Source of the DNA: Phycisphaeraceae bacterium
GTDB lineage: Bacteria; Planctomycetota; Phycisphaerae; Phycisphaerales; Phycisphaeraceae
DNA length: 62,194 nt
NCBI GenBank assembly: GCA_002686995.1
Contig: NYZC01000356.1
Span: 1-62,194, forward strand
Direction of reading: 5' to 3'
Within the stretch, counting starts at the first letter, position 1, and the number at the start of each line of letters is the position of its first letter. The notes below the pieces were generated by a model, which saw only the letters and a program-made list of their open reading frames with translations, had not been told where the DNA came from and searched no databases. The position numbers were made by a program, and so were the translations under genes. Below are positions 1-62,194 of this stretch, in pieces.

Positions 1-712
1 GACGGCTGCGCCCGTCCTCGCTCCAGATGCTCATGTTCCCCGTGGCGCCATGGACGCCGAACCATGCGTACCACCAGTAGTCGAGGCTCACGGACTTTCC
101 TGAAAAGGTCAGGCCCGTGCCGTAGGTTCCGGGCGGCTGATGCAGCTCGAGACCGGCCTTGATGACGTCGTCCCACGTGGTCGGGGGGCCGAGGCCCGCG
201 GCGTCGAACAGGTCCTTTCGGTAGTACATCGCCCGCGGATCGAGAAAGTAGGGCAGGCCCATGAGGCGGTCGTTCGTGCGGAACGCATCGAGGCCGGACG
301 CGACGAAGTGAGCAAGGAACGACGAGGGCAGAAGGTCGTCGAGAGGCCTGATCTCGTCGATCCCCATCCATTCGCTCAGCCACAGCGACGCCACGTTCGC
401 CAGGTCCGGCGCCTGGCCGCCGCCGATCTGCGTGACGAGCAGGTCGTGCCCCTGCGGCCAGCTGTAAACGTCCAGGGACGCCTCGATTTGCTTCTGACCC
501 TGATTGAACGCTTCGATCAGGGCCTGCGTGTCGGCCTTCATGTTCTCGTCGTAATCCATGACCACCAGGCGCAGCGGCTTGCGCTTCACCGCGACGCCCG
601 GTCCCTCCACGCGATCCGAGCAGCCAGGAACCAGCAGACCGGCGCCGCCGGCGGCCATCGCCTTGAGTACCTGCCGACGCGAGACGCTGCCTGCTTGCGT
701 GTTCTTCTTCAT
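1..712 (-). CDS. Extracellular solute-binding protein of a sugar ABC transporter (3' part lies outside the window); Tat-type/lipoprotein signal
   Basis: Open minus frame from ATG at 710-712: MKKNTQAGSVSRRQVLKAMAAGGAGLLVPGCSDRVEGPG... with SRRQVLK twin-arginine and a VPGC lipobox, then LRLVVMDYDENMKADTQALIEAFNQGQ... and DLFDAAGLGPPTTWDDVIKA typical of family-1 SBPs; no stop before the left edge. Confidence 0.85.
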   Translation of the reverse strand, partial: MKKNTQAGSVSRRQVLKAMAAGGAGLLVPGCSDRVEGPGVAVKRKPLRLVVMDYDENMKADTQALIEAFNQGQKQIEASLDVYSWPQGHDLLVTQIGGGQAPDLANVASLWLSEWMGIDEIRPLDDLLPSSFLAHFVASGLDAFRTNDRLMGLPYFLDPRAMYYRKDLFDAAGLGPPTTWDDVIKAGLELHQPPGTYGTGLTFSGKSVSLDYWWYAWFGVHGATGNMSIWSEDGRSR

Positions 713-826
713 CGATTGACGCCCTGGGGAATTCATTTCACGAGATTCGAAGGGACCGCGTCGTGCACTGGCCGACGCGCAGTTCGAAATGGTATCTTCT
801 CCGGTGCGGCATCACAGGTGAACGAA

Positions 827-1948
827 ATGAGCGCCCTTACGAGTCTGAATCTCGGCATCGTCGGAGCGTGCGGGCGAGGCGGCAGCTTCAAGGCAGCCTG
901 CGACGCCATCGGCCGCGTGCGCGTTCACGCCGTGTGTGACATCGACGCGAACGGACTCGGCGCTGCGGCCGAGCGCCTCGGCGCGTCGGAGCGATACGAG
1001 CGATACGAGGACATGCTGAGCTCGTCCGAACTCGATGCCGTGATCGTTGGCACGCCCATGCACCTGCACGTCCCGCACTCGCTTGCCGCGCTGGAGCATG
1101 GTCTGCACGTGCTTTGCGAGGTGCCGGCCGGCGTCTCCGTGGAGGAGTGCCGCACGCTGACCGAGACCTGCGTCCGTGGCGACGCGATCTACATGATGGC
1201 CGAGAACTGCAACTACACGCGGACGAACGCCATCGTCGGCGCGCTCGTCGCGGCCGGGCTGTTCGGCGTCCCTTACTACGCCGAGGGGGAGTACCTGCAC
1301 GAGCTGAAGCGGCTGAACGAGCGGACGCCGTGGCGGCGCACATGGCAGACCGGCGTTGACGGAGTGACGTACGGGACCCACGCGCTCGGACCCATCCTTC
1401 AGTGGATGCAGGGCGACCGCGTCGAGTCCGTGTGCTGCGCCGGTACCGGGCATCATTACCGCGATCCCCGCGGCGACGCGTACGGAGCCCAGGACACCAG
1501 CGTGATGCTCTGCCGGATGCGCAGCGGCGGTCTGATCAAGATACGGGTGGACATGCTCTCGGATCGTCCAGATGCGATGTCGACGTACGAGCTTCAGGGC
1601 ACGGACGGCGCTTACGAATCGCCGCGGGCGCCCGGAGAGGCGCATCGCGTCTGGCTTCGCGACCGTTCGTCCGAAACGGCGTGGTCGGACCTCGAGGATC
1701 TCGCCATCGAGTTCCTGCCGGACTACTGGCAGCGCGGCCGGGAGCAGGCCGCCGGGGCCGGGCACGACGGCGCCGACTTCTTCGAGGTCCTCGACTTCTT
1801 CGACGCCATCGAGGGCGGGCGCCCGTGCCCGATCGGTATTCACGAGGCGATGGACATGACCCTGCCGGGACTGTTGAGCCAGGCGTCGATCAGGGACGGC
1901 GGCAGCTGGAAGCAGGTTCCGGATTCGAGAGACTGGTGTAAACCATGA
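827..1948 (+). CDS. Gfo/Idh/MocA family oxidoreductase
   Basis: N-terminal Rossmann LNLGIVGACGRGGSFKAACDAIGRVRVHAVCDID, then VIVGTPMHLHVPHSLAALEHGLHVLCEVP; ATG at 827 chosen over the 602-aa maximal ORF. Confidence 0.9.
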   Translation: MSALTSLNLGIVGACGRGGSFKAACDAIGRVRVHAVCDIDANGLGAAAERLGASERYERYEDMLSSSELDAVIVGTPMHLHVPHSLAALEHGLHVLCEVPAGVSVEECRTLTETCVRGDAIYMMAENCNYTRTNAIVGALVAAGLFGVPYYAEGEYLHELKRLNERTPWRRTWQTGVDGVTYGTHALGPILQWMQGDRVESVCCAGTGHHYRDPRGDAYGAQDTSVMLCRMRSGGLIKIRVDMLSDRPDAMSTYELQGTDGAYESPRAPGEAHRVWLRDRSSETAWSDLEDLAIEFLPDYWQRGREQAAGAGHDGADFFEVLDFFDAIEGGRPCPIGIHEAMDMTLPGLLSQASIRDGGSWKQVPDSRDWCKP

Positions 1949-3315
1949 CGATCGATCCGATTGATTTCCGCTTCGCCACCGCGCTCGATGGGCCGCACAT
2001 CCTGATCGACGGCGCCGGACCCGGACGCACCGATGCGCGGCTTCACTTCGAGTACCTGATGGGGACGCTGGACGGCGAGATCTTCGGGGGGTTCTTCCGC
2101 GAGAAGCAAACGCCTCGCCGCATCGTGGATGCAGGAAGCGAGGCGATCCTCACCGGCACGATCGACGAGCGCAATCGCCACCGGCCGGACCTTCCATGCG
2201 TCGTGCGCGTGCGATGCGCGTCGCGTCCGGGGCGGCTGCACGTTCAGGGCGAAGTCTCCGGTCTTTCGGATTCATTCTCCCCGGCCACCATCATGCCGTG
2301 CCTGACCGCGGATGTACTATCGCACACCAACCATCCGCCCTTCAGCATGGCGAACCGATCGTTCGTTTTCACCGAGAGCGGATTGCAATGGGTCAGCGAC
2401 CTGCGGCGCCGCGCCTCGGAAACGCATCCCGGCAAGGACAAGGGCGGGCCCTGGATCTGCATGTACGGCACCGATGAAGGCGTGCGGCGACACGAGCGCT
2501 TCCGGGACGAGCCAGCGCCGCCACCGCGCCCGTGCTGGGGCATGTACGCCGAATCCGACACCGTGGGTTCGCCGGTGACCGGATGGATCGCGCCGGCGAG
2601 CACCCACCTGATGGCGATCGCGGGCAGCAACGCGTTCCAGGTCGGTCCGCGCTGGGGTCCGTGCCTGCACAGCGACATCGGGCTGGTCGGCGCCGACGGC
2701 GCGGTGACGCTCGCGTTCTCGCTTGCTGCCTACTTCGTGCCACCGGACCTGGACCTGCTGCGCGAGCTGGTGCACGAGGACTTTTCGGAGGACGCGACGC
2801 GCTGCATGAACGTCGAACGGGCAAACCTCTGGCCCTGGCAGGAGGGTCGTCTCCTGGATTCGATGGACGCGAGTTCCATTTCGCAGTGGACCGCTTCCAC
2901 GGGAGCGCTCGGCGTCTATCGCAGCGAGGACATCTGGATCAACGGAAACCAACAACGCGTGGAGTATCCCGAAGGCGTGACGCATGGCGACGCTTCGCTC
3001 GTCTGGGAGGTGGCGGCGGGCGCCGACGAGGCGTGCATGACGCGGACCGTGCCGTTCGAGGGCGAACGACTCACCCACGTCGGCATCGACGCGATGAATC
3101 GCGGCGCCGAGGACATCGACGTGACGCTGCGCGTGGGCGCCGATGCCGACGTGATCGCGGAGCGGCGCTTCATGGTCAACGAGAGTGCCAATCGCCGCCT
3201 GCTCCTCCCGCTCGACCGGGCACCCACGGGTTCCATCGACGTCAGCCTGGTGCTGCACGATCGCACGCAGGGCGCCCGCCTTGTCGTCGACAACCTGCGC
3301 GGATTCGTAGGATGA
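1945..3315 (+). CDS. Conserved hypothetical protein coupled to the upstream oxidoreductase
   Basis: 456-aa ORF whose ATG overlaps the previous stop (ATGA, 1945-1948); no family recognised. Confidence 0.75.
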   Translation: MTIDPIDFRFATALDGPHILIDGAGPGRTDARLHFEYLMGTLDGEIFGGFFREKQTPRRIVDAGSEAILTGTIDERNRHRPDLPCVVRVRCASRPGRLHVQGEVSGLSDSFSPATIMPCLTADVLSHTNHPPFSMANRSFVFTESGLQWVSDLRRRASETHPGKDKGGPWICMYGTDEGVRRHERFRDEPAPPPRPCWGMYAESDTVGSPVTGWIAPASTHLMAIAGSNAFQVGPRWGPCLHSDIGLVGADGAVTLAFSLAAYFVPPDLDLLRELVHEDFSEDATRCMNVERANLWPWQEGRLLDSMDASSISQWTASTGALGVYRSEDIWINGNQQRVEYPEGVTHGDASLVWEVAAGADEACMTRTVPFEGERLTHVGIDAMNRGAEDIDVTLRVGADADVIAERRFMVNESANRRLLLPLDRAPTGSIDVSLVLHDRTQGARLVVDNLRGFVG

Positions 3316-3362
3316 GTGCGCAGTATTCAGTATTGCGTGTTCATCGGGTGGCTGCGGTCGAG

Positions 3363-3430
3363 CACCCCCCCAACCCCCCCTTGCAAAGGGGGGACTTTGC
3401 CAGGCTCCCTCCCCTTCACAAGGGGGCGCT
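3363..3430. repeat. Dispersed intergenic C-tract/G-tract inverted repeat, copy 1
   Basis: acccccccaacccccccttgcaaaggggggact followed by ctccctccccttcacaagggggcgc; same core near 27480 and 39370. Confidence 0.75.
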
Positions 3431-3465
3431 ACCTGCGTTCGGTGGTTTGCAGTACCGATTACACG

Positions 3466-4263
3466 CTATTCAGACATCAGACGCACGGACGTGCGATCAA
3501 ATTCCTCCAGCGATCCTTCAAAGAAGATCAGCTTTCCCCTGAACACGACGCGCTCCCCGATCGGCAGTTCATCGACCGCAGGATCGGCATGGATGCAGGG
3601 ATGAGCGCAGTTGTTCTGAAGCGACAGCGTTCGATCGAACCAGGTCAGCGCAACGAATCGGTTCGCCTCGCGGGCGCGGCAGACGACCACGGGCCGATCG
3701 ACGGGCGCCGGACCGTCGCGATCAATGTGGCTCGGCCACCCGATGTAGCAGCCGCCGCGATCGGTCGCGGCCTCGGGTGCGTCGTCCATCGCCACCCATC
3801 CACCGCCGGGAACGTGTACGAGCTTGTTCGCGCCCGTGCGTTCGGAAAGCTCATCGACGGCCCGCAGGTAAGCGCAGGTCTGCAGCCTGATATCGGGAAC
3901 GGTCGCGGAGCCTTGATTCTCGAGGACGATCTGAAGGTCGACGTCGTTCGCGCCGCCGTGCGTGACCTGGCCTGAGCATTTCAGGCCGTTCGGCAGCCTG
4001 CGTTCATACGCGATGCCGCCCGCGATCGACTGCCACGGAACCCTCGGCAGGTCCGTGAACGTCGTCGGACACTCTGGATTGACGTGGCTCAGGAACAGTA
4101 GCTCGCGCTGCGTCCAGATCGCCTCGGGGAAGTCGAGCCATACGTAGTCCTGGCATGGCCACGACGGGCTTACCCAGACGATGTGCTCGAACGGATAGTG
4201 CGGCCGCCACTGGCCGGGGAGAATCCGGATGCCTTTCGCCGACGTGAGATAGGTCTCGCTCAT
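3466..4263 (-). CDS. Hypothetical protein (possible carbohydrate-related beta-sandwich)
   Basis: 265-aa ORF in a gap between convergent/divergent genes; no family recognised. Confidence 0.65.
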   Translation of the reverse strand: MSETYLTSAKGIRILPGQWRPHYPFEHIVWVSPSWPCQDYVWLDFPEAIWTQRELLFLSHVNPECPTTFTDLPRVPWQSIAGGIAYERRLPNGLKCSGQVTHGGANDVDLQIVLENQGSATVPDIRLQTCAYLRAVDELSERTGANKLVHVPGGGWVAMDDAPEAATDRGGCYIGWPSHIDRDGPAPVDRPVVVCRAREANRFVALTWFDRTLSLQNNCAHPCIHADPAVDELPIGERVVFRGKLIFFEGSLEEFDRTSVRLMSE

Positions 4264-4356
4264 TCGGTCGTTACTTCAGTCGGACCCGCCGAGAACGCGC
4301 GTGACGGAGACGTCTGCTGCTGTCGGATCACGCCTTACGATGTAACTCATTCTACG

Positions 4357-5334
4357 ATGGCCCGCATGGACTTACGCATTCTCGTGACCTCGGATTGCAC
4401 CGTCTGTCCCCAGGCCCTCGACCCGCTGCGGCGGATCGCCGCGGTGGACTGTCGTTTCGGCCTCGAGCGCGATGTCATGCGGCGCATCGTTCAGGACTAC
4501 GACGCGATCATGTGCGACGGCAAGGTGGTGATTGATCGCGAACTTCTTGCCCCGGCGGATCGGATTCGCGTCGTGGCGACGCCGAGCACGGGCACCGACC
4601 ACATCGACAAGCCGTTTCTCGCCGAACGCGGCATCGAGTTCATCGCGCTCACCACCGAGTACGAGGTGATCGAGCAGTTCACCGCCACCGCCGAGGGCGG
4701 GTGGGCGCTGCTGCTGGCGGCGATACGCCGAATCCCGAGCGATTTCGAGCGCGCCAAGCGCGGCGAGCGCGGCCTTGCGGATCCGGACGAGCGACGGATC
4801 CAGCTTTCGGGCAAGACGCTCGGCGTGATGGGCTACGGGCGGCTGGGACGGATGGTGGGCGAGTACGGCAAGGCGTTCCGCATGCGCGTGCTCGCTTTCG
4901 ACCGCAAGCACATCGACGTGGCCGGCGTGACGCGGGTCGACCTCGGCACGCTCGTGACCGAATCCGACGTCATCAGCCTGAACCTGCACCTGACCGACGA
5001 GACGCGACTCATCCTCGATCGCCGGCGTTTCGAGCAGATGAAGCGCGGCGTGATCCTGGTCAACACCGCCCGCGGCGACCTGCTGGACGAGGACGCGCTG
5101 GTCGACGCCCTGGAATCCGGACACGTCGCCGCGGCGGGCCTGGACGTGGTCCACGGCGAATGGGATCCGAACCTCGCCGAGCATCGCCTCCACGAGTACG
5201 CGCGGACGCACGACAACCTGATCCTCACGCCGCATACCGCCAGTTCCTGCGCCGAAGCCACCCTGATCGCGCGATCGTTCATCGCCAGCAAGCTGGCGGA
5301 CAGGTTGCGGGCGTTGATGAACCGCACCGGTTAG
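4357..5334 (+). CDS. D-isomer specific 2-hydroxyacid dehydrogenase
   Basis: GKTLGVMGYGRLGRMVGEYGKAFRMRVLAFD NAD-binding motif, VILVNTARGDLLDEDALVDALESGHVAAAGLDVV, ILTPHTASSCAEA; ATG at 4357. Confidence 0.93.
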   Translation: MARMDLRILVTSDCTVCPQALDPLRRIAAVDCRFGLERDVMRRIVQDYDAIMCDGKVVIDRELLAPADRIRVVATPSTGTDHIDKPFLAERGIEFIALTTEYEVIEQFTATAEGGWALLLAAIRRIPSDFERAKRGERGLADPDERRIQLSGKTLGVMGYGRLGRMVGEYGKAFRMRVLAFDRKHIDVAGVTRVDLGTLVTESDVISLNLHLTDETRLILDRRRFEQMKRGVILVNTARGDLLDEDALVDALESGHVAAAGLDVVHGEWDPNLAEHRLHEYARTHDNLILTPHTASSCAEATLIARSFIASKLADRLRALMNRTG

Positions 5335-5343
5335 AAACCTCTG

Positions 5344-5855
5344 CTACCCCTTCAACCCCGCGCGCTGCTGCGAGAGGCCGATGCCGCGCCGGATCGGCTC
5401 GTGCAGCCATCGCTGCAAGGCATCACCCTCGAACCCGGTGAGCATCTCGGCTGCGAATCCCGGTTCGTTCAGCTCGTCCTCGGTAAGCCAGCGCGTCTCG
5501 ATGCCGTCCGCGGCGCGGAGCGCCGGCGGCACCTCGAGGGGACGCCCGTAGACGCGGCACAGCGCGTCGCCTTCCAGCCAGTCGCCGACGTAGCTCATCC
5601 AGTCGATCGCGACGTCGAGCAGATCCTGCACGTGCTCTTCGAGCGAGGCGATCACGTTTCCGACGTCCCAGTCCGTGATCACGTCGATCTGCCTGGCGGG
5701 ACCGCCGGGCCAGACGAAGAATCGCACGGTCGAGACGCTGCAGTTCAGTTTCTTCGAAAAGACCCGGGACGATCAGATCACCGTCGCGCTCGTACGACGC
5801 GATCTGGTCCGGCGAAGGCCGCCAGTCAGCAACTTACTTCTCCGTCTCGGGTCAT
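5344..5855 (-). pseudogene. Degraded gene with a PhyH-like N-terminal fragment in a second frame
   Basis: ATG at 5855 reaches a stop after 9 codons. A shifted frame reads PSPDQIASYERDGDLIVPGLFEETELQRLDRAI (PhyH N-terminus pattern), then the 127-aa ORF at 5344..5727 continues in another frame from a GTG. Confidence 0.5.
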
Positions 5856-5880
5856 CGCGTGCTCCTGAAGTCCGGCGACC

Positions 5881-7953
5881 TCAGCGACGGGCTTCGAGCC
5901 ACTCGAGAATCTGCGCCGTAAGCGCCGAATCCATCGCCGGCTCGCCCGGCATGCGGCAGACCGACAGCGCGTCGCTTCGGCCTGCACGTTCGTATGACGG
6001 CTTCATCGCACCGATGATCGTTTCGGCGCCTTCGCAGGGCCATCGGGAATCGTCCTCGAAGTGGATCAGGCAGCACGGCCGTGGAGCGAGCAGTGACAGG
6101 GCGCCGTCCACGTCACCGGTCGGCAACAGGCCGGGCTGGTAGAGGAAGTAGTGCTCGGCGATCTGCCGGTCGATCGCGGCGGCCTGGGTCGTCACGCCGC
6201 CCACCGCCACGACCGAGCGGATGGCAGGCTCGAGCACGGCGGTCATCAGCGCCGCGAACCCGCCGGTCTCGAAGCCGATGACGTCGATGGCGTCCGGGTC
6301 GACGTCGTCGCGTTCGCGCAGCCAGGACACCACGGCGCGGATCTCGTGAATCGTGCGCTCGAGCAGCGACGTCCCGGTGCGTGAGAAGTGGATGGCGGGA
6401 AAATTGAACGATCTCTCGGGTTGGCTCGGCCATTTGCGCTGCGCCTGCCTGTTGGCGCGCTGACCGTGCCCGAACAGATCCATGGCCGCCACGACACGTC
6501 CCTGCGCGGTGAGGCTCGGCCCGAGTGCGTAGGCAGGATCGCCGCCGAACCCCATCACCTCGTCGCGCCCGACGTCGAACGGCTCGACCGAGCGGTGGAT
6601 CAGCAGCGCCGCCGGTTTGCGGTCTTCATCGGACGCCGGGCGGCCGACCCACAGGTCGAGGTGGTCGTTCATGTCCACGAGTTGTCGAACACCCGCCAGG
6701 TACGTGCTGACGTCGTTCGGCGGCTCCAGACGCACGCGCTTGTTGTCAAAGGCAGGCGTATCGTCCACCGTGATGCGCACCTCTTCGATCCTTGCAGGAG
6801 GATCAACTGGAGCGTCGACGCGCTTGCGCACCCTGGGTTGCGGCTCCGGACGTGCTCCGTAACGACCACACAGGTCGCGCAGCCCCTCCACGTCGACGCG
6901 GCGACGCTCGAGCGGCGCCGGGTCGGGTCGATCCGCGCCGTACCAGACCTCACCCGAATCGATGGGCGTGCGCACGAGCCAGCGGTCGAGCCAGTCGTAT
7001 CCCACGGCCCGCACATACGGCGCGAACACGTGAGGACCCGCAATGCAGCCGAAATCGATCCGGTCGGCGATGCCCAGCGCCTCGTATGCCTGCTTCGCAC
7101 GGTAGTACGTGTTGAGGATGCCGTCGGTCGGAAAGAGCCAGTCTTCGCTGCCGTTGGTGATGAGTACCGCGCGCGGCGCCATCGCGGCCACGACGGCCGC
7201 TTCGTCACCGAGTTGCGTGATCCCCGGGACGGAGCTCGTGTGGCTTGCCGTTCGCGTATCGCGAATCGTCGCCGCGGCGGAGGCGATGCCGCAGTTGAGC
7301 ACGGCCGCCTTCACGCGCGGATCGTAGACGCACGCGACGAAGGACTGCGAGCCGCCGCCGGAGTGCCCCATCACGCCGACGCGCTCCATGTCCACGTCGT
7401 CGCGCTGGCCGAGCACGTCGATGGCGCGGCTGGTGTCGTACGCGAGCTTGCCCATGAGCGTCCGGCCCGAAGCGGCGCGGTGGAAGCCTTCGAAGTGCTC
7501 GTGGAGGGCTCCGGGGCTCACGCCGCGCGTGTTGATCCAGCTGCGATCCTCGAAGCAGAGCTGATCCTGGCAGATCACGACGTACCCGCGCCGCGCAAGC
7601 TCGTATCCCCAGCCGTAGAACTCGCGCGCGGGATCCGGCGGGCAAGTGGCGAAGATCTCGCCCTTGCCCACGGCGTAGTTGCCGCCATGGCTGTGCAGCG
7701 CGGCCATCGCGGGCAGCCGTCCCTTCGCGCCGCGCGGCCGCGCGACGTATCCCGTCACCCATTCGCCCGGCTCGAGCTGATAGCGAAGCTCCTCGCGCAC
7801 GACGTCGTCCCGCTCGACCTCGTCGATCCGCTGCACCTCGAGATCGCAGCGCGGCGGCAGCGCACCCAGGTGTTGCCATATGGTCCGGCGCAGCTCGTCG
7901 AGCTGGGCGCGGGAGATTGCTGGTCCGTCGACCGGGGGGTGGATTTCGAACAT
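5881..7953 (-). CDS. Acetylxylan-esterase/dienelactone-hydrolase-like protein with two alpha/beta-hydrolase domains
   Basis: N-terminal half: GVMGHSGGGSQSF nucleophile elbow and a GPHVF histidine; second half has hydrolase-like IDVIGFETGGFAALM and MDLFGHGQ. Confidence 0.85.
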   Translation of the reverse strand: MFEIHPPVDGPAISRAQLDELRRTIWQHLGALPPRCDLEVQRIDEVERDDVVREELRYQLEPGEWVTGYVARPRGAKGRLPAMAALHSHGGNYAVGKGEIFATCPPDPAREFYGWGYELARRGYVVICQDQLCFEDRSWINTRGVSPGALHEHFEGFHRAASGRTLMGKLAYDTSRAIDVLGQRDDVDMERVGVMGHSGGGSQSFVACVYDPRVKAAVLNCGIASAAATIRDTRTASHTSSVPGITQLGDEAAVVAAMAPRAVLITNGSEDWLFPTDGILNTYYRAKQAYEALGIADRIDFGCIAGPHVFAPYVRAVGYDWLDRWLVRTPIDSGEVWYGADRPDPAPLERRRVDVEGLRDLCGRYGARPEPQPRVRKRVDAPVDPPARIEEVRITVDDTPAFDNKRVRLEPPNDVSTYLAGVRQLVDMNDHLDLWVGRPASDEDRKPAALLIHRSVEPFDVGRDEVMGFGGDPAYALGPSLTAQGRVVAAMDLFGHGQRANRQAQRKWPSQPERSFNFPAIHFSRTGTSLLERTIHEIRAVVSWLRERDDVDPDAIDVIGFETGGFAALMTAVLEPAIRSVVAVGGVTTQAAAIDRQIAEHYFLYQPGLLPTGDVDGALSLLAPRPCCLIHFEDDSRWPCEGAETIIGAMKPSYERAGRSDALSVCRMPGEPAMDSALTAQILEWLEARR

Positions 7954-8125
7954 GGGGCACGCTCACGGAACGACGATGCTGATCGGACGGACTTCGCGCT
8001 TGCGCTTCGGAACCAACTCGCGGTGAGAGACTGTAACACGGGCACCGTCGATGTCACAAGATCGTGCGGTGACGACGACCTGTCCTACTCTTTCGCGGCT
8101 TCGTTCCGCGTAGTATCATCCAGGC

Positions 8126-8977
8126 ATGAAGAAGATTGCGGCACATGTCGTCGCCATCGGACTGGCGGCCTGTTCGATCGTCGCGGCCGAGAAGGCGACC
8201 ACCGAAGATTCGTTCGCGCGGCTGAAGGATCCGGAGCCGAGCGTCCGCGCGGCGGCCGTCGCGGAGGTGGGCAGGGGGACGGATCCGCGCGCGAAGGCGG
8301 CGCTGAAGCGCGCGCTGGCCGATCCCGAGCACGTCGTGCGGCTGGCCGCGGCGAAGGTGCTTGCCGCGACGAAGGATGCGGCGGCCCTGGATGAGCTGGT
8401 CGCCGGGCTGGACAGCGATGATGTGCTGACCCGCGACGGCAGTGTTCTCGCGCTGTCGCACCGACCCGATGCCAAGGCGTTCGACGCGTTGATGGCGCAG
8501 TGCGCGAAACGCAGCCTGGCGTTCCGCTGGCGTGTTGGCGAAGCGATTGCGATGGCGGCGAACCATGCGTTCATTCCCATGATGCTTGACAAGGTCAGCC
8601 AGGGCGCCGACTGGCGGATTCAGGAGGTGTCCGTCGTGGCGCTGGCGCTGATGCACGACGCCGTCGGTATTGATCCTTTGCTGCATTCGATACGAAGCAA
8701 CGATCCTTACATTCGCCGGATCGCGTGCTGGCAGCTTGGCGTGATCGGCGATCCGCGCGCCATCGACCCGTTGATCTCCGACATGCTCGAGAAGTACGAC
8801 AACTACAATGACCGCGTCTGGGGGGCCGTGGCGATCAACCGGATCGGCGCAGGACTGGATCCGCCGGTGGCCGCGGTCGTGGGCGAGCTGGCGCACGCCC
8901 AGGAGGGCAAGATCGAGGCGCTCAAGCGGAATTGGGCCGCCGCCAGGGATCGATACATTCCTGATGAGTCGCCGTAA
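8126..8977 (+). CDS. HEAT-repeat domain protein, exported
   Basis: MKKIAAHVVAIGLAACSIVAAEKA signal peptide; repeated LKDPEPSVRAAAVAEVG, LADPEHVVRLAAAKVLA, DDVLTRDGSVLAL modules. Confidence 0.85.
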   Translation: MKKIAAHVVAIGLAACSIVAAEKATTEDSFARLKDPEPSVRAAAVAEVGRGTDPRAKAALKRALADPEHVVRLAAAKVLAATKDAAALDELVAGLDSDDVLTRDGSVLALSHRPDAKAFDALMAQCAKRSLAFRWRVGEAIAMAANHAFIPMMLDKVSQGADWRIQEVSVVALALMHDAVGIDPLLHSIRSNDPYIRRIACWQLGVIGDPRAIDPLISDMLEKYDNYNDRVWGAVAINRIGAGLDPPVAAVVGELAHAQEGKIEALKRNWAAARDRYIPDESP

Positions 8978-8989
8978 GGTCGGCGTGCG

Positions 8990-9886
8990 TCAGGGCAATC
9001 CCGGATCAATCGTGTATGCGGGGCGGTTCACGGTAGGATCGCGCGGCGGCTCGTCGTAGGGCCCCAGCTTCATGAATTCGGCGCGGCCGTCGAGGAAGGC
9101 GACGTTCGATTTGGGGTCATAGGCGAACCAGAGCCAGTTGTCCGGCTGGTACGGCGAGGGTTGCGCATCGGGGTGCTTGCTCGGCGGATCGTGCCAGTTG
9201 TAGGGTGAGCCGTGCAGGCCGAACCCCTGCCACACCAGGTATGGCCAGGTGTACCAGATCGTGTGGTCCGCCATGGTGACCATCTTCGACGGGACGTCGA
9301 TCTCTTCCAGGCGCTTCCAGCGCAGCGTGTACTGCGCCTGAGGCGTCTGGTAGTTGCTGTTGTAGAGGTAGCTCGAGCCCCACCACCGATACACCGTGCC
9401 GTCACCGTAGCCGTTGCCGTTGCTCCATGCGGGCACCAGGAACTCCGCAAAGGCGTAGCCCGTGTCCGAGGGGCAGCGGAACCCCTTTTCGTCCACGTAA
9501 CCCTGCAGCTTTCGCCGGCCGCGAACCTCGGTCTGGTCCGAGTCGTCGGTGCCGCCGATCATCGCCGGGCCCCACATGACTTCCCAACTGGTGCCCGCCG
9601 GCGCCGGCGACTCGTCGAACCAGCCCCGCTCGGGCCGGATCGGGTAACCGGGCAGCCGCCCCTTGTTGTCGGCCGCGTAGGCGAGCACCCCGAGGGTGCA
9701 CTGACGCACGTTGCTCGTGCAATGGACGATCCGCGCGCTCTCGCGCGCTTCCTTGATCGCGGGCATGAGCAGGGCGATCAGCAGCGCGACGATGCTGATG
9801 ACGACGAGCAGCTCGATGAGCGTGAAGGCTCGGACACGGTCCGATCGACTCCACCCGGCTGGTCTATGCACGTGCGTGTAGTCCAT
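8990..9886 (-). CDS. Type II secretion/prepilin-like protein (N-terminal cleavage/methylation domain)
   Basis: [33 protein letters not shown]-terminal SNVAFLDGRAEF; start ATG at 9884-9886 (MDYTHVHRP). Confidence 0.9.
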   Translation of the reverse strand: MDYTHVHRPAGWSRSDRVRAFTLIELLVVISIVALLIALLMPAIKEARESARIVHCTSNVRQCTLGVLAYAADNKGRLPGYPIRPERGWFDESPAPAGTSWEVMWGPAMIGGTDDSDQTEVRGRRKLQGYVDEKGFRCPSDTGYAFAEFLVPAWSNGNGYGDGTVYRWWGSSYLYNSNYQTPQAQYTLRWKRLEEIDVPSKMVTMADHTIWYTWPYLVWQGFGLHGSPYNWHDPPSKHPDAQPSPYQPDNWLWFAYDPKSNVAFLDGRAEFMKLGPYDEPPRDPTVNRPAYTIDPGLP

Positions 9887-10011
9887 GGTTGGCGACCGCC
9901 TTCTTTCATTCCACCTTTTCATTATTCTACAGTACAGTTCAGACGACGGCGCGAGAATAATCCGAGGCCAAAGGAGAGCCCATGCCGACCCTTCGCACTT
10001 ACACCTATGCA

Positions 10012-11520
10012 ATGAATTCAGAGAATCTGAAGGTGGGCATGCAGACGATGCGCGGTAACACGCGCCTGATCCCAGGCGAGCCGGTCCAGGTGGGCTCGAC
10101 GCCGCAGCTGTTGATGGACCGGTACGTGGTCGACGATCTGAACGGGTGCGTGCGGCGCGTGCACGAGCCGGTGAAGCGCCCGGAAGGGCCGGTCATCGTG
10201 TCCGAGCATCCATATGAAGACGTCGGGCCGACCTCGTTCGGTACGGTGCTGCGCGATTCGAGCACCGGTCGGTATCGGATGTGGACTTCGATCGGCGACA
10301 CGCAGGTGATCAGGGAGAAGGGCAAGGGGGTGCCCGAAGCCAAGCGCGGCCACTACTACGAGTCCGACGACGGCATCACGTGGCGGCGGCCGGACCTCGG
10401 CCTTTTCGAGTGCCGGGGCTCGAAGGCCAACAACGTCTTTCTCCAGGGCGGCATCGACCACCTCTTCGTCTTCGAGCTTCCCGAGCGCCTGCACGACCGC
10501 GGCCGGTACGCCATGATCCATTCCGACCCGTTGCGTGACCCTCCGGATCCGGCGTTGCATCATGCCAAGCACGCGCTGGCGTTCAGCGACGACGGCATTC
10601 ACTGGAACGACGCGCCGGAGAACCCGATTTTCTACGGGCGATCCGACACCAACAACTGCGTCGTGTACAACCCCGATCGCGACGTGTTCATGTGGTATCG
10701 ACGCGCCACCGTCAACGCGGGCGAGGTTCGGCGCATCGCGTACAGCGAGAGCGAGGACCTGGTCGCCTGGACGCAGCCGATCAACCTGATGGGGCACGAT
10801 GAGCTGGATCCGATGTACCTGTACGGCATGCCGGTGAGCCGATACGGCGACCTCTTCCTCGGCTACCTGTTTCGCCTGCATGTTCACCCGCGGTTCGAAC
10901 AGGGCGAGATGCTGCCCGACGGGCGTGACGGCAGGATGGACACCGAGCTGGCATGGAGCCGCGACGGCGTGACATGGGAGCGTCACGCGTTGCGTCCGGT
11001 GTTCATTCGCAACTCACCACCCGGTGAGGACGCGTTCGACTGGGGCCATGCGCAGGGCATGGCCAACCTGATCGAGGACGGCGACGAGGTTCGCGTGTAT
11101 TACGGCGGTCGGGCGTATCTTCACGCGCCGGCCCGCGCGTTCAGCGATCCGATGCGACGGGGCATCTGCCTGGCGACGCTGAAGCGCGACCGGTTCGTCT
11201 CGGTCCACGCCGACAACGACGGCGGGTTCATGCTCACCCGGCCGATCGTCTGTCCTCCGGACGCGAACGAGCTGCACGTCAACGCATCGACCGAGGGCGA
11301 GGGCTTCGTCAGGGTTGCGATCCGCGAAGGCGAAGGAGCCCGTGACGGCGCGTGGCCCGACGGATGGCATTTCGATCAGTCCGTCCCGTTCCGTGGTGAC
11401 CGGCTCGACGACACGATGCGCTGGAGCAATGCCTCATCCTTGAGCGCCTTCGCCGGCCGGACGATTCGCCTGCACTTCTGGCTGGAGAACGCCCACCTGT
11501 ACTCGTTCCGGTTCGAGTGA
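10012..11520 (+). CDS. Predicted glycoside-hydrolase-like beta-propeller protein with C-terminal beta-sandwich
   Basis: GRYRMWTSIGDTQ, YYESDDGITWRRPDLGLFE, AYSESEDLVAWTQP, LAWSRDGVTWERH propeller motifs; C-terminal domain shared with 49939..51603 and 57935..59308. Confidence 0.75.
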   Translation: MNSENLKVGMQTMRGNTRLIPGEPVQVGSTPQLLMDRYVVDDLNGCVRRVHEPVKRPEGPVIVSEHPYEDVGPTSFGTVLRDSSTGRYRMWTSIGDTQVIREKGKGVPEAKRGHYYESDDGITWRRPDLGLFECRGSKANNVFLQGGIDHLFVFELPERLHDRGRYAMIHSDPLRDPPDPALHHAKHALAFSDDGIHWNDAPENPIFYGRSDTNNCVVYNPDRDVFMWYRRATVNAGEVRRIAYSESEDLVAWTQPINLMGHDELDPMYLYGMPVSRYGDLFLGYLFRLHVHPRFEQGEMLPDGRDGRMDTELAWSRDGVTWERHALRPVFIRNSPPGEDAFDWGHAQGMANLIEDGDEVRVYYGGRAYLHAPARAFSDPMRRGICLATLKRDRFVSVHADNDGGFMLTRPIVCPPDANELHVNASTEGEGFVRVAIREGEGARDGAWPDGWHFDQSVPFRGDRLDDTMRWSNASSLSAFAGRTIRLHFWLENAHLYSFRFE

Positions 11521-11532
11521 GGTAGAAGTCAG

Positions 11533-11592
11533 CGCGCGGGCTGCGCCCGCGACCCCCTCCTTTCCAAGGGGTAGGGGGGGGGTCGCGACGAG
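11533..11592. repeat. Related intergenic C/G-tract repeat, divergent copy
   Basis: gcgcgggctg followed by gaccccctcctttccaaggggtaggggggggtc; shares the cgcgggctg lead with copies at 27421 and 39301. Confidence 0.5.
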
Positions 11593-11636
11593 ACTCGGCG
11601 GCCCCGCTGCGTCGTTCTGTGTTTGCGGGACACGAC

Positions 11637-12182
11637 CTAGCGCTCTTCCGTCTCCAGTTTCTCCAGTTGCCGCGTCGCCCTGCCGATCTCCGCCGCGAAA
11701 TCCTCGATCAGGTCACTGAGGATGCTCATCAGGACCTTCTGCAGGTCCTCGGTCTTCTCGAGACCGGCGCCGATCCGCGCGAACGTCGGCAGGTTCAGCG
11801 TGCGCCCGATCCGGTCGACGCTGGCCGGCTGGTTGAACCGCAGGCCGACGACGTAGGCGATCGCGCCCTCGATGTTCGGGTCGAGCAGTGCGTAGAGCTT
11901 CACGTTCAGCACCTGCTCGATTTCGTTGTCAGCAGGTTCGATGCCCGCCTTGCGCAGGATGCGCCGGCACGTGCTCTCGACGTCGTCGCTGCTGACCCCG
12001 AGATCCCGCAGCGGGCCGGGGACGCGTTCCACGACGAGACGAACGCGCTGAAGGCCGGCGAGACTGAGCTTGTGGTCGGACATCCTGGGCATCGGGTAGA
12101 GAATCGGCGCGCCGCTGACGAATACCGCCAGGATGACGGTAGTAACCGCCGCGGCCAGGGAAAACGTGGATCGTTGAAGCAT
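11637..12182 (-). CDS. Hypothetical exported/membrane-anchored protein; putative paralog of 27599..28102
   Basis: MLQRSTFSLAAAVTTVILAVFVSG N-terminal helix; shared pattern R-LRxxGxxxxxxxxxxxxLxxAGx..E..LxxxLxxxxDPN with the second ORF. Confidence 0.65.
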   Translation of the reverse strand: MLQRSTFSLAAAVTTVILAVFVSGAPILYPMPRMSDHKLSLAGLQRVRLVVERVPGPLRDLGVSSDDVESTCRRILRKAGIEPADNEIEQVLNVKLYALLDPNIEGAIAYVVGLRFNQPASVDRIGRTLNLPTFARIGAGLEKTEDLQKVLMSILSDLIEDFAAEIGRATRQLEKLETEER

Positions 12183-12202
12183 GGGAGTTCCTCGTCGCTC
12201 GC

Positions 12203-12470
12203 TCATGATCTTATCCGCACGACGCACCCCGCCACGTACCGCTGATGGATGTGGCTGTACGTCAGGCCGGGGCGCAGGTCGGGCAGGGCCGGATCGGGCT
12301 GACGGTAGACGCAGAACAGACGCTCGTCGTCCAGCCAGGCGACGTCCGGATACGCCGCCTGGGTTCGGTCGCGCGTAAGCAGGTCGGCGTCGTCGGTGGC
12401 GAAGAGCACGATCCCGAAGTCGCGCATGGGCGAGAGAAACGCGTCGCGCAACCCGGCGCCGACGGTCTCG
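12203..12470 (-). pseudogene. Possible C-terminal remnant of a sialidase/BNR-like protein
   Basis: TETVGAGLRDAFLSPMRDFGIVLFATDD...YPDVAWLDDERLFCVYRQPDP...SHIHQRYVAGCVVRI resembles the last blade of BNR/sialidase proteins; no upstream body. Confidence 0.4.
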
Positions 12471-12657
12471 GTCGGGTTCGTGCCCGGCGCTCGCCTCGGC
12501 AGGGTGGGGAAGGGTGGGTCATTGCTGATGTCGCCAGGTCGGCATTGAACCTGGATCGATTCAAGAGTATTCTAAGAGGCCGTCCCTCGTGTTTCCATGA
12601 CTCGACGCGTATCGAGGGACACGTGTCCGAGCGAACCTGACCACGCTGACCTGGGAA

Positions 12658-13770
12658 ATGGGCGAAGCGACGCCGGCATTTCAATCCGACCGACGACTGC
12701 GATGGTATCGTCCCCGGATCGATCGCAAGGAACTGACGGCGCTTTCCCGGCGCAGCGATCTTCGCGGTTTCGTTCAGGCGCTCGGTCACCTTGGCCTCTG
12801 GGGTCTGACGGGTGCGCTGGCGTACACGGCGTTCCTCCAGGTGTCGGCGGCGAACTGGTTCTGGTCGGTTCCGCTGCTCTACGTCGCGCTGTTCGCGCAC
12901 GGCTCGGTCGGGGGATTCATGGGCGGAGCGTCCTGCCACGAGCTGGGGCACCGGACGGCGTTCAGGACCCGGGCGCTCAACGACCTGTTTCTGAAGGTGT
13001 TCGCCTTCTTCAGCTGGTGGGATCACGTCGGCTTCCGGCCCAGCCACATCAAGCATCACCAGCACACGACCTTCCACGATCACGACGGAGAGGTCGTGCT
13101 CCCCCTGGAGCTCTCGCTCGCGGACTGGCAGCTCTGGCTGCAACAGTTCGCGTGGAACCCAGTGCACACCTGGAACCTGATTCGTGTCAACGCGAAGCGG
13201 GCGATGGGCCACATGGACAACCCGTGGCACGAGTTCTGCATGCCGCCGGAGAAGGTCGACGTGCGTCGCCGGCACCGGAACCGTGCGCGGCTCCTGCTGG
13301 TGGGACATGCGCTGCTGGCCGTAGTCTTCATCGCGACTGGACACTGGTTTCTCATCTTCATCGTGAATCTCGGCACGCAATACTGTTCGCTGCTGTCGGG
13401 GCTGTGCGGCATCCCTCAGCATTTCGGCATGCAGCCCGACGTGCCCGACCATCGGCTTTGCTGCCGGACCTACATCACGCGGGGCCTGCCGGCGTTCCTC
13501 TACTGGAACATGCAGTACCACGTCGAGCACCACATGTTTCCATCGGTCCCGTTCTTCAATCTTCCCAGGCTGCGCAAGGTGATTGAACGCGAATTGCCCC
13601 CTGCGCGGCGCGGCCTGCGGGCGACCTGGGCCCACATCCTGGAGGTCCGCCGGCGGCAGCAGGCGGATTCCGATTACTACTACGTGCCGCAACTGCCCGT
13701 CGACGCCGGCGGCGAGCGAGCGTCCGATCTGGATCTCGAGCAGGAAGCAAGCGGCTCGCCGACATCCTGA
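12658..13770 (+). CDS. Fatty acid desaturase
   Basis: Histidine boxes HELGH, HIKHH and HVEHH with intervening hydrophobic segments. Confidence 0.93.
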   Translation: MGEATPAFQSDRRLRWYRPRIDRKELTALSRRSDLRGFVQALGHLGLWGLTGALAYTAFLQVSAANWFWSVPLLYVALFAHGSVGGFMGGASCHELGHRTAFRTRALNDLFLKVFAFFSWWDHVGFRPSHIKHHQHTTFHDHDGEVVLPLELSLADWQLWLQQFAWNPVHTWNLIRVNAKRAMGHMDNPWHEFCMPPEKVDVRRRHRNRARLLLVGHALLAVVFIATGHWFLIFIVNLGTQYCSLLSGLCGIPQHFGMQPDVPDHRLCCRTYITRGLPAFLYWNMQYHVEHHMFPSVPFFNLPRLRKVIERELPPARRGLRATWAHILEVRRRQQADSDYYYVPQLPVDAGGERASDLDLEQEASGSPTS

Positions 13771-13794
13771 GACGCGACCGGGGTCAGGTCGCGG

Positions 13795-15186
13795 TCAGCG
13801 GTCCGTGGATTGCTCGTCCAGCCCCGGGAACGGCGCGTCGCCGAGCTTGAACAGGTCGCCCGTGCCGCCCGGCAGGCGCAGCTTCAGTACGCCGCCTTCG
13901 ACGACCAGCGCCTCCGGCCTGCCGGTCTCGCGTGAAAGGCGCGTCAGCGACGTCACCTTCGGATCGAACCTGAGCGTGAACGTTTGTGCGCAGTCGGCGC
14001 CGGTCATGCCCTCGTCGTGCCAGATGTTGGTGACCATGAGGTACTCGTGGCCGTCGTCATCCCTGAAGAATCCGAGCATGGCATCGCGATCAGGGCCGAC
14101 GGCGTCAATCGTGACATCGGTCAGCAGGGCCGACCTGCCTTCCACGTCCGGCCAGGTCCATTTGCCCTTCGGCATGCGCGGCGCCGGGTTCGGGACACCT
14201 TTGCCGTCGCGCTCTTGCCGGCCCAGGACGAATGCGACGCCGGTATTGTCGAGGAACCGCAGCGCCTGGCCGAGGTTGGCCACCTCCATGTTGGCGCGCC
14301 CGGAGTGGTAGTACAGCGGCGTGCGGCGCGCGGCGCCGTCGACGAGCCCCGGTCCCAGCGCCGGGTCGTACGTGAAGTACGCGAAACCCGTGTAGCCCAT
14401 CGCCATGGGCGCGAACATCTGAAAGCGAATGTCACTGTCACTGGGCCGTCGCCGCCGGCCGTCGTGGTCGAACGACTGGATGAACACCCAGTACGGCGCG
14501 TTCAGCTTCATGCCCTCGCGCCGCACGAGCGCCATGTTCTCGAAGTAGATGCCTGACTTGCCGCCGCCTTTGCCCAGCGGGTAGATGTCGATCATCACGA
14601 CATCGGGCTCGACGATCTGTCCGAAGCGCTCAATGTAGGTGTCGTAGAAATCGGGCGGGTGATTGTCGTTGTCGAATCCGTACTTGGCCGGCCAGCGCGC
14701 GCCTCGGGGCAGCGCGTTGGAGTAGATCAGCTTGTCGGGAAACGCCTTGCGCAGCGCGATGAGCGTATCGCGCACCCTGGGCATCACGTAGATGCGCGGC
14801 TCATCCCAGAACATCACGCCGGTGATACCGGGGTATTGCTCCATCAGCGCCCGCGTGTGCTCGACGTATTGCTCCGGCGTTTCGCCGTGATTCTGGTGAA
14901 GGTGGTAGTGAATCGGAAGCCCGTCGTCCGACGATTGCCTGAGCATGTTGGGCTTGGGGTCCCACGCCAGCAGGTGCGTCATGCCGGCGCCCTTGTAGTC
15001 GTTGACGTCGAAGATGTCGTCGTTCTGCGTCAGGGCGCCGATCCAGAACGGATTGGCACGCAGCCACTTCTTCCCACGGCTCAGGGTCATCTGCTTCTTC
15101 GCATCCTCGTCGGCGAGACACCGTCCGGATTCGATCGTCATCGTCAAGGCGAAGGCAAGGGCAAGGGCAAGGACGGGGCGAATCAT
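13795..15186 (-). CDS. Secreted TIM-barrel glycoside-hydrolase-like protein
   Basis: MIRPVLALALAFALTMTIESGRCLA signal; GVMFWDEPRIYVM, PDVVMIDIYPLG, YTGFAYFTYDP; ATG at 15184-15186 chosen. Confidence 0.75.
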   Translation of the reverse strand: MIRPVLALALAFALTMTIESGRCLADEDAKKQMTLSRGKKWLRANPFWIGALTQNDDIFDVNDYKGAGMTHLLAWDPKPNMLRQSSDDGLPIHYHLHQNHGETPEQYVEHTRALMEQYPGITGVMFWDEPRIYVMPRVRDTLIALRKAFPDKLIYSNALPRGARWPAKYGFDNDNHPPDFYDTYIERFGQIVEPDVVMIDIYPLGKGGGKSGIYFENMALVRREGMKLNAPYWVFIQSFDHDGRRRRPSDSDIRFQMFAPMAMGYTGFAYFTYDPALGPGLVDGAARRTPLYYHSGRANMEVANLGQALRFLDNTGVAFVLGRQERDGKGVPNPAPRMPKGKWTWPDVEGRSALLTDVTIDAVGPDRDAMLGFFRDDDGHEYLMVTNIWHDEGMTGADCAQTFTLRFDPKVTSLTRLSRETGRPEALVVEGGVLKLRLPGGTGDLFKLGDAPFPGLDEQSTDR

Positions 15187-15597
15187 GAATGTGCTCCAGA
15201 GGGAACTGCAGGGAAGGTACTTGTCGGACAGTCCGGTTCGCCGGCACAGATCGACGCACTCCTTCCACGTCGTGACATGATACTGATCGAACTCTTCGAC
15301 GTCGGTCAAGCGGGTTACACGGCCGCGCTGCTGGCTTCACGAAGCTGGTTTCGATCTGCGACTCGGACAGCGGCGCGATCCGCTCGAGCGGCGCCAAGCC
15401 GCGATCGACATCGCAGCCTGCGGTGTTGGAGGAGCGATACCATGGGGTATCGATTTGGTTCGCGTCGATAAAAGTAAGCTGTTCTCCTCGCGATCCTGTG
15501 ATCGAGGACCACCCGTACCATAGAGGGTAGAATAGGACGGTGGTTTCAAGGCGACACAGTCGCCGGCCGCTGAAACTCGATGACGTTATGTGACTCT

Positions 15598-15681
15598 ATG
15601 AAACGTCACGTCTTAACTTGGTTCTCAATGGTATTCCTGGTTTGTTGTCTGGCCGTGACGGGCCTGTGGGTGCGAAGCTGA
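15598..15681 (+). pseudogene. Short remnant: N-terminal membrane segment MKRHVLTWFSMVFLVCCLAVTGLWVRS
   Basis: 28-codon ORF ending at TGA; hydrophobic helix ending LWVRS, a pattern I associate with N-termini of planctomycete membrane proteins. Confidence 0.35.
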
Positions 15682-15779
15682 AGTGAAATTCCTTGAGCAC
15701 GAAACCTGCGAGCTGAAACCCACGAGGGTCAGGATGTGCGACTTTCTCAGCCTAGGCGAAGAGAATGAAGAGACCTAAC

Positions 15780-16169
15780 CATCGATACCATCGATGCGGA
15801 CGACATGGCGCTCGTCTCTCACGTCGGCCAACTGTGCAGGTTCGATGCGTTGTGCCTCATGGTTGAAGTGGGATTCGACGTCAGTGCCCCGGCTGGATGG
15901 ATGCGACACCTCCGCACTGGGCATGCTGCCATGGTCACGCGGACACGGTCAGGTTTCAGCTCGACCGGGGGACGCCGACGAAGAACGTCGACGGATACTT
16001 CGGGACGCCCCTGCACACGACCCTTCACTGCCAATGGGGTTCGGACGGCGACCACGCACGGGTGCTGCGCCACTTGCTCGAGGGCGGATGCGAGGTGCCG
16101 GACGGCGCATTCCCTACGGGAAACTCGAAACTGGACGAAGTGTTCCGGGATTTCGAGGGCGCGGGATGA
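15780..16169 (+). pseudogene. Frameshifted ankyrin-repeat protein remnant
   Basis: Frame 1: MALVSHVGQLCRFDALCLMVEVGFDVSAPAGW; then frame 3: GWMDATPPHWACCHGHADTVRFQLDRGTPTKNVDGYFGTPLHTTLHCQWGSDGDHARVLRHLLEGGCEV (ankyrin TPLHWA..GH pattern). Confidence 0.65.
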
Positions 16170-16216
16170 ACCTTGCCGATGTGCACGGAAGCTGTTCGCG
16201 ACGCCTCCGCCATTGC

Positions 16217-17056
16217 TTAGCGTCGCCAGAAGCTGGAATAACGATCCACGAACCGGCGGTAGAACGCCTGCTTGTCGGGTTCGAGCGCGTTCAGGTAACC
16301 CGGCATGAGAAACCATGGCTGATCGGTGAAGTAGTCCTCGGTGGCCGCTGACTCCGTCGAGTACGAAAGCATCAGGGTGCGCCGCGCCTTGTCGACGTGA
16401 TAGCGACCGCGGTGCAGTCCGTAGGGGTGGAACGCGATGACGTCTCCCGGTTCCTGGTGGAACCGCACGGCGCCCGGCATCCGGTCGGATCGGTTGTTTG
16501 CCTGGTCGTCGCCAAGGCGGATGCGATATTCCTCCTCGGAATCCCATCGCAGATGAGTTCCCGGGACAAACTCGTTGTCTTCCGTCTCGATCAGCGCCAG
16601 CATGATCTGAACAGATTCCTGCGGCGTGGCTTCGGAGATGATGCGGCGCTGATCCGCTTCATCGGGATACACGAACTGGATATCGCGGTGCCAATGCCCG
16701 TCCTTGCCCGCCGAAACGGGGTTGTACCAGTAGGTCGTGCATCGAAAGAGCGCCCGCTCTCCCAGGATCACATTGACGAGATCCAGGATGCGCTCGTCCG
16801 CGATCGTGTCCAACAGCAACCGGAGTCCGTCCGGATCGCCTTCGTGGTAAGCCGGATGATTGAGATGCCGCATTGCGCGACCATCAGGATCGCCCGGTTC
16901 GTTCGTTTCGGGATTGTTCGCCAGGTGTTTCCTGAGTATCGCGTCGCATACCTGACGGAGTGCAGACACCTGATCCGAATCGACAAGACCGGGCACACTT
17001 ACGAACCCATGTTCGTCCCATTGGGCGCGGCAACCGAATGTCTGCGTGATGCCCAT
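16217..17056 (-). CDS. Phytanoyl-CoA dioxygenase (PhyH) family protein
   Basis: FVSVPGLVDSDQVSALRQV N-terminus; GHWHRDIQF (HxD), FHPYGLHRGRYHV distal His, then RRTLMLSYS. Confidence 0.9.
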   Translation of the reverse strand: MGITQTFGCRAQWDEHGFVSVPGLVDSDQVSALRQVCDAILRKHLANNPETNEPGDPDGRAMRHLNHPAYHEGDPDGLRLLLDTIADERILDLVNVILGERALFRCTTYWYNPVSAGKDGHWHRDIQFVYPDEADQRRIISEATPQESVQIMLALIETEDNEFVPGTHLRWDSEEEYRIRLGDDQANNRSDRMPGAVRFHQEPGDVIAFHPYGLHRGRYHVDKARRTLMLSYSTESAATEDYFTDQPWFLMPGYLNALEPDKQAFYRRFVDRYSSFWRR

Positions 17057-17098
17057 GAGCGTCCTCGCCGGCGGTGGGGCACATCGCGAACCTGCGAT

Positions 17099-17126
17099 GG
17101 GGCCACGGGTTCGGTTCCCGTGCCCC
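17099..17126. other. Hairpin GGGGCCACGGG-ttcggtt-CCCGTGCCCC
   Basis: 10-bp stem with one bulged C; homologous stem in copy B (20088..20116) has compensatory changes. Confidence 0.75.
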
Positions 17127-17162
17127 TACGATGCCGGATCGTCGCGTCGTGACATCGAGGTG

Positions 17163-17180
17163 TCAACACGATCGTGTTGA
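17163..17180. promoter_or_regulatory. Perfect 18-bp palindrome tcaacacgatcgtgttga, candidate operator
   Basis: Sequence equals its own reverse complement; lies between the divergent PhyH and PQQ-like genes; LacI/GntR-like in shape. Confidence 0.55.
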
Positions 17181-17289
17181 GTCCGTCTAGCGGGTTATGA
17201 TAGGGATTCGTTGACATGCACGACCGGCAGAATGAAATCAGCGGTGGACGCGGAACAAAACAGGCTCGGGCTCACATCGGAGACGCTGA

Positions 17290-18591
17290 ATGACTAGCGC
17301 ATTCAATCAACTCGCACTGCCTTTGACGCTGACCCTGCTCCTTCACGCGACCTCGCTCGCCGCGGACTGGCCGCAGTGGCGTGGGCCCGGTCGTGATGGT
17401 CTGTGGAACGAAACCGGCATCGTCGAGAATCTTGCAGCGCCGACGCTCGAGCCGCGCTGGACGGCGCCGATCGGCGCCGGGTACAGCGGACCCACCGTTG
17501 CCGCCGGACGGGTCTACGTGATGGATCGACTGACCCAGCCGAGCGAGGTCGAACGCATACACTGCCTGGATTGGGAGACGGGACGGTCATTGTGGACCCG
17601 TTCCTACGAATGCCGGTACCGGATCGAGTTTCCGTCGGGACCGCGAACTTCGGTCACGATTGTCGACGGACACGGTTACGCGCTCGGCGCGATCGGGCAC
17701 CTGGTCGGTTTACACGCCGAGAGCGGCAACGTGCTGTGGAGCAGAGATCTCTCGAACGAATACGAGCTCGCACTGCCCCGGTGGGGACTCGCCGCGTCTC
17801 CGCTCGTGTGCGGGGACGTGGTGATCGTGATGATCGGTGGGGCGGACGGCGCCTGCGTCGTGGGATTCGACCGGCGCAGCGGGACCGAGAAATGGCGAGC
17901 GCTCGACGATCCGGCGTCCTACGCTTCGCCGATCCTCGTTCGGCAGGCAGGGCGCGACGTCGTGATCTGCTGGACGGGGGCACACGTCGCCGGTCTGGAT
18001 CCGGAGACGGGCAGGATCTACTGGAAGCAGCCCTACCATCCGTCGAGGATGGTGATCAATATCGCCACGCCGGTCGTCCATGGCGATTCCCTTTTCCTGA
18101 CCGACTTCTTCGCCGGCTCGTTCATGTTCAGAATGCGTCAGGAGGCGCTCGACGTCGAGTCGCTATGGCATCGCAGCGGGAAGAACGAGCACAAGACCGA
18201 TGCCCTGCATTCGCTGATGTGCACGCCACAGTTGCGAGACGGTCATATCTATGGGGTGGACAGCTACGGTCAGCTTCGATGTCTCGATGCGACCACCGGC
18301 AACCGGATCTGGGAGGACACGACCGCGGTGCCCGAGGCGCGGTGGGCGAACGTTCACATGGTCCGCAACGGTGAGCGAACCTGGCTCTTCAACGAGCTGG
18401 GCGAGCTGATCGTGGCCAGGATGTCATCGCAAGGCTACCAAGAGCTCGGACGGTCGAAGCTGATTGAGCCGTCGGGTGACCGCGTCGGTGAGCGCGAGGC
18501 CGTCTGCTGGTCGCATCCGGCGTTCGCGTATCGCCACGTCTTTGCCCGCAACGACGGCACGCTGGTCTGCGCGAGCCTGGAGGCGAAGTAG
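17290..18591 (+). CDS. PQQ-binding-like beta-propeller protein (BamB-like)
   Basis: Signal peptide, WPQWRGPGRDGLWNETG start, repeats ETGRSLWTRSYE, ESGNVLWSRDL, RSGTEKWRAL, ETGRIYWKQPY, TTGNRIWEDT. Confidence 0.92.
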   Translation: MTSAFNQLALPLTLTLLLHATSLAADWPQWRGPGRDGLWNETGIVENLAAPTLEPRWTAPIGAGYSGPTVAAGRVYVMDRLTQPSEVERIHCLDWETGRSLWTRSYECRYRIEFPSGPRTSVTIVDGHGYALGAIGHLVGLHAESGNVLWSRDLSNEYELALPRWGLAASPLVCGDVVIVMIGGADGACVVGFDRRSGTEKWRALDDPASYASPILVRQAGRDVVICWTGAHVAGLDPETGRIYWKQPYHPSRMVINIATPVVHGDSLFLTDFFAGSFMFRMRQEALDVESLWHRSGKNEHKTDALHSLMCTPQLRDGHIYGVDSYGQLRCLDATTGNRIWEDTTAVPEARWANVHMVRNGERTWLFNELGELIVARMSSQGYQELGRSKLIEPSGDRVGEREAVCWSHPAFAYRHVFARNDGTLVCASLEAK

Positions 18592-18654
18592 ACGCCGCGG
18601 CGTCACGCGAATCAGCCGTACGACTGCAGGCCCCGCTTCCGCTCATCCGTTTTC

Positions 18655-19089
18655 TTATGGTTCAAACCGCTTGCGATCGTACTTGTAGATCGTCTCGCTG
18701 CGCTTGATGCGGGCCGACGTGGCATCCAGCACGTCGCGCGCCATCGAAACCTCGATGTGACTCATGCCCGGACGCACGTCGAAATAGGCCTTCGCCGTCG
18801 CGTTCGGCGGCAGCAGCCGGCCAAGGACGCCGCGCCGGATGAGATAGCGCAGTTTCCGCTCCTGGAACTTGGCCGGCAGGTCACCGTCGGGCACGATCGC
18901 TCTTCGGTCTTCGCGCACTTCCGTGATCGTCATGGTATGCATCGCCGGCGGCGTGGCGTACATCGCAAAGCCACCGAATCGCCATGGATTCATGTCCCAG
19001 GCCGCCACGACCCAGCGATGGATCAGCGGCCAGACCATGTACACCGCACAGATCAGCACGGCCAGGCGGAATTTGGTCGACGTCTTCAA
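18655..19089 (-). CDS. Small hypothetical membrane-anchored protein, coupled to 19086..19979
   Basis: TTG start in TTGA overlap with the upstream stop; KFRLAVLICAVYMVWPLIHRWVVAAW helix. Confidence 0.65.
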   Translation of the reverse strand: MKTSTKFRLAVLICAVYMVWPLIHRWVVAAWDMNPWRFGGFAMYATPPAMHTMTITEVREDRRAIVPDGDLPAKFQERKLRYLIRRGVLGRLLPPNATAKAYFDVRPGMSHIEVSMARDVLDATSARIKRSETIYKYDRKRFEP

Positions 19090-19979
19090 TGAGCACCCCA
19101 CCTGGGGACGACCCCGAATCCGGCCGCAACCAGGTACGCATAGAGCGCGACAAACAGCGGAAGAACCCGCGCGTTGACGGCGCGGGGAGCGAACAGCAGC
19201 ATCAGGCCCACGTACAGGCCACCGAAAAGCACTTCCCGGGCCGACACCTCGATGGCGACGATGAGCGCGACGGCGCCAACGAGCGTGAGCGTCCGCAACC
19301 GTGGCACCAGGAAACCGACCGCCGCCAGCATTTCCAGTGCGTAGGTCGCGTTCGATACCAGCATCAGCAGCGGTGAAGATACGTAATACGGACCGGCCCC
19401 GACCGGGGGCGGCAGACCGTAAGACCGAAGACGCTCCAGCTCTTCGCCCGGCAGCAGCCACCCGAGCGTCTCCGCGAATCGGGGCTCCATCGCGATCGCG
19501 AAGCTGAGCAGCTCGCCGGAGAAGTAATACCCGTGCATGACCTTCTGCAGGCCGGCGTAGAACATCACCGTGACGACCACGCAGCGACAGCTCTGAAGCA
19601 GCAGCCGGGACTCGTCTTCACTGCGCTCGTCGAACAGGGACCCGAGCGCAAGTATCCCCAGCTCCAGGTAATGATGATTGGCCGACAGGGGAAACTGGTT
19701 GACGTGCCGGACGATCGAGATCACGAGGACGAAGACGAACGCCGCGCGCGACCAGCGGGGCCGCCAGCCCAGAACAAGGCCGAGCGTGTAGGCCACGGCG
19801 CAGAAGAGAATGACGCTCGTCGAGTACGCAGGCTTTTCGACCGTCAGCCAGACGAACCACTCCTGCACGCACAGGTGCAGCAGGATGAGACGACGAAATG
19901 CGCGGACCATGCGGTCCCGCTCCCTTTCGTCATCGTCGACGCCGGCAATGGCGAGAAGCTGCTGATCCATGGGAGCCAT
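19086..19979 (-). CDS. HTTM-like (vitamin K-dependent gamma-carboxylase-like) multi-pass membrane protein
   Basis: Multiple TM helices, MFYAGLQKVMHGYYFSGE motif; ATG at 19977-19979 (MAPMDQQ) chosen over the 356-aa maximal ORF. Confidence 0.65.
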   Translation of the reverse strand: MAPMDQQLLAIAGVDDDERERDRMVRAFRRLILLHLCVQEWFVWLTVEKPAYSTSVILFCAVAYTLGLVLGWRPRWSRAAFVFVLVISIVRHVNQFPLSANHHYLELGILALGSLFDERSEDESRLLLQSCRCVVVTVMFYAGLQKVMHGYYFSGELLSFAIAMEPRFAETLGWLLPGEELERLRSYGLPPPVGAGPYYVSSPLLMLVSNATYALEMLAAVGFLVPRLRTLTLVGAVALIVAIEVSAREVLFGGLYVGLMLLFAPRAVNARVLPLFVALYAYLVAAGFGVVPRWGAH

Positions 19980-20011
19980 CTTCGAATCGGAGCGTCGGAC
20001 CGCAACCCAAT

Positions 20012-20186
20012 GGGCGCGGCACCCGAATATCTCCGTGATGCCCGTGAGCGTCCTCGCCGGCGGTGGGGCATATCGCAATCCTGCAATGCGGCTACGCGTT
20101 CGTAATCGCATGTCGCCACGACGCTGGATCGTCGCGTCGTGGCATGGACGTGTCAACAGGATCGTGTCGCGTCCGCGTCGCGGGTT
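20012..20186. repeat. Duplicated leader segment, copy B (upstream of the HTTM-like gene)
   Basis: See copy A; in the minus frame still encodes GITEIFGCRAHW, matching PhyH GITQTFGCRAQW, with ATG replaced by ACG. Confidence 0.9.
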
Positions 20187-20222
20187 GCCGCCCGTGGCGA
20201 CACGTCGACTGCGCGGGTCATC

Positions 20223-22235
20223 TCACTTGAAGCTCGGGATGATGATGCCGCGGAGAATGATGTTCTGACAGAACACGAACACGATCAGCGTGGGCACGGC
20301 CGCGATCACCAGCGACGCCATGACCAGGGGGACCGTGTTCTGCTGCTGGAACTCGTAGAGAAAGACCATCAGCGTCCACATCGCGGGATCCTGGCAGACC
20401 AGGAACGCATGCATGAACGCCCCGTAGGCGGCAGTGAAGGCGCCCAGCGCCATGACGGCCAGGATCGGCTTGCACAACGGCAGCGTGATGCGCCGCAGAA
20501 TCGTCAGCTCACCGGCGCCGTCGATGACGGCAGCCTCGTACAGCTCTGCCGGAAGACCGTCGAAGAACCCCTTGAGCAGGAAGATGCCGTACCCGTTGGC
20601 CAGGCTCGGAAGCACCAGGGCCCAGAACGAGTTCAACAGGCTGACCGAAAGCGACAGATCGAAACGGGCGGCCAGGCGTGGCAGCACGTAGCCGCTGAGC
20701 ACGGCGGTCACCAGCAGCGCGACCGAGGCACTTGCCAGCAGCGGCATCTTCTTGCCCATGAGCGTCTTCAGCCAGACGAATGCCGCGACGCACAGACCCA
20801 CCAGCACCATTTGGCCCAGTGGAAAGGACTTGATCAGAAGGAAGCTGGGGATCATCAGCACCTCCGCCGGGAACGCCATCGTCGCGAGCAGGAAGACCAG
20901 CAGGTGATGGGTGTGCCGCAGGCCGAAGCGCGATAGAGCATAGGCCGCCAGCGGGTTGACGGTGAGTGTCGTGCCGATCATCACGACGATGTAGATGACG
21001 GTGACCCAGAGCGCTCGGCCGTGTACGGCGATGAAGTCGATCACGGTCAGGAAGTTGTGGGTCAGGTACGTCCACCGGAGTCTCCCCGCCATGTTCCGGT
21101 ACGCGTCGTAGTGGGCCAGGGCCATCGTGGGACCGATGGTTGCGTCCTCGAACCGACTGTATGGCGTGCCGTGCGCTCGATTGAGCGCGTCGACGGTTCC
21201 GTACCGCTCGGTGAGAAATGTCCGCCACGAGGTTTGCGGGCGCACCAGGTCCAGCGCATCGATCGGCGCAGATCGCTGAACGAACCTGGCCCACGCCGCC
21301 ACGCGGGCCGGATCGCGGGGCAGGCGCTCATCGAGCGGGAGGTCCGGATCTTCGTTTATGCTTCGGAGAAATCGACGCCAGGACGGCGCCGCGGCTGCGG
21401 CGTCCACCCGCACGAAACGCAGCGGCGCATGACGACGGAAGAATGCGCGCAGGGTGCGCTCGCCCAGGCTGAACCGGGCGAGGTCGTCATATGAGACGGC
21501 GCTCAGGGTTTCGGCTGTCCACCCGGTCTGCTCGGTAAGGCGCGCTGCGCTGCCGTACCGGGCGACGAGAAAATCGTATACGGTCGCATCGATGTTGAAG
21601 ATGCCTGTTCGAACCGGTTCGCGGGACGTGATGAAACGCCGCCAGTCGCGGCCGCGGATGTCGTCGTCGGGCCAGCGGTGAAGCGGTTGCGTAGGTAATT
21701 CCAGCTCGTTCCACGTGGTCGCGTTGTCGTCGTAGGCGCGGTTCACCTCATCGATTTCACCGTACCGGCCGGCCAGCCACCGCAGATACGCAGGGCGCAG
21801 GGCCAGCGGATTCTCGCGGCCGCCGCGGACGAACAGCGGCATCTTGAATTCGTCCGGGCAGGTTTTAGCGATGAAGCGGCGCCAGTCCGCCGCGACGGTC
21901 GCGCGAACGGACGCTGACGTCGACGTGACGGCGAGAAGCTGGGACTCCTTGATGTCCGAAGGCAGGAACCACTGATCGTGCCCGAACCACGCGGCAAGAT
22001 CGCTGACGGGGGCGGCGTCCACGAGATATTTCCTGAACAGCGCCGTGTCGTTGAACCAGTACCGCGGGATGAGCCTTAGCTGATCGCCGTCCGCGCCGCT
22101 CGTCGTGGCCGTCGAAAGCATGAGCGCGAACGGATAGATCATGGTGAACGCGCCCAGCGTCAGCACCAGGTAAATCCCACCCAGCAGCAGGCGCAGCGGC
22201 ATCGAGCGTCGGCCGACCCGGCTGATCAGGGACAT
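20223..22235 (-). CDS. Carbohydrate ABC transporter permease (AraQ/MalG-like) with large extracytoplasmic insert
   Basis: EAA loop EAAVIDGAGELTILRRITLPLCKPILAVMAL; TM1 LRLLLGGIYLVLTLGAFTMIYPFALML separated from TM2 by ~330 aa of soluble sequence; ATG at 22235. Confidence 0.9.
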   Translation of the reverse strand: MSLISRVGRRSMPLRLLLGGIYLVLTLGAFTMIYPFALMLSTATTSGADGDQLRLIPRYWFNDTALFRKYLVDAAPVSDLAAWFGHDQWFLPSDIKESQLLAVTSTSASVRATVAADWRRFIAKTCPDEFKMPLFVRGGRENPLALRPAYLRWLAGRYGEIDEVNRAYDDNATTWNELELPTQPLHRWPDDDIRGRDWRRFITSREPVRTGIFNIDATVYDFLVARYGSAARLTEQTGWTAETLSAVSYDDLARFSLGERTLRAFFRRHAPLRFVRVDAAAAAPSWRRFLRSINEDPDLPLDERLPRDPARVAAWARFVQRSAPIDALDLVRPQTSWRTFLTERYGTVDALNRAHGTPYSRFEDATIGPTMALAHYDAYRNMAGRLRWTYLTHNFLTVIDFIAVHGRALWVTVIYIVVMIGTTLTVNPLAAYALSRFGLRHTHHLLVFLLATMAFPAEVLMIPSFLLIKSFPLGQMVLVGLCVAAFVWLKTLMGKKMPLLASASVALLVTAVLSGYVLPRLAARFDLSLSVSLLNSFWALVLPSLANGYGIFLLKGFFDGLPAELYEAAVIDGAGELTILRRITLPLCKPILAVMALGAFTAAYGAFMHAFLVCQDPAMWTLMVFLYEFQQQNTVPLVMASLVIAAVPTLIVFVFCQNIILRGIIIPSFK

Positions 22236-22257
22236 GGCGTGTTTCCGAATCGGCAGG

Positions 22258-25245
22258 TCATGCTCGGGAATCCCATGCTGCCGCCGCACGAAACTGCAGC
22301 CGGTTGAGGATGCGCAGCTGATGCAGGGTGAAGCCGATCAGCAGCGCCGCCATGATCCAGCCCATGGCGGTGGCGGCGCCGAAATCCAGGTACAGAAACG
22401 CGCGAAACCAGATGTCCAGGCCGATGACCATCGAACGATCCTCCGGGCCTCCGCCCGTCATCACGAAGATGTTGCCGGACTCCTTGAAGCCGGCGATGAC
22501 CGCGCCCACGAAGTTGATGATGATCAGGGCGTGCAGGTTGGGGACCGTCACGAACCAGAACTTCTTCCACACGCCGGCCCCGTCCAGGTCGGCGGCTTCG
22601 TACTGCTGATCGGGAATGCTCTTGAGCGCCGCCAGATAGATCAGGCAGCCCGGTCCCGCCCCGGCCCAGATCACGGGCAGCACCAGCCACAGCATGACCA
22701 GGCTGCGGTCGCGCAGGAAGGTCTGCCTTTCGAAAGCGAATCGGCTCCAGAACGCGTCGATCACGGCCGCGGCGCCGCCGTTGGCGCCGCGATCGATGAG
22801 GAACCAGAGCACCAGCGCCAACCCGGTCGCGCCCGCCGCGCCGCTGATCCAGCGTTCGCGACCGGTGCCCGTGGACTTGACCGCCTGGAAGATCAGCGCC
22901 GCGAAGATGGCGACCAGGCCCAGCAGCATGAGCAGCTTCACCGCAACGGCCACGGGAAGCGGCCAGGCGTTGAACGAGAGAATCAGCCGATTGAGCACGC
23001 CCTTGTCGGTCGGGTCGTAGAAGAGCTGCTTCCACAGAAAGAGCGTGACGAGGCCGGTCGTCACGGCGGGCAGGTAGTAGATCACGCGGTACACGATCTT
23101 CCCGCGCGGGATCTCGCTGAGCAGCACGGCGAGCACGATGGGGACGATGAATCCGATCCCGACGAGCATCAGGACGTATTCGAACGTCTGCACGAGGTGT
23201 AACCAGAACGGCCTCGAGGCGACCACCTCGATGAAGTTGCGCAGGCCGACGAATCGGGAGTCGCCCAGGAGCCGGTAATCCTGGAATGCCATGATCATGC
23301 CGCGGGCCAGCGGGTAGTAGTTCCATATCAGAACCGTGACCACCGCCGGCAGCAGCATCGCCCACGCGTACGCGGCGCGACGCGGCCGGCGCCCCGCGGC
23401 GCCGATCCGCTCGCCACCGCGGGCGGTCGATCTCATGGCCAACTGAACGACGCGCACGGCGGCCATCATCAGCCCGGCCGCCAGGCCGGCGAAGATCAGC
23501 CAGCCGATGCGCGAGCGCCGGCGCACCTGCTCGTCGGACATCCGCCCGAGGATCCGCGCGTTGACCCGGTCCACGACCTCGTTCATGACCTGCTGCAGGT
23601 CGAGTCGATAACGGCCGGTGCGCGGATCGGGGCGATCGTTGATGATCCTTTCGATCAGAAGGGGCAACTCGCGCGTCTGGACGGTCGTAAAGCCCTCGCA
23701 GAACGGTTCGACGCGCGCCCACCTGTCAAGGTCTTCCCACAGCCGTTGCCGCATCGGCGGGATGCGGTCGAGCAGATCGCCGTAACCGGCGGCTTTCAGG
23801 GGGCCGGGTCTCACGTAAGGCGCCAGACCATGGGCGACGAACGTTTCGACGCGGATCCTCTGTGCTTCGGGACCCGTGACGAATTGAATGTAGGTCCAGG
23901 CCGCGCGGCGGATCCGCTCGACGCTGCGGCGACCCGGCTCGCGGCCGGGCGTGATCGCGCGGTTGATCGACAGGTACTCGCCGGCGATGAAGGCGGCCGG
24001 ATTCGCGCCCGATCTCGAGGGAAACGGTACCGCCATCCGCAGCTTCGGCTCGGAGATGTCGGCCTCGCCGAAGACGTTGATCTGCATGCCGTACCGGGCG
24101 CGATGGATCTTGCGGCCTTCGTCCTGCCGGGTGACGGCGTCCACGACACCGCGGTAGACGCGCCGGGCGACTTCGGGGTCGCCGAGGTCGAATTCGTCAC
24201 CGTTGACGGGATCCACGGCCACGCCCGTGGCGAGCATCTCCGGCGTGATGTCAAACTCGTGGTCGCCGTTGCGCAACCAGGGCTGGTGGATCATGCGCCG
24301 GTAGAACCGCATCGCCTCGATGGCTTCGGGGCTGTCGGTGCGAAGCCGCCACACCAGGTCGTCCACCGAGCGATCGGGCGGTATCGACCGGGCGTCCAGC
24401 ACGGCTTGCCGCTTCTCCCGTCGCTCGTCGTAGGCCGACTGGTTGCCGAGCCGGACGTGGAAAGCGGCGTAGTCCACGGGCAGCGCCGGGATAGGAACAT
24501 CGCGTCCGTCGGGCCCCACGTAACAGGCCTCCACGACTTCGCCGCCGGCCGACCAGACATGCTGCATGAAGTGCGAGCCGGCCCGGGTGAGGCCGGTCAG
24601 CATCTTGAACCCGTATTGCTGTGGCTCGCCGGGCTCGCCGTCGGGCTCCCTGGCCGGATCGCGCGTGAGCCTGCGCGCGAACTCGTACAGCTCGTCCCAG
24701 TTCCTGGGCACACGATCCCCCAGCCCGGCCCGCGCGAACAGATCGCGCCGGCACGCCAGGGCGTGCGAGTAGTACAGGTAGGGCACGGCGATGATGCGGC
24801 CGCGGTCGTGGCACAGCTGCCACACCTTGTCCGGCGCGTTGATGCCGGCGTAGTCCCGCCCGTGATCGGCCGCGTAGCCTGCCAGAAACTGATTGAGGGG
24901 AAGGAGAAGGTCCTGGGCGCGGTAGTCGCCGACCTTGCGTCCCTGGAGGTAGAGCACATCGGGTGCCACGCCGCCGGCCACCGCCATCAGCTCGTTGCCC
25001 TCGGCGGCGGGCCCTTCGATCTCGAGCGGCACGAGGGCCTTGACGCGGATCTCGGGATGACGCCGGCAGAAGAGATCGAAGACCTTCCGGCGCGCCATGA
25101 TGGCGGGATGGGACGTGCCCCGGGGAGGGATGTTCCAGAGGTGCAGCGTGACCGGTTCAGCGTCGGCGCCGCAGTTCGTCGCGCAGATCCAGGTTACGGC
25201 CAGGAAGACCGTCGCCAGCGACATTCGACCGGGAATGAGGGTCAA
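22258..25245 (-). CDS. Fused extracellular solute-binding protein - MalF-like ABC permease
   Basis: 995-aa continuous ORF: signal segment, SBP (VTLHLWNIPPRGTSHPAIMARRKVFDLFCRRHPEIRV..., LFARAGLGDRVPRNWDELYEFARRLT), TM IGWLIFAGLAAGLMMAAV, then permease with EAADLDGAGVWKKFWFVTVPNL. Confidence 0.92.
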   Translation of the reverse strand: MTLIPGRMSLATVFLAVTWICATNCGADAEPVTLHLWNIPPRGTSHPAIMARRKVFDLFCRRHPEIRVKALVPLEIEGPAAEGNELMAVAGGVAPDVLYLQGRKVGDYRAQDLLLPLNQFLAGYAADHGRDYAGINAPDKVWQLCHDRGRIIAVPYLYYSHALACRRDLFARAGLGDRVPRNWDELYEFARRLTRDPAREPDGEPGEPQQYGFKMLTGLTRAGSHFMQHVWSAGGEVVEACYVGPDGRDVPIPALPVDYAAFHVRLGNQSAYDERREKRQAVLDARSIPPDRSVDDLVWRLRTDSPEAIEAMRFYRRMIHQPWLRNGDHEFDITPEMLATGVAVDPVNGDEFDLGDPEVARRVYRGVVDAVTRQDEGRKIHRARYGMQINVFGEADISEPKLRMAVPFPSRSGANPAAFIAGEYLSINRAITPGREPGRRSVERIRRAAWTYIQFVTGPEAQRIRVETFVAHGLAPYVRPGPLKAAGYGDLLDRIPPMRQRLWEDLDRWARVEPFCEGFTTVQTRELPLLIERIINDRPDPRTGRYRLDLQQVMNEVVDRVNARILGRMSDEQVRRRSRIGWLIFAGLAAGLMMAAVRVVQLAMRSTARGGERIGAAGRRPRRAAYAWAMLLPAVVTVLIWNYYPLARGMIMAFQDYRLLGDSRFVGLRNFIEVVASRPFWLHLVQTFEYVLMLVGIGFIVPIVLAVLLSEIPRGKIVYRVIYYLPAVTTGLVTLFLWKQLFYDPTDKGVLNRLILSFNAWPLPVAVAVKLLMLLGLVAIFAALIFQAVKSTGTGRERWISGAAGATGLALVLWFLIDRGANGGAAAVIDAFWSRFAFERQTFLRDRSLVMLWLVLPVIWAGAGPGCLIYLAALKSIPDQQYEAADLDGAGVWKKFWFVTVPNLHALIIINFVGAVIAGFKESGNIFVMTGGGPEDRSMVIGLDIWFRAFLYLDFGAATAMGWIMAALLIGFTLHQLRILNRLQFRAAAAWDSRA

Positions 25246-25288
25246 GGATTTCGATGCCGTCGAGGCCGCGCCGATGAAACGTGCAACG

Positions 25289-26011
25289 CTACCTGGTCAG
25301 TGCCGGAATGATCAGAGCGGGATTGCCCGGGGCCAGCGCGTACTCGGTGAACTCGATATGGCCGTCCAGAAACATGGCGTTGAGACCGCCCTGGTGACGG
25401 TCGCCCCCGTTCTCGACGGCCGCGATCGTGCCGCCGTCGGTGAGGTACTCGAGGACGTGGGGCATGTCGAACCAGATATGGCCTCTCGTGTCCATCATGT
25501 AGATGACGGCCATGGGGTTGGCGATGTCGATCAGCCGATTGAGCGGCACGTTGCCGTGTCGGTAAACCGCGATCTCCGCGTTGAGGCCGTAGTTCGGCCA
25601 CAGCTTGCTGTCGTAGACGTCCGGATCCAGCCATGGCCGGGACTCGGCCGGGCAGTGGGTCACCTTCGCGTAGAGGCTGCCGCGCGATTCAGAGGGGTTT
25701 CCGGAGTTGGACTCCACGATCGAGCGCCACTCCTTGTTGTCGAGCATCCAGCCGTAAAAGCTGCTGTGCCAGGGCGCTTCCTCGTACGCCGCGACCAGGT
25801 AACCGTCGTTCTCGCTCACGTAGACCTGCACCGCCAGCGCCATCTGCTTCATCTGGCTCGCGCACAGCGTAGTCAGGGCGAGTGACTTCGCCCGCTTGAC
25901 GGCCGGCAGGATCAGCGCGATCAGCAGCGCCACGATGGAGATGACGACGAGAAGCTCAATGAGCGTGAACGCCTGCCCCCACGGTTGGCGACGAGTGATG
26001 TTGCGGATCAT
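25289..26011 (-). CDS. Pseudopilin-like protein with H-X9-DG tail
   Basis: [41 protein letters not shown]. Confidence 0.92.
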
Positions 26012-26177
26012 CTCAACGTGCCTCGTCAGAACCCGATCATGCGGATTCTAGGGTGCGGTCATCGCAGTGGCAATGCGTCGCCGCCTCGGTGACCGGCTGA
26101 TTTGCCCGCCCAGGGGTCCGGAATCGGCTGTAGCCGTGCCGAATCCAGCTTTTTTGACTCTGAACTCTCTTTTTCTT

Positions 26178-26206
26178 TTGGTAATCGTACAGGTTTCGAG
26201 TACAAT
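26178..26206 (+). promoter_or_regulatory. Candidate sigma70-type promoter TTGGTA-N17-TACAAT upstream of PEP-CTERM gene
   Basis: ttggta atcgtacaggtttcgag tacaat; 17-nt spacing. Confidence 0.55.
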
Positions 26207-26346
26207 CGTGAGTGGAGATCAAGATTGGAAGGTGGAGATGCGCCGCCATCACAAACCTGTTTGAGAACGACGACCAGGCGCAGATAGTGCGCATTACGTC
26301 GATACGGTGACGATTGTCATTCATATCCAAGAAAGGAGCATTGACA

Positions 26347-27204
26347 ATGAGGACCAGTGGAGTCTTGATGGTGGCCCTGACGGCCATTGCGCTGACGGGC
26401 GTCGAAGCGCTCGCAGAATTCAAGGTTGTCGCGGATCCGGGCCGCGAAGAGTTCGGTTTCGAGCAACCCTCGCCCGGAACCAACGTCTTCACGCTCGGCG
26501 CACCGCAGTGGGGAAACGTCGGCAACCGGATTACCGGCGTGGTTCAGACGGGGGACGGCATGGGTGGTGGCACCGCAGGCGACGGTTCGCCCAACGATGC
26601 CGGCCTTCAGTCGGCGATGTTCACCGCCACCAGCAGTAACGCGCGAATCGACCTCAACGCATCGCCGCGCATGCTTCCCGGCCATACCGGGCGTTTTTCG
26701 TTCGCGTTCCAGATGCCCACCGGCAACAACGACTTCGAGACCCAGGTCTACCTGGATGGGGTCAGTCCCGACTCGTTTCGGGCGGTGTGGCTGAGCTTCG
26801 ACAATGGCCGGTTCAGCACCCGCGACTCATCCGCGGGTAACGCTCACACCGATATCGGCACCTACGAGGGCGACAAGTGGTACGAGGTCGTCTGGGAAAA
26901 GCCCGTGTGGAGCGATGGCTCGGTCGGACAGCCATTCACCGTCAGCCTGTACGATTCGAGCACGCAGGGTCTCATCGGACAGGAGACCGTCTCCCTGGGT
27001 AAGGCGGTCGAGAACTTCGGGAACTGGGGGTTCTGGCTGGCGAATTCGTCCAGCAACTTCATGAAGCTTGATCATTTCAACTACGCCTTCGATGACGCGG
27101 GCGCTGCGCTGCCCGCATTCGTGCCCCGCGGCCCCGAACCGGGGACGCTGGGTCTGCTCGGGTTCACCGGCTTGATGCTGCTGCGCCGCCGTGCACGTGC
27201 GTGA
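26347..27204 (+). CDS. PEP-CTERM sorting domain-containing protein
   Basis: MRTSGVLMVALTAIALTGVEALA signal; C-terminal PEPGTLGLLGFTGLMLLRRRARA; aaaggag SD-like motif ahead of ATG. Confidence 0.92.
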   Translation: MRTSGVLMVALTAIALTGVEALAEFKVVADPGREEFGFEQPSPGTNVFTLGAPQWGNVGNRITGVVQTGDGMGGGTAGDGSPNDAGLQSAMFTATSSNARIDLNASPRMLPGHTGRFSFAFQMPTGNNDFETQVYLDGVSPDSFRAVWLSFDNGRFSTRDSSAGNAHTDIGTYEGDKWYEVVWEKPVWSDGSVGQPFTVSLYDSSTQGLIGQETVSLGKAVENFGNWGFWLANSSSNFMKLDHFNYAFDDAGAALPAFVPRGPEPGTLGLLGFTGLMLLRRRARA

Positions 27205-27249
27205 GGCGCGTCCGCGCAGCGACTCGAATTCGCTAAGGTTGCAGATGAT

Positions 27250-27283
27250 GGCGGCCGGTCCCTCGTGACCGGCCGTCTTTTTT
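27250..27283 (+). terminator. Rho-independent terminator of the PEP-CTERM gene
   Basis: CGGCCGGTC-cctcgt-GACCGGCCG followed by tctttttt. Confidence 0.9.
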
Positions 27284-27366
27284 ATACTTGGGAAGGCACG
27301 GAGACACGGGCATGGCGCTCGAACGGGCGCGACCCGGGCTTCCGTGGGCCAGGAGACGCTCAGATA

Positions 27367-27396
27367 GCCACGAAAAGCCACGAAAGGCCACGAAAA
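27367..27396. repeat. Short tandem repeat, 3 x 10 bp (gccacgaaar)
   Basis: gccacgaaaa gccacgaaag gccacgaaaa. Confidence 0.8.
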
Positions 27397-27420
27397 GGGA
27401 AGAGCTACGAGAAGCCACAG

Positions 27421-27515
27421 CGCGGGCTGTGCCGGCAACCCATCGTGACGCCGGTCTGGACAATGCGACACCCCCCCAACCCCCCCTTACAAAGGGGGGG
27501 CTTCAATGCGCCGCT
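27421..27515. repeat. Dispersed intergenic repeat, copy 2
   Basis: cgcgggctgtgccggcaacccatcgtgacgccggtctggacaatgcgacacccccccaacccccccttacaaagggggggcttcaatgcgccgctc; aligns to 39301..39403. Confidence 0.85.
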
Positions 27516-27598
27516 CCCGTTCCGGGGCTAGGGGGCACAACCTTGCAAGGACAACAGGAATTCGACGGTTTGTAGCACAAACCCTGTTCGAACGGCAC

Positions 27599-28102
27599 GT
27601 GGTTCGTTACGCCGCCATCGTCCTCGTCACGGTGACCCTGGGGCTGGCAACCTGGGCGGGACCGGTCTTTCCCGCGCGAACGGTCCGTTCCAACCAGGTT
27701 CGGAGCCTGGCCGACCTGTCAATGATTCGCATCGCGGTCCGGCCCCTTCCCGAGGTCCTGCGGCGGGCGGGCCTGTCCGTCGACGCGATTCGCAGCCAGT
27801 GGTCCGAAGCGCTGCAGCAGGCGGGATTCGACGTCTCCGACGAAGCGCTCGCGCTGCTCGAACTGCGACTGGTGACCATGCAGGATCCCAACGACCCGGA
27901 CAACTTCGCGATCAACCCGGTCCTGATGCTGTATCAGAACGCCAGGGTCCGACGCCGGCCCGGTGAACTGGTGATTCCGACTTACGTGAACATCCGGATC
28001 GGCATCGAGCGGCGGGACGGGATCGCCAACCCCGTGCGTCGCGTCCTCCAGGCCATGCGCGGCCAGTTCATCCAGGATTGCCGGCGTGCGAATGAGAAGT
28101 GA
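27599..28102 (+). CDS. Hypothetical membrane-anchored protein; putative paralog of 11637..12182
   Basis: GTG start option; VVRYAAIVLVTVTLGLATWAGPVF helix; RPLPEVLRRAGLSVDAIRSQWSEALQQAGFDVSDEALALLELRLVTMQDPND. Confidence 0.6.
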   Translation: MVRYAAIVLVTVTLGLATWAGPVFPARTVRSNQVRSLADLSMIRIAVRPLPEVLRRAGLSVDAIRSQWSEALQQAGFDVSDEALALLELRLVTMQDPNDPDNFAINPVLMLYQNARVRRRPGELVIPTYVNIRIGIERRDGIANPVRRVLQAMRGQFIQDCRRANEK

Positions 28103-28130
28103 GTGATCCGGCCGGAGGGATCCCGCCACG

Positions 28131-29174
28131 TCAATGCGGTATCGCGGGCGGGATCACACCGATGTTCCGGCCCTCCCGATACGCGATCCCGTCGTCGATC
28201 ATGCGTTCGATCGTGAATTGCGGATCGTATCCGAGCAGGGTCCGCGCCCGGGTCAGGTCGAATTCGAAGTGCCAGTGGTTGGGCAGGTCCACCTCCACGC
28301 AGGTCTCGCCCAGACGTTCACACAGGTACTTCACGGTTTCGTCCCATGGCGCCGGGCGCGGGCCGGCGATACAGAAGGTCTCGCCGATGGCCTGGTCGCT
28401 TTCGATAGCGCGCTCCACCGCGTGCACCGCGTCGCGCACGTCGACGACGTGCCAGGTCCATGGCCTGCGATCAGGCCCGTAGGGGATCACGCGCTGGGTC
28501 GGGTCGACGACGGCCTGCTCGACGATTCTCCAGGGCTCGGCGGCGGCGGCCTGGTAGCAGGTGTACCTTTCGTCCGCGGATTGCAGGACGCCCGTGACCC
28601 AGTCGCTGCGCCAGCCTTCGAGCACCTCGTCGCAGGCCATGATGAAATTCGGACGCAGGACGACGGCAGGCAGGCCGGTGCGATAGTGAAACGTGCGCAG
28701 CATCGTCTCGTTGGCGGCCTTCGTTGCACCGTACAGCGTCAGTGGGTTCAACGGGCTGTCTTCGGTGATGACCGGGCCGGTGTTGTGCACTGCGTACGCG
28801 GACGTGCTGCTGAGATAGACGAATCGACTGATCCGGTCAGCGCGCTCAGCGGCGGCGTGGAAGACATTGAAGCTTCCACGACAGTTGACGTCGTAGAAGA
28901 AGTGAGGCGAAAGCCCCGCTTCGGCCATCAGCGATGCCGCGTGGACGATGACGTCACAGCCGTCCACGGCGGCTTCCACGACCTTCTCGTCACGCAGGTC
29001 ACCGTGCACCGTCTCGGTTGCCAGCCCGGCGAGAGATTCTTCGGCCGGGTCGTCCGGGATGACGAGCGCGCGGACGTGCTCGCCCCTCTCCAGCAGGCGC
29101 TTCACGAGGTTGGCGCCCAGGCGGCCACTCGCCCCGGTGACGAGGATGCGTTCGAATCGGCGTGCGTCGTTCAT
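28131..29174 (-). CDS. NAD-dependent epimerase/dehydratase (extended SDR)
   Basis: ILVTGASGRLGANLVKRLLERG; VYLSSTSAYA; YGATKAANE (YxxxK). Confidence 0.93.
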   Translation of the reverse strand: MNDARRFERILVTGASGRLGANLVKRLLERGEHVRALVIPDDPAEESLAGLATETVHGDLRDEKVVEAAVDGCDVIVHAASLMAEAGLSPHFFYDVNCRGSFNVFHAAAERADRISRFVYLSSTSAYAVHNTGPVITEDSPLNPLTLYGATKAANETMLRTFHYRTGLPAVVLRPNFIMACDEVLEGWRSDWVTGVLQSADERYTCYQAAAAEPWRIVEQAVVDPTQRVIPYGPDRRPWTWHVVDVRDAVHAVERAIESDQAIGETFCIAGPRPAPWDETVKYLCERLGETCVEVDLPNHWHFEFDLTRARTLLGYDPQFTIERMIDDGIAYREGRNIGVIPPAIPH

Positions 29175-30223
29175 GTCGCGTTCTCGTGCTCATCATGCGG
29201 ATCGACTGAAACTGCGGCGCCGGTCTTGATCGACTGCTGCGCCGCCAGCGCGACGCGCACGCTGTCCCGGCCCGTTTCGGCGCGGCCCGTCGACGCGCCG
29301 GCATGCGACCCCGACGTTCGGCAATCGAGGAAGTCAAGCCATCCCGTGCGATCACCGTGGGCCTGGGCCAGCGAATAGTGCCACACGTCGTGGCGTCGGG
29401 TCTCGTGCTCCGGATCCCACAGTTTCAGCTGCTCGAGGTCCGTCACCAGGCGGCGACCGTTGTCGCCGATGATCTCCAGCTCGTGGGCGAAAGGCGGGCA
29501 GAAGAAGCACATTTCCAGGCAGGCTCTGGCGCCGTTGTCGTAGTCGATCAGCACGAACGCGTGATCGATCAGGTCGCCCGGGTTGCTGCCTTGCTCCGGG
29601 GTGAGCGCCTTGCCTCCGATGGCCTGCACCCTCGAGGCCCGGCCGCCGCAATACCAGTTGAACAGATCGAAATGATGAACGTTCTTCTCGACCAGGGCGC
29701 CGCCCGACTTCGATTCATCCGCGATCCAGTTGTCGACCTTGGGGATGAAAGGTGCCCGCAACTCGCGGCAGAAAAGCATGCGCGGCGTGCCGACGGCGCC
29801 GCTGTCGACCAGTTGCTTCGCATGCCTGAACACCGGCACCGTCCGCAGCTGAAGGCCGACGTAGAACAGGCTGTTCGAATCGCTGACGGCGGAGACGATG
29901 GCATCACAGTCCGCGAGGGTGGCGGCCATGGGCTTCTCGCAATAGATATCCAGCCCCGCTTCGAGTCCCGCCAGCGTGATTTCACAATGCAGGTATTGCG
30001 GCGCGGTGACGAGCAGCACGTCGGCCTCGACGGCGGACAGCATCCGGCGCCAATCCTCGAAAGCGCTCGCCTGGGGTGCCTGCGCGGCCGCCTTGTTGCG
30101 CGAAGGGCCATGGGGATCGGCATAGGCCACGAATTCGCCGCCGCCCTCGATCTGCTGAATCGAACTCATGAGGCCGACACCGCGGCCACCCGTACCGACA
30201 ACGACGATGCGTGGCTGTTTCAA
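29171..30223 (-). CDS. Gfo/Idh/MocA family oxidoreductase
   Basis: IVVVGTGGRGVGLMSSIQ; LVTAPQYLHCEITLAGLEAGLDIYCEKPMAATLADCDAIV; ATGA overlap with next gene. Confidence 0.93.
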   Translation of the reverse strand: MKQPRIVVVGTGGRGVGLMSSIQQIEGGGEFVAYADPHGPSRNKAAAQAPQASAFEDWRRMLSAVEADVLLVTAPQYLHCEITLAGLEAGLDIYCEKPMAATLADCDAIVSAVSDSNSLFYVGLQLRTVPVFRHAKQLVDSGAVGTPRMLFCRELRAPFIPKVDNWIADESKSGGALVEKNVHHFDLFNWYCGGRASRVQAIGGKALTPEQGSNPGDLIDHAFVLIDYDNGARACLEMCFFCPPFAHELEIIGDNGRRLVTDLEQLKLWDPEHETRRHDVWHYSLAQAHGDRTGWLDFLDCRTSGSHAGASTGRAETGRDSVRVALAAQQSIKTGAAVSVDPHDEHENAT

Positions 30224-30312
30224 GCGAAGGCCTGTTCGAAGATCATCAGAAGATCGTCAGAAGATCATCAAGAGCTGCATGGTGTTCGCGGGCGCATTCT
30301 ATACTGCCCCCG

Positions 30313-32652
30313 ATGTCCCGTGATCTGAACGTCCCTCTGGATGTCCAGGAAACCGCCGGTGTCGATCGGTCTGGCTTTCCGGTGCGAAGCGGGGTGCCGT
30401 TTGCCCCCGGAACGCTCACGGACGCCCGGCAGGTATCGCTCTCCAGCAACGGCGGACCGGTGCCGCTCCAATCGACGCCGCTGGTACGTTGGCCGGACCA
30501 GAGCATTCGGTGGCTGTTGATCGACTTTCTGGCGGATGTGCGGCGCCACGGTTACCGACGGTACGTCTTGCGCACCCGATCTGATCGAGCGCGGCCGGTC
30601 CTGCCGCAACCGGTCAGGGTGCGAAGGCGCGCCGACCGCATCGGTCTTGCTAACGATCGGTTTCAGATCGAGGTGGGATCGGGAGATTCTCTGGCACGAC
30701 TGGTGCACGCGCGCGGCGCATTCGATATCGACCTGTTCGGCGCGGTGCGCCGGTACGGTTCGCTGACGGCCACGAAACCGGATGTCGACATCGAGACGCG
30801 CGGCCCGGTGCGTGCCACCGTGTGCCTGACCGGACGTCTTGGAACCAGGCAGAAGTCCGCTCCGCACCTCGAATACCGGGTTCGGCTGCACATGTACGCC
30901 GGTAGTGACCTGGTCTGCGTCGAGCATCTGATCGTGAACGATGACCGCGCGCGACTGCAGACGCTGGTCAAGAATCTAGGCGTGCGCTTGCGGCCGATGG
31001 GCGCCGAGGCCCCGACGGGCCGCATTGGCGGCGTGTCCGGCGCCTGGTCCATCGGAGCCGGGACCCGGGCGTTTCAGAAGGGCCACGGGCTCGTTCAGAT
31101 CAGCGGGGATCTCGGTTCGCGCGTACGGCGGGGCACGCTTCCGGGCTGGGCGAGCATCAGGTCAGAAGGCGTGCGGCTCGACGTGAGCGTACGCGACCTT
31201 GCCCTGCAGTGGCCCAAGGATTTCGTCTGGGATGGCGACGCGATGAACATCGGGCTTTTCCCGGCCTGGGAATCGGTGAAGGCCCGAGACATGGAGCAAT
31301 GGACGAAGCACCTGTACCTGTTCGAACGGGATGCCTACGTCCTGAAGGTCGGTGTGGCCAAACGGCATGAGTTCTGGCTGCGCCTCGACGAACGGAAATC
31401 CATGGGCGGTGCGGCCGGTTTCCACAGAAGCGTACAGTCCCCCCTGTTTGCCGCCGCGCCGGGGAAGTATGTTTCGCGAAGTGGCGCGCTGGGTACGTTC
31501 AAGTCTGATGACGACGTCCTGGACCGCGACTGGAACCGGTTGTTCGATCAGATGGCAGGGCGGTTCCGGAAGCGCCAGCACGAGAACCAGGAGACCGGAG
31601 TCCTCAATGCCGGCGACTGGTACGGCGAACGACAGACCAACTGGGGCAACAACGAATACGACACCGCATTCGCGTTTTACATGCAGTTTCTTCGAACCGG
31701 CCGCCGCGACTTCCTGGAGACCGCGCGCCGCGCCGCCTGGCATGTCGCTGACGTGGACACGCTCCATCACGTGAACCGTGTCCTGCAAGGGTCGGCGACG
31801 CGGCAGTCGTTCATGACGCACGGATTCATGCGCGGCCAGGTTTATCCGCATACGACGGGACACGTGTCGAGTTACCGGCCGCCCCCGGCGTTGTCGGCGC
31901 GAGGACGGCATGAACCGGCGGTTCATCCCTACAACGCGGGACACCACTGGACCCAGGGTCTGGCCGCCTGCCATGTCCTGACCGGGGATCGCTGGTGTCT
32001 CGAGACGCTGCGGGCCATTGGTGATTGGCAGGTCGCGGTCAGCGAGACACCGGGCTACACGTACTACCTGGATATCGACACCCACTCGGCTCGGGTGGCG
32101 GGATGGTCGCTCCTGTCGCTGATGGCGGCGTACCGGGTGACGCGCGCGTCGAAGTACCTGCGCGCATCGCGGCGCATCGTCGACCTCGTCCTCGAATCAG
32201 CGGATCCCCACAGCGGCGCGTGGCACTATCCGCTCTACGGAGCGCACTGTGGTTGCCGGATCAAGCACGTCGGTCAACCTGCCTTCCTCACCGGCATTCT
32301 TCTCGGCGCGCTTCTGGACTACGACGAGGACCAGCGTGATCGCAGGATTTCGGACGCGATCGTTCGAGCCGTGCGCTATATGATCCGAAGCAAGTGGGAC
32401 GATCCGGCCCGCTCGTTTCGAATGACGGAGTGTCCCGCGACGGAAAGCCTCCCCGAACTGAACGGTCTCTGTCTGCGGTCGCTCTTCTACGCGTCGAGAA
32501 TCACCGGCGATGCGCGATTGGATTGCGTCGCCCGGGCGGCCCGGCAATCGTTCATCGAGCACCTGGAGAAATCCTTTTCAGGCATGGGCAAGGACCTGAC
32601 CCTCGCGGCGCGTGACATGCCGGCCGTCCTCGGATTGATGGAGTCAGACTAG
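30313..32652 (+). CDS. Exo-rhamnogalacturonan-lyase-like protein (PcRGLX-type RIFT barrel plus helical barrel), no signal peptide
   Basis: SGFPVRSGVPFAPGTLTDARQVSL...PLQSTPLVRWPDQSIRWLLIDF start; alpha/alpha-barrel region with YNAGHHWTQGLAACHVLTGD. Confidence 0.75.
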   Translation: MSRDLNVPLDVQETAGVDRSGFPVRSGVPFAPGTLTDARQVSLSSNGGPVPLQSTPLVRWPDQSIRWLLIDFLADVRRHGYRRYVLRTRSDRARPVLPQPVRVRRRADRIGLANDRFQIEVGSGDSLARLVHARGAFDIDLFGAVRRYGSLTATKPDVDIETRGPVRATVCLTGRLGTRQKSAPHLEYRVRLHMYAGSDLVCVEHLIVNDDRARLQTLVKNLGVRLRPMGAEAPTGRIGGVSGAWSIGAGTRAFQKGHGLVQISGDLGSRVRRGTLPGWASIRSEGVRLDVSVRDLALQWPKDFVWDGDAMNIGLFPAWESVKARDMEQWTKHLYLFERDAYVLKVGVAKRHEFWLRLDERKSMGGAAGFHRSVQSPLFAAAPGKYVSRSGALGTFKSDDDVLDRDWNRLFDQMAGRFRKRQHENQETGVLNAGDWYGERQTNWGNNEYDTAFAFYMQFLRTGRRDFLETARRAAWHVADVDTLHHVNRVLQGSATRQSFMTHGFMRGQVYPHTTGHVSSYRPPPALSARGRHEPAVHPYNAGHHWTQGLAACHVLTGDRWCLETLRAIGDWQVAVSETPGYTYYLDIDTHSARVAGWSLLSLMAAYRVTRASKYLRASRRIVDLVLESADPHSGAWHYPLYGAHCGCRIKHVGQPAFLTGILLGALLDYDEDQRDRRISDAIVRAVRYMIRSKWDDPARSFRMTECPATESLPELNGLCLRSLFYASRITGDARLDCVARAARQSFIEHLEKSFSGMGKDLTLAARDMPAVLGLMESD

Positions 32653-32755
32653 CGGGTGTATCGCGCGCTCGGGTCCGGACCGCAACCCACTCTTGAAGAG
32701 AGCCTCACACGGAGGCACGGAGGGGGAATAGGGGGACGCCGACGCGCCCCCATAG

Positions 32756-35635
32756 CTACACGAGCGTCTTGTCCGTATCCACCGCGCCGGCGCCGCCGAA
32801 CTCCTCCACGATGCCGATGCGCGGTGACAGGTAGTATCGGGACAGGGCCACGAACCTCCTGAGCACGTCCGCGCACACGATGTCGATCTCTTCGATGACG
32901 TCATGGCGGGCCATTTCCATCTGCTGCCATCCATGCGTGTCGGTCGAGTCCCCCAGAAGAAGCAGAACGCTCGCCTGTTCGCACGTCTTGTGTGGCGCCG
33001 TCATGACCTTCGGCCCGGTGACGGTCGGGGCATACGTGCGCGCGAGCATCGAATGCTCCGGCGTGCCGATCACGATCAGGTTGCGCTCGAACATCTGCGG
33101 TTCGCGATCGAGATAGGACTCCCATCGAATCAACAGCTCGTCGTTGGCGAGCACGGAGTGGAGCACGTTGTGCAGGTTGTACGCCCACTCGGCCTCCTTG
33201 CGGGTCGCGTTCGCGCCGACTGCGATGGTCGTGGGCGCGTTGAGGTCGATCTCGCGCAGGATCTTCACGCCGCCGGGATATTCCACGCTTTCGTAGGGAC
33301 TGCGGTCGAGATCGATCATGTCGGGGCGGAAACTGCGATGGCGCAGGACGCTCCAGCCGCAAATCGTCCGTTGCTCACGATCGTCACGGTACCGGACGAC
33401 GGGAAACACGTGGTAGTAGCCCGGCTTTTCCCGGTCGTCGAGGGTGAGACGCGCCGTCAACGTGCGGCCGTCACGGGGTTCGAGCACGAAGCCTTCGAAC
33501 GCGTCGGGCGCGATGGCGATCTCTTCCGGTCCTTCCATGTTGATCGCCGTGATCGTCAGGCGATGCTCGGAAATGTTGCGCACGGTGAACGAGAGCTCGA
33601 AAGGCGCGGAAGCCGTGATCTCGCCCTCGGCGCACGTCAGCTCGACCTGGTTGATGGGGAGATCCCGCGGCCCGTACTGCTTCTGCAGGTCCCTCAACAG
33701 CGCTCCTTCACCGCGGAGCGTCCGGTCCCATGCCACGAGCTCGTAATGCCTACGGCCGTGCCGCTTCCAGAAGGTGTCCTGGAACCAGCATTTGTAGAGG
33801 TGGGTGATGCCGCGCTCGGCAAGCTGACGACCATAGATCTCGCGGCAGACGGCCACGCGATCCTCGTCACTGAGGTGCGTCAGCCCTCCCCAGCCGGACT
33901 CGGTTGCCATCGGTTCCAGGCCGTGCCGTCCGCAGTAGTTGCCCAGCGAAATCGGGTAGTTGGCCACCTCGAAGGTCTGGTCGAGCTGATCCTCGACGGG
34001 TCGCCATCCGCGGCGGAAGCCCGAGAAGTAGTCGTGGGACGAGAGGCACTGGAAATCGAGCCCGGCATCCCGCACGATCCCCGCGTACGCCGCCATGCCC
34101 TTGGAGACGGTGATGATCACCCGCGTCGACGACTTGTGAAACTCCGCCAGCATCTCCCGGGCCCGGTCCAGGTACGCCGCGTTCACGCCCTGGCAGTATT
34201 CTCCGCTCTCGTGGTCCGCGTAGATCGCCTCGTTCATCGGTTCGTTGAACTCGATGACGTCGGCGAACTCGTGATTCAGACGGTCGACCGCCGCGATCGC
34301 TCCCGGTTCGTAGTCGATGTCCAGACACATCGAGACGCCGTAGGTCCGCGCGGTCTCAAGAATGAATCGCACCATCTCCAGCTCGACGTCATTGCGCGCC
34401 TTCAGGTGGTGATAACGGCACGCCAGCCCCAGCGCGCTCATGATGCGAAAGTCCCTTCGGATCACGTCCCTGAGGCGTCGGCTGCGGGGCAGGGTCAGCA
34501 GGTCGTTCGTCTTGCCCACTGACGTGTCCGTGCGCCACAGCACGAAGTCCTCGGCCAGTCGATCCGGAATGTAGAGCACGCCGAGCTTCGTGTGCCGGAC
34601 CCCGAGATCCACCGTGGGCGTTCGATCCTCCAGCGCGATCCTGCGATAGCCTTCGTAGAGCACGAACTGCCGATCGGCCTCGGCCGCGGTCGTCCGACCC
34701 GACACGTGAAGGCGCATCGCGTATGAGATTCGCCTTCCGGGCGGCGGGCCGACGAACTCGTACTGGCCGTCCGCGTCGTAGCGGGTCTGCGTGTACCGCG
34801 GCCCGGTCAACGAGGTCACGCAACATGCGTCCGAGTCTGACGGGAGCAGGCGGTGCATGGCCATGCGCCCGTTGCATTCGAGGAGCCATTTCCCGTCGGG
34901 CGTCGGCTGGTGCCAGTTGAACGTCTGGTCGTTCATGAGCTGGCACGTCCAGTCTTCCCCGCCAAGCAAGAGCCAGTCGAGACCCTGATAGAGGCGGTCC
35001 GGCGGCTCCTCGAACTGCAGTTCCTGCCTGACGCGCCCGTACAGACGTGATGCCGTGGACGTGATGCCCCGGTCGACACGGACGCGCTTGGCGATCGCCA
35101 TGGTGCGCTGCGTCTGCTGCGAACCCTGGTTCGTGACGCCAATCTCGACGTCGACGAAACCCGCGTGATAGCAACAGACCGTCAGGTCGATCTCGTAGTC
35201 GGCCCATCGACCGGACGAGCGCGATCGGGTGCACACGGCGCCGTGCTGACGGGCGTCCACGGTCATCTCGGGCCACGCCTGATCATCGAGATCGTCCGGC
35301 CGCACCTCGGGGGCGTCGCCCGAGGGGCGGTCGATCAGCCCCAGGGACAACTCCGCGACGAAATCTCCGGACGGAGCGCACACACGAACGACTCCGTTCT
35401 CCACGGAGGCGCTGATGCCGCCGGGGGGACGAGCTTCCGTTTCAGGTCTGCAGGCGATCTCGCTGCCGGCAGGCACGTCGGCCAACAGCACGAGTGTGTC
35501 ATCGATCTGCTGTGTCGGGACGGGTTGCGCGCCGGTCACGTCTCGCGATCGGTGTTCGATGCTGCCTGCGATTTCCGCAGGTATCGTCACCGGTGTCATG
35601 GCGCGAAAGTCGAAGTTGTTTCGCACGATGATCAT
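32756..35635 (-). CDS. Large GH-A-clan-like glycosidase, no signal peptide
   Basis: VIEFNEPMNEAIYADHESG (acid/base-like) and LEPMATESGWGGLTHLS (nucleophile-like) within a TIM-barrel-like stretch; ATG at 35635 (MIIVRNN). Confidence 0.65.
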   Translation of the reverse strand: MIIVRNNFDFRAMTPVTIPAEIAGSIEHRSRDVTGAQPVPTQQIDDTLVLLADVPAGSEIACRPETEARPPGGISASVENGVVRVCAPSGDFVAELSLGLIDRPSGDAPEVRPDDLDDQAWPEMTVDARQHGAVCTRSRSSGRWADYEIDLTVCCYHAGFVDVEIGVTNQGSQQTQRTMAIAKRVRVDRGITSTASRLYGRVRQELQFEEPPDRLYQGLDWLLLGGEDWTCQLMNDQTFNWHQPTPDGKWLLECNGRMAMHRLLPSDSDACCVTSLTGPRYTQTRYDADGQYEFVGPPPGRRISYAMRLHVSGRTTAAEADRQFVLYEGYRRIALEDRTPTVDLGVRHTKLGVLYIPDRLAEDFVLWRTDTSVGKTNDLLTLPRSRRLRDVIRRDFRIMSALGLACRYHHLKARNDVELEMVRFILETARTYGVSMCLDIDYEPGAIAAVDRLNHEFADVIEFNEPMNEAIYADHESGEYCQGVNAAYLDRAREMLAEFHKSSTRVIITVSKGMAAYAGIVRDAGLDFQCLSSHDYFSGFRRGWRPVEDQLDQTFEVANYPISLGNYCGRHGLEPMATESGWGGLTHLSDEDRVAVCREIYGRQLAERGITHLYKCWFQDTFWKRHGRRHYELVAWDRTLRGEGALLRDLQKQYGPRDLPINQVELTCAEGEITASAPFELSFTVRNISEHRLTITAINMEGPEEIAIAPDAFEGFVLEPRDGRTLTARLTLDDREKPGYYHVFPVVRYRDDREQRTICGWSVLRHRSFRPDMIDLDRSPYESVEYPGGVKILREIDLNAPTTIAVGANATRKEAEWAYNLHNVLHSVLANDELLIRWESYLDREPQMFERNLIVIGTPEHSMLARTYAPTVTGPKVMTAPHKTCEQASVLLLLGDSTDTHGWQQMEMARHDVIEEIDIVCADVLRRFVALSRYYLSPRIGIVEEFGGAGAVDTDKTLV

Positions 35636-35651
35636 CAGCGCTCCGGCTTCT

Positions 35652-37643
35652 TCATGAGGCGCTGCCCGGTATGCCTTCGAAGCGCAGTTCCGACGGCTCG
35701 AACAGCAGCAGCGCCCCGCAATCGATGCCGATGAGCATTTCCGGCTCGCCGTCGCCGTCGATGTCCACCATGCAAGGGGTCGGCGTGTGGCGACCGAGCG
35801 CGAGCGGACCGCCATTGAAGGTTACGTCGCGCGCGCGCCCGAATCGCGGCACGGTCGGCGTGCCGATGTTCGCGATCCAGCGGACGGTCGGGACGCGCCC
35901 GTCGGGAACCGGTTCGACCTTCCCGAGAATCGTGCCGAACAGGACGTCGAGCGTGCCCGTGCCGGTCACGTCGGACATCCAGAGCTTGGTACGGCCGGCC
36001 AGGACGCTGCCGCGGTTCTGATGACCGTCCAGCTTGTACGGCTGATCGTCCGGATCGAGAAGGAGCGTCCCCTCGTCGAGGAGCGCGGGATCCGCCGAGT
36101 CGATCTTGCGGTACACGGCCAGCCGGCCTTGCGGATCCAGGGCGATCAGCTCGGTGCGGCCGTCGGCATCGATGTCGGCGATGCAGGGCCGCTGTCGCCA
36201 GACCGTATCGAACGTCCCGTCCCCCTGGCGCAGCCAGACGCCTTCGGCGAGCATCGGCATGCCGTTTCGATCGCGGCCGGTGTTTCGATAGAGGATCATC
36301 CGTCCAAGGCTCGTTCCCAGGATGAGGTCGTCGGTGCCGTCGCCGGTCCAGTCGCCGACGGCGGGGTTCGTATAACCCCAGGACGATTCCTGCGGCCCCT
36401 GCACGTCGCCTTCCGGCCCGGGCGTGATACGGATCGGCTTGCCGCCGGCGAGCAGGGGCACCGGTGCGGCGAAGCGGGGTGACTGCGGGCCGCCCGTGTT
36501 CTCGATGAACTCCACCGCGCCGGACTCGGCGCCGACGATCAGGTCGATGTCGCCGTCGCCGTCCCAGTCCACCGCCGCGGGTACGGAAAAGGTTGGGCCG
36601 TGGACATCGCCGCCGGCGGTCAGGAAGGTCTCCTCGGGACCCAGGATCGGCACCCCGTCGTCACCCATCCCGATGACCGGCACGCAGCCGAAATGGATTC
36701 CGGAGAGCAGGATGATCGTTCGACCGGCCGGGTCCCGGTTGACGGCGGCGGGCTGGCTCTGCCGGGTGACCAGTTCCCACGGGGTTCGGTCAGGTCGGCG
36801 CACCGGTCCGCGATCGACGAACTGCGGCGCGCCGGGCTCGCCGATGTTCTCCAGGTAGATGAGGTTTCCGTTGCACTGGCCGCAGATCAGATCCACATCG
36901 CCGTCGCCGTCCAGGTCGACGGGGCAGGCCGTCGCGACGCCGAAGAACTCGATCGGGAGGCCCTCGGGATCGACAAGCGGAGCGCCGTGCCCTTCGAATC
37001 GCGGTGCCTGCGCGGTCCCGACATTCCTGAACCGATACAGGAACCCTCGTTCGCTTCCCCCGCGCCATTTCCCGTTTTCGTCGAAGCGGGACTTGACGAT
37101 CTCGGACCACGGTGCGTTGTCCGTGCGGTCGCCCACCGGCGGCCAGTAGCCGTCGGGGTATCCGCAGAAGCATCCGCCGATCAGGTCCGGGATGCCGTCG
37201 CCCCCGAGGTCGGCGACCGCCAGGTTCACCGGGCCGACGACGTCGTCGGGCGTGGAGACCTGGCCGATCTGCTCCTTTTGCGTAAACAGGCGCACGCCGT
37301 ATTCGGTTTCACTCGTATGGATCCAGACCGTCCACTCCGGTCCGATGCTCACGAAGCCGTGCGGATATCCGAACCGATCCGCGGCATAGGCCCATCGGGT
37401 CATCTCGGGGCCGCACGCTTCGACGAAAACGGGGCGGGAGAGCAGCGTCGGCTCGTCCGGGCCGCCGACGTGGCGGGTGAAGGCCAGGCGGCCGGTGAGC
37501 CCGCGCTGCGAGAGATGGTCGTATCCGAGCCAGAGCAGGTACTGGGCATCGCCCGCCGCATCCGCGCCGAGGACCATCGCCCGCGAAAGCAGCGCCTCGC
37601 GAAACGGGATGCGGGCGTCGGGTTCGTGTCGGAGCAGACGCAT
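35652..37643 (-). CDS. FG-GAP/VCBS repeat protein, apparently without signal peptide
   Basis: Repeats DLGGDGIPDLIGG, DLDGDGDVDLICG, DWDGDGDIDLIVG, DWTGDGTDDLILG, DIDADGRTELIA, DVTGTGTLDVLFG, DIDGDGEPEMLIG. Confidence 0.88.
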   Translation of the reverse strand: MRLLRHEPDARIPFREALLSRAMVLGADAAGDAQYLLWLGYDHLSQRGLTGRLAFTRHVGGPDEPTLLSRPVFVEACGPEMTRWAYAADRFGYPHGFVSIGPEWTVWIHTSETEYGVRLFTQKEQIGQVSTPDDVVGPVNLAVADLGGDGIPDLIGGCFCGYPDGYWPPVGDRTDNAPWSEIVKSRFDENGKWRGGSERGFLYRFRNVGTAQAPRFEGHGAPLVDPEGLPIEFFGVATACPVDLDGDGDVDLICGQCNGNLIYLENIGEPGAPQFVDRGPVRRPDRTPWELVTRQSQPAAVNRDPAGRTIILLSGIHFGCVPVIGMGDDGVPILGPEETFLTAGGDVHGPTFSVPAAVDWDGDGDIDLIVGAESGAVEFIENTGGPQSPRFAAPVPLLAGGKPIRITPGPEGDVQGPQESSWGYTNPAVGDWTGDGTDDLILGTSLGRMILYRNTGRDRNGMPMLAEGVWLRQGDGTFDTVWRQRPCIADIDADGRTELIALDPQGRLAVYRKIDSADPALLDEGTLLLDPDDQPYKLDGHQNRGSVLAGRTKLWMSDVTGTGTLDVLFGTILGKVEPVPDGRVPTVRWIANIGTPTVPRFGRARDVTFNGGPLALGRHTPTPCMVDIDGDGEPEMLIGIDCGALLLFEPSELRFEGIPGSAS

Positions 37644-37750
37644 GAGGTGAGACCTTGGCTTTGATTCTATCGAAACCGGTCGTGCGACGGCGATGACCTG
37701 CGCGACTCGAAAGCCGTTACGATCGCGATCCCGCTACACTCGACATCGTG

Positions 37751-39250
37751 ATGGCACAACTACGCATCGGCATCGGGCGTTTCTATCACGAATCCAACAG
37801 CTTTTCGACCGTACCGGCCACCGCGGAATCGTTTCGCGCGCCGTCGTCCAACGGCGGCACGGTGACGGGGCCACCGATGCTGACGCAGGAGGATCGATCC
37901 GACGAGGTGACCGGTTTCGTCGACGTGCTGGGCGAAGACGCCGCCGCCGAGGCCGTACCGCTCCTGAACACGGGCACGCTGCCTTCGGGCCCCGTTACCC
38001 CGGATGGCGTGAGGTTCCTCGAAGATACGCTTCGCCGACAGTTGCACCGTGCGGGTCCGCTCGACGGCATCTGTATCGCTCTACACGGCGCCATGAGCGC
38101 CACGGACATTGACGATCTCGATGGTTACCTGCTGGATGTCATTCGCCAGGAGGTGGGTCATGACCTGCCTGTCGTCGTCGCGCTGGACTGCCATGCGGTC
38201 GTGACGCGCCGCATGATCGATCTATCGGATGCAATGACTGCGTTTCGGACGCATCCGCATACGGACCTGGTCGAGACCGGTCAGCGCGCGGCGCGCATCC
38301 TGCTCGACCTGCTCCGGCGCGGCGCGCGCCCCGTCGTCGGTCATCGGCGCCTCCCCATGCTTTTCGTCGACCCGGGGACACTGGCCGGTCCGTTGAAGCG
38401 GATCTTCGAGAAGATCGTTTCGTGGGATGATCGCGACGGCGTCATCTCGTGTTCGCTCTGTCCCTCCTTTCCATACCAGGACGTGCCCGAGCAGGGTTGG
38501 ACGGTCCTGGCCGTGACGCGCGACGACGAAGCCCTGGCCGAGCGCCTGGCGGATGAGCTGGCGGAGGAAGTCTGGTCGATCCGTCACCAGCTGCTGTCAC
38601 CGCCCCTGGTGGCTCCGGACGAGGCGGTCCGCCGAGCCGTCGCCGTCGACGGGGCGCCGGTCGTGATCACCGACTCGGCCGACAACGTCGGCGGTGGAGC
38701 ACCCGGCGACACCACCACGATGCTCGAGATGTTGCTTGCGATGCGTGACCAGGTCGACGGCCTGATCCTCGCCCATCTTCCGGATGCCGGCGCGATCGCC
38801 CGGATCGCGTCGGCAGGGGTTGGCGATGAAGTTCACGTTGCCGTCGGGGCCAGGATGGACACCGCCTTCAGCGAACCGCTGCCCGTCACCGGACGCGTCA
38901 CCTGCGTGACCGGCGGGCAGATCACCAACGACGGTCGATTCGGCAACGACGCGATGATCGATATCGGTGCGGCGGTGTGCCTCGCGGTCGACAACGTCCG
39001 GCTCGTCCTGACCGAGCGCGTGATCATGGGCCCGCAGCCGTCGCTGTTTCGCAAGGTGGGCCTCGAGCCGTTCGACGCGAAGATCGTCATGCTCAAGAGC
39101 ACGATCGGCTACCGGGTGACCTACGGCCACGTGGCGAAGGCGGTCATCCCCGCCGATTGTCCCGGAGCCATGTCCGCGAACATGACCCATTTCGACTTCA
39201 AGCGCGTGCCGCGCCCCATTTTTCCGCTCGATCCGGACGCGGCGTATTGA
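37751..39250 (+). CDS. M81 family metallopeptidase (MlrC-like)
   Basis: RIGIGRFYHESNSFS, LDGICIALHGAMSA, DNVGGGAPGDTTTMLEMLL, VLTERVIMGPQP. Confidence 0.92.
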   Translation: MAQLRIGIGRFYHESNSFSTVPATAESFRAPSSNGGTVTGPPMLTQEDRSDEVTGFVDVLGEDAAAEAVPLLNTGTLPSGPVTPDGVRFLEDTLRRQLHRAGPLDGICIALHGAMSATDIDDLDGYLLDVIRQEVGHDLPVVVALDCHAVVTRRMIDLSDAMTAFRTHPHTDLVETGQRAARILLDLLRRGARPVVGHRRLPMLFVDPGTLAGPLKRIFEKIVSWDDRDGVISCSLCPSFPYQDVPEQGWTVLAVTRDDEALAERLADELAEEVWSIRHQLLSPPLVAPDEAVRRAVAVDGAPVVITDSADNVGGGAPGDTTTMLEMLLAMRDQVDGLILAHLPDAGAIARIASAGVGDEVHVAVGARMDTAFSEPLPVTGRVTCVTGGQITNDGRFGNDAMIDIGAAVCLAVDNVRLVLTERVIMGPQPSLFRKVGLEPFDAKIVMLKSTIGYRVTYGHVAKAVIPADCPGAMSANMTHFDFKRVPRPIFPLDPDAAY

Positions 39251-39300
39251 GCGAGGGTGTAAAGCCCTGGCCGCGGCGGGAATGGCCGCGAAGAGTCGCA

Positions 39301-39403
39301 GCGCGGGCTGAGGCCGGCAATCCATCTTTGCGCCGGGTCTGGACAATGCGATACCCCCTCCGAACCCCCCCCCTTACAAAGGGGGGGCTTTAATGCGCCG
39401 CTC
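39301..39403. repeat. Dispersed intergenic repeat, copy 3
   Basis: gcgcgggctgaggccggcaatccatctttgcgccgggtctggacaatgcgataccccctccgaacccccccccttacaaagggggggctttaatgcgccgctc. Confidence 0.85.
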
Positions 39404-40138
39404 CTCGCGTTGCGCCCGCGCGGCCAGGTATCGTCGTTTGATCTCGTCGCCGTCCAGCACGCGCTTCCACAGGCGCAGTTCGTCGATGATCGCATCGCAG
39501 GGATCCTTGCCGTCCCGACTGCCGATCCACAGCGTGTCGGGCGCCTTCATGCCGCCTTTCGACCGAGGATCGAAACCCGGCTCTTCCTGGACGAGCACAC
39601 CGTCGATGTATCCGTTGACGTGATAGAGCACGGGTGTCACTTCGTTGCGCAGCAGCTTGAGGCGCCTGCCATCCCCCCACGTCAGGGCCAGGTGGTGCCA
39701 TCGACCCGCCTTCCAGGAGACGTTCTGACCTCGTTTCGTCGTCGAACCGATCGCACCCATGCGAAGAATCCGGCCGTGCAGCACCTGCAGCGGATACGAA
39801 TTGGCAAACGGCGCTCCCGCGTGGATGAAAGCGCGCGAGCCGGCATCGGTCCCGGAGCCATTGGGGCGCACCCACAGCTCCAACGTGCCTTCATGTATCG
39901 GGAAGCGATCGCCGATGGCGTAGCGAATGCCGTGGCCGTGGTTCAGGGCCGTGAATCCCCGTCCGACGAAGCCGCGCACGAAGTGCCCGCCTTTAACCGT
40001 GGCGCCGCTCCCGACGAGAAGCGTTCGATCTTCGAACGGTTCGTGAAGCACGAGGTCTCCGTGGTCGGGCGCTGCTTCACCGAGCGTCGCCGAAGCCATA
40101 GCACCGAGCATGATCACGCCGACGCAATGCCGCATCAT
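39374..40138 (-). CDS. Secreted LamG/concanavalin-like protein
   Basis: MMRHCVGVIMLGAMASATLG signal; GTLELWVRPNGS, GRWHHLALTWGDGRRLKLLRN, DAIIDELRLWKRVLDGDEIKRRY; stop codon lies in the repeat. Confidence 0.85.
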   Translation of the reverse strand: MMRHCVGVIMLGAMASATLGEAAPDHGDLVLHEPFEDRTLLVGSGATVKGGHFVRGFVGRGFTALNHGHGIRYAIGDRFPIHEGTLELWVRPNGSGTDAGSRAFIHAGAPFANSYPLQVLHGRILRMGAIGSTTKRGQNVSWKAGRWHHLALTWGDGRRLKLLRNEVTPVLYHVNGYIDGVLVQEEPGFDPRSKGGMKAPDTLWIGSRDGKDPCDAIIDELRLWKRVLDGDEIKRRYLAARAQREERRIKAPPL

Positions 40139-43100
40139 GGCCGCACCTCCGTTTCGCCGGGCGGTTGCCAGTTGGGATCGTGGGTCAGTACAAGCCGGTC
40201 GAGATCGACGTAAGCGATCCGGTTGACCAGCTCGACGTAGTGCGGGCCGGGGTCAAGCGAAACCGACGACGCGGCGCGGAGCCAGTGCCACTTCTCGCGA
40301 TCGTGCCCCGGCGGATCGACGAGCGGCACGGTGTCATGGTCACGATCGATATTGAAGTCGACGCGGTATTCCGCGTCCGTGCCCAGGTCGCGCACGTTGA
40401 AGGTGGGGGGCCATCGCACGAGCGTCCAGATGAAATAATCAGCCTTGCGGTCGGCGGTGAAGCCCCACGTGCAGCGTGCCTGCGCACTGGCCATGCACCT
40501 GAGGAAGAATCCCCCGGACGCGGCTTGCTCCATCGTGACTATGCGCCCGGCTCCGCGAACATCGGGGCGCTCTGCTTCCAGCGCGATCGTGTCCCCCGTC
40601 GCGCTGACGCCGATTCGAACCGGCCGGCGCACTTCACTGCGGCTCCAGGCCGGACCGCCGCCGAAAGAGCCCAGGATGTGCGACGTGGTCGCCGCCGTCG
40701 GCGCCAGCCCCGTCGCGACGAGCGCCATGCGCACCTGCACGCGCTCGCCGGGTTGCAGCGACGTACTGACCGATGTGGGCACCGAACGCACGCCGGCTGG
40801 CAGCGCCGCCCAGTGAATCCGGCCGCGCAGGGTCGAATCGGATTGGTTGTGCACCACGGCGTCGATCGACTGTCGCGCTCCGGCCGACAGCGCCACCTGC
40901 TCCTGCGCGCATTGAAGGGCAACCTGGTTCGCGGCTTTCCGTGCGCGGATCGTGAACCGCGTCTCGTCGGCGCTCTCGGCCGGCGCGACCAGCAGGTGCT
41001 GGCGACGGTCGACGCGGACTGCCGGCGGCAATGAGGCCCATTCCACCGGAACGCGCAGCGCCGGCGTGCGCGGATTGGCGAGTTCGACGTCGACGGTCTC
41101 CGGGCGGTCACCTGCCAGTTCGACGCCTTGTGGCACGATGAACATCGCCGCGAAGCCGTCCGGAATCAGGGCCATGAGATCGGCGGCGGCCTCGCTGCCG
41201 CCGGCAAACTCGAGGACGTGCCGTCCGCTTGAAAGCGCGACTGCGGGAGATGCCCCCCGCCAGCGCCAGGACGCGTGCCGGTCCTCCGAACTCACGGATA
41301 ACCATGGCCCGCCGTCGATCCGGAATCGAATCGGCTGCGATTTCGGGTCGAGCCTGACGCGTACCGCCAACCGGTATTCGCCGTCTTCGGCGAGGGAGAA
41401 CGACAGGCGATTGGGACGATTCGAATCGGGCGATTCGCCGAACCGCACGCAGGCGGCGCCCGACGCGAGTGGATCCGCTTCGATTTCGACATCGGGTGCC
41501 AGCCACTCCGGCTCGTCCAGTTCGAAGGCGCGAATGCTCCGGACGGACCGACCGTTCAACCGCGATAGCTGCACCGCGTGCCTGCCCATGACGGGACGTT
41601 CCGCAACCGTAAGGCGATAGCCCGGCCGCGAATCCGCCCCGGCGGCGTCGGATCGAATCAGCCAGGCTCGTGGTCCGCGCGGCAGCCAGGGGGACATCAT
41701 GCTCATGGCGGCAGGCATGCGCTTCGTGGTGAACGCCATTTGCTTGGGGTTGCTCGAACCGTAAATCCGCTGGCCGAAAATCCTGTCCGCGCGAGTCAGG
41801 AAACGATCGTCGCGAGTGAGCTCGAATGCCATCGCCAGCACTTCGACGACCCACGGAAACGAAGTATGGCGCGTGACCTGCGTCGGCGTGAAGTCATCGA
41901 GGACGCGCTCCGCGTACTGAATGATCGCCTCGCGGCAGCGCGGGTCGCCGGTGACGCGGAAGTATTCAATCACCGACAGGCCGACGACCTGCATCATCCA
42001 GCCGCGGCCTTCGGTGAGATCCCGCTGTATCTCGTGGTACGGCCACTCTCCCGAGACCGGGCTGTCGAGAAAGCCTTCGATGTAGTGTCGCGCCGCTTCC
42101 AGGTATCGCTGGTCCCACGTGTCGGCGTACAGGGACACGAACGCCAGTGCGGGCCAGCCGTATCCGCGATGCATCTCCACGGCCGGCGGCAGCGTCTTGC
42201 GCAGCTTGAACCTCCCGTGGCTCATCGCGACCTCGGTGGCCCGCCGGTCAGCGAAGAGATGTCCGAAAGCCAGCAATCCGTCGATCCACGCGTGCCCGCC
42301 GGCGCCCGCTTTCTGGCCGACGTGCTCGGGGCCGTGCGCGTACTGGGCCCCGGCGCGATGAGCCGGGAAGTGCACGTGATCGATATCCATCCAGTGTCGG
42401 CCGGCGATCTCGGCTTCGTGGAACCATGGTCGCGTGCCGCGCCGCGCGAACTCGTGCACGAAGGTCAGGGTGCCGTCGTACTCGAGGTTGATCCACGCAT
42501 TGCCCTCCGGATCGTCCCAGTTGCTCCAGTTGCGGATGCCTCCGCTGGCCGTCGACGCGCGATAGGCGCCGCAGAACGAGTCGCCATAGTCGCGCATCCC
42601 GTAGTGCCGCTGCGGCAACAGGTTTCGACGACGGTTGACATAGGACGCCAACCCGTCGTCCATGCTCGATTCGTAGGGACGAAACAGATCGGGATTGAAC
42701 GCGCCGACCTCGCCCAGTGCCTTCGTGGATTGGACCCAGGCGGGAGGCGTCGGCGCGATCAGCGGGTGCTCGAAGGCCGCCGCCACCCGTGACGCCGCCA
42801 CCGAACCGCTCTGACCCGGGTGGAAGTGGAACAGCACCTCGTGACGCTTGGCCATTCCCCGGTAACAGTCGAAATGGGGCTGGCTGCGCTGCGGCCATAA
42901 CTCGAGAATCGCCGTCGTCCCGTGCGTGATCAGGCTCTTGGGTTGTTGCTGCCAGCCGTGGCGCACGGCGACAGTCATCCCGAACCGATCGTCGCCGAGA
43001 TGCATCCAGCCCCCGAAGCGCCTGCCCTTCGCGATCGGACGATCGGACTCGTACAGTCGGAACCGGTCATGCGCGGACTGGAAGATCTCGACGGGCGCGC

Positions 43101-44538
43101 CGGCGGCAGCGCCTTCGTGCACGGCGCCGTCGTCGATCCCGAACGCATGACGCACCTGCCCCGAATCGAGTTCGAGCGGCACCGACAGCGCCAGGCGGCT
43201 GATCATCCGCCACCACGCGTTCTTCTTTCGGTAACCGTTGCCGTCCTTGAGGTTGGAGCGGATCCAGCCGCGCACCTGGTCGTCGTGCGCGTTTGTGAAG
43301 GTGTAGAACACTCGCACCATCGAGTGACCGGCGTAAGCGTGATAGCGCGCGTCGTACGCGAGCCATTTGGCGCCGTCTGCCGCGACGTGCCAACCCTGCA
43401 CGCGCACGACGGCCCGCATCGGTCCGGTCTCTTCGATCGTCACGCGCTCGGGCGGACGATCGGCGGTGCCGTAGTCGGTGGCGATCTCCGGCGCATGCTC
43501 CAGCGACGGCCGCCATTCGTCGATGACACGGCAGGTCGACGCGTCGAGGTAGCTGGCGCGGGGCGGTTCCGACAACGTCGCTCCTCCCGGGGGGTGCCCG
43601 GTCACGATCGTCTCGTCGTCGGTATGTCTGCGGTTGCCGTCGACGTCCAGGCTGACATGTTCGAACAGGCTGAAGCGCGACTTGCTGAGCGCGAATTGCA
43701 GCGGGCCGGTGTCGATCTCGATGCGTTCGTCCGAATCGCGCACCGTGAGCGGCGACGCGGCGGACGACGGTTCGATCGCATGGCCGTACTCGATCCCGTA
43801 TTCGGCGCGCCGACGGGCCCGAACGTTCGCCTGGAAGTCGATCGTGACCCACTTGACGCTACCGTCGGGCCAGTAGCCGGTGGCGCGAAACTGGCCGGGA
43901 ACCGGGCGGCCCTGCGGACTGAGGACGCGCATCTGCCGGTCGGTGGCCAGTTCGCCGATCGGGACCGGGAATCCGAAGGTCACCGGATACTGCCGGCGGT
44001 CGATGCCTGCCGGTTCGTCGATGATCAGCGGGACGCTTCGCCGCTCGGCGCTTCCCTTCCGGAGGATGCGGAAATCCGCATCGGCGGTTTCGCGTTCCGT
44101 CGTCGCGCCGGGCTGATACGTGGCGCCGTAGCGTGCCGCGGCATCGAAGCCGGACACGTAAATCTTCAGGAAGCGAGGATCGAAGACGAATTGATCCGGA
44201 CCATCCACGTCATCGAGGAACGACCTGCGGGTCAGCGCTTTGCCGTCACGCTCGATGACGATCGACGCCCGGTCCGGTGGGGGATCCCTGCCTTCGATCA
44301 GTCCGGTAAAGGACAGGCGGTGCTTCTGGATGGGCAACGACTCGAGGTTGCCGTAAGGACGCAACCGGCACCAGGTTCGCGTGCTCAGATCGACGTGTTG
44401 CGCATCGCCGACCGTGATGGGCGACGCCGCGCCGACGAGCGCGAGGATCGTGAGGATGTACGGCCACTTGAACATGTCGTGAAACGGGATCCGCCGCGAT
44501 GCGTCCGCCCGGTCACCGTGGCGCTCCGAGTGCGTCAC
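40135..44538 (-). CDS. Large secreted exo-rhamnogalacturonan-lyase-like/RIFT-barrel protein with extra C-terminal domains
   Basis: YPVTFGFPVPIGELATDRQMRVLSPQGRPVPGQFRATGYWPDGSVKWVTIDF; YGMRDYGDSFCGAYRA..NWSNWDDPEGNAWINLEYDG; GTG at 44538 (GTGA overlap) or ATG at 44475 with signal peptide. Confidence 0.75.
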   Translation of the reverse strand: MTHSERHGDRADASRRIPFHDMFKWPYILTILALVGAASPITVGDAQHVDLSTRTWCRLRPYGNLESLPIQKHRLSFTGLIEGRDPPPDRASIVIERDGKALTRRSFLDDVDGPDQFVFDPRFLKIYVSGFDAAARYGATYQPGATTERETADADFRILRKGSAERRSVPLIIDEPAGIDRRQYPVTFGFPVPIGELATDRQMRVLSPQGRPVPGQFRATGYWPDGSVKWVTIDFQANVRARRRAEYGIEYGHAIEPSSAASPLTVRDSDERIEIDTGPLQFALSKSRFSLFEHVSLDVDGNRRHTDDETIVTGHPPGGATLSEPPRASYLDASTCRVIDEWRPSLEHAPEIATDYGTADRPPERVTIEETGPMRAVVRVQGWHVAADGAKWLAYDARYHAYAGHSMVRVFYTFTNAHDDQVRGWIRSNLKDGNGYRKKNAWWRMISRLALSVPLELDSGQVRHAFGIDDGAVHEGAAAGAPVEIFQSAHDRFRLYESDRPIAKGRRFGGWMHLGDDRFGMTVAVRHGWQQQPKSLITHGTTAILELWPQRSQPHFDCYRGMAKRHEVLFHFHPGQSGSVAASRVAAAFEHPLIAPTPPAWVQSTKALGEVGAFNPDLFRPYESSMDDGLASYVNRRRNLLPQRHYGMRDYGDSFCGAYRASTASGGIRNWSNWDDPEGNAWINLEYDGTLTFVHEFARRGTRPWFHEAEIAGRHWMDIDHVHFPAHRAGAQYAHGPEHVGQKAGAGGHAWIDGLLAFGHLFADRRATEVAMSHGRFKLRKTLPPAVEMHRGYGWPALAFVSLYADTWDQRYLEAARHYIEGFLDSPVSGEWPYHEIQRDLTEGRGWMMQVVGLSVIEYFRVTGDPRCREAIIQYAERVLDDFTPTQVTRHTSFPWVVEVLAMAFELTRDDRFLTRADRIFGQRIYGSSNPKQMAFTTKRMPAAMSMMSPWLPRGPRAWLIRSDAAGADSRPGYRLTVAERPVMGRHAVQLSRLNGRSVRSIRAFELDEPEWLAPDVEIEADPLASGAACVRFGESPDSNRPNRLSFSLAEDGEYRLAVRVRLDPKSQPIRFRIDGGPWLSVSSEDRHASWRWRGASPAVALSSGRHVLEFAGGSEAAADLMALIPDGFAAMFIVPQGVELAGDRPETVDVELANPRTPALRVPVEWASLPPAVRVDRRQHLLVAPAESADETRFTIRARKAANQVALQCAQEQVALSAGARQSIDAVVHNQSDSTLRGRIHWAALPAGVRSVPTSVSTSLQPGERVQVRMALVATGLAPTAATTSHILGSFGGGPAWSRSEVRRPVRIGVSATGDTIALEAERPDVRGAGRIVTMEQAASGGFFLRCMASAQARCTWGFTADRKADYFIWTLVRWPPTFNVRDLGTDAEYRVDFNIDRDHDTVPLVDPPGHDREKWHWLRAASSVSLDPGPHYVELVNRIAYVDLDRLVLTHDPNWQPPGETEVRP

Positions 44539-45782
44539 TCGCTCTGCAGTAATCCGTTGATCTGCACTTTCGCGCCGTTCTGATAGACCCGCAGCCCGTC
44601 CCCTGCGGCCAGCTGAAGCTTGTCCGCCACCTTGATCGTCGTATCGGGCCGGTACCCTTGCGACGGCCCCTTGTTGCAGGTGGCGTTGATCATGACCACG
44701 GACGTGTCACCGTAGGCGTCGAGATCGTAGGCGACGTATCCGCTGTCCTTGAAGAAGGTGCCGCCCATCGCGTAGCAGTTCATCAGCGTCAGGCCGGCGG
44801 CGCCATGGACGTAGAACCCGTTGAATCCGCCGGAGGTCCGGACGTTCTTCACGAGGAAATTCACGATGTAGTCGGTATCGACGTAGACGCCCCACGCGCC
44901 GGGTCTCGAGCCCGACTCGACGCGGATGTCGTTCAGCGACACGTTCGTCCCGTGGCCGCCCGTGCCCCGGTTGTGGAGGTAGATGCCCTTCTGAACGTGG
45001 CAGATCGCGTTGGTGCCGTCCACGGTCACGTTGGTGACGTGAGGGGCGACGATCTCCATGCCGATGCCGCGCTCGCGGTTTCCGGCGACGAGGTAGATGT
45101 CCTGGAAGTGAAAATGATCGGCGTCCAGGCTCGGGAAGTTCGGGTTCTTGTCGATGTAGATGCACTTGGGAACCCGGTACACCCGGATGTTCCTGAACGT
45201 CAGCGTATCCCATCCCTTGATCCAGATGCCCTTGTTCGAGAAGTCCTTCTTGTCGCCATCCCACCGCCAGACGGCGAGGTCTTCGAACATACCGCGCCGC
45301 ATCGCCTCGATCTCGATGGCGCTGCCGGTGGGCTTGCCGCGGCCGCGAAAACAGATGCCCCGGACGGTGATGCCGTTGATGTACTTGCCTTCAGCCTGCT
45401 CGGGTGGCGCGAACTTCCAGCAGGTGGAACCGTCGATCTCGTCGTAGAGCACGGTGGTTGCGATCGTGCTTGCGCCGCCGTCGCCTTCGATGCTGATATC
45501 GTTGTCCTTGATCCAGAGCGTGGATTCGTCCTGGTAGTTGCCTGCCGGCATGTAGTACGTCGTTCCGCCGCCCTTGGCCTCGAGCGCGTTGCGCAACGCG
45601 TTCACCCACGGTTTTGCGCTGGATCCGTCACCGGCGCTGGCGTACGCTGTCACGTTCACCCGCGCATCCTGCGGGCTCGCGCCGGCGCGGGCTTCTGCGA
45701 GGATCGTGCCGAGGATCGCGCCGACGAATGCGACCGTCCATGCGACAAGGGCGATTCCCGAACGTGTGTGGCAATCGATCAT
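44535..45782 (-). CDS. Right-handed parallel beta-helix protein (pectate-lyase-3 type)
   Basis: INVTAYASAGDGSSAKPWVNALRNALEAKGGGTTYYMPAGNYQDESTLWIKDNDISIEGDGGASTI; repeated helix rungs. Confidence 0.85.
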   Translation of the reverse strand: MIDCHTRSGIALVAWTVAFVGAILGTILAEARAGASPQDARVNVTAYASAGDGSSAKPWVNALRNALEAKGGGTTYYMPAGNYQDESTLWIKDNDISIEGDGGASTIATTVLYDEIDGSTCWKFAPPEQAEGKYINGITVRGICFRGRGKPTGSAIEIEAMRRGMFEDLAVWRWDGDKKDFSNKGIWIKGWDTLTFRNIRVYRVPKCIYIDKNPNFPSLDADHFHFQDIYLVAGNRERGIGMEIVAPHVTNVTVDGTNAICHVQKGIYLHNRGTGGHGTNVSLNDIRVESGSRPGAWGVYVDTDYIVNFLVKNVRTSGGFNGFYVHGAAGLTLMNCYAMGGTFFKDSGYVAYDLDAYGDTSVVMINATCNKGPSQGYRPDTTIKVADKLQLAAGDGLRVYQNGAKVQINGLLQSE

Positions 45783-45825
45783 GGCGCGCTCCATCTCGGT
45801 GTTCGAGTGACGAGGGTCAAATGTA

Positions 45826-47316
45826 TTGGAATTCGCATTGCTGAACAAGCGGACCATCGTGACGCGGCTGAGCAGGCTGGGCGTGCGCGCGGGCGATCAC
45901 GTCCTGGTGCATAGCGCGCTGAGCAGCTTCGGCCGCGTGGCCGGTGGCGCCGATACGGTGATCGACAGCCTGCTGGAAGCGGTGGGACCGGAAGGCACCG
46001 TGGTCGTGCCCACGTTCGGGACGGGCAGCTCGACGATCTTCGATGCGCGGAAGAGCGATACCGGCCTCGGCGCCATTCCCCAGGCGTTCTGGAAGCGGCC
46101 GGACGCCATGCGCAGCGTGCATCCGACTTCTTCCGTGGCCGCGATCGGCAGGGAAGCGGACCGGCTCGTCGCCGATCACGCCGAGGCCGCGACGGCACAC
46201 GGCAAGGGCACGCCTTACCACACGCTTTACGAACTGGGCGGAAAGATCCTGCTGCTCGGCGTCGATCAGGATCGCAGCACGTTTCTGCACACGATCGAGG
46301 CGTTCGCCCGTCTCCCTTACCTGGGCACGGTTCGCCGCGACTACGTCGATGCGGGCGGAAGGCGGCGCAGCGGATCGTGGCGGCACCTCCCCGGCCCGCA
46401 TCGCGACTTCATCGGACTCGAGAAATGGCTGTGCGACAACGGCCTGCTCGCCCGCCTGACGATCGGGTCGTGTCTGGCCCGCCTCATGCCTTGCCGAGCG
46501 CTGTTTGACGCGACGTCGGATCGTCTGAAGACCGAGCCGTTGCTGTTCATCTCCGACAACCCGAATCTTCCCGACGGCGTGCGGCAGAGGGCCGCGGGGC
46601 ACGAGGCACGGTGGCGGCGCCTGCCGTTCGAACTCGCGGCGGATAGCGGCTTCGCCGGCCGCTACATGGAGCAGGCCATCGACAACCTGGCGCGCTTCGG
46701 CATCCGCAGGATCGTGCTGTCGAGCGTCAACGACGTGTTGTGGCACCAGGTCGACGCCGATCGACGCCGTTGGTATCTCCAGGGGCTTAGGAAGGCTCGG
46801 ATTCGCGTGGCGGCCCTCCGGCTGGCGCCGGCCGCGCTCGCGCAGGCCGAATCACTGCTCGAGGAGGCCGGGACCCGGACGGCCATCGTTCCTTCCACTT
46901 CGGGCGTCAGGACGGTTTCAAAGCTCGCCGCCGCCGGCGCGTCGGTGCTGGTCGAGAACATCCTCGATCCGAGCTCGGGGATGCTCCAGCTGCACGAGGC
47001 GCTGCCGGCCCGCGCGCGGAAGAAGGTCCAGCTGGCGTTCAACCCGCTCCACTTCGTCATCGCGGGAGAGCATCCGTTTCTCAAGTCGTACCAGTCCGGC
47101 CTCAAGCACCACATCGGCGCGCTCGTCGTCAACGACGGGCTCGCATCGGGTCGTCGGACCCTGCCGGAAGAAGGTCGCGCCGAGATCAAGGAGCTGCTCT
47201 CGATCCTGCACGCCCGCAGTTTCGCGGGGATGCTTCTGCTTCAAGCCACGAGCGCTCGCTCTTTCGCGCGCAGCACGGAGCGATTCATAGGCCTCCTCGA
47301 CCAGTTGGCCATTTGA
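45826..47316 (+). CDS. AAC(3)-family-like acetyltransferase fused to a C-terminal putative TIM-barrel domain
   Basis: N-terminus LLNKRTIVTRLSRLGVRAGDHVLVHSALSSFGRVAGGADTVIDSLLEAVGPEGTVVVPTFG, MRSVHPTSSVAAIGREAD, HGKGTPYHTLYELGGKILLLGV; extra ~220 aa C-terminal; TTG start. Confidence 0.85.
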   Translation: MEFALLNKRTIVTRLSRLGVRAGDHVLVHSALSSFGRVAGGADTVIDSLLEAVGPEGTVVVPTFGTGSSTIFDARKSDTGLGAIPQAFWKRPDAMRSVHPTSSVAAIGREADRLVADHAEAATAHGKGTPYHTLYELGGKILLLGVDQDRSTFLHTIEAFARLPYLGTVRRDYVDAGGRRRSGSWRHLPGPHRDFIGLEKWLCDNGLLARLTIGSCLARLMPCRALFDATSDRLKTEPLLFISDNPNLPDGVRQRAAGHEARWRRLPFELAADSGFAGRYMEQAIDNLARFGIRRIVLSSVNDVLWHQVDADRRRWYLQGLRKARIRVAALRLAPAALAQAESLLEEAGTRTAIVPSTSGVRTVSKLAAAGASVLVENILDPSSGMLQLHEALPARARKKVQLAFNPLHFVIAGEHPFLKSYQSGLKHHIGALVVNDGLASGRRTLPEEGRAEIKELLSILHARSFAGMLLLQATSARSFARSTERFIGLLDQLAI

Positions 47317-47356
47317 GCCGCTGCGCGCGTTGCATGATCATCAAGGACACTGAACC

Positions 47357-48196
47357 ATGAAGATTCATCTACTGGGGACGGCTGCGGCGAAACCGGTTCC
47401 CCGCATCTTCTGCTCCTGTCGCGGCTGCCGGGTGGCCAGACGGGAAGGGGGCAGGAGTCTGCGCACCCGAAGTTCGACGAGCATCTACCTGGGGGACGAC
47501 AGCCCGCAAGACGTGCGCTACAAGGTGGACCTGGGACCGGACGCCCACCTCCATCAGATTCAGTTCGGCGAATGTCTCGATCGGCTGGAGCACCTGCTGT
47601 ACACCCACGCCCATGCGGACCATGTGCATCCCTACTGGCTGAGCCTGCGGCGCCAGGCGATCGCGAAAGAAGGCATCGCGCCGCTGCAGGTCTGGGCGAA
47701 CGCGCGGGTCATGGAGCTTCTCGCCGACCTCGATCTCGATGCCGCGAACATGACGGCTCACCTGGTCGAGCCGGGAAAGGCGTTTCGGGCGGGTGAGCTG
47801 GAGGTCGTGCCGTTGAATGCCATGCATCCCGAGGTCGAGCCGTGCATCAATTTCGCCGTCACGGCCGAAGACACGACGGTGCTGCTGGCGTGGGACACGG
47901 GTTACTGGGACGAGCCGACGTGGAACGCGGCCCGGGACCTTCGATTCGACGCGGTGATCATGGAGCTGACCGTCAACGGCCCCGACGGGCCGGCGTCGGG
48001 ACCGTACCACCACAACGTCGAAAGTTTTCTGAAGATGAAACAGCGCATGGAAGCGTTGAACATGCTCAACGACGGCGCGCCGTTCGTCAGCACCCACATG
48101 GGTGACAACGGCCAGTTCAGCCACGACGAAGCGCAAGCGTACTGGACGCCGCACGGCGTGACGGTCGGATACGACGGGCTGCTGATCGAGGTGTGA
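47357..48196 (+). CDS. MBL-fold metallo-hydrolase (PhnP-like)
   Basis: MKIHLLGTAAAKPVPRIFCSCRGCR; LLYTHAHADHVHPYWL; LLAWDTGY. Confidence 0.9.
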   Translation: MKIHLLGTAAAKPVPRIFCSCRGCRVARREGGRSLRTRSSTSIYLGDDSPQDVRYKVDLGPDAHLHQIQFGECLDRLEHLLYTHAHADHVHPYWLSLRRQAIAKEGIAPLQVWANARVMELLADLDLDAANMTAHLVEPGKAFRAGELEVVPLNAMHPEVEPCINFAVTAEDTTVLLAWDTGYWDEPTWNAARDLRFDAVIMELTVNGPDGPASGPYHHNVESFLKMKQRMEALNMLNDGAPFVSTHMGDNGQFSHDEAQAYWTPHGVTVGYDGLLIEV

Positions 48197-48242
48197 GCGG
48201 CAGGGGGTTGATCGGCGGCCGGGTGAATTCGCGCAGGGACAG

Positions 48243-49883
48243 GTGAAGAGCTTCCACCATTCGCAGGATCGTCGGACTGTCATCGTGCCGAAGCACGAGC
48301 GCTACGGCTCCTTCGGCAGCGCGCTGCTCCTGTGCCCCGACGACACGCTGCTGTGTTCGTACGGGAGGAATGATTTCGAACGGTGCGTCCATCAGAAGGT
48401 GATCATCGCCAGCACTGACCGCGGGCGATCATGGTCGGCGCCGAACGTCGTGGCGGAGACGCCGGGCCTGGTCAAGACGATGCGCGGTGAATCGCTGACC
48501 CGGTTGAGCGATGGGCGCATCGCGATGGTCAGCAACCTGCCGGTTGCGGGCCCGGCGGGCAAGACGCTCTACGACGGTTTCGAGATTCGATGGAGCCATG
48601 ACGGCGGCGCGAACTGGACCGAGCCCGCCCGGGCCGCCGACCAGGGGACGATGCCCTGCTCGAACCGGATCGTCGAGAACGCCGACGGGAGCCTGCTGAT
48701 CACCTGTCGCGCTTCGGCCGTCGCGAAGCCGGTGAGGAAGGTGGTCATGCAGTACCGGTCGCGCGATCGAGGCGCGACCTGGGAGGGCCCTCGAGTCATT
48801 GCCGAGGCCCCGAACCTGCTTCTGACCGAGCCGTCGACGGTTCGGCTGCGCGACGGCAGGCTCATGTGCGTGATGCGCGAGACTTCATACGTGGGTTTCC
48901 CTTCGTACCGGATGATCTCCACCGACGACGGCGCGACCTGGTCGGCGATCGAGCCGATGCCGATCTTCGGACACGAGATTTTTCTCGATCAACTGAAGAG
49001 CGGCCGTCTGCTGGCTGCGTATCGTCACGTCGGGGGCTACGCCGCGACGTGGGCCTGGGTCGGCGACCCGGACGAGCGAGCCGGGTTCCGGGTGCCCGGA
49101 ACGATTCGGACTCGAACGGCACCGGCGCTGGCGGACGATTGCCTTCGGATCCGCACGACCGGGCACGGCGAGACCGCGCTTTACCATCTGCAATCGCCGG
49201 AGTCGGCCCAAAGCACGATTCGTCTCGAAGCCGAGGTCCGATGTTCGGCGAACCGGATCAACGCCTGTGCCCTCCACGTCGCGCAGGCCGGCTGGATCAC
49301 GTTTCATCCTGATCGGATCGCGCTGCCCGATTACCGAATATCGGCGCCGATCGACCTGAATATCTTTCGCCGTTTCGAGATTCTGCGCCGTGACGGACAG
49401 CTGGAGGTGGGATGCGACGGCAAAGTCCTTCTGCACCTGCCGGCATTGCAACGACGCGCTGCGCAGAAGACGTTCTACGGCGACCTGCATCCGGACAACG
49501 TGACGACCTTCGGAACCCGCAGCCCGTTCTTCGGTGACCTCGAAGCCGAGGCCGAAGGCGAGGCGGCATGGCGCTCGGTTCGGATGGTCATCACCGACCC
49601 GAGCCGCGCGGACGTCGAATATGACTGGAGCGCTCGTTCGGGCCTGCTGCCCAATCAGTACGAAGAGGATCGGATGATCGAGATCGAGAACAACTACGGC
49701 GGTCCCGGCGGCTTCTACTTCGCGGGGCAGGTCGCCTGGGCGCAGTTTCCGGACGGCGAGATCTTCGCGGCCACGGGCCGACAGTATCTCGACGCGCAGG
49801 CAAGGCGCAGTTCCTGGATTCGCGGATGCCGACTGCGCGAGGAAGATTTCCGGATGACGGAAGACGTGTCGTCCGAACCATGA
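48243..49883 (+). CDS. Sialidase/BNR-repeat exo-glycosidase-like protein
   Basis: STDRGRSWSAPNV, SHDGGANWTEPAR, SRDRGATWEGPRV, STDDGATWSAIE Asp-box blades; GTG start. Confidence 0.85.
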   Translation: MKSFHHSQDRRTVIVPKHERYGSFGSALLLCPDDTLLCSYGRNDFERCVHQKVIIASTDRGRSWSAPNVVAETPGLVKTMRGESLTRLSDGRIAMVSNLPVAGPAGKTLYDGFEIRWSHDGGANWTEPARAADQGTMPCSNRIVENADGSLLITCRASAVAKPVRKVVMQYRSRDRGATWEGPRVIAEAPNLLLTEPSTVRLRDGRLMCVMRETSYVGFPSYRMISTDDGATWSAIEPMPIFGHEIFLDQLKSGRLLAAYRHVGGYAATWAWVGDPDERAGFRVPGTIRTRTAPALADDCLRIRTTGHGETALYHLQSPESAQSTIRLEAEVRCSANRINACALHVAQAGWITFHPDRIALPDYRISAPIDLNIFRRFEILRRDGQLEVGCDGKVLLHLPALQRRAAQKTFYGDLHPDNVTTFGTRSPFFGDLEAEAEGEAAWRSVRMVITDPSRADVEYDWSARSGLLPNQYEEDRMIEIENNYGGPGGFYFAGQVAWAQFPDGEIFAATGRQYLDAQARRSSWIRGCRLREEDFRMTEDVSSEP

Positions 49884-49938
49884 GCCGCTTGCCCCTCGAT
49901 CGGGAAACGTGGCCGCCCGGCGATGCCCGATCCCGGGG

Positions 49939-51603
49939 TCACGTGTCGACCTGCCCGCTGAAGCCCGGTCCGCCGGCTGCCACGTAGCCATGGCTGGCGC
50001 CGGACGTGTCCGGCGACACCCAGAACGCGTAGAGGCTGGCGGACTGCAGATGGAACCTGAACCGCACCGGGGTGCCGGCGAGTTCGGAGAGATCCGCAGC
50101 GCCCTGCCACTGCACGCGGGCGCTCGTGCTGTCTCCGGTCACGGCGATGCTGTTCTCTCTCGTGAACGGCGCGATGACCTGACCCTCGCGATCCAGCACC
50201 TCGGCCGTCAGGTGGCCATCCGGCGCCGCGAGATTGACGAACAGGTGGCTGCCCTGGAAACAGATCGGACGGGTCGTGAGCGAGCCCGGCTCGGCGCCGG
50301 CGTCCATGGACGCGAAGCCGTCGCGGCGCAGCGTCGCCAGGCCGGTGGAGAAGTCCATGATCTTCGTGTTCGTGCTGCCGCCGCGGCCGGTGCAGTAGAT
50401 GTACAGCAGGTCGCCCACCACCAGGAAGCACCCGCCCACTGATTGCATGTTCGAGCTGTTCCAGGCGACCGGGTCATCCGACATTTCGAGAAGGGGCTCA
50501 CGGAAAGGCCGGTCCCAGTGAAAGCCGTCGCGGCTGAAGCCGACGCCGACCATGTTGATCTTGTCGGATCGCTTCGGGTAAAGGGGCGGGAACGGCTCGC
50601 GGTGAAGGGAGAACAGTCCGACCATGATGCTTTCGTAGGCGACGGCGTCGAGGTGATAAAGATCCGTCACGTACGAAGATCCCGGCACCGGGGGATCGAG
50701 GCGATCGGCGCCGACCCACAGGACGGGTTGCATGGCCATCTCCCGTCCTTTCTCCGATTCCCGCCAATCGGGGTCGCCGAGCCGTGGCCAGGAGCGGGCG
50801 GCGGAGGCGAGATCATCTCCCTCGGCGTAACGGCGAATCCGCTTGTACGTCCACGGGCCGTCCTCTTCGGTGCCGGAAGGTCGATCGATGCTGTAGGACC
50901 ACTTGTCGTCGGCGGCGTGGTAGAACATCGTGGACCGGAGACTGAAGCACCATTTTTTCCGAAACGGGTTGTGGAAGAATGTCGTGCGATCCTGCGCGTT
51001 GCCGGTCTCGGTGAGCCTTTCCCAGTGAATGCCGTCCGGCGAAAGAAAGATGACGTGCTCGCGCACGGTTTCGTCGTACCACATCATCTTGAGGCGTTCC
51101 GCGGGCGGGCCTTCCGGATCGAGCCAGACCGTGCCCGAGTCGCGTCGCCCGGGATGCTCCATGACCACGTTCGTGCCGGGCGCGACGTCGAACGACGGCT
51201 TCTCCCAGTGGATGCCGTCCGTGGATCGCGCGTGGCAGGTCGTCATCTCGCCGGCGTAGTACCACATCTTGAACAGGCCGTCCGCGGCGTCGTACCACAC
51301 GCCGTCGCTGAACGGCATCGCCGCTCGGCCGCGCGCCTTTCCGGGCGTGCCCGACTCCCACGGTCGGTCCGGCCTGACGACCGGCGAAGCCGGATGCCAG
51401 GCGGGCTTGTGGCACGTGCGCGTGAGCGTGGATTCGGCGATGAGAAAATCGTCAACGAGGAGCTGGCGACCGACGTCGATGGGAATGACCCCGGGCGGAT
51501 CGTCCAGGTAAGGCACGGGCATGGGATCCGGGGGCAGCGTCTCGCGTTTCGGCGGCCATGGCGAGGGCAGGACGATCCCGTTGTAGAGCGTTTCGTGTGC
51601 CAT
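49939..51603 (-). CDS. Predicted glycosidase-like beta-propeller protein (paralog of 10012..11520)
   Basis: QLLVDDFLIAESTLTRTCHKPAWHPASPVV; DGLFKMWYYAGEMTTCHARSTDGIHWEKP; C-terminal AGTPVRFRFHLQSASLYAFWVS. Confidence 0.78.
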   Translation of the reverse strand: MAHETLYNGIVLPSPWPPKRETLPPDPMPVPYLDDPPGVIPIDVGRQLLVDDFLIAESTLTRTCHKPAWHPASPVVRPDRPWESGTPGKARGRAAMPFSDGVWYDAADGLFKMWYYAGEMTTCHARSTDGIHWEKPSFDVAPGTNVVMEHPGRRDSGTVWLDPEGPPAERLKMMWYDETVREHVIFLSPDGIHWERLTETGNAQDRTTFFHNPFRKKWCFSLRSTMFYHAADDKWSYSIDRPSGTEEDGPWTYKRIRRYAEGDDLASAARSWPRLGDPDWRESEKGREMAMQPVLWVGADRLDPPVPGSSYVTDLYHLDAVAYESIMVGLFSLHREPFPPLYPKRSDKINMVGVGFSRDGFHWDRPFREPLLEMSDDPVAWNSSNMQSVGGCFLVVGDLLYIYCTGRGGSTNTKIMDFSTGLATLRRDGFASMDAGAEPGSLTTRPICFQGSHLFVNLAAPDGHLTAEVLDREGQVIAPFTRENSIAVTGDSTSARVQWQGAADLSELAGTPVRFRFHLQSASLYAFWVSPDTSGASHGYVAAGGPGFSGQVDT

Positions 51604-51633
51604 TTCGAGGCCCTTTGCACGTCGTGTAAGCGA

Positions 51634-51662
51634 TTGATATCACCGGTGGTTCGGACTACAAT
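51634..51662 (+). promoter_or_regulatory. Candidate sigma70-type promoter TTGATA-N17-TACAAT upstream of second PEP-CTERM gene
   Basis: ttgata tcaccggtggttcggac tacaat; 17-nt spacing. Confidence 0.6.
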
Positions 51663-51840
51663 GTATCTTGAAGTCCGGGTAGTCGGATCAGCCACCGATG
51701 GAGCGCGGAAGGAAGGATACGGATGAGCATTCATCAGGGAAAGCATTCTGCGCTGCTCCATGAGCGGCGGGTCGATCACCTCGAACTGTCGGACCATCGA
51801 AACACAGCCCTTTTCACCTTTTCCACGTAAGGAGAATCTG

Positions 51841-52761
51841 ATGACCAAGTTCCACACCTCTTGCCTGATCGCGGGCCTGCTTTCGACCATTCTGGTTGGC
51901 TCGAGTGCCGCTGCCCTCCTCGGCAACGGCCAGCCGGACCCGGGCTTCAACGGCAACGCCATGCAGCTCTGGCTGCGTGCCGATTCCGGCGTCGACAATC
52001 CCGGGGGACTCGTCGGGACTTGGTCCGACCGATCCACGCACGGCCGCGACGCCGTGGCGGACGATGATGCCCTCAAGCCGACGCACATCGCCGGCGCGCA
52101 GGGCGAACGAGACGTGCTCAACTTCATCGACAATGGCGAGCGCATGCGCTTGCCTGCCTCCCTGAACAGTGTCTTTTCCGGCGCCTTCACAGTGTTCATG
52201 CTCGTCGCGCCGGACGTGACCGATCCAAATCGAGACGAGCTGTGGTTCGGTTCGATCGACTCTTCAGGCGGCGGGACCAACCGGCTCTTCCACGGCACCG
52301 ACGGAAACGGCAATCCGACCGGGCTGAACACGCTGTTCAAGGCGGACGGGAACAACGCCAACACGAACATTGCGCCAACGCCCATTGTGGGAGGCGAATT
52401 CACGTTGGTGAGCTATGTCAATGAGAACCTGGGTGGATTGAACTCGGTCTACATCGACGGCGCTGCGACCCCGGCGGTGTCGACCGCCAGCGTGGATAAC
52501 TCGGACTTTGCGAACGTCGTCACCACTCCCTGCGTCGGAGCGGCCTGCTGGCAGGCGGACGGTTTCGCCTGGCCGAATTCGAGCAACACCCTCAAGGGGC
52601 AGTTCGCCGAGATCGTCATCTACGCGGGCGCCCTGGCCGAAGCCGATCGCCAGGCGGTCGAGCAGTACCTCATTGCCTATCCCGAGCCCGGAAGCATGGT
52701 GCTCCTGGCCGCGGGGTGCGTGACGCTCGTGGTGCGTCGCCGCCGGCGCGGTTCGCGCTAG
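51841..52761 (+). CDS. LamG-like PEP-CTERM sorting domain protein
   Basis: Signal peptide; GNAMQLWLRADSGVDNPGGLVGTWSDRSTHGRDA; C-terminal YPEPGSMVLLAAGCVTLVVRRRRRGSR; gtaaggag SD-like motif. Confidence 0.93.
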   Translation: MTKFHTSCLIAGLLSTILVGSSAAALLGNGQPDPGFNGNAMQLWLRADSGVDNPGGLVGTWSDRSTHGRDAVADDDALKPTHIAGAQGERDVLNFIDNGERMRLPASLNSVFSGAFTVFMLVAPDVTDPNRDELWFGSIDSSGGGTNRLFHGTDGNGNPTGLNTLFKADGNNANTNIAPTPIVGGEFTLVSYVNENLGGLNSVYIDGAATPAVSTASVDNSDFANVVTTPCVGAACWQADGFAWPNSSNTLKGQFAEIVIYAGALAEADRQAVEQYLIAYPEPGSMVLLAAGCVTLVVRRRRRGSR

Positions 52762-52806
52762 AATGAGGTAATGCGACGTCACGGAACGAGATGCCGAGGT
52801 GCGTTC

Positions 52807-52838
52807 GGATCGGTGGCGGGTGCTCCCGCCACCGATCC
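52807..52838. other. Perfect 14-bp-stem hairpin between PEP-CTERM and pseudopilin genes
   Basis: GGATCGGTGGCGGG-tgct-CCCGCCACCGATCC; no T-tract on the plus strand. Confidence 0.85.
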
Positions 52839-52854
52839 TGCGTATCCTGATTCG

Positions 52855-53586
52855 ATGCACGACGCTTCGGCCAGGCCATTTCGACCCTGCTCCGGCGATC
52901 GGGGCTTCACACTGATCGAACTGCTCGTCGTGATCTCGATCATCGCGCTGCTGATCGCGCTGCTCCTGCCCGCGATACGCGGGGCGAAGGATATCGCGAG
53001 ACAGGTCACGTGCCTCAGCAACGAGAGGCAGATGGGGCAGGTCCTGCAGGCGTACGTCGGCGAGGCGGACGGCTTCTTTCCTCTGGTTGAGGATAACAAC
53101 GGCCCAATCCCCGGCGCCAACAGTGACGTCGAAGATCCCTGGAGCGTCATCGGGCTGTCCCTGCCGCTGGTGAACGACAACATCGAGATGTATCAATGTC
53201 CGACGGCGCTGACGTTCGGCATCCCCACCGAATACCTGGGGCGCAAGGTGACCCCCTACATGCACAACGGCGTGCTGATGCACGTCTTCCCCACGCTGAT
53301 GTCATCCGTGCCCAATCTTCCCGCGACGGTCCTGGTGCACGAGTACGGACACATGACGGTCCGGTCATACCTTCGACCCTGGTACACCAACGGTGAGTAC
53401 CGGCTCGATTACGAAACCTGGGTGCGCGGCTTTTCCTATCACAGTGGTGGCTCGAACTTCCTGTTCGGGGACGGACATGCCGAGCTGGTCCACTTCGATG
53501 ACGTGCGGACGGGCATGTGGGGGCTCACGCCCGCGGACGAGACGCTGCCGGAGAGCATCGGGCAGGGGTACGACCGATCATTTTGA
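52855..53586 (+). CDS. Pseudopilin-like protein with H-X9-DG tail
   Basis: [42 protein letters not shown]. Confidence 0.92.
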
Positions 53587-56500
53587 TGATCACGATCCAC
53601 CGCAAATTGTGCGTGCTGATCGTCGGCGCGCTCACGATTCTGCTCGTGTCCGGGCCTCGGGCTTCATGTGACATCGTGCTCGAGAGCGGCGAGCCGGATC
53701 CCGCCCATGACGAAAACGCCATGCAGGTCTGGTTGCGCGCGGATTCCGGCGTGGTCACGGAACAGGGCAGGGTGGTCGCATGGCGCGATCGGTCGAACCA
53801 TCGCCACGATGTCGCTCAGCCCACGAGCGCGGATCGACCCGCGCTCGTCGAGGAGTCGTTCGGCGGCAGGCCGGTCGTTCGATTCAGCGGCGGCGGGCAG
53901 CACCTGAAGTTCTCGACGGGATTCGACGCGGTATTCGACGGAAGCTTCACCATCTTTTCGCTGATCGCCCCCGATCATGGCGTCGGCAGGGACAATCTCT
54001 GGTTCGGTCTCGTCGGCCACGGTGAGCACAGCCGCGTCCTGCTGAACAACTCCGGCAAGGACACCGGCCTGACAGGCCTGTACAAGGCCGGCGGGAACTC
54101 GGACAACATCGACGTCGTGCGCGATCCGTTCGGCGTCGGGCCGCCGAAGGCGCTGACCCTCGTGACCTGGGTCGTCGATGCCGGACGCGTTCACCAGATC
54201 TTCGTCAACGGCAATCCGACGGCCGCGGCCACGATCAACGGCGACGCGGACCACGAGCGTTTTTCCAGCGGGGGCATCCACGCCTACCTCGGTGCCGCGC
54301 AGAACACCGATGGCACGATCTTTCCGAGCACGCGATGCAGCTTCGCCGGCAGCATCGCGGAGTTCATCATCTACGACGGTGCCCTGAATACGCGCGACCG
54401 GAAGGCGGTGGAGGCGTACTACCTCGCATCGAAAGGCCTGGCCGACGAATCGTCGCCCGACTACCGGCCGCCGATCGATCGCGCCGAAATCGACGTCAGG
54501 ACGCTCGTGGCGGTCAATCCCTGGTTCCCGCTGGACCACCGGCGCTGGTCGGTCCGGACGCCCGACCGTCCCACGGTGTTTGCGATCGACCCCCCCGCGG
54601 GCGACGTGAAGCAGATCCATGAGCTCGACCGGAAGCCCGCCGAAGAGGCCAGGCGACGAACCCTGATCGGGCAGTACGAGCAGGAGCTCATCCTCGCCGA
54701 CAGTTGCGGCGTCGACGCGCTCATGATCGAGAGCATGTCGAGCGGGATATGGTGGCCCGTCACGCCACTGTTCATGCAGGCGGCCGACGGCGTCGATGGC
54801 AATACCCGGGTGGGCATTTTCCTGACGGGTCAGCCGGACGGTGAGACGCCGGTGACCCGGCGCAGGAACTTCGTGGCGCACATCAGGAAGATCGTCGAGC
54901 AATGCGATCGGCACGAACGGATCTGGCGCGTCGGCGGCAGGCCGGTCGTGATGCTCTACAACACGTGGTCCATGTTCCCGCCGGCCGTATGGCGTGAGGT
55001 CCAGGCCGAGTTGGCGGCCGTCGGGAAGGACTGCACCTGGCTCATGTCGGGGGAACGCGTGGGATGGGATCTCAGCGTCCTGGCGAAGTACCTGCCGGTC
55101 ATGGACGGCGTCGCGCATTACGCCAACTACGGGCTGGCCGCGTTCGAGGAGAAGATCGCGAATTCGATGATTCCCTGGATGCGCGAGCACTACCCTCAGA
55201 AGCTCGTCTATCCCGGGGTTCAGCAGAACTACGCCCAGTCCTGGAGCTTCGCGGGCAGCGGTTCCGGACTGACCCGGCCCGTGCGGGGCATGTGCGACGC
55301 GGCGATCGAACAGGGCGTCGACGGCCTGCACTTCACGAACTGGTCCGACTTCATCGAGAACTCTCGGTTCGTCCCCAGCGAGATGGGGGATCGCGCGCTG
55401 GCCGAGCTCATGCGCCACTACGGCTGGATCCTGCAGGGCAAGAACCCGCGCGACGAGAGAACGCAGCCGCTGTTCGCACTGTCGTACATGGATTCCGAGG
55501 TTCACGGACGGATCATCCGCTTCGAGTTGCTGGCGTTTCCTTTCCGCACGGGCACGACCGGCAACGCGAGGATCGTGATCAGGGATGGGAAGGGCGAGGA
55601 GGTGGCGCGTTCGTCGACGAAGCCGATCTCGATGACCGAGCTGTCGGAAGCGCGATTCGAGTTCGAGACCGCCGACTGGCCCTGGCGCTACACGCTCACG
55701 CCCGAAGCCGAGATCCGATTTGACGACGCGGATCGGGAGACCGTCGTGCTGCGCGGGCCGTACATGACCGTTAGTCCGGATCGGGAGGCCTGCAAGCTGG
55801 CTCGCAGCGTCTGCAGCGGCTCGGTGCTTCCGATTCAGGCATCGGTGAAGGAGGTCGGGCGGCCGGCGCCGCAGTCGCACAGGCTGCGTCTCGCGGTCAG
55901 TGCGGCGCAGACCTGCGATGAGATCAGGCTCGTGCGCAATTCGCACGTGGTCAGGACCTGGAATCCATCTGCGCCCGACTGGGAAGAGGAGCTGACCCTC
56001 CAGCGCGGCCCGGTGGGATTTCGCGCGGGTGAGGGAGAGCTCCTCCCGGGCGTACCGCCGTTCGATATCTATCACCTCGAGGCGTGGATGAGCGACGCGC
56101 GCCGGGCGTGGTCGGGTCCTTTGATTGTGCAGAACGCGCCGGACGCGGGCGACGCCAGGACGGTGCTGTCGACTGGCGTCGAGATATCCGCGCCCCGGCA
56201 TGCTTTCGTGACGTCGCGCTACTCGTTTGACGCGCTGGTCGACCGGCTGGTTCCGGACGAAGGCGGATTCGATTTCCACGGCGCGCTCGGGGCCGGGGCG
56301 CTCAGCGGCAAGTCGCGCGGGTACGGCTACTGGGGCCGTCACACGGCGCGCGGCGTGTTTCACTACTACCACGGCGGATTGAAGAGTGTGCCCCAATCGG
56401 TGGCCGGCGGCATCGGTGACAGCCGCTGCCTGAGCTTCGACGGGACCGACGATCGCGTCTTCTTCTGGTCGAACGTGCTCTCGGAAAACTCGTGGACGAT

Positions 56501-56924
56501 CGCCGCGCATGTCCGGGCCGATCCGCACTCGGGTGAAGTCTGCCTGTGGTCGACGCGCTCCGGAGGCATGATCGCGCGCCTGGACGGCGAGAACCGGCCG
56601 GTGACCAGCGGGTGGGTGCTCCGGCACAGCTGGCAGACGGCCGCCGCGCAGGAGCCGATCTCGACCGAGGCATGGCATCACGTGGCGACCACCTACGACT
56701 GCCGGACGTTGCGTCTGTACGTGGACGGCAGGCCGGTGGCCGAGGTGAACCCGAAGGGGCACGTTTCGGCGAACCTTCCCTGCCTGATGGTCGGCTGCCG
56801 GCTGAACTACAAGGGCGAGCTGAGCGACTTCTTCAAGGGACGCATGGACAACCTGTTCATCACCGGCCGGCCGATGGACGACGACGAGATCGCGGCGCTG
56901 GCACGGGCGGGCATGTCGCGCTGA
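53586..56924 (+). CDS. Multidomain surface protein: LamG-like - GH71/GH99-like - LamG
   Basis: ATG overlaps the pseudopilin stop (TGATG at 53584-53588); N-domain ENAMQVWLRADSGVVTEQGRVVAWRDRSNHRHDVAQ; central VNPWFPL..DSCGVDALMIESMSSG..; C-terminal WTIAAHVRADPHSGE..WHHVATTYDCRTLRLYVDGRPV. Confidence 0.8.
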   Translation: MITIHRKLCVLIVGALTILLVSGPRASCDIVLESGEPDPAHDENAMQVWLRADSGVVTEQGRVVAWRDRSNHRHDVAQPTSADRPALVEESFGGRPVVRFSGGGQHLKFSTGFDAVFDGSFTIFSLIAPDHGVGRDNLWFGLVGHGEHSRVLLNNSGKDTGLTGLYKAGGNSDNIDVVRDPFGVGPPKALTLVTWVVDAGRVHQIFVNGNPTAAATINGDADHERFSSGGIHAYLGAAQNTDGTIFPSTRCSFAGSIAEFIIYDGALNTRDRKAVEAYYLASKGLADESSPDYRPPIDRAEIDVRTLVAVNPWFPLDHRRWSVRTPDRPTVFAIDPPAGDVKQIHELDRKPAEEARRRTLIGQYEQELILADSCGVDALMIESMSSGIWWPVTPLFMQAADGVDGNTRVGIFLTGQPDGETPVTRRRNFVAHIRKIVEQCDRHERIWRVGGRPVVMLYNTWSMFPPAVWREVQAELAAVGKDCTWLMSGERVGWDLSVLAKYLPVMDGVAHYANYGLAAFEEKIANSMIPWMREHYPQKLVYPGVQQNYAQSWSFAGSGSGLTRPVRGMCDAAIEQGVDGLHFTNWSDFIENSRFVPSEMGDRALAELMRHYGWILQGKNPRDERTQPLFALSYMDSEVHGRIIRFELLAFPFRTGTTGNARIVIRDGKGEEVARSSTKPISMTELSEARFEFETADWPWRYTLTPEAEIRFDDADRETVVLRGPYMTVSPDREACKLARSVCSGSVLPIQASVKEVGRPAPQSHRLRLAVSAAQTCDEIRLVRNSHVVRTWNPSAPDWEEELTLQRGPVGFRAGEGELLPGVPPFDIYHLEAWMSDARRAWSGPLIVQNAPDAGDARTVLSTGVEISAPRHAFVTSRYSFDALVDRLVPDEGGFDFHGALGAGALSGKSRGYGYWGRHTARGVFHYYHGGLKSVPQSVAGGIGDSRCLSFDGTDDRVFFWSNVLSENSWTIAAHVRADPHSGEVCLWSTRSGGMIARLDGENRPVTSGWVLRHSWQTAAAQEPISTEAWHHVATTYDCRTLRLYVDGRPVAEVNPKGHVSANLPCLMVGCRLNYKGELSDFFKGRMDNLFITGRPMDDDEIAALARAGMSR

Positions 56925-56977
56925 TCACGAGGTCGCTTCGACCGAGAGAGACGGATTTGCCTTCAGAGTCTCGACGA

Positions 56978-57892
56978 ATGCTCGGCGCCGGGGGGATCGG
57001 CCGATGGCGTTCCGTGCTGTCGCTGGATTCCAGCCGGAAGATCACGGCCGGGAGTTACAAGGATCTCGTCGATGCCGTGCGCCGGGGCGCGGATCTCCGG
57101 ATTGCCCTGGAGTTCGTCCACAACGAGCACATTGATGTGCGATCGCCCTGTGCGGAGGTCGTGCGTGAAGCGTGCGAATACGGCGTGACGTATCTCCTGG
57201 ACGATCGTTGGGCGGCCGGCATCATGAGCCTGCGGCAGCCGGTGGCATTGCCCGACGACCTCGGGCCGCGCTCGTCGATGTCCTTCTTCCTTTCCAACCA
57301 GGACGGCGCGCAGGGCATTGCGCGCCCGTACCTTGACGGATCTTCGGAAGCCGCCTTTCCCGGAGCCACTCCGCTTGGCAGCGCCGAAGATCCACCGAAG
57401 TACCATCCGCGCGACGTGTGGGACGCGCAGACCAATGCGCCCAGCAGCAACTTCGTCTACGACTTCGATCTGCTCGACTACTACGTGAGTGACAGCTGGG
57501 AGCAAGTGCTGTCTCATGACGCCGAGGGCGGGGTCGTGTCGGGCTCCGTGGACAGCCTGGCGTCGGCGTTCGCCGACGGTTGCGCGGTGAAAGTCGGAAT
57601 CAGCGGCCTGTGCTCGGATTTCGCGCTCGATGCGCCGTCGATGGACCACGAGGTGTTCGTCGAGACGGGATCGTGCTACTACTACGTCGACAGCAGGATA
57701 TTCATTGCCGGTGCCCACCCCGTCGTCCGCGTCAGTCCCGAGATTCCCCTTCGTTATCAGAGCCAGGGCTGGGATTTCGGCTGGCTCCTGTTGCGCACGG
57801 ACGGCGCGGTCGTCGATCGTCGTTGCGATCCGTACACGCTCGCATTCAGCGATCACCGACGGAGGCTTCCGATCCGATGGTTCGTTCGTTGA
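56978..57892 (+). CDS. Hypothetical protein, possibly VirK-like
   Basis: ITAGSYKDLVDAVRRGADLRIALEFVHNE; NFVYDFDLLDYYVSDSWEQVLSHDAEGGVVSG; weak resemblance only. Confidence 0.55.
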   Translation: MLGAGGIGRWRSVLSLDSSRKITAGSYKDLVDAVRRGADLRIALEFVHNEHIDVRSPCAEVVREACEYGVTYLLDDRWAAGIMSLRQPVALPDDLGPRSSMSFFLSNQDGAQGIARPYLDGSSEAAFPGATPLGSAEDPPKYHPRDVWDAQTNAPSSNFVYDFDLLDYYVSDSWEQVLSHDAEGGVVSGSVDSLASAFADGCAVKVGISGLCSDFALDAPSMDHEVFVETGSCYYYVDSRIFIAGAHPVVRVSPEIPLRYQSQGWDFGWLLLRTDGAVVDRRCDPYTLAFSDHRRRLPIRWFVR

Positions 57893-57934
57893 CCGGTTGC
57901 AGAGCGCTCAATCCCTGGACGAGGATGGAACGTC

Positions 57935-59308
57935 ATGGTTCAGCTGTTGAAAGAGGTGCTGTTCTCTCCCCGAAATATCACCGAGCATCACAAGTGCTAC
58001 GACTACGTCGAGCCCATGCTGAAGGACGAGACGCCGGTGCTGACGGTGGAGACGGACTGGGAAAGAGAGAAGGGGATCCAGTTCTTCAGCGTGATTCGAT
58101 CCAAGCGCGACGGCAGGTACCGGATGTGGTACCAGTCCGGCTTCAAGCACCGGTCCGAGGCAGGTGAGGTCATCATCGACAATTCGGTGCACGGCGTGTG
58201 GCGCAAGGTCGTCTGCTATGCCCAGAGCGACGACGGCGTCAACTGGGTCCGCCCGAAGCTGAACCTGTACCTTTCGAAGCAGTTCCCCGGCAACAACATC
58301 GTGATGGACTGGGCGGGCGTCCTTCTGGAGTGTCCCTCGGTGATCGAGGACGTCGACGATCCGAATCCCGCGCGCCGATACAAGATGCTCGTGTATCACC
58401 TCGACCCGGACGATCCGGCGGGGACGGGGGGATGTCTCTTCTTCTCGCCCGATGGTCTGCACTTCACCTTCACCGGCCATACGTTCCCTTCTCAGGACGC
58501 GGAATGCCTCTGGTACGATCGGATCCACAAGCGATACGTGGCGTTCCTGAAGGAACGCTGCGGCGAGCAGCGAATCCGCATGATGAGCGTCAGCACGGAT
58601 TGCGAAAGCTGGACCGAGCCCCACGTTCTGTTCGCGCCCGATACGGGCGATGACAAGGGAACGAACTTCTACCAGCAGTCCGCGTTCATCATGAACGGCC
58701 GATGTCTCGGGTTCGTGAACATCTTCGACGTGACCTCGCAGTCGTCCTGGCTCGAGCTTGCCGAGAGCCCTGACGGGCTGTCCTGGTATCGCCTTCCCGG
58801 CAAATCGCCCGTGCTCAAGCCGGGAGATATCGGCTCGATCGACGGCGGCGGGGTTTATTGCGGTCTCTCCGAGCCGATCGTCGACGGTGATCGAACCTGG
58901 GTGTATTACTTCGCCGCGCCGCATCGCCATGACGGGAGAGTCAGCGAGGGGGCGGAGAAGCTGAAGCAGTGCGCGGCCCGCGCGTCGTTCCCCACGAACC
59001 GGCTCGTGGGTCAGCAGACCGAACGCGAGGGATATTTCGCGACCGTGCCGGTGGCCTGCCCGGGGGGCACGTTGCACCTGAATTACCGGTGCGCGAACGA
59101 AGTGCGGGTGGAGCTGATGGATCCGGGTTACGGCAGACCGATCAAGGGTTTCACGCGCGACGACTGCGTGCCGATGACCGGTGACGAGAAGGACGCCCCG
59201 GTTCGCTGGAAGCACGGCCGCAACCTGGATGAGCTGCAGGGTCGGTTCTTCAAGATCAGGCTCGAAGGCGACAACATGAAGGCCTATTCGGCGGGATTCC
59301 GTAGCTGA
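57935..59308 (+). CDS. Predicted glycosidase-like beta-propeller protein (third paralog)
   Basis: DGRYRMWYQSGFKHRSEAGEVIIDN, YAQSDDGVNWVRPKLNLY; C-terminal beta-sandwich shared with two others. Confidence 0.78.
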   Translation: MVQLLKEVLFSPRNITEHHKCYDYVEPMLKDETPVLTVETDWEREKGIQFFSVIRSKRDGRYRMWYQSGFKHRSEAGEVIIDNSVHGVWRKVVCYAQSDDGVNWVRPKLNLYLSKQFPGNNIVMDWAGVLLECPSVIEDVDDPNPARRYKMLVYHLDPDDPAGTGGCLFFSPDGLHFTFTGHTFPSQDAECLWYDRIHKRYVAFLKERCGEQRIRMMSVSTDCESWTEPHVLFAPDTGDDKGTNFYQQSAFIMNGRCLGFVNIFDVTSQSSWLELAESPDGLSWYRLPGKSPVLKPGDIGSIDGGGVYCGLSEPIVDGDRTWVYYFAAPHRHDGRVSEGAEKLKQCAARASFPTNRLVGQQTEREGYFATVPVACPGGTLHLNYRCANEVRVELMDPGYGRPIKGFTRDDCVPMTGDEKDAPVRWKHGRNLDELQGRFFKIRLEGDNMKAYSAGFRS

Positions 59309-59323
59309 AGTCTGGCGACTTCT

Positions 59324-61144
59324 CTAAGCTTCTGCTTCGTAGCTCGCTATCGCCTCACCCGTCAGAAAGGCACGCTCGTAGATCCGAACGCATCGGACTT
59401 CGCCGTTGAGCGTCGAGCCGATCCGTAGCACGTCTGCGCCGTTGGCGTTCTGAAGGAACGGGCTGAGGCGCCCCCATCCGTACGGTCGGGCGCCGCCGCC
59501 GTCGCACAGCACGCCGTCGACCACGAAGCTGATGACGCGTGGACCGCCGTCGACGACGATGACCAGGTGGTGGTTTCTGCCTGCTTCGAGCATGTCCGTA
59601 TCGCAGGCCCAGGCGCTTTCACTTCGGCCGTCGTTGAGGACGAGCTTGACCGTTCCTCTTGATGTGGTCTGCAGCAGGATGCCGGCGCCGGACTCCGTTC
59701 GACTGTCGAGAATGGCCTGGTCCGGATCCAGCGTGTCCATGCGAACGGACACTTCGAGGGTGAACGCGGCGCGGGTGTTCCTCGTGCTGAAGTCCGCGGC
59801 GTTCGGGTTCTGGAAATCGATGAAGTCCGGCAGTCGGGGCATCGGGGTCTCGTCGGGTACCGGCCGGTCGTCTCCCAGTGCCATAACCGGATCCTCGCGC
59901 ACGTGCCATTCGATCTCGCCCCAGACGGACTGCAGCAGTCGCGGATCGATCTCGTGCACGCGCGCGGTCAGCTTCTGCGTTTCCGTGACGAAGTATCGGC
60001 CGTCCTCTTCGATCAGGTCCGGGTAGCTGCACCCGCGCATGATCTGCGGGTCGTACAACAGGATCTCGGGCTGTGACCAGCGGATCTCGCCGTCTCGCTC
60101 CTCGCCGCCGCACAGCCACACGACGCTGCGACTCGCGAATCCGTCATCGTGCGTGAACGAGCAGGTGCCGTTGTTGTGAAACCAGTACAGGAATCGGCCG
60201 TTGGCGCATCGCCAGGCGGTGTTGGCTGCGCGCGGGTGCCGCATCGTTCTGCCGTTGGCGAATCGCTCGTATCGCGGCTCCGTCCACGTGTGTCCGCCGT
60301 CGCGGCTGTACGCGCAAGCCGGCCGGCCGTCGGTCGTCCGGTAGACGCCGTAGATCGAGCCGTCACTCAGCACGCTGAAGTTGTGCTCTTCGGCGATCGG
60401 CCCGCCGCCCGGAGGCGTGCGCAGCCCGACATCGCCGTCTGGCAGCGTCTCCCACGTGATCCTTTCGGGATCCGTCTCGACCAGAAGGTTTTCGCTCTTG
60501 AGCAGCGTCCCTTCGCTGCGCGTGAACATGCCGATCCCGAAGCCGCCCACCTTGATCAGCGAGACGTACGCCGCTCCGTCGAGCGTGATCGGACGACCTA
60601 CGTTCCAGAAGAACTTGATCTTCCCTTCGTAGGGATTCTCGCGATCGATCTGCGTCAAACGAATCGGAATTTCGTAGCGCCTGTCCGCCCAGGTCCGCCC
60701 GTGATCGTCGCTGAACTTGAACACGAAGTGCCCTTGCGTGTCCACTCTCCGGCAGTATCCGTCGGCCCACCGTTCAGTGTCGCCGATGACCCTCCGCGTG
60801 TTGTCCGTGTTGTGGTTGTAGAAGCAGTAGATGCGGCCGGGCGCGCCCGCTTCGGGCGCCGTCGGCGCCTTGAGAAGGACCGCGTACGATGCTTCCGGAC
60901 CATCCGCCGGCTCGACGTCCACGGGTGTCGACCAGGTCCGCCCGCAGTCCGCGCTGCGCATGCTGACGATGTGCTGGCCGGACGTGCCCTCGGCGCCCGC
61001 GCCGGTCGTCATCACGCACAGCCAGGCCCCGTCGTCCGTCCTGACGATGTGCGGCTGGTCACAATACGTCTCGGAGGGAATCACCCGGCCCGTGGTGAGG
61101 TCCCGCGCGTCGATCGACCCGCTCGCTTCGGTGATCTGCGTCAT
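59324..61144 (-). CDS. Sialidase/BNR-repeat protein with C-terminal LamG-like domain
   Basis: SADCGRTWSTPVD, SDDHGRTWADRRY, SRDGGHTWTEPRY Asp boxes; FTLEVSVRMDTLDPDQAILDSRTESG... Confidence 0.88.
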   Translation of the reverse strand: MTQITEASGSIDARDLTTGRVIPSETYCDQPHIVRTDDGAWLCVMTTGAGAEGTSGQHIVSMRSADCGRTWSTPVDVEPADGPEASYAVLLKAPTAPEAGAPGRIYCFYNHNTDNTRRVIGDTERWADGYCRRVDTQGHFVFKFSDDHGRTWADRRYEIPIRLTQIDRENPYEGKIKFFWNVGRPITLDGAAYVSLIKVGGFGIGMFTRSEGTLLKSENLLVETDPERITWETLPDGDVGLRTPPGGGPIAEEHNFSVLSDGSIYGVYRTTDGRPACAYSRDGGHTWTEPRYERFANGRTMRHPRAANTAWRCANGRFLYWFHNNGTCSFTHDDGFASRSVVWLCGGEERDGEIRWSQPEILLYDPQIMRGCSYPDLIEEDGRYFVTETQKLTARVHEIDPRLLQSVWGEIEWHVREDPVMALGDDRPVPDETPMPRLPDFIDFQNPNAADFSTRNTRAAFTLEVSVRMDTLDPDQAILDSRTESGAGILLQTTSRGTVKLVLNDGRSESAWACDTDMLEAGRNHHLVIVVDGGPRVISFVVDGVLCDGGGARPYGWGRLSPFLQNANGADVLRIGSTLNGEVRCVRIYERAFLTGEAIASYEAEA

Positions 61145-61196
61145 GTTTCATCTCCGGCGATAGCGCTTCCTCCGGGATGCTTCGAAATGAGCGTCT

Positions 61197-61997
61197 TCAC
61201 CAGAGCTCGAGAGGGTCATCGGTGTGCTTCACGACGGTGCGCGGTCCGGCGCGCTCGGCGTTGTGGCGCTGCATTCGATGGTCGGCCGCCGCGATGGTGC
61301 GTGTCTCGATGCGCAACTCATACGGCGGGTCGATGGCGAACGGCTTGAACTCTCCGTTCGCGGCGCGTTCGACGGCGCGGGCGGCCCGCGTGCGGATCAG
61401 GTCGCACGCGTCGTCGGGATGCAGTGACACGGCTCCGTGATAGGTCAATCCCTGTTTCGTCGGCGCGACCTCGACGTCGCCCAGCCACTGCTTCGCCTCG
61501 CGGCACCCGGCCTCGTCGGCGCTCACCATCACGACCGGGACGCCGAGTGCCCCGATCTGCAGGGACTCGATGCCGATCTCGCCGACCGGCCGTCCGTTCA
61601 GGGTGAGGTGGCGGAGGCTGGCCATGCTGTACGAATGGGCCATGACGCCGTCGTCGACGCCGTATCGCGCGTGGTGACCGATGAGCAGCGCGGCATCGAA
61701 TCCCAGCGCGACGACCTGCTTCATCGGGGCGACGCCGAGCGCGATCCGGACGCCCCTGGGCAACTGGTCATAATGAAGGTTGAGGCCTGCCGGGGCGTGG
61801 TCGCGCAGAAATCCGACATCGTGCACGAGCACGTCGGTCGCCCCGCCCCGCCGCGCCCCCTCGACGGCCGCGGCCGCCTCCGCCGTCGCCTGCCGCCGGA
61901 CGAACTCGAACTGCCAGGGCCCCGTCTCGGCCCCTCCCGCCCCGTGCCCTACCACGCAAGCTTCCCCCTCCGTGTCCACCGCGATGTACACCCGCAT
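61197..61997 (-). CDS. M55 family metallopeptidase (D-aminopeptidase DppA-like)
   Basis: MRVYIAVDTEGEACVV; DVLVHDVGFLRDH; GFDAALLIGHHARYG; MAHSYS. Confidence 0.85.
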   Translation of the reverse strand: MRVYIAVDTEGEACVVGHGAGGAETGPWQFEFVRRQATAEAAAAVEGARRGGATDVLVHDVGFLRDHAPAGLNLHYDQLPRGVRIALGVAPMKQVVALGFDAALLIGHHARYGVDDGVMAHSYSMASLRHLTLNGRPVGEIGIESLQIGALGVPVVMVSADEAGCREAKQWLGDVEVAPTKQGLTYHGAVSLHPDDACDLIRTRAARAVERAANGEFKPFAIDPPYELRIETRTIAAADHRMQRHNAERAGPRTVVKHTDDPLELW

Positions 61998-62079
61998 GGC
62001 TGGTTCCTTGAATCCCGACCGCGATCTGCTATTCTACCGGCCCCGCCCAAGGCGGGTGAAAACTGAAGATCTGTGAAGA

Positions 62080-62155
62080 TCCCCGATAGCTCAATTGGTA
62101 GAGCGAGCGGCTGTTAACCGCTAGGTTGGTGGTTCGAGTCCACCTCGGGGAGCCA
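62080..62155 (+). tRNA. tRNA-Asn (anticodon GTT), CCA encoded
   Basis: tccccgatagctcaattggtagagcgagcggctgttaaccgctaggttggtggttcgagtccacctcggggagcca; 7-bp acceptor TCCCCGA/TCGGGGA, T-loop ttcgagt, anticodon loop ctGTTaa. Confidence 0.96.
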
Positions 62156-62163
62156 AAATCAAT

Positions 62164-62183
62164 CCGACGGAATTTGCCGTCGG
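62164..62183 (+). terminator. Hairpin downstream of tRNA-Asn (weak terminator candidate)
   Basis: CCGACGG-aatttg-CCGTCGG; no clear T-run. Confidence 0.5.
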
Positions 62184-62194
62184 TTCAAGTTAAC

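Follow-up and report, generated by a model that had tools for sequence, protein, structure and literature searches.

We report here that two direct copies of a segment of about 180 nt lie some 3 kb apart in a 62,194-nt stretch of a Phycisphaeraceae genome (the window; contig NYZC01000356.1), one opening a gene for a PhyH-family dioxygenase and the other standing, without its start codon, before a membrane-protein gene. The pair probably arose long ago, when the start of the PhyH gene, itself built in part from the remains of a gene like the neighbouring gene Y, was duplicated locally, and the second copy would have no function; this reading is held with moderate confidence.

The PhyH locus and the two repeat copies

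The minus-strand order is ABC permease gene, copy B, gene X, gene Y, copy A and PhyH gene; a plus-strand gene for a PQQ-type protein lies between the copies, after Y, and is divergent from PhyH. The coordinates are:

16217–17056, minus strand: PhyH-family dioxygenase gene (Pfam PhyH 2.1e-17, residues 13–219)
17017–17196, minus strand: repeat copy A, covering the first 13 PhyH codons and the 140 nt before them
17056–17081 (20045–20070 in copy B), minus strand: 26-nt block identical in A and B, containing a GAGG that resembles a ribosome-binding site and the first base of the ATG
17164–17179, minus strand: 16-nt palindrome CAACACGATCGTGTTG, perfect in A and disrupted in B
17290–18591, plus strand: gene for a PQQ-type beta-propeller protein (Pfam PQQ_2 1.4e-34)
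18655–19089, minus strand: gene Y, partner of X, with the conserved motif NPWRFGGFAMYATP
18919–19025, minus strand: third, older relative of the repeat within the coding sequence of Y, with about 63% identity where the two can be aligned
19086–19979, minus strand: gene X, polytopic membrane protein (from the list of open reading frames; probable start ATG at 19979 or 19970)
20006–20186, minus strand: repeat copy B, lying after the ABC permease gene and before gene X, with its start codon lost
20223–22289, minus strand: permease gene of an ABC transporter; its end lies 37 nt before copy B

Smith-Waterman alignment of A and B, which lie on the same strand, gave 150 identical columns out of 181 with one 1-nt gap, the copies having drifted to 83% identity. 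Likeness breaks off sharply at both ends, and the flanking DNA scores as shuffles do in local alignment. The pair had an E-value of 6e-47 in a blastn search of its own genome, with the next match at 0.015, and the likeness is far beyond chance. An earlier note on this DNA had described a same-orientation repeat of about 175 bp with a single 1-nt indel; this repeat is real, and its coordinates were right within 6 nt. The central part of the repeat is 70% identical and the outer parts are better kept (scan p 0.04 for differences clustered mid-repeat), a pattern that may reflect a degree of selection on the ends.

The PhyH gene starts inside copy A (ATG at 17054–17056, with GAGG six bases before it), and its PhyH domain starts at residue 13, where the repeat ends. 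Copy B carries ACG at the corresponding position (20043–20045) and still encodes the first PhyH codons (GITQTFGCRAQW / GITEIFGCRAHW), which confirms both of these earlier observations. Y and A both have ATG, which marks the ATG as ancestral and the ACG of B as derived. X has ATGs of its own about 65–75 nt downstream of this ACG, and its frame remains open upstream into copy B, as far as 20156.

The repeat closes with codons for R-A-Q-W in copy A and for R-A-H-W in copy B. In most PhyH homologues of the phylum the corresponding residues are R/K-x-Q-W/Y, a few positions after the start of the protein, and most homologues align only from residue 7–13 onward. These final codons probably belong to PhyH proper, a reading based on two or three residues, and B, which has them too, probably arose as a truncated copy of this gene start. 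The duplication of the PhyH 5' end proposed earlier finds some support, and copying from PhyH to the side of X is favoured, as the repeat ends in PhyH-type codons.

Gene X matched no Pfam or NCBIfam family at cut-off (weak MauE/DoxX likeness only), which leaves its previous label 'HTTM-like' without support from either database; the structure model of X was too poor for searching (pLDDT 45). Two distant genomes of the phylum carry distant relatives of X and Y, as adjacent genes in L164 and as a fusion in L165, a single frame of 422 aa (L165:625-1890); in the window they are separate overlapping genes. The fusion points to a joint function of the X/Y family, which has no Pfam match.

X, Y and the PQQ and ABC genes were not nearby at any of 15 loci with PhyH homologues, and nothing in the composition marked the X-Y-PQQ block as foreign. 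Searches for remnants of X or Y in 15310–16216 and upstream of A gave chance-level matches only. The former region, downstream of PhyH, consists of 900 bp of broken frames resembling gene remains, with TPLHTTLHCQWG...LLEGGC on the plus strand, ankyrin-like by eye. On the other side of the locus, there is an unusual ABC transporter: the gene at 22258–25245 encodes a fusion of solute-binding protein and permease (995 aa), and the second permease (20223–22289) has a long insert resembling part of a GH42 glycosidase.

Regulatory signals in the repeat

A further proposal of the earlier note was that a promoter had been copied to re-wire the membrane-protein gene. In its full form, a working promoter and leader would have been copied from PhyH to X and kept by selection for joint expression. 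Copy B is correctly placed and stranded before X for this role, yet X lies behind the same-strand ABC gene and could be read from there, the ATG is lost in B, and X needs no start codon from it. The identical 26-nt block with its GAGG is present as described and speaks for a conserved leader, but it is not significant, since runs as long arose in 15% of the cases when the 31 differences were scattered at random (permutation p = 0.15). The two copies also agree fully in TTGACA and in a stretch of 16 nt further downstream, and the clustering of differences mid-repeat (p 0.04) fits the same picture, whereas no sigma-70-like promoter passed a consensus scan of 16000–20500. Copy B does not preserve the palindrome of A, and no common RNA fold emerged, the minimum-energy folds of A and B being different and that of A no better than those of shuffles. 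Against this evidence the proposal does not hold up well: a copied promoter is unlikely, and regulation common to PhyH and X is possible but unsupported.

An Rfam scan yielded chance-level matches only, none of them on the repeat, and a tRNA scan revealed no RNA family. The palindrome (AACACGATCGTGTT) was also considered as a regulon operator and rejected, as its seven other near matches in the genome all lie inside genes.

Gene Y as a third relative and the copy number of the repeat

A profile built from A and B matched the 5' third of Y on the same strand, with E-values (to be taken as rough) of 2.8e-6 within the window, 2.1e-4 in 1.49 Mb (nhmmer) and 3.3e-4 in the whole genome, where it was the best non-self match in 7.8 Mb. 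The match was significant and reciprocal, lay partly in the frame of Y with frameshifts, and was weaker for B alone. In the reciprocal search, the 5' part of Y found B first and A fourth among the non-self matches (same strand, 1.49 Mb). A frameshift-tolerant alignment placed 'VVAAWDMNPWRFGGFAMYATPPAMHTMTIT' of Y against 'IVGAREPNPWPHRRFAM-APPPARTLMGIT' of A. The Y protein scored 64 against A, a value reached by 0 of 20,000 random 181-nt genome pieces (Gumbel p 1.2e-4), and 39 against B (p 0.06). The first 55 nt of the repeat had no clear alignment with Y.

The residues of Y that align with A are the motif conserved in the distant relatives of Y (SSWKFAGWGMYATP, SPWKLAGFGMYSVP), which suggests that Y is the gene and that A and B are the relics. 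Gaps relative to Y are common to A and B, including a frameshifting one of 2 nt, so that divergence or decay would predate the split of the two copies; changes polarised by Y number 10 on A and 9 on B. As these gaps shift the frame, the 'leader' probably consists for the most part of a Y-like gene fragment that has decayed. Homology of A and B with Y is well supported by these comparisons. The earlier interpretation stands in part; it missed that most of the segment is homologous to the intervening gene.

If the likeness to Y were due to chance, A and B would simply be the PhyH upstream region in duplicate, unlinked to Y. The modest E-values (1e-4 to 1e-3 genome-wide) and the weak match of B alone would allow this, but the best non-self match of the genome lies within 2 kb, on the same strand and reciprocally, and the match in A is in frame with the conserved Y motif; we consider chance decidedly unlikely. 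A scenario in which the decayed fragment of a membrane-protein gene became promoter, ribosome-binding site and N-terminus of PhyH, and this cassette was then copied before X, from whose partner family it came, bringing both genes under one control, is highly improbable.

The repeat occurs in only two places in its own genome, both in the window (blastn and profile searches of 7.8 Mb; the assembly has 446 contigs and is 88% complete). Copies are absent from 60 related genomes, among which fragments of 36 nt at most were found and which include no genome of the same genus, so that the locus before duplication lies outside this comparison. Blast searches of phages and plasmids gave no match, and terminal inverted repeats or a target-site duplication were not visible at the four ends of A and B. 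With two copies in its own genome and none in the 60 relatives, the repeat is neither a dispersed repeat nor part of a mobile family; the search for more copies in random contexts, which covered the genome and its relatives, was negative. The small mobile element that the earlier note had considered, here a MITE/REP-like or interspersed element with two copies left in a repeat-rich genome, is very improbable, for although 1.49 Mb of this genome contain many dispersed repeat families of 100–180 nt, several of them palindromic, A and B fit none of these, lack the termini of such elements and exist in exactly two copies 3 kb apart.

A diversity-generating retroelement, with A and B as template and variable repeat, was likewise rejected: the substitutions are of all kinds, G/C changes being the most frequent, and are not confined to template adenines. 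The repeat survey, carried out on 1.49 Mb of the genome, gave only 14 direct pairs of similar size and divergence at distances of 0.5–10 kb, two of which, according to a crude filter, are for the most part outside coding-like frames; a local pair such as A and B is accordingly uncommon, not singular.

The same survey revealed other repeats. The largest linked cluster of dispersed 100–180-nt intergenic repeats occupies 124 places in 1.49 Mb; several of these families are nearly perfect palindromes (MITE/REP-like), and some contigs end in such repeats (examples in this genome are L092:9240-9770, L055:10119-10261, L059:2963-3083 and L067:87-245). One dispersed family with a C-run/G-run hairpin (CCCCCCTTACAAAGGGGGG) has two copies in the window (27397–27517 and 39278–39404, 83% identity) and four places in 1.49 Mb. 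The strong short repeats at 9730–9832, 25886–25975 and 52899–53013 are due to conserved DNA of N-terminal methylation/DUF1559 pseudopilin-like genes.

Proposed history and its meaning

The preferred reading, a local duplication of the PhyH 5' end, would comprise three steps. Judging from homology, a fragment of a Y-like gene, the partner of X, decayed just upstream of PhyH, and an in-frame Met codon of this relic, together with the preceding GAGG, may have been recruited as the PhyH start, giving the first residues MGITQT. The composite segment ending in R-A-Q-W was then duplicated, so that its copies bracket X, Y and the PQQ gene; the repeat and its two-copy status are observed, and the direction of copying is what we infer. 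Two histories fit the data: a copy may have been pasted before X, or an incoming X-Y-PQQ block may have entered a former junction of ABC gene, leader and PhyH, with duplication of the site. Finally, A still opens PhyH, and B, in which loss of the ATG is observed, would be an untranslated and presumably functionless relic upstream of X. After the duplication, both copies would have changed about equally.

Local segmental duplication that leaves a truncated gene-start relic is an ordinary rearrangement of bacterial genomes. A and B resemble it as two nearby direct copies with sharp ends and 83% identity, one of them broken, and differ from it in that the duplicated piece itself appears to include remains of a neighbouring gene and still provides PhyH with its start codon. 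In regulatory switching, horizontal or intragenomic, intergenic regions are swapped between genes. The present case is similar in that one upstream region stands before two different genes; unlike in such switching, B has lost its start codon, and the pair is known here from the sequence of one genome, any change in expression being hypothetical. In this context, the term 'horizontal regulatory transfer' has been used (PMC5890482). Random sequences evolve into promoters in E. coli (PMC5906472), and DNA from a gene relic may likewise serve as the putative leader of PhyH.

The pair would thus represent a small, readable case of a gene whose start codon and leader stem from what was left of another. 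It also illustrates that a duplicated 5' end can mimic a regulatory cassette though it is more simply a relic. Such a case is chiefly useful for the annotation of planctomycete-type genomes and for studies of the origin of leaders.

Follow-up and report, generated by a model that had tools for sequence, protein, structure and literature searches.

A 670 amino acid protein (P0001), encoded on the minus strand at nucleotides 20223–22235 of the 62,194-nt stretch of DNA analysed here (the window), is a MalG/AraQ-like permease with a long insert between TM1 and TM2. Its sequence suggests the MalG-side permease of a predicted type I sugar importer, the P1 loop of which has grown into a helical array. 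The array consists of tandem copies of a hairpin that, as judged by profile comparison, derives from GH42 enzymes, and the probability that it is an extracytoplasmic docking cradle for a tethered SBP is put at about one in two.

All features of the permease and of its partner lie on the minus strand. The ATG of the permease gene (nucleotide 22235) is 22 nt past the stop codon of a gene specifying an SBP-MalF fusion. Hydropathy analysis placed TM1 at residues 16–34 (22134–22190) and the onset of TM2 near residue 396. The giant insert of some 330 residues described in the initial annotation is thus real, the TM1-TM2 interval amounting to about 350–360 residues. The insert itself, with its GH42-hairpin repeats, covers residues from about 45 to 390 (21066–22103), and the positively charged N-terminus together with the order of the TMs would place it outside the membrane. 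The MalG-type membrane domain, including the EAA loop (20229–21050), was recognized by MalG/UgpE models, by PDB entries for MalG, AlgM2 and SugB, and by the Pfam family BPD_transp_1 (residues 439–662; E-value=9.8e-7, above cut-off), which also matched 27/27 relatives (E-value ≤ 0.01). This domain contains an additional hydrophobic hairpin, about 64 residues long (20637–20828); of 47 scorable relatives, 13 have 58–66 amino acids at this point and 34 have four. A Pfam match to T4SS_TraI fell below its cut-off and was discarded. An annotation artefact was rejected, the protein being encoded by a single intact frame and having many relatives.

An iterative HMM defined a 43-residue repeat core recurring with a median period of about 73 residues. 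The consensus unit comprises helix A (lyR.fLr.kYG), helix B (dIeaLNrAyGT), a loop (yaSFddv.LP) and helix C (DW..Flr), after which an extended piece (...L.yI.L) closes the unit; the most conserved positions are L, Y, N, F and DW. Typical relatives carry 4–5 copies; at E < 0.01 most yield 2–5, with a maximum of seven. In the window permease two copies are clear and three have decayed. Unit 1 (21816–22058) is decayed, its first helix giving a weak HMM match, and is followed by the strong unit 2 (21600–21797), comprising residues 147–184 and a DWRRF helix and detected by both HMM and Pfam. Units 3 (21390–21587) and 4 (21246–21389), the latter having lost its second helix, are decayed and were located by alignment and weak HMM matches. 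Unit 5 (21081–21245), again strong by HMM, comprises residues 331–369 and a helix that runs into TM2.

With the window's clade left out of training, the repeat HMM scored 36.0 and 22.1 bits on the two copies of the window permease, while none of 540 shuffled inserts exceeded 7.7 bits. Profiles of single copies also matched one another in hhalign, with best probabilities of 92–97% among copies 3–5 and weaker values for copies 1 and 2; these profiles came from seven five-copy members and the copy positions were set by the repeat HMM, so that the tests are not fully blind. The internal repeats proposed in the initial annotation therefore stand, but the four motifs it treated as one mix two helices: the DWRRF motifs (residues 116 and 197) lie in helix C of units 1 and 2, whereas SWRRFL and SWRTFL lie in helix A of units 4 and 5. 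The insert diverges faster than the membrane domain and is nonetheless conserved. Its dN/dS was 0.07–0.11 in the three closest pairs and 0.28 in a fourth, several others being saturated, and among the few pairs in which dS could be estimated the insert is under purifying selection. Disordered filler was rejected as a reading of the insert.

The resemblance to GH42 enzymes, already suspected in the initial annotation, proved to be specific. Pfam matched residues 149–203 to Glyco_hydro_42 (PF02449; E-value=5.5e-6, 26.4 bits against a curated cut-off of 21) and did likewise in 20 of 27 relatives; in the window permease the match spans profile positions 153–211, that is 59 of 376. When the five copies were compared, profile against profile, with the GH42-like enzymes of these genomes, probabilities of 83, 96, 88, 98 and 98% were obtained. 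Against the PDB, the best match of the insert profile was the Thermus GH42 β-galactosidase 1kwg (E-value=5.4e-6), and nearly all of its 26 matches were to GH42 or related barrels. By profile-profile comparison, the repeat corresponds to the hairpin that follows strand 4 of the GH42 β-galactosidase barrel; in GH42-like enzymes the motif is single-copy and lies downstream of the acid/base region. These comparisons show that the repeats derive from the GH42 hairpin. An AlphaFold model of two repeats, based on an eight-row alignment (mean pLDDT 60; first A-B hairpin 83–91), displayed helices A, B and C, and its best-ranked structural matches listed were to GH42, β-1,2-glucosyltransferase, GH167, GH50 and GH14, each weak (E ≥ 0.07). 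The full-length model, from a two-row alignment, had a mean pLDDT of 34 and was used for fold claims at residues 150–180 only, within unit 2, where pLDDT is about 74–82. Support for the helical-array fold comes from a partial model.

What the repeat retains looks like a packing scaffold. Neither profile-profile comparison nor the alignment to 1kwg covered a catalytic Glu, the acid/base and nucleophile regions or the TIM barrel in the insert, and Pfam gave no match to the trimerisation domain (PF08532) in the window permease. Also missing from the repeat in the alignment to 1kwg are the five residues WSQRY, which by our numbering contain W182, the residue that probably corresponds to W200 of BiBga42A. 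In the latter enzyme W200 touches the sugar held by the neighbouring subunit, and the GH42 protrusion carries W200 and F221 to that subunit's substrate site in the trimer (PMC10688820).

About 18 places in the window's genome (G000; L072–L091) specify long GH42-like proteins, mostly of 1200–1650 amino acids, in which the hairpin occurs once where tested. In the window itself, a 504 amino acid protein (13795–15309, minus strand) with a signal-like N-terminus has the look of a barrel enzyme and gave no Pfam match at E 0.001.

The partner gene (22258–25245) specifies a 995 amino acid protein in which an SBP (about residues 1–560, 23566–25245; SBP_bac_1, E-value=7.3e-14) is fused to a MalF-type membrane part (about residues 610–995, 22261–23418; UgpA/MalF models). 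The pairing noted for this locus holds for the family: an SBP or SBP-MalF gene lies upstream on the same strand in 69 of 72 long-insert permeases, and the three lacking a visible partner all lie less than 0.8 kb from the end of a contig. Sixty-five of these 69 partners are single ORFs of more than 750 amino acids; of the remaining four, two run off a contig end and two (L047, L122) are short or split. Fusions also adjoin permeases without GH42-type repeats (7 of 10 tested, including L043, L066 and L068), so that a fusion can do without the insert. The P2 region of the MalF partner seemingly has extra hydrophobic segments (residues 767–817). At L186 (1225–5733) the SBP-MalF frame has 1502 amino acids, with about 650 extra residues N-terminal to the SBP and possibly an over-extended start.

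The 62,194-nt window yielded no ABC ATPase ORF, in line with the initial annotation, which had called for a shared ATPase of the MsmX type. MsmX of B. subtilis is described as a shared, multitask ATPase (PMC7658222, PMC5730181). With OB_MalK as the one ATPase family searched, a single OB_MalK-type gene turned up per genome in the three tested, namely G000 (88% complete, so that further copies could be missing), G428 and G030 (a single contig), and in 2/2 genomes checked it stands alone, away from the permeases. From these gene counts it is likely that one ATPase serves many such importers.

Seventy-two distinct long-insert permeases were found. The window's genome has at least 10 relatives of this type, with identities from 58% to about 37%; more occur in the same bacterial family, and one was found in a Verrucomicrobia MAG, the genome of which holds about eight long-insert permeases. 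A profile of the insert alone (E ≤ 1e-8) matched in 22 of 392 genomes of Planctomycetota, the phylum of the window, and in up to 103 of 289 in a sample of Verrucomicrobiota, the latter being an upper figure as some matches are frames of more than 900 amino acids with one motif, probably GH42 enzymes. No relative appeared in searches of viral contigs or plasmids. In a tree built from membrane-domain sequence, leaving out the insert, 71/71 insert-bearing permeases fell on one side of a branch with 100/99 support, and presence of the insert required a single change, compared with 27.6 after shuffling. Sequences from both phyla intermingle and the paralogs of the window's genome are dispersed across the clade, which suggests that the design is old and has spread by duplication or by movement between lineages. 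Of the permeases that were scanned singly, the one with the strongest GH42 match (E-value=1.3e-15) has it in the long ectodomain of a 1150 amino acid relative (L137, 5601–9053). A second MalG-like family (L043, 6201–7967; L066, 6915–8774; L068, 6810–8585) carries an unrelated insert of some 350 residues in the same TM1-TM2 loop; this insert is without a Pfam match, and the gene likewise follows an SBP-MalF fusion.

The insert and the SBP are encoded in different genes, yet their distances track each other. Insert distances correlated with SBP distances at r 0.85 and with those of the permease's own membrane domain at 0.73. Partial correlations between insert and SBP, computed with nonlinear and rate-matched membrane-domain covariates, were 0.50–0.59 (0 of 300 permutations), and the same-chain controls gave 0.21 (insert and own membrane domain) and 0.26 (SBP and own membrane domain). 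This analysis is exploratory, having been designed after the family had been seen, and its Mantel permutations are liberal in that phylogeny is not preserved. The sequence distances point to a coupling of insert and SBP, by contact or via a common ligand; they could also reflect both parts touching the same sugar, or residual phylogeny. Co-divergence favours a role in docking or hand-over, contact with the SBP and contact with the sugar not being separated by it.

Docking of the SBP is the reading that we favour, as the insert sits at MalG-P1, for which contact with MBP has been reported (Daus 2007, as cited in PMC3150292). In the proposed mechanism, the P1 loop would have become an array of about five tandem GH42 hairpins, each made up of helix A, helix B, a short loop and helix C; the array would hold the SBP, tethered to the partner MalF chain, above the translocation pore and thereby match one SBP to one importer, and energy would come from one ATPase common to many such importers. 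The decay of three of the five units in the window permease speaks against docking, as does the occurrence of SBP-MalF fusions beside permeases that lack the insert.

A platform for glycan capture, in which the repeats would bind poly- or oligosaccharides outside the membrane and pass them to the tethered SBP, is possible, with perhaps half the likelihood of docking. The repeats do originate in a carbohydrate enzyme, Y, F or W is kept at several columns of the unit, the GH42 protrusion itself reaches a neighbouring substrate site through W200 and F221 (PMC10688820), and the co-divergence of insert and SBP would be expected. However, the loop bearing the sugar-contacting Trp is missing from the repeat, and the conserved L, Y, N, F and DW look like helix-packing residues and are present in the enzymes as well. 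Because the Trp loop and the catalytic residues are absent, binding of a protein is favoured over binding of a sugar.

Should the partner be a protein, it might be an enzyme rather than the SBP: the hairpins would then bind the matching hairpins of GH42-like enzymes and hold these hydrolases beside the importer. The GH42 protrusion reaches the neighbouring subunit of its trimer (PMC10688820), roughly 18 GH42-like proteins are specified by the window's genome, and GH42-like genes lie near the permease in L032 and L049. Among the 27 closest loci no others have such a neighbour, however, and co-divergence with the SBP is not predicted, so that we regard enzyme docking as unlikely. Equally improbable is an enzyme-importer junction, at which secreted or lipoprotein GH42-like enzymes would be bound and the cut sugars handed straight to the tethered SBP. 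The insert might instead be a spacer or stator without a specific partner, a rigid mass keeping the fusion upright or shielding the loop. The variable copy number, the decayed copies and the unrelated insert in the corresponding loop of L043, L066 and L068 would suit this explanation, but the specific co-divergence with the SBP and the purifying selection in the three closest pairs make it doubtful. An active glycosidase fused to the permease, for which the Pfam match above cut-off might be taken, was rejected as extremely improbable: the match is confined to the hairpin, and with the barrel, the catalytic residues and the sugar-contacting Trp loop all absent the permease is not an enzyme, so that database annotations of such permeases as GH42 would mislead.

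No description of an SBP-MalF fusion combined with a GH42-repeat MalG was found in the literature searched. It is unusual in evolution for part of a hydrolase to be multiplied into the ectodomain of a transporter. The design, common in Verrucomicrobiota and scattered in Planctomycetota, gives the well-studied type I sugar importers a differing outside architecture. With it one can test directly how a tethered SBP is positioned and prevented from dissociating. Verrucomicrobiota and Planctomycetota are important degraders of polysaccharides, and their importers therefore bear on carbon cycling.

Among known systems, enzymes of GH42 (PF02449), GH14, GH50 and GH167 possess the same post-strand-4 hairpin, with helix A (YrxFLxxrYG), helix B (IdaLNxaxGT) and a DWxxF helix. 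In the permease, unlike the GH42 enzymes, it is in tandem in a membrane protein, without barrel, catalytic residues, trimerisation domain or Trp loop. GlnPQ and OpuA also have an SBP tethered to a membrane subunit, but they belong to other families and substrate classes, while in the window importer the SBP lies N-terminal to MalF and MalG, the partner, has an ectodomain of its own. As with MsmX, many importers without their own ATPase coexist with one stand-alone MalK-type ATPase, although sharing is here deduced from gene counts. In E. coli, MalF-P2 and MalG-P1 position the maltose-binding protein on the importer. With MalFGK2 the window importer has in common the BPD_transp_1 domain, the two-permease plan and a periplasmic loop that presumably holds the SBP; it differs in that the SBP is fused to MalF, the window is without an ATPase gene, and the large domain is on MalG-P1 instead of MalF-P2 and is built of GH42-type helical repeats. 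Like MalF-P2, the insert would be a putative platform for the SBP, situated on MalG and of different origin.
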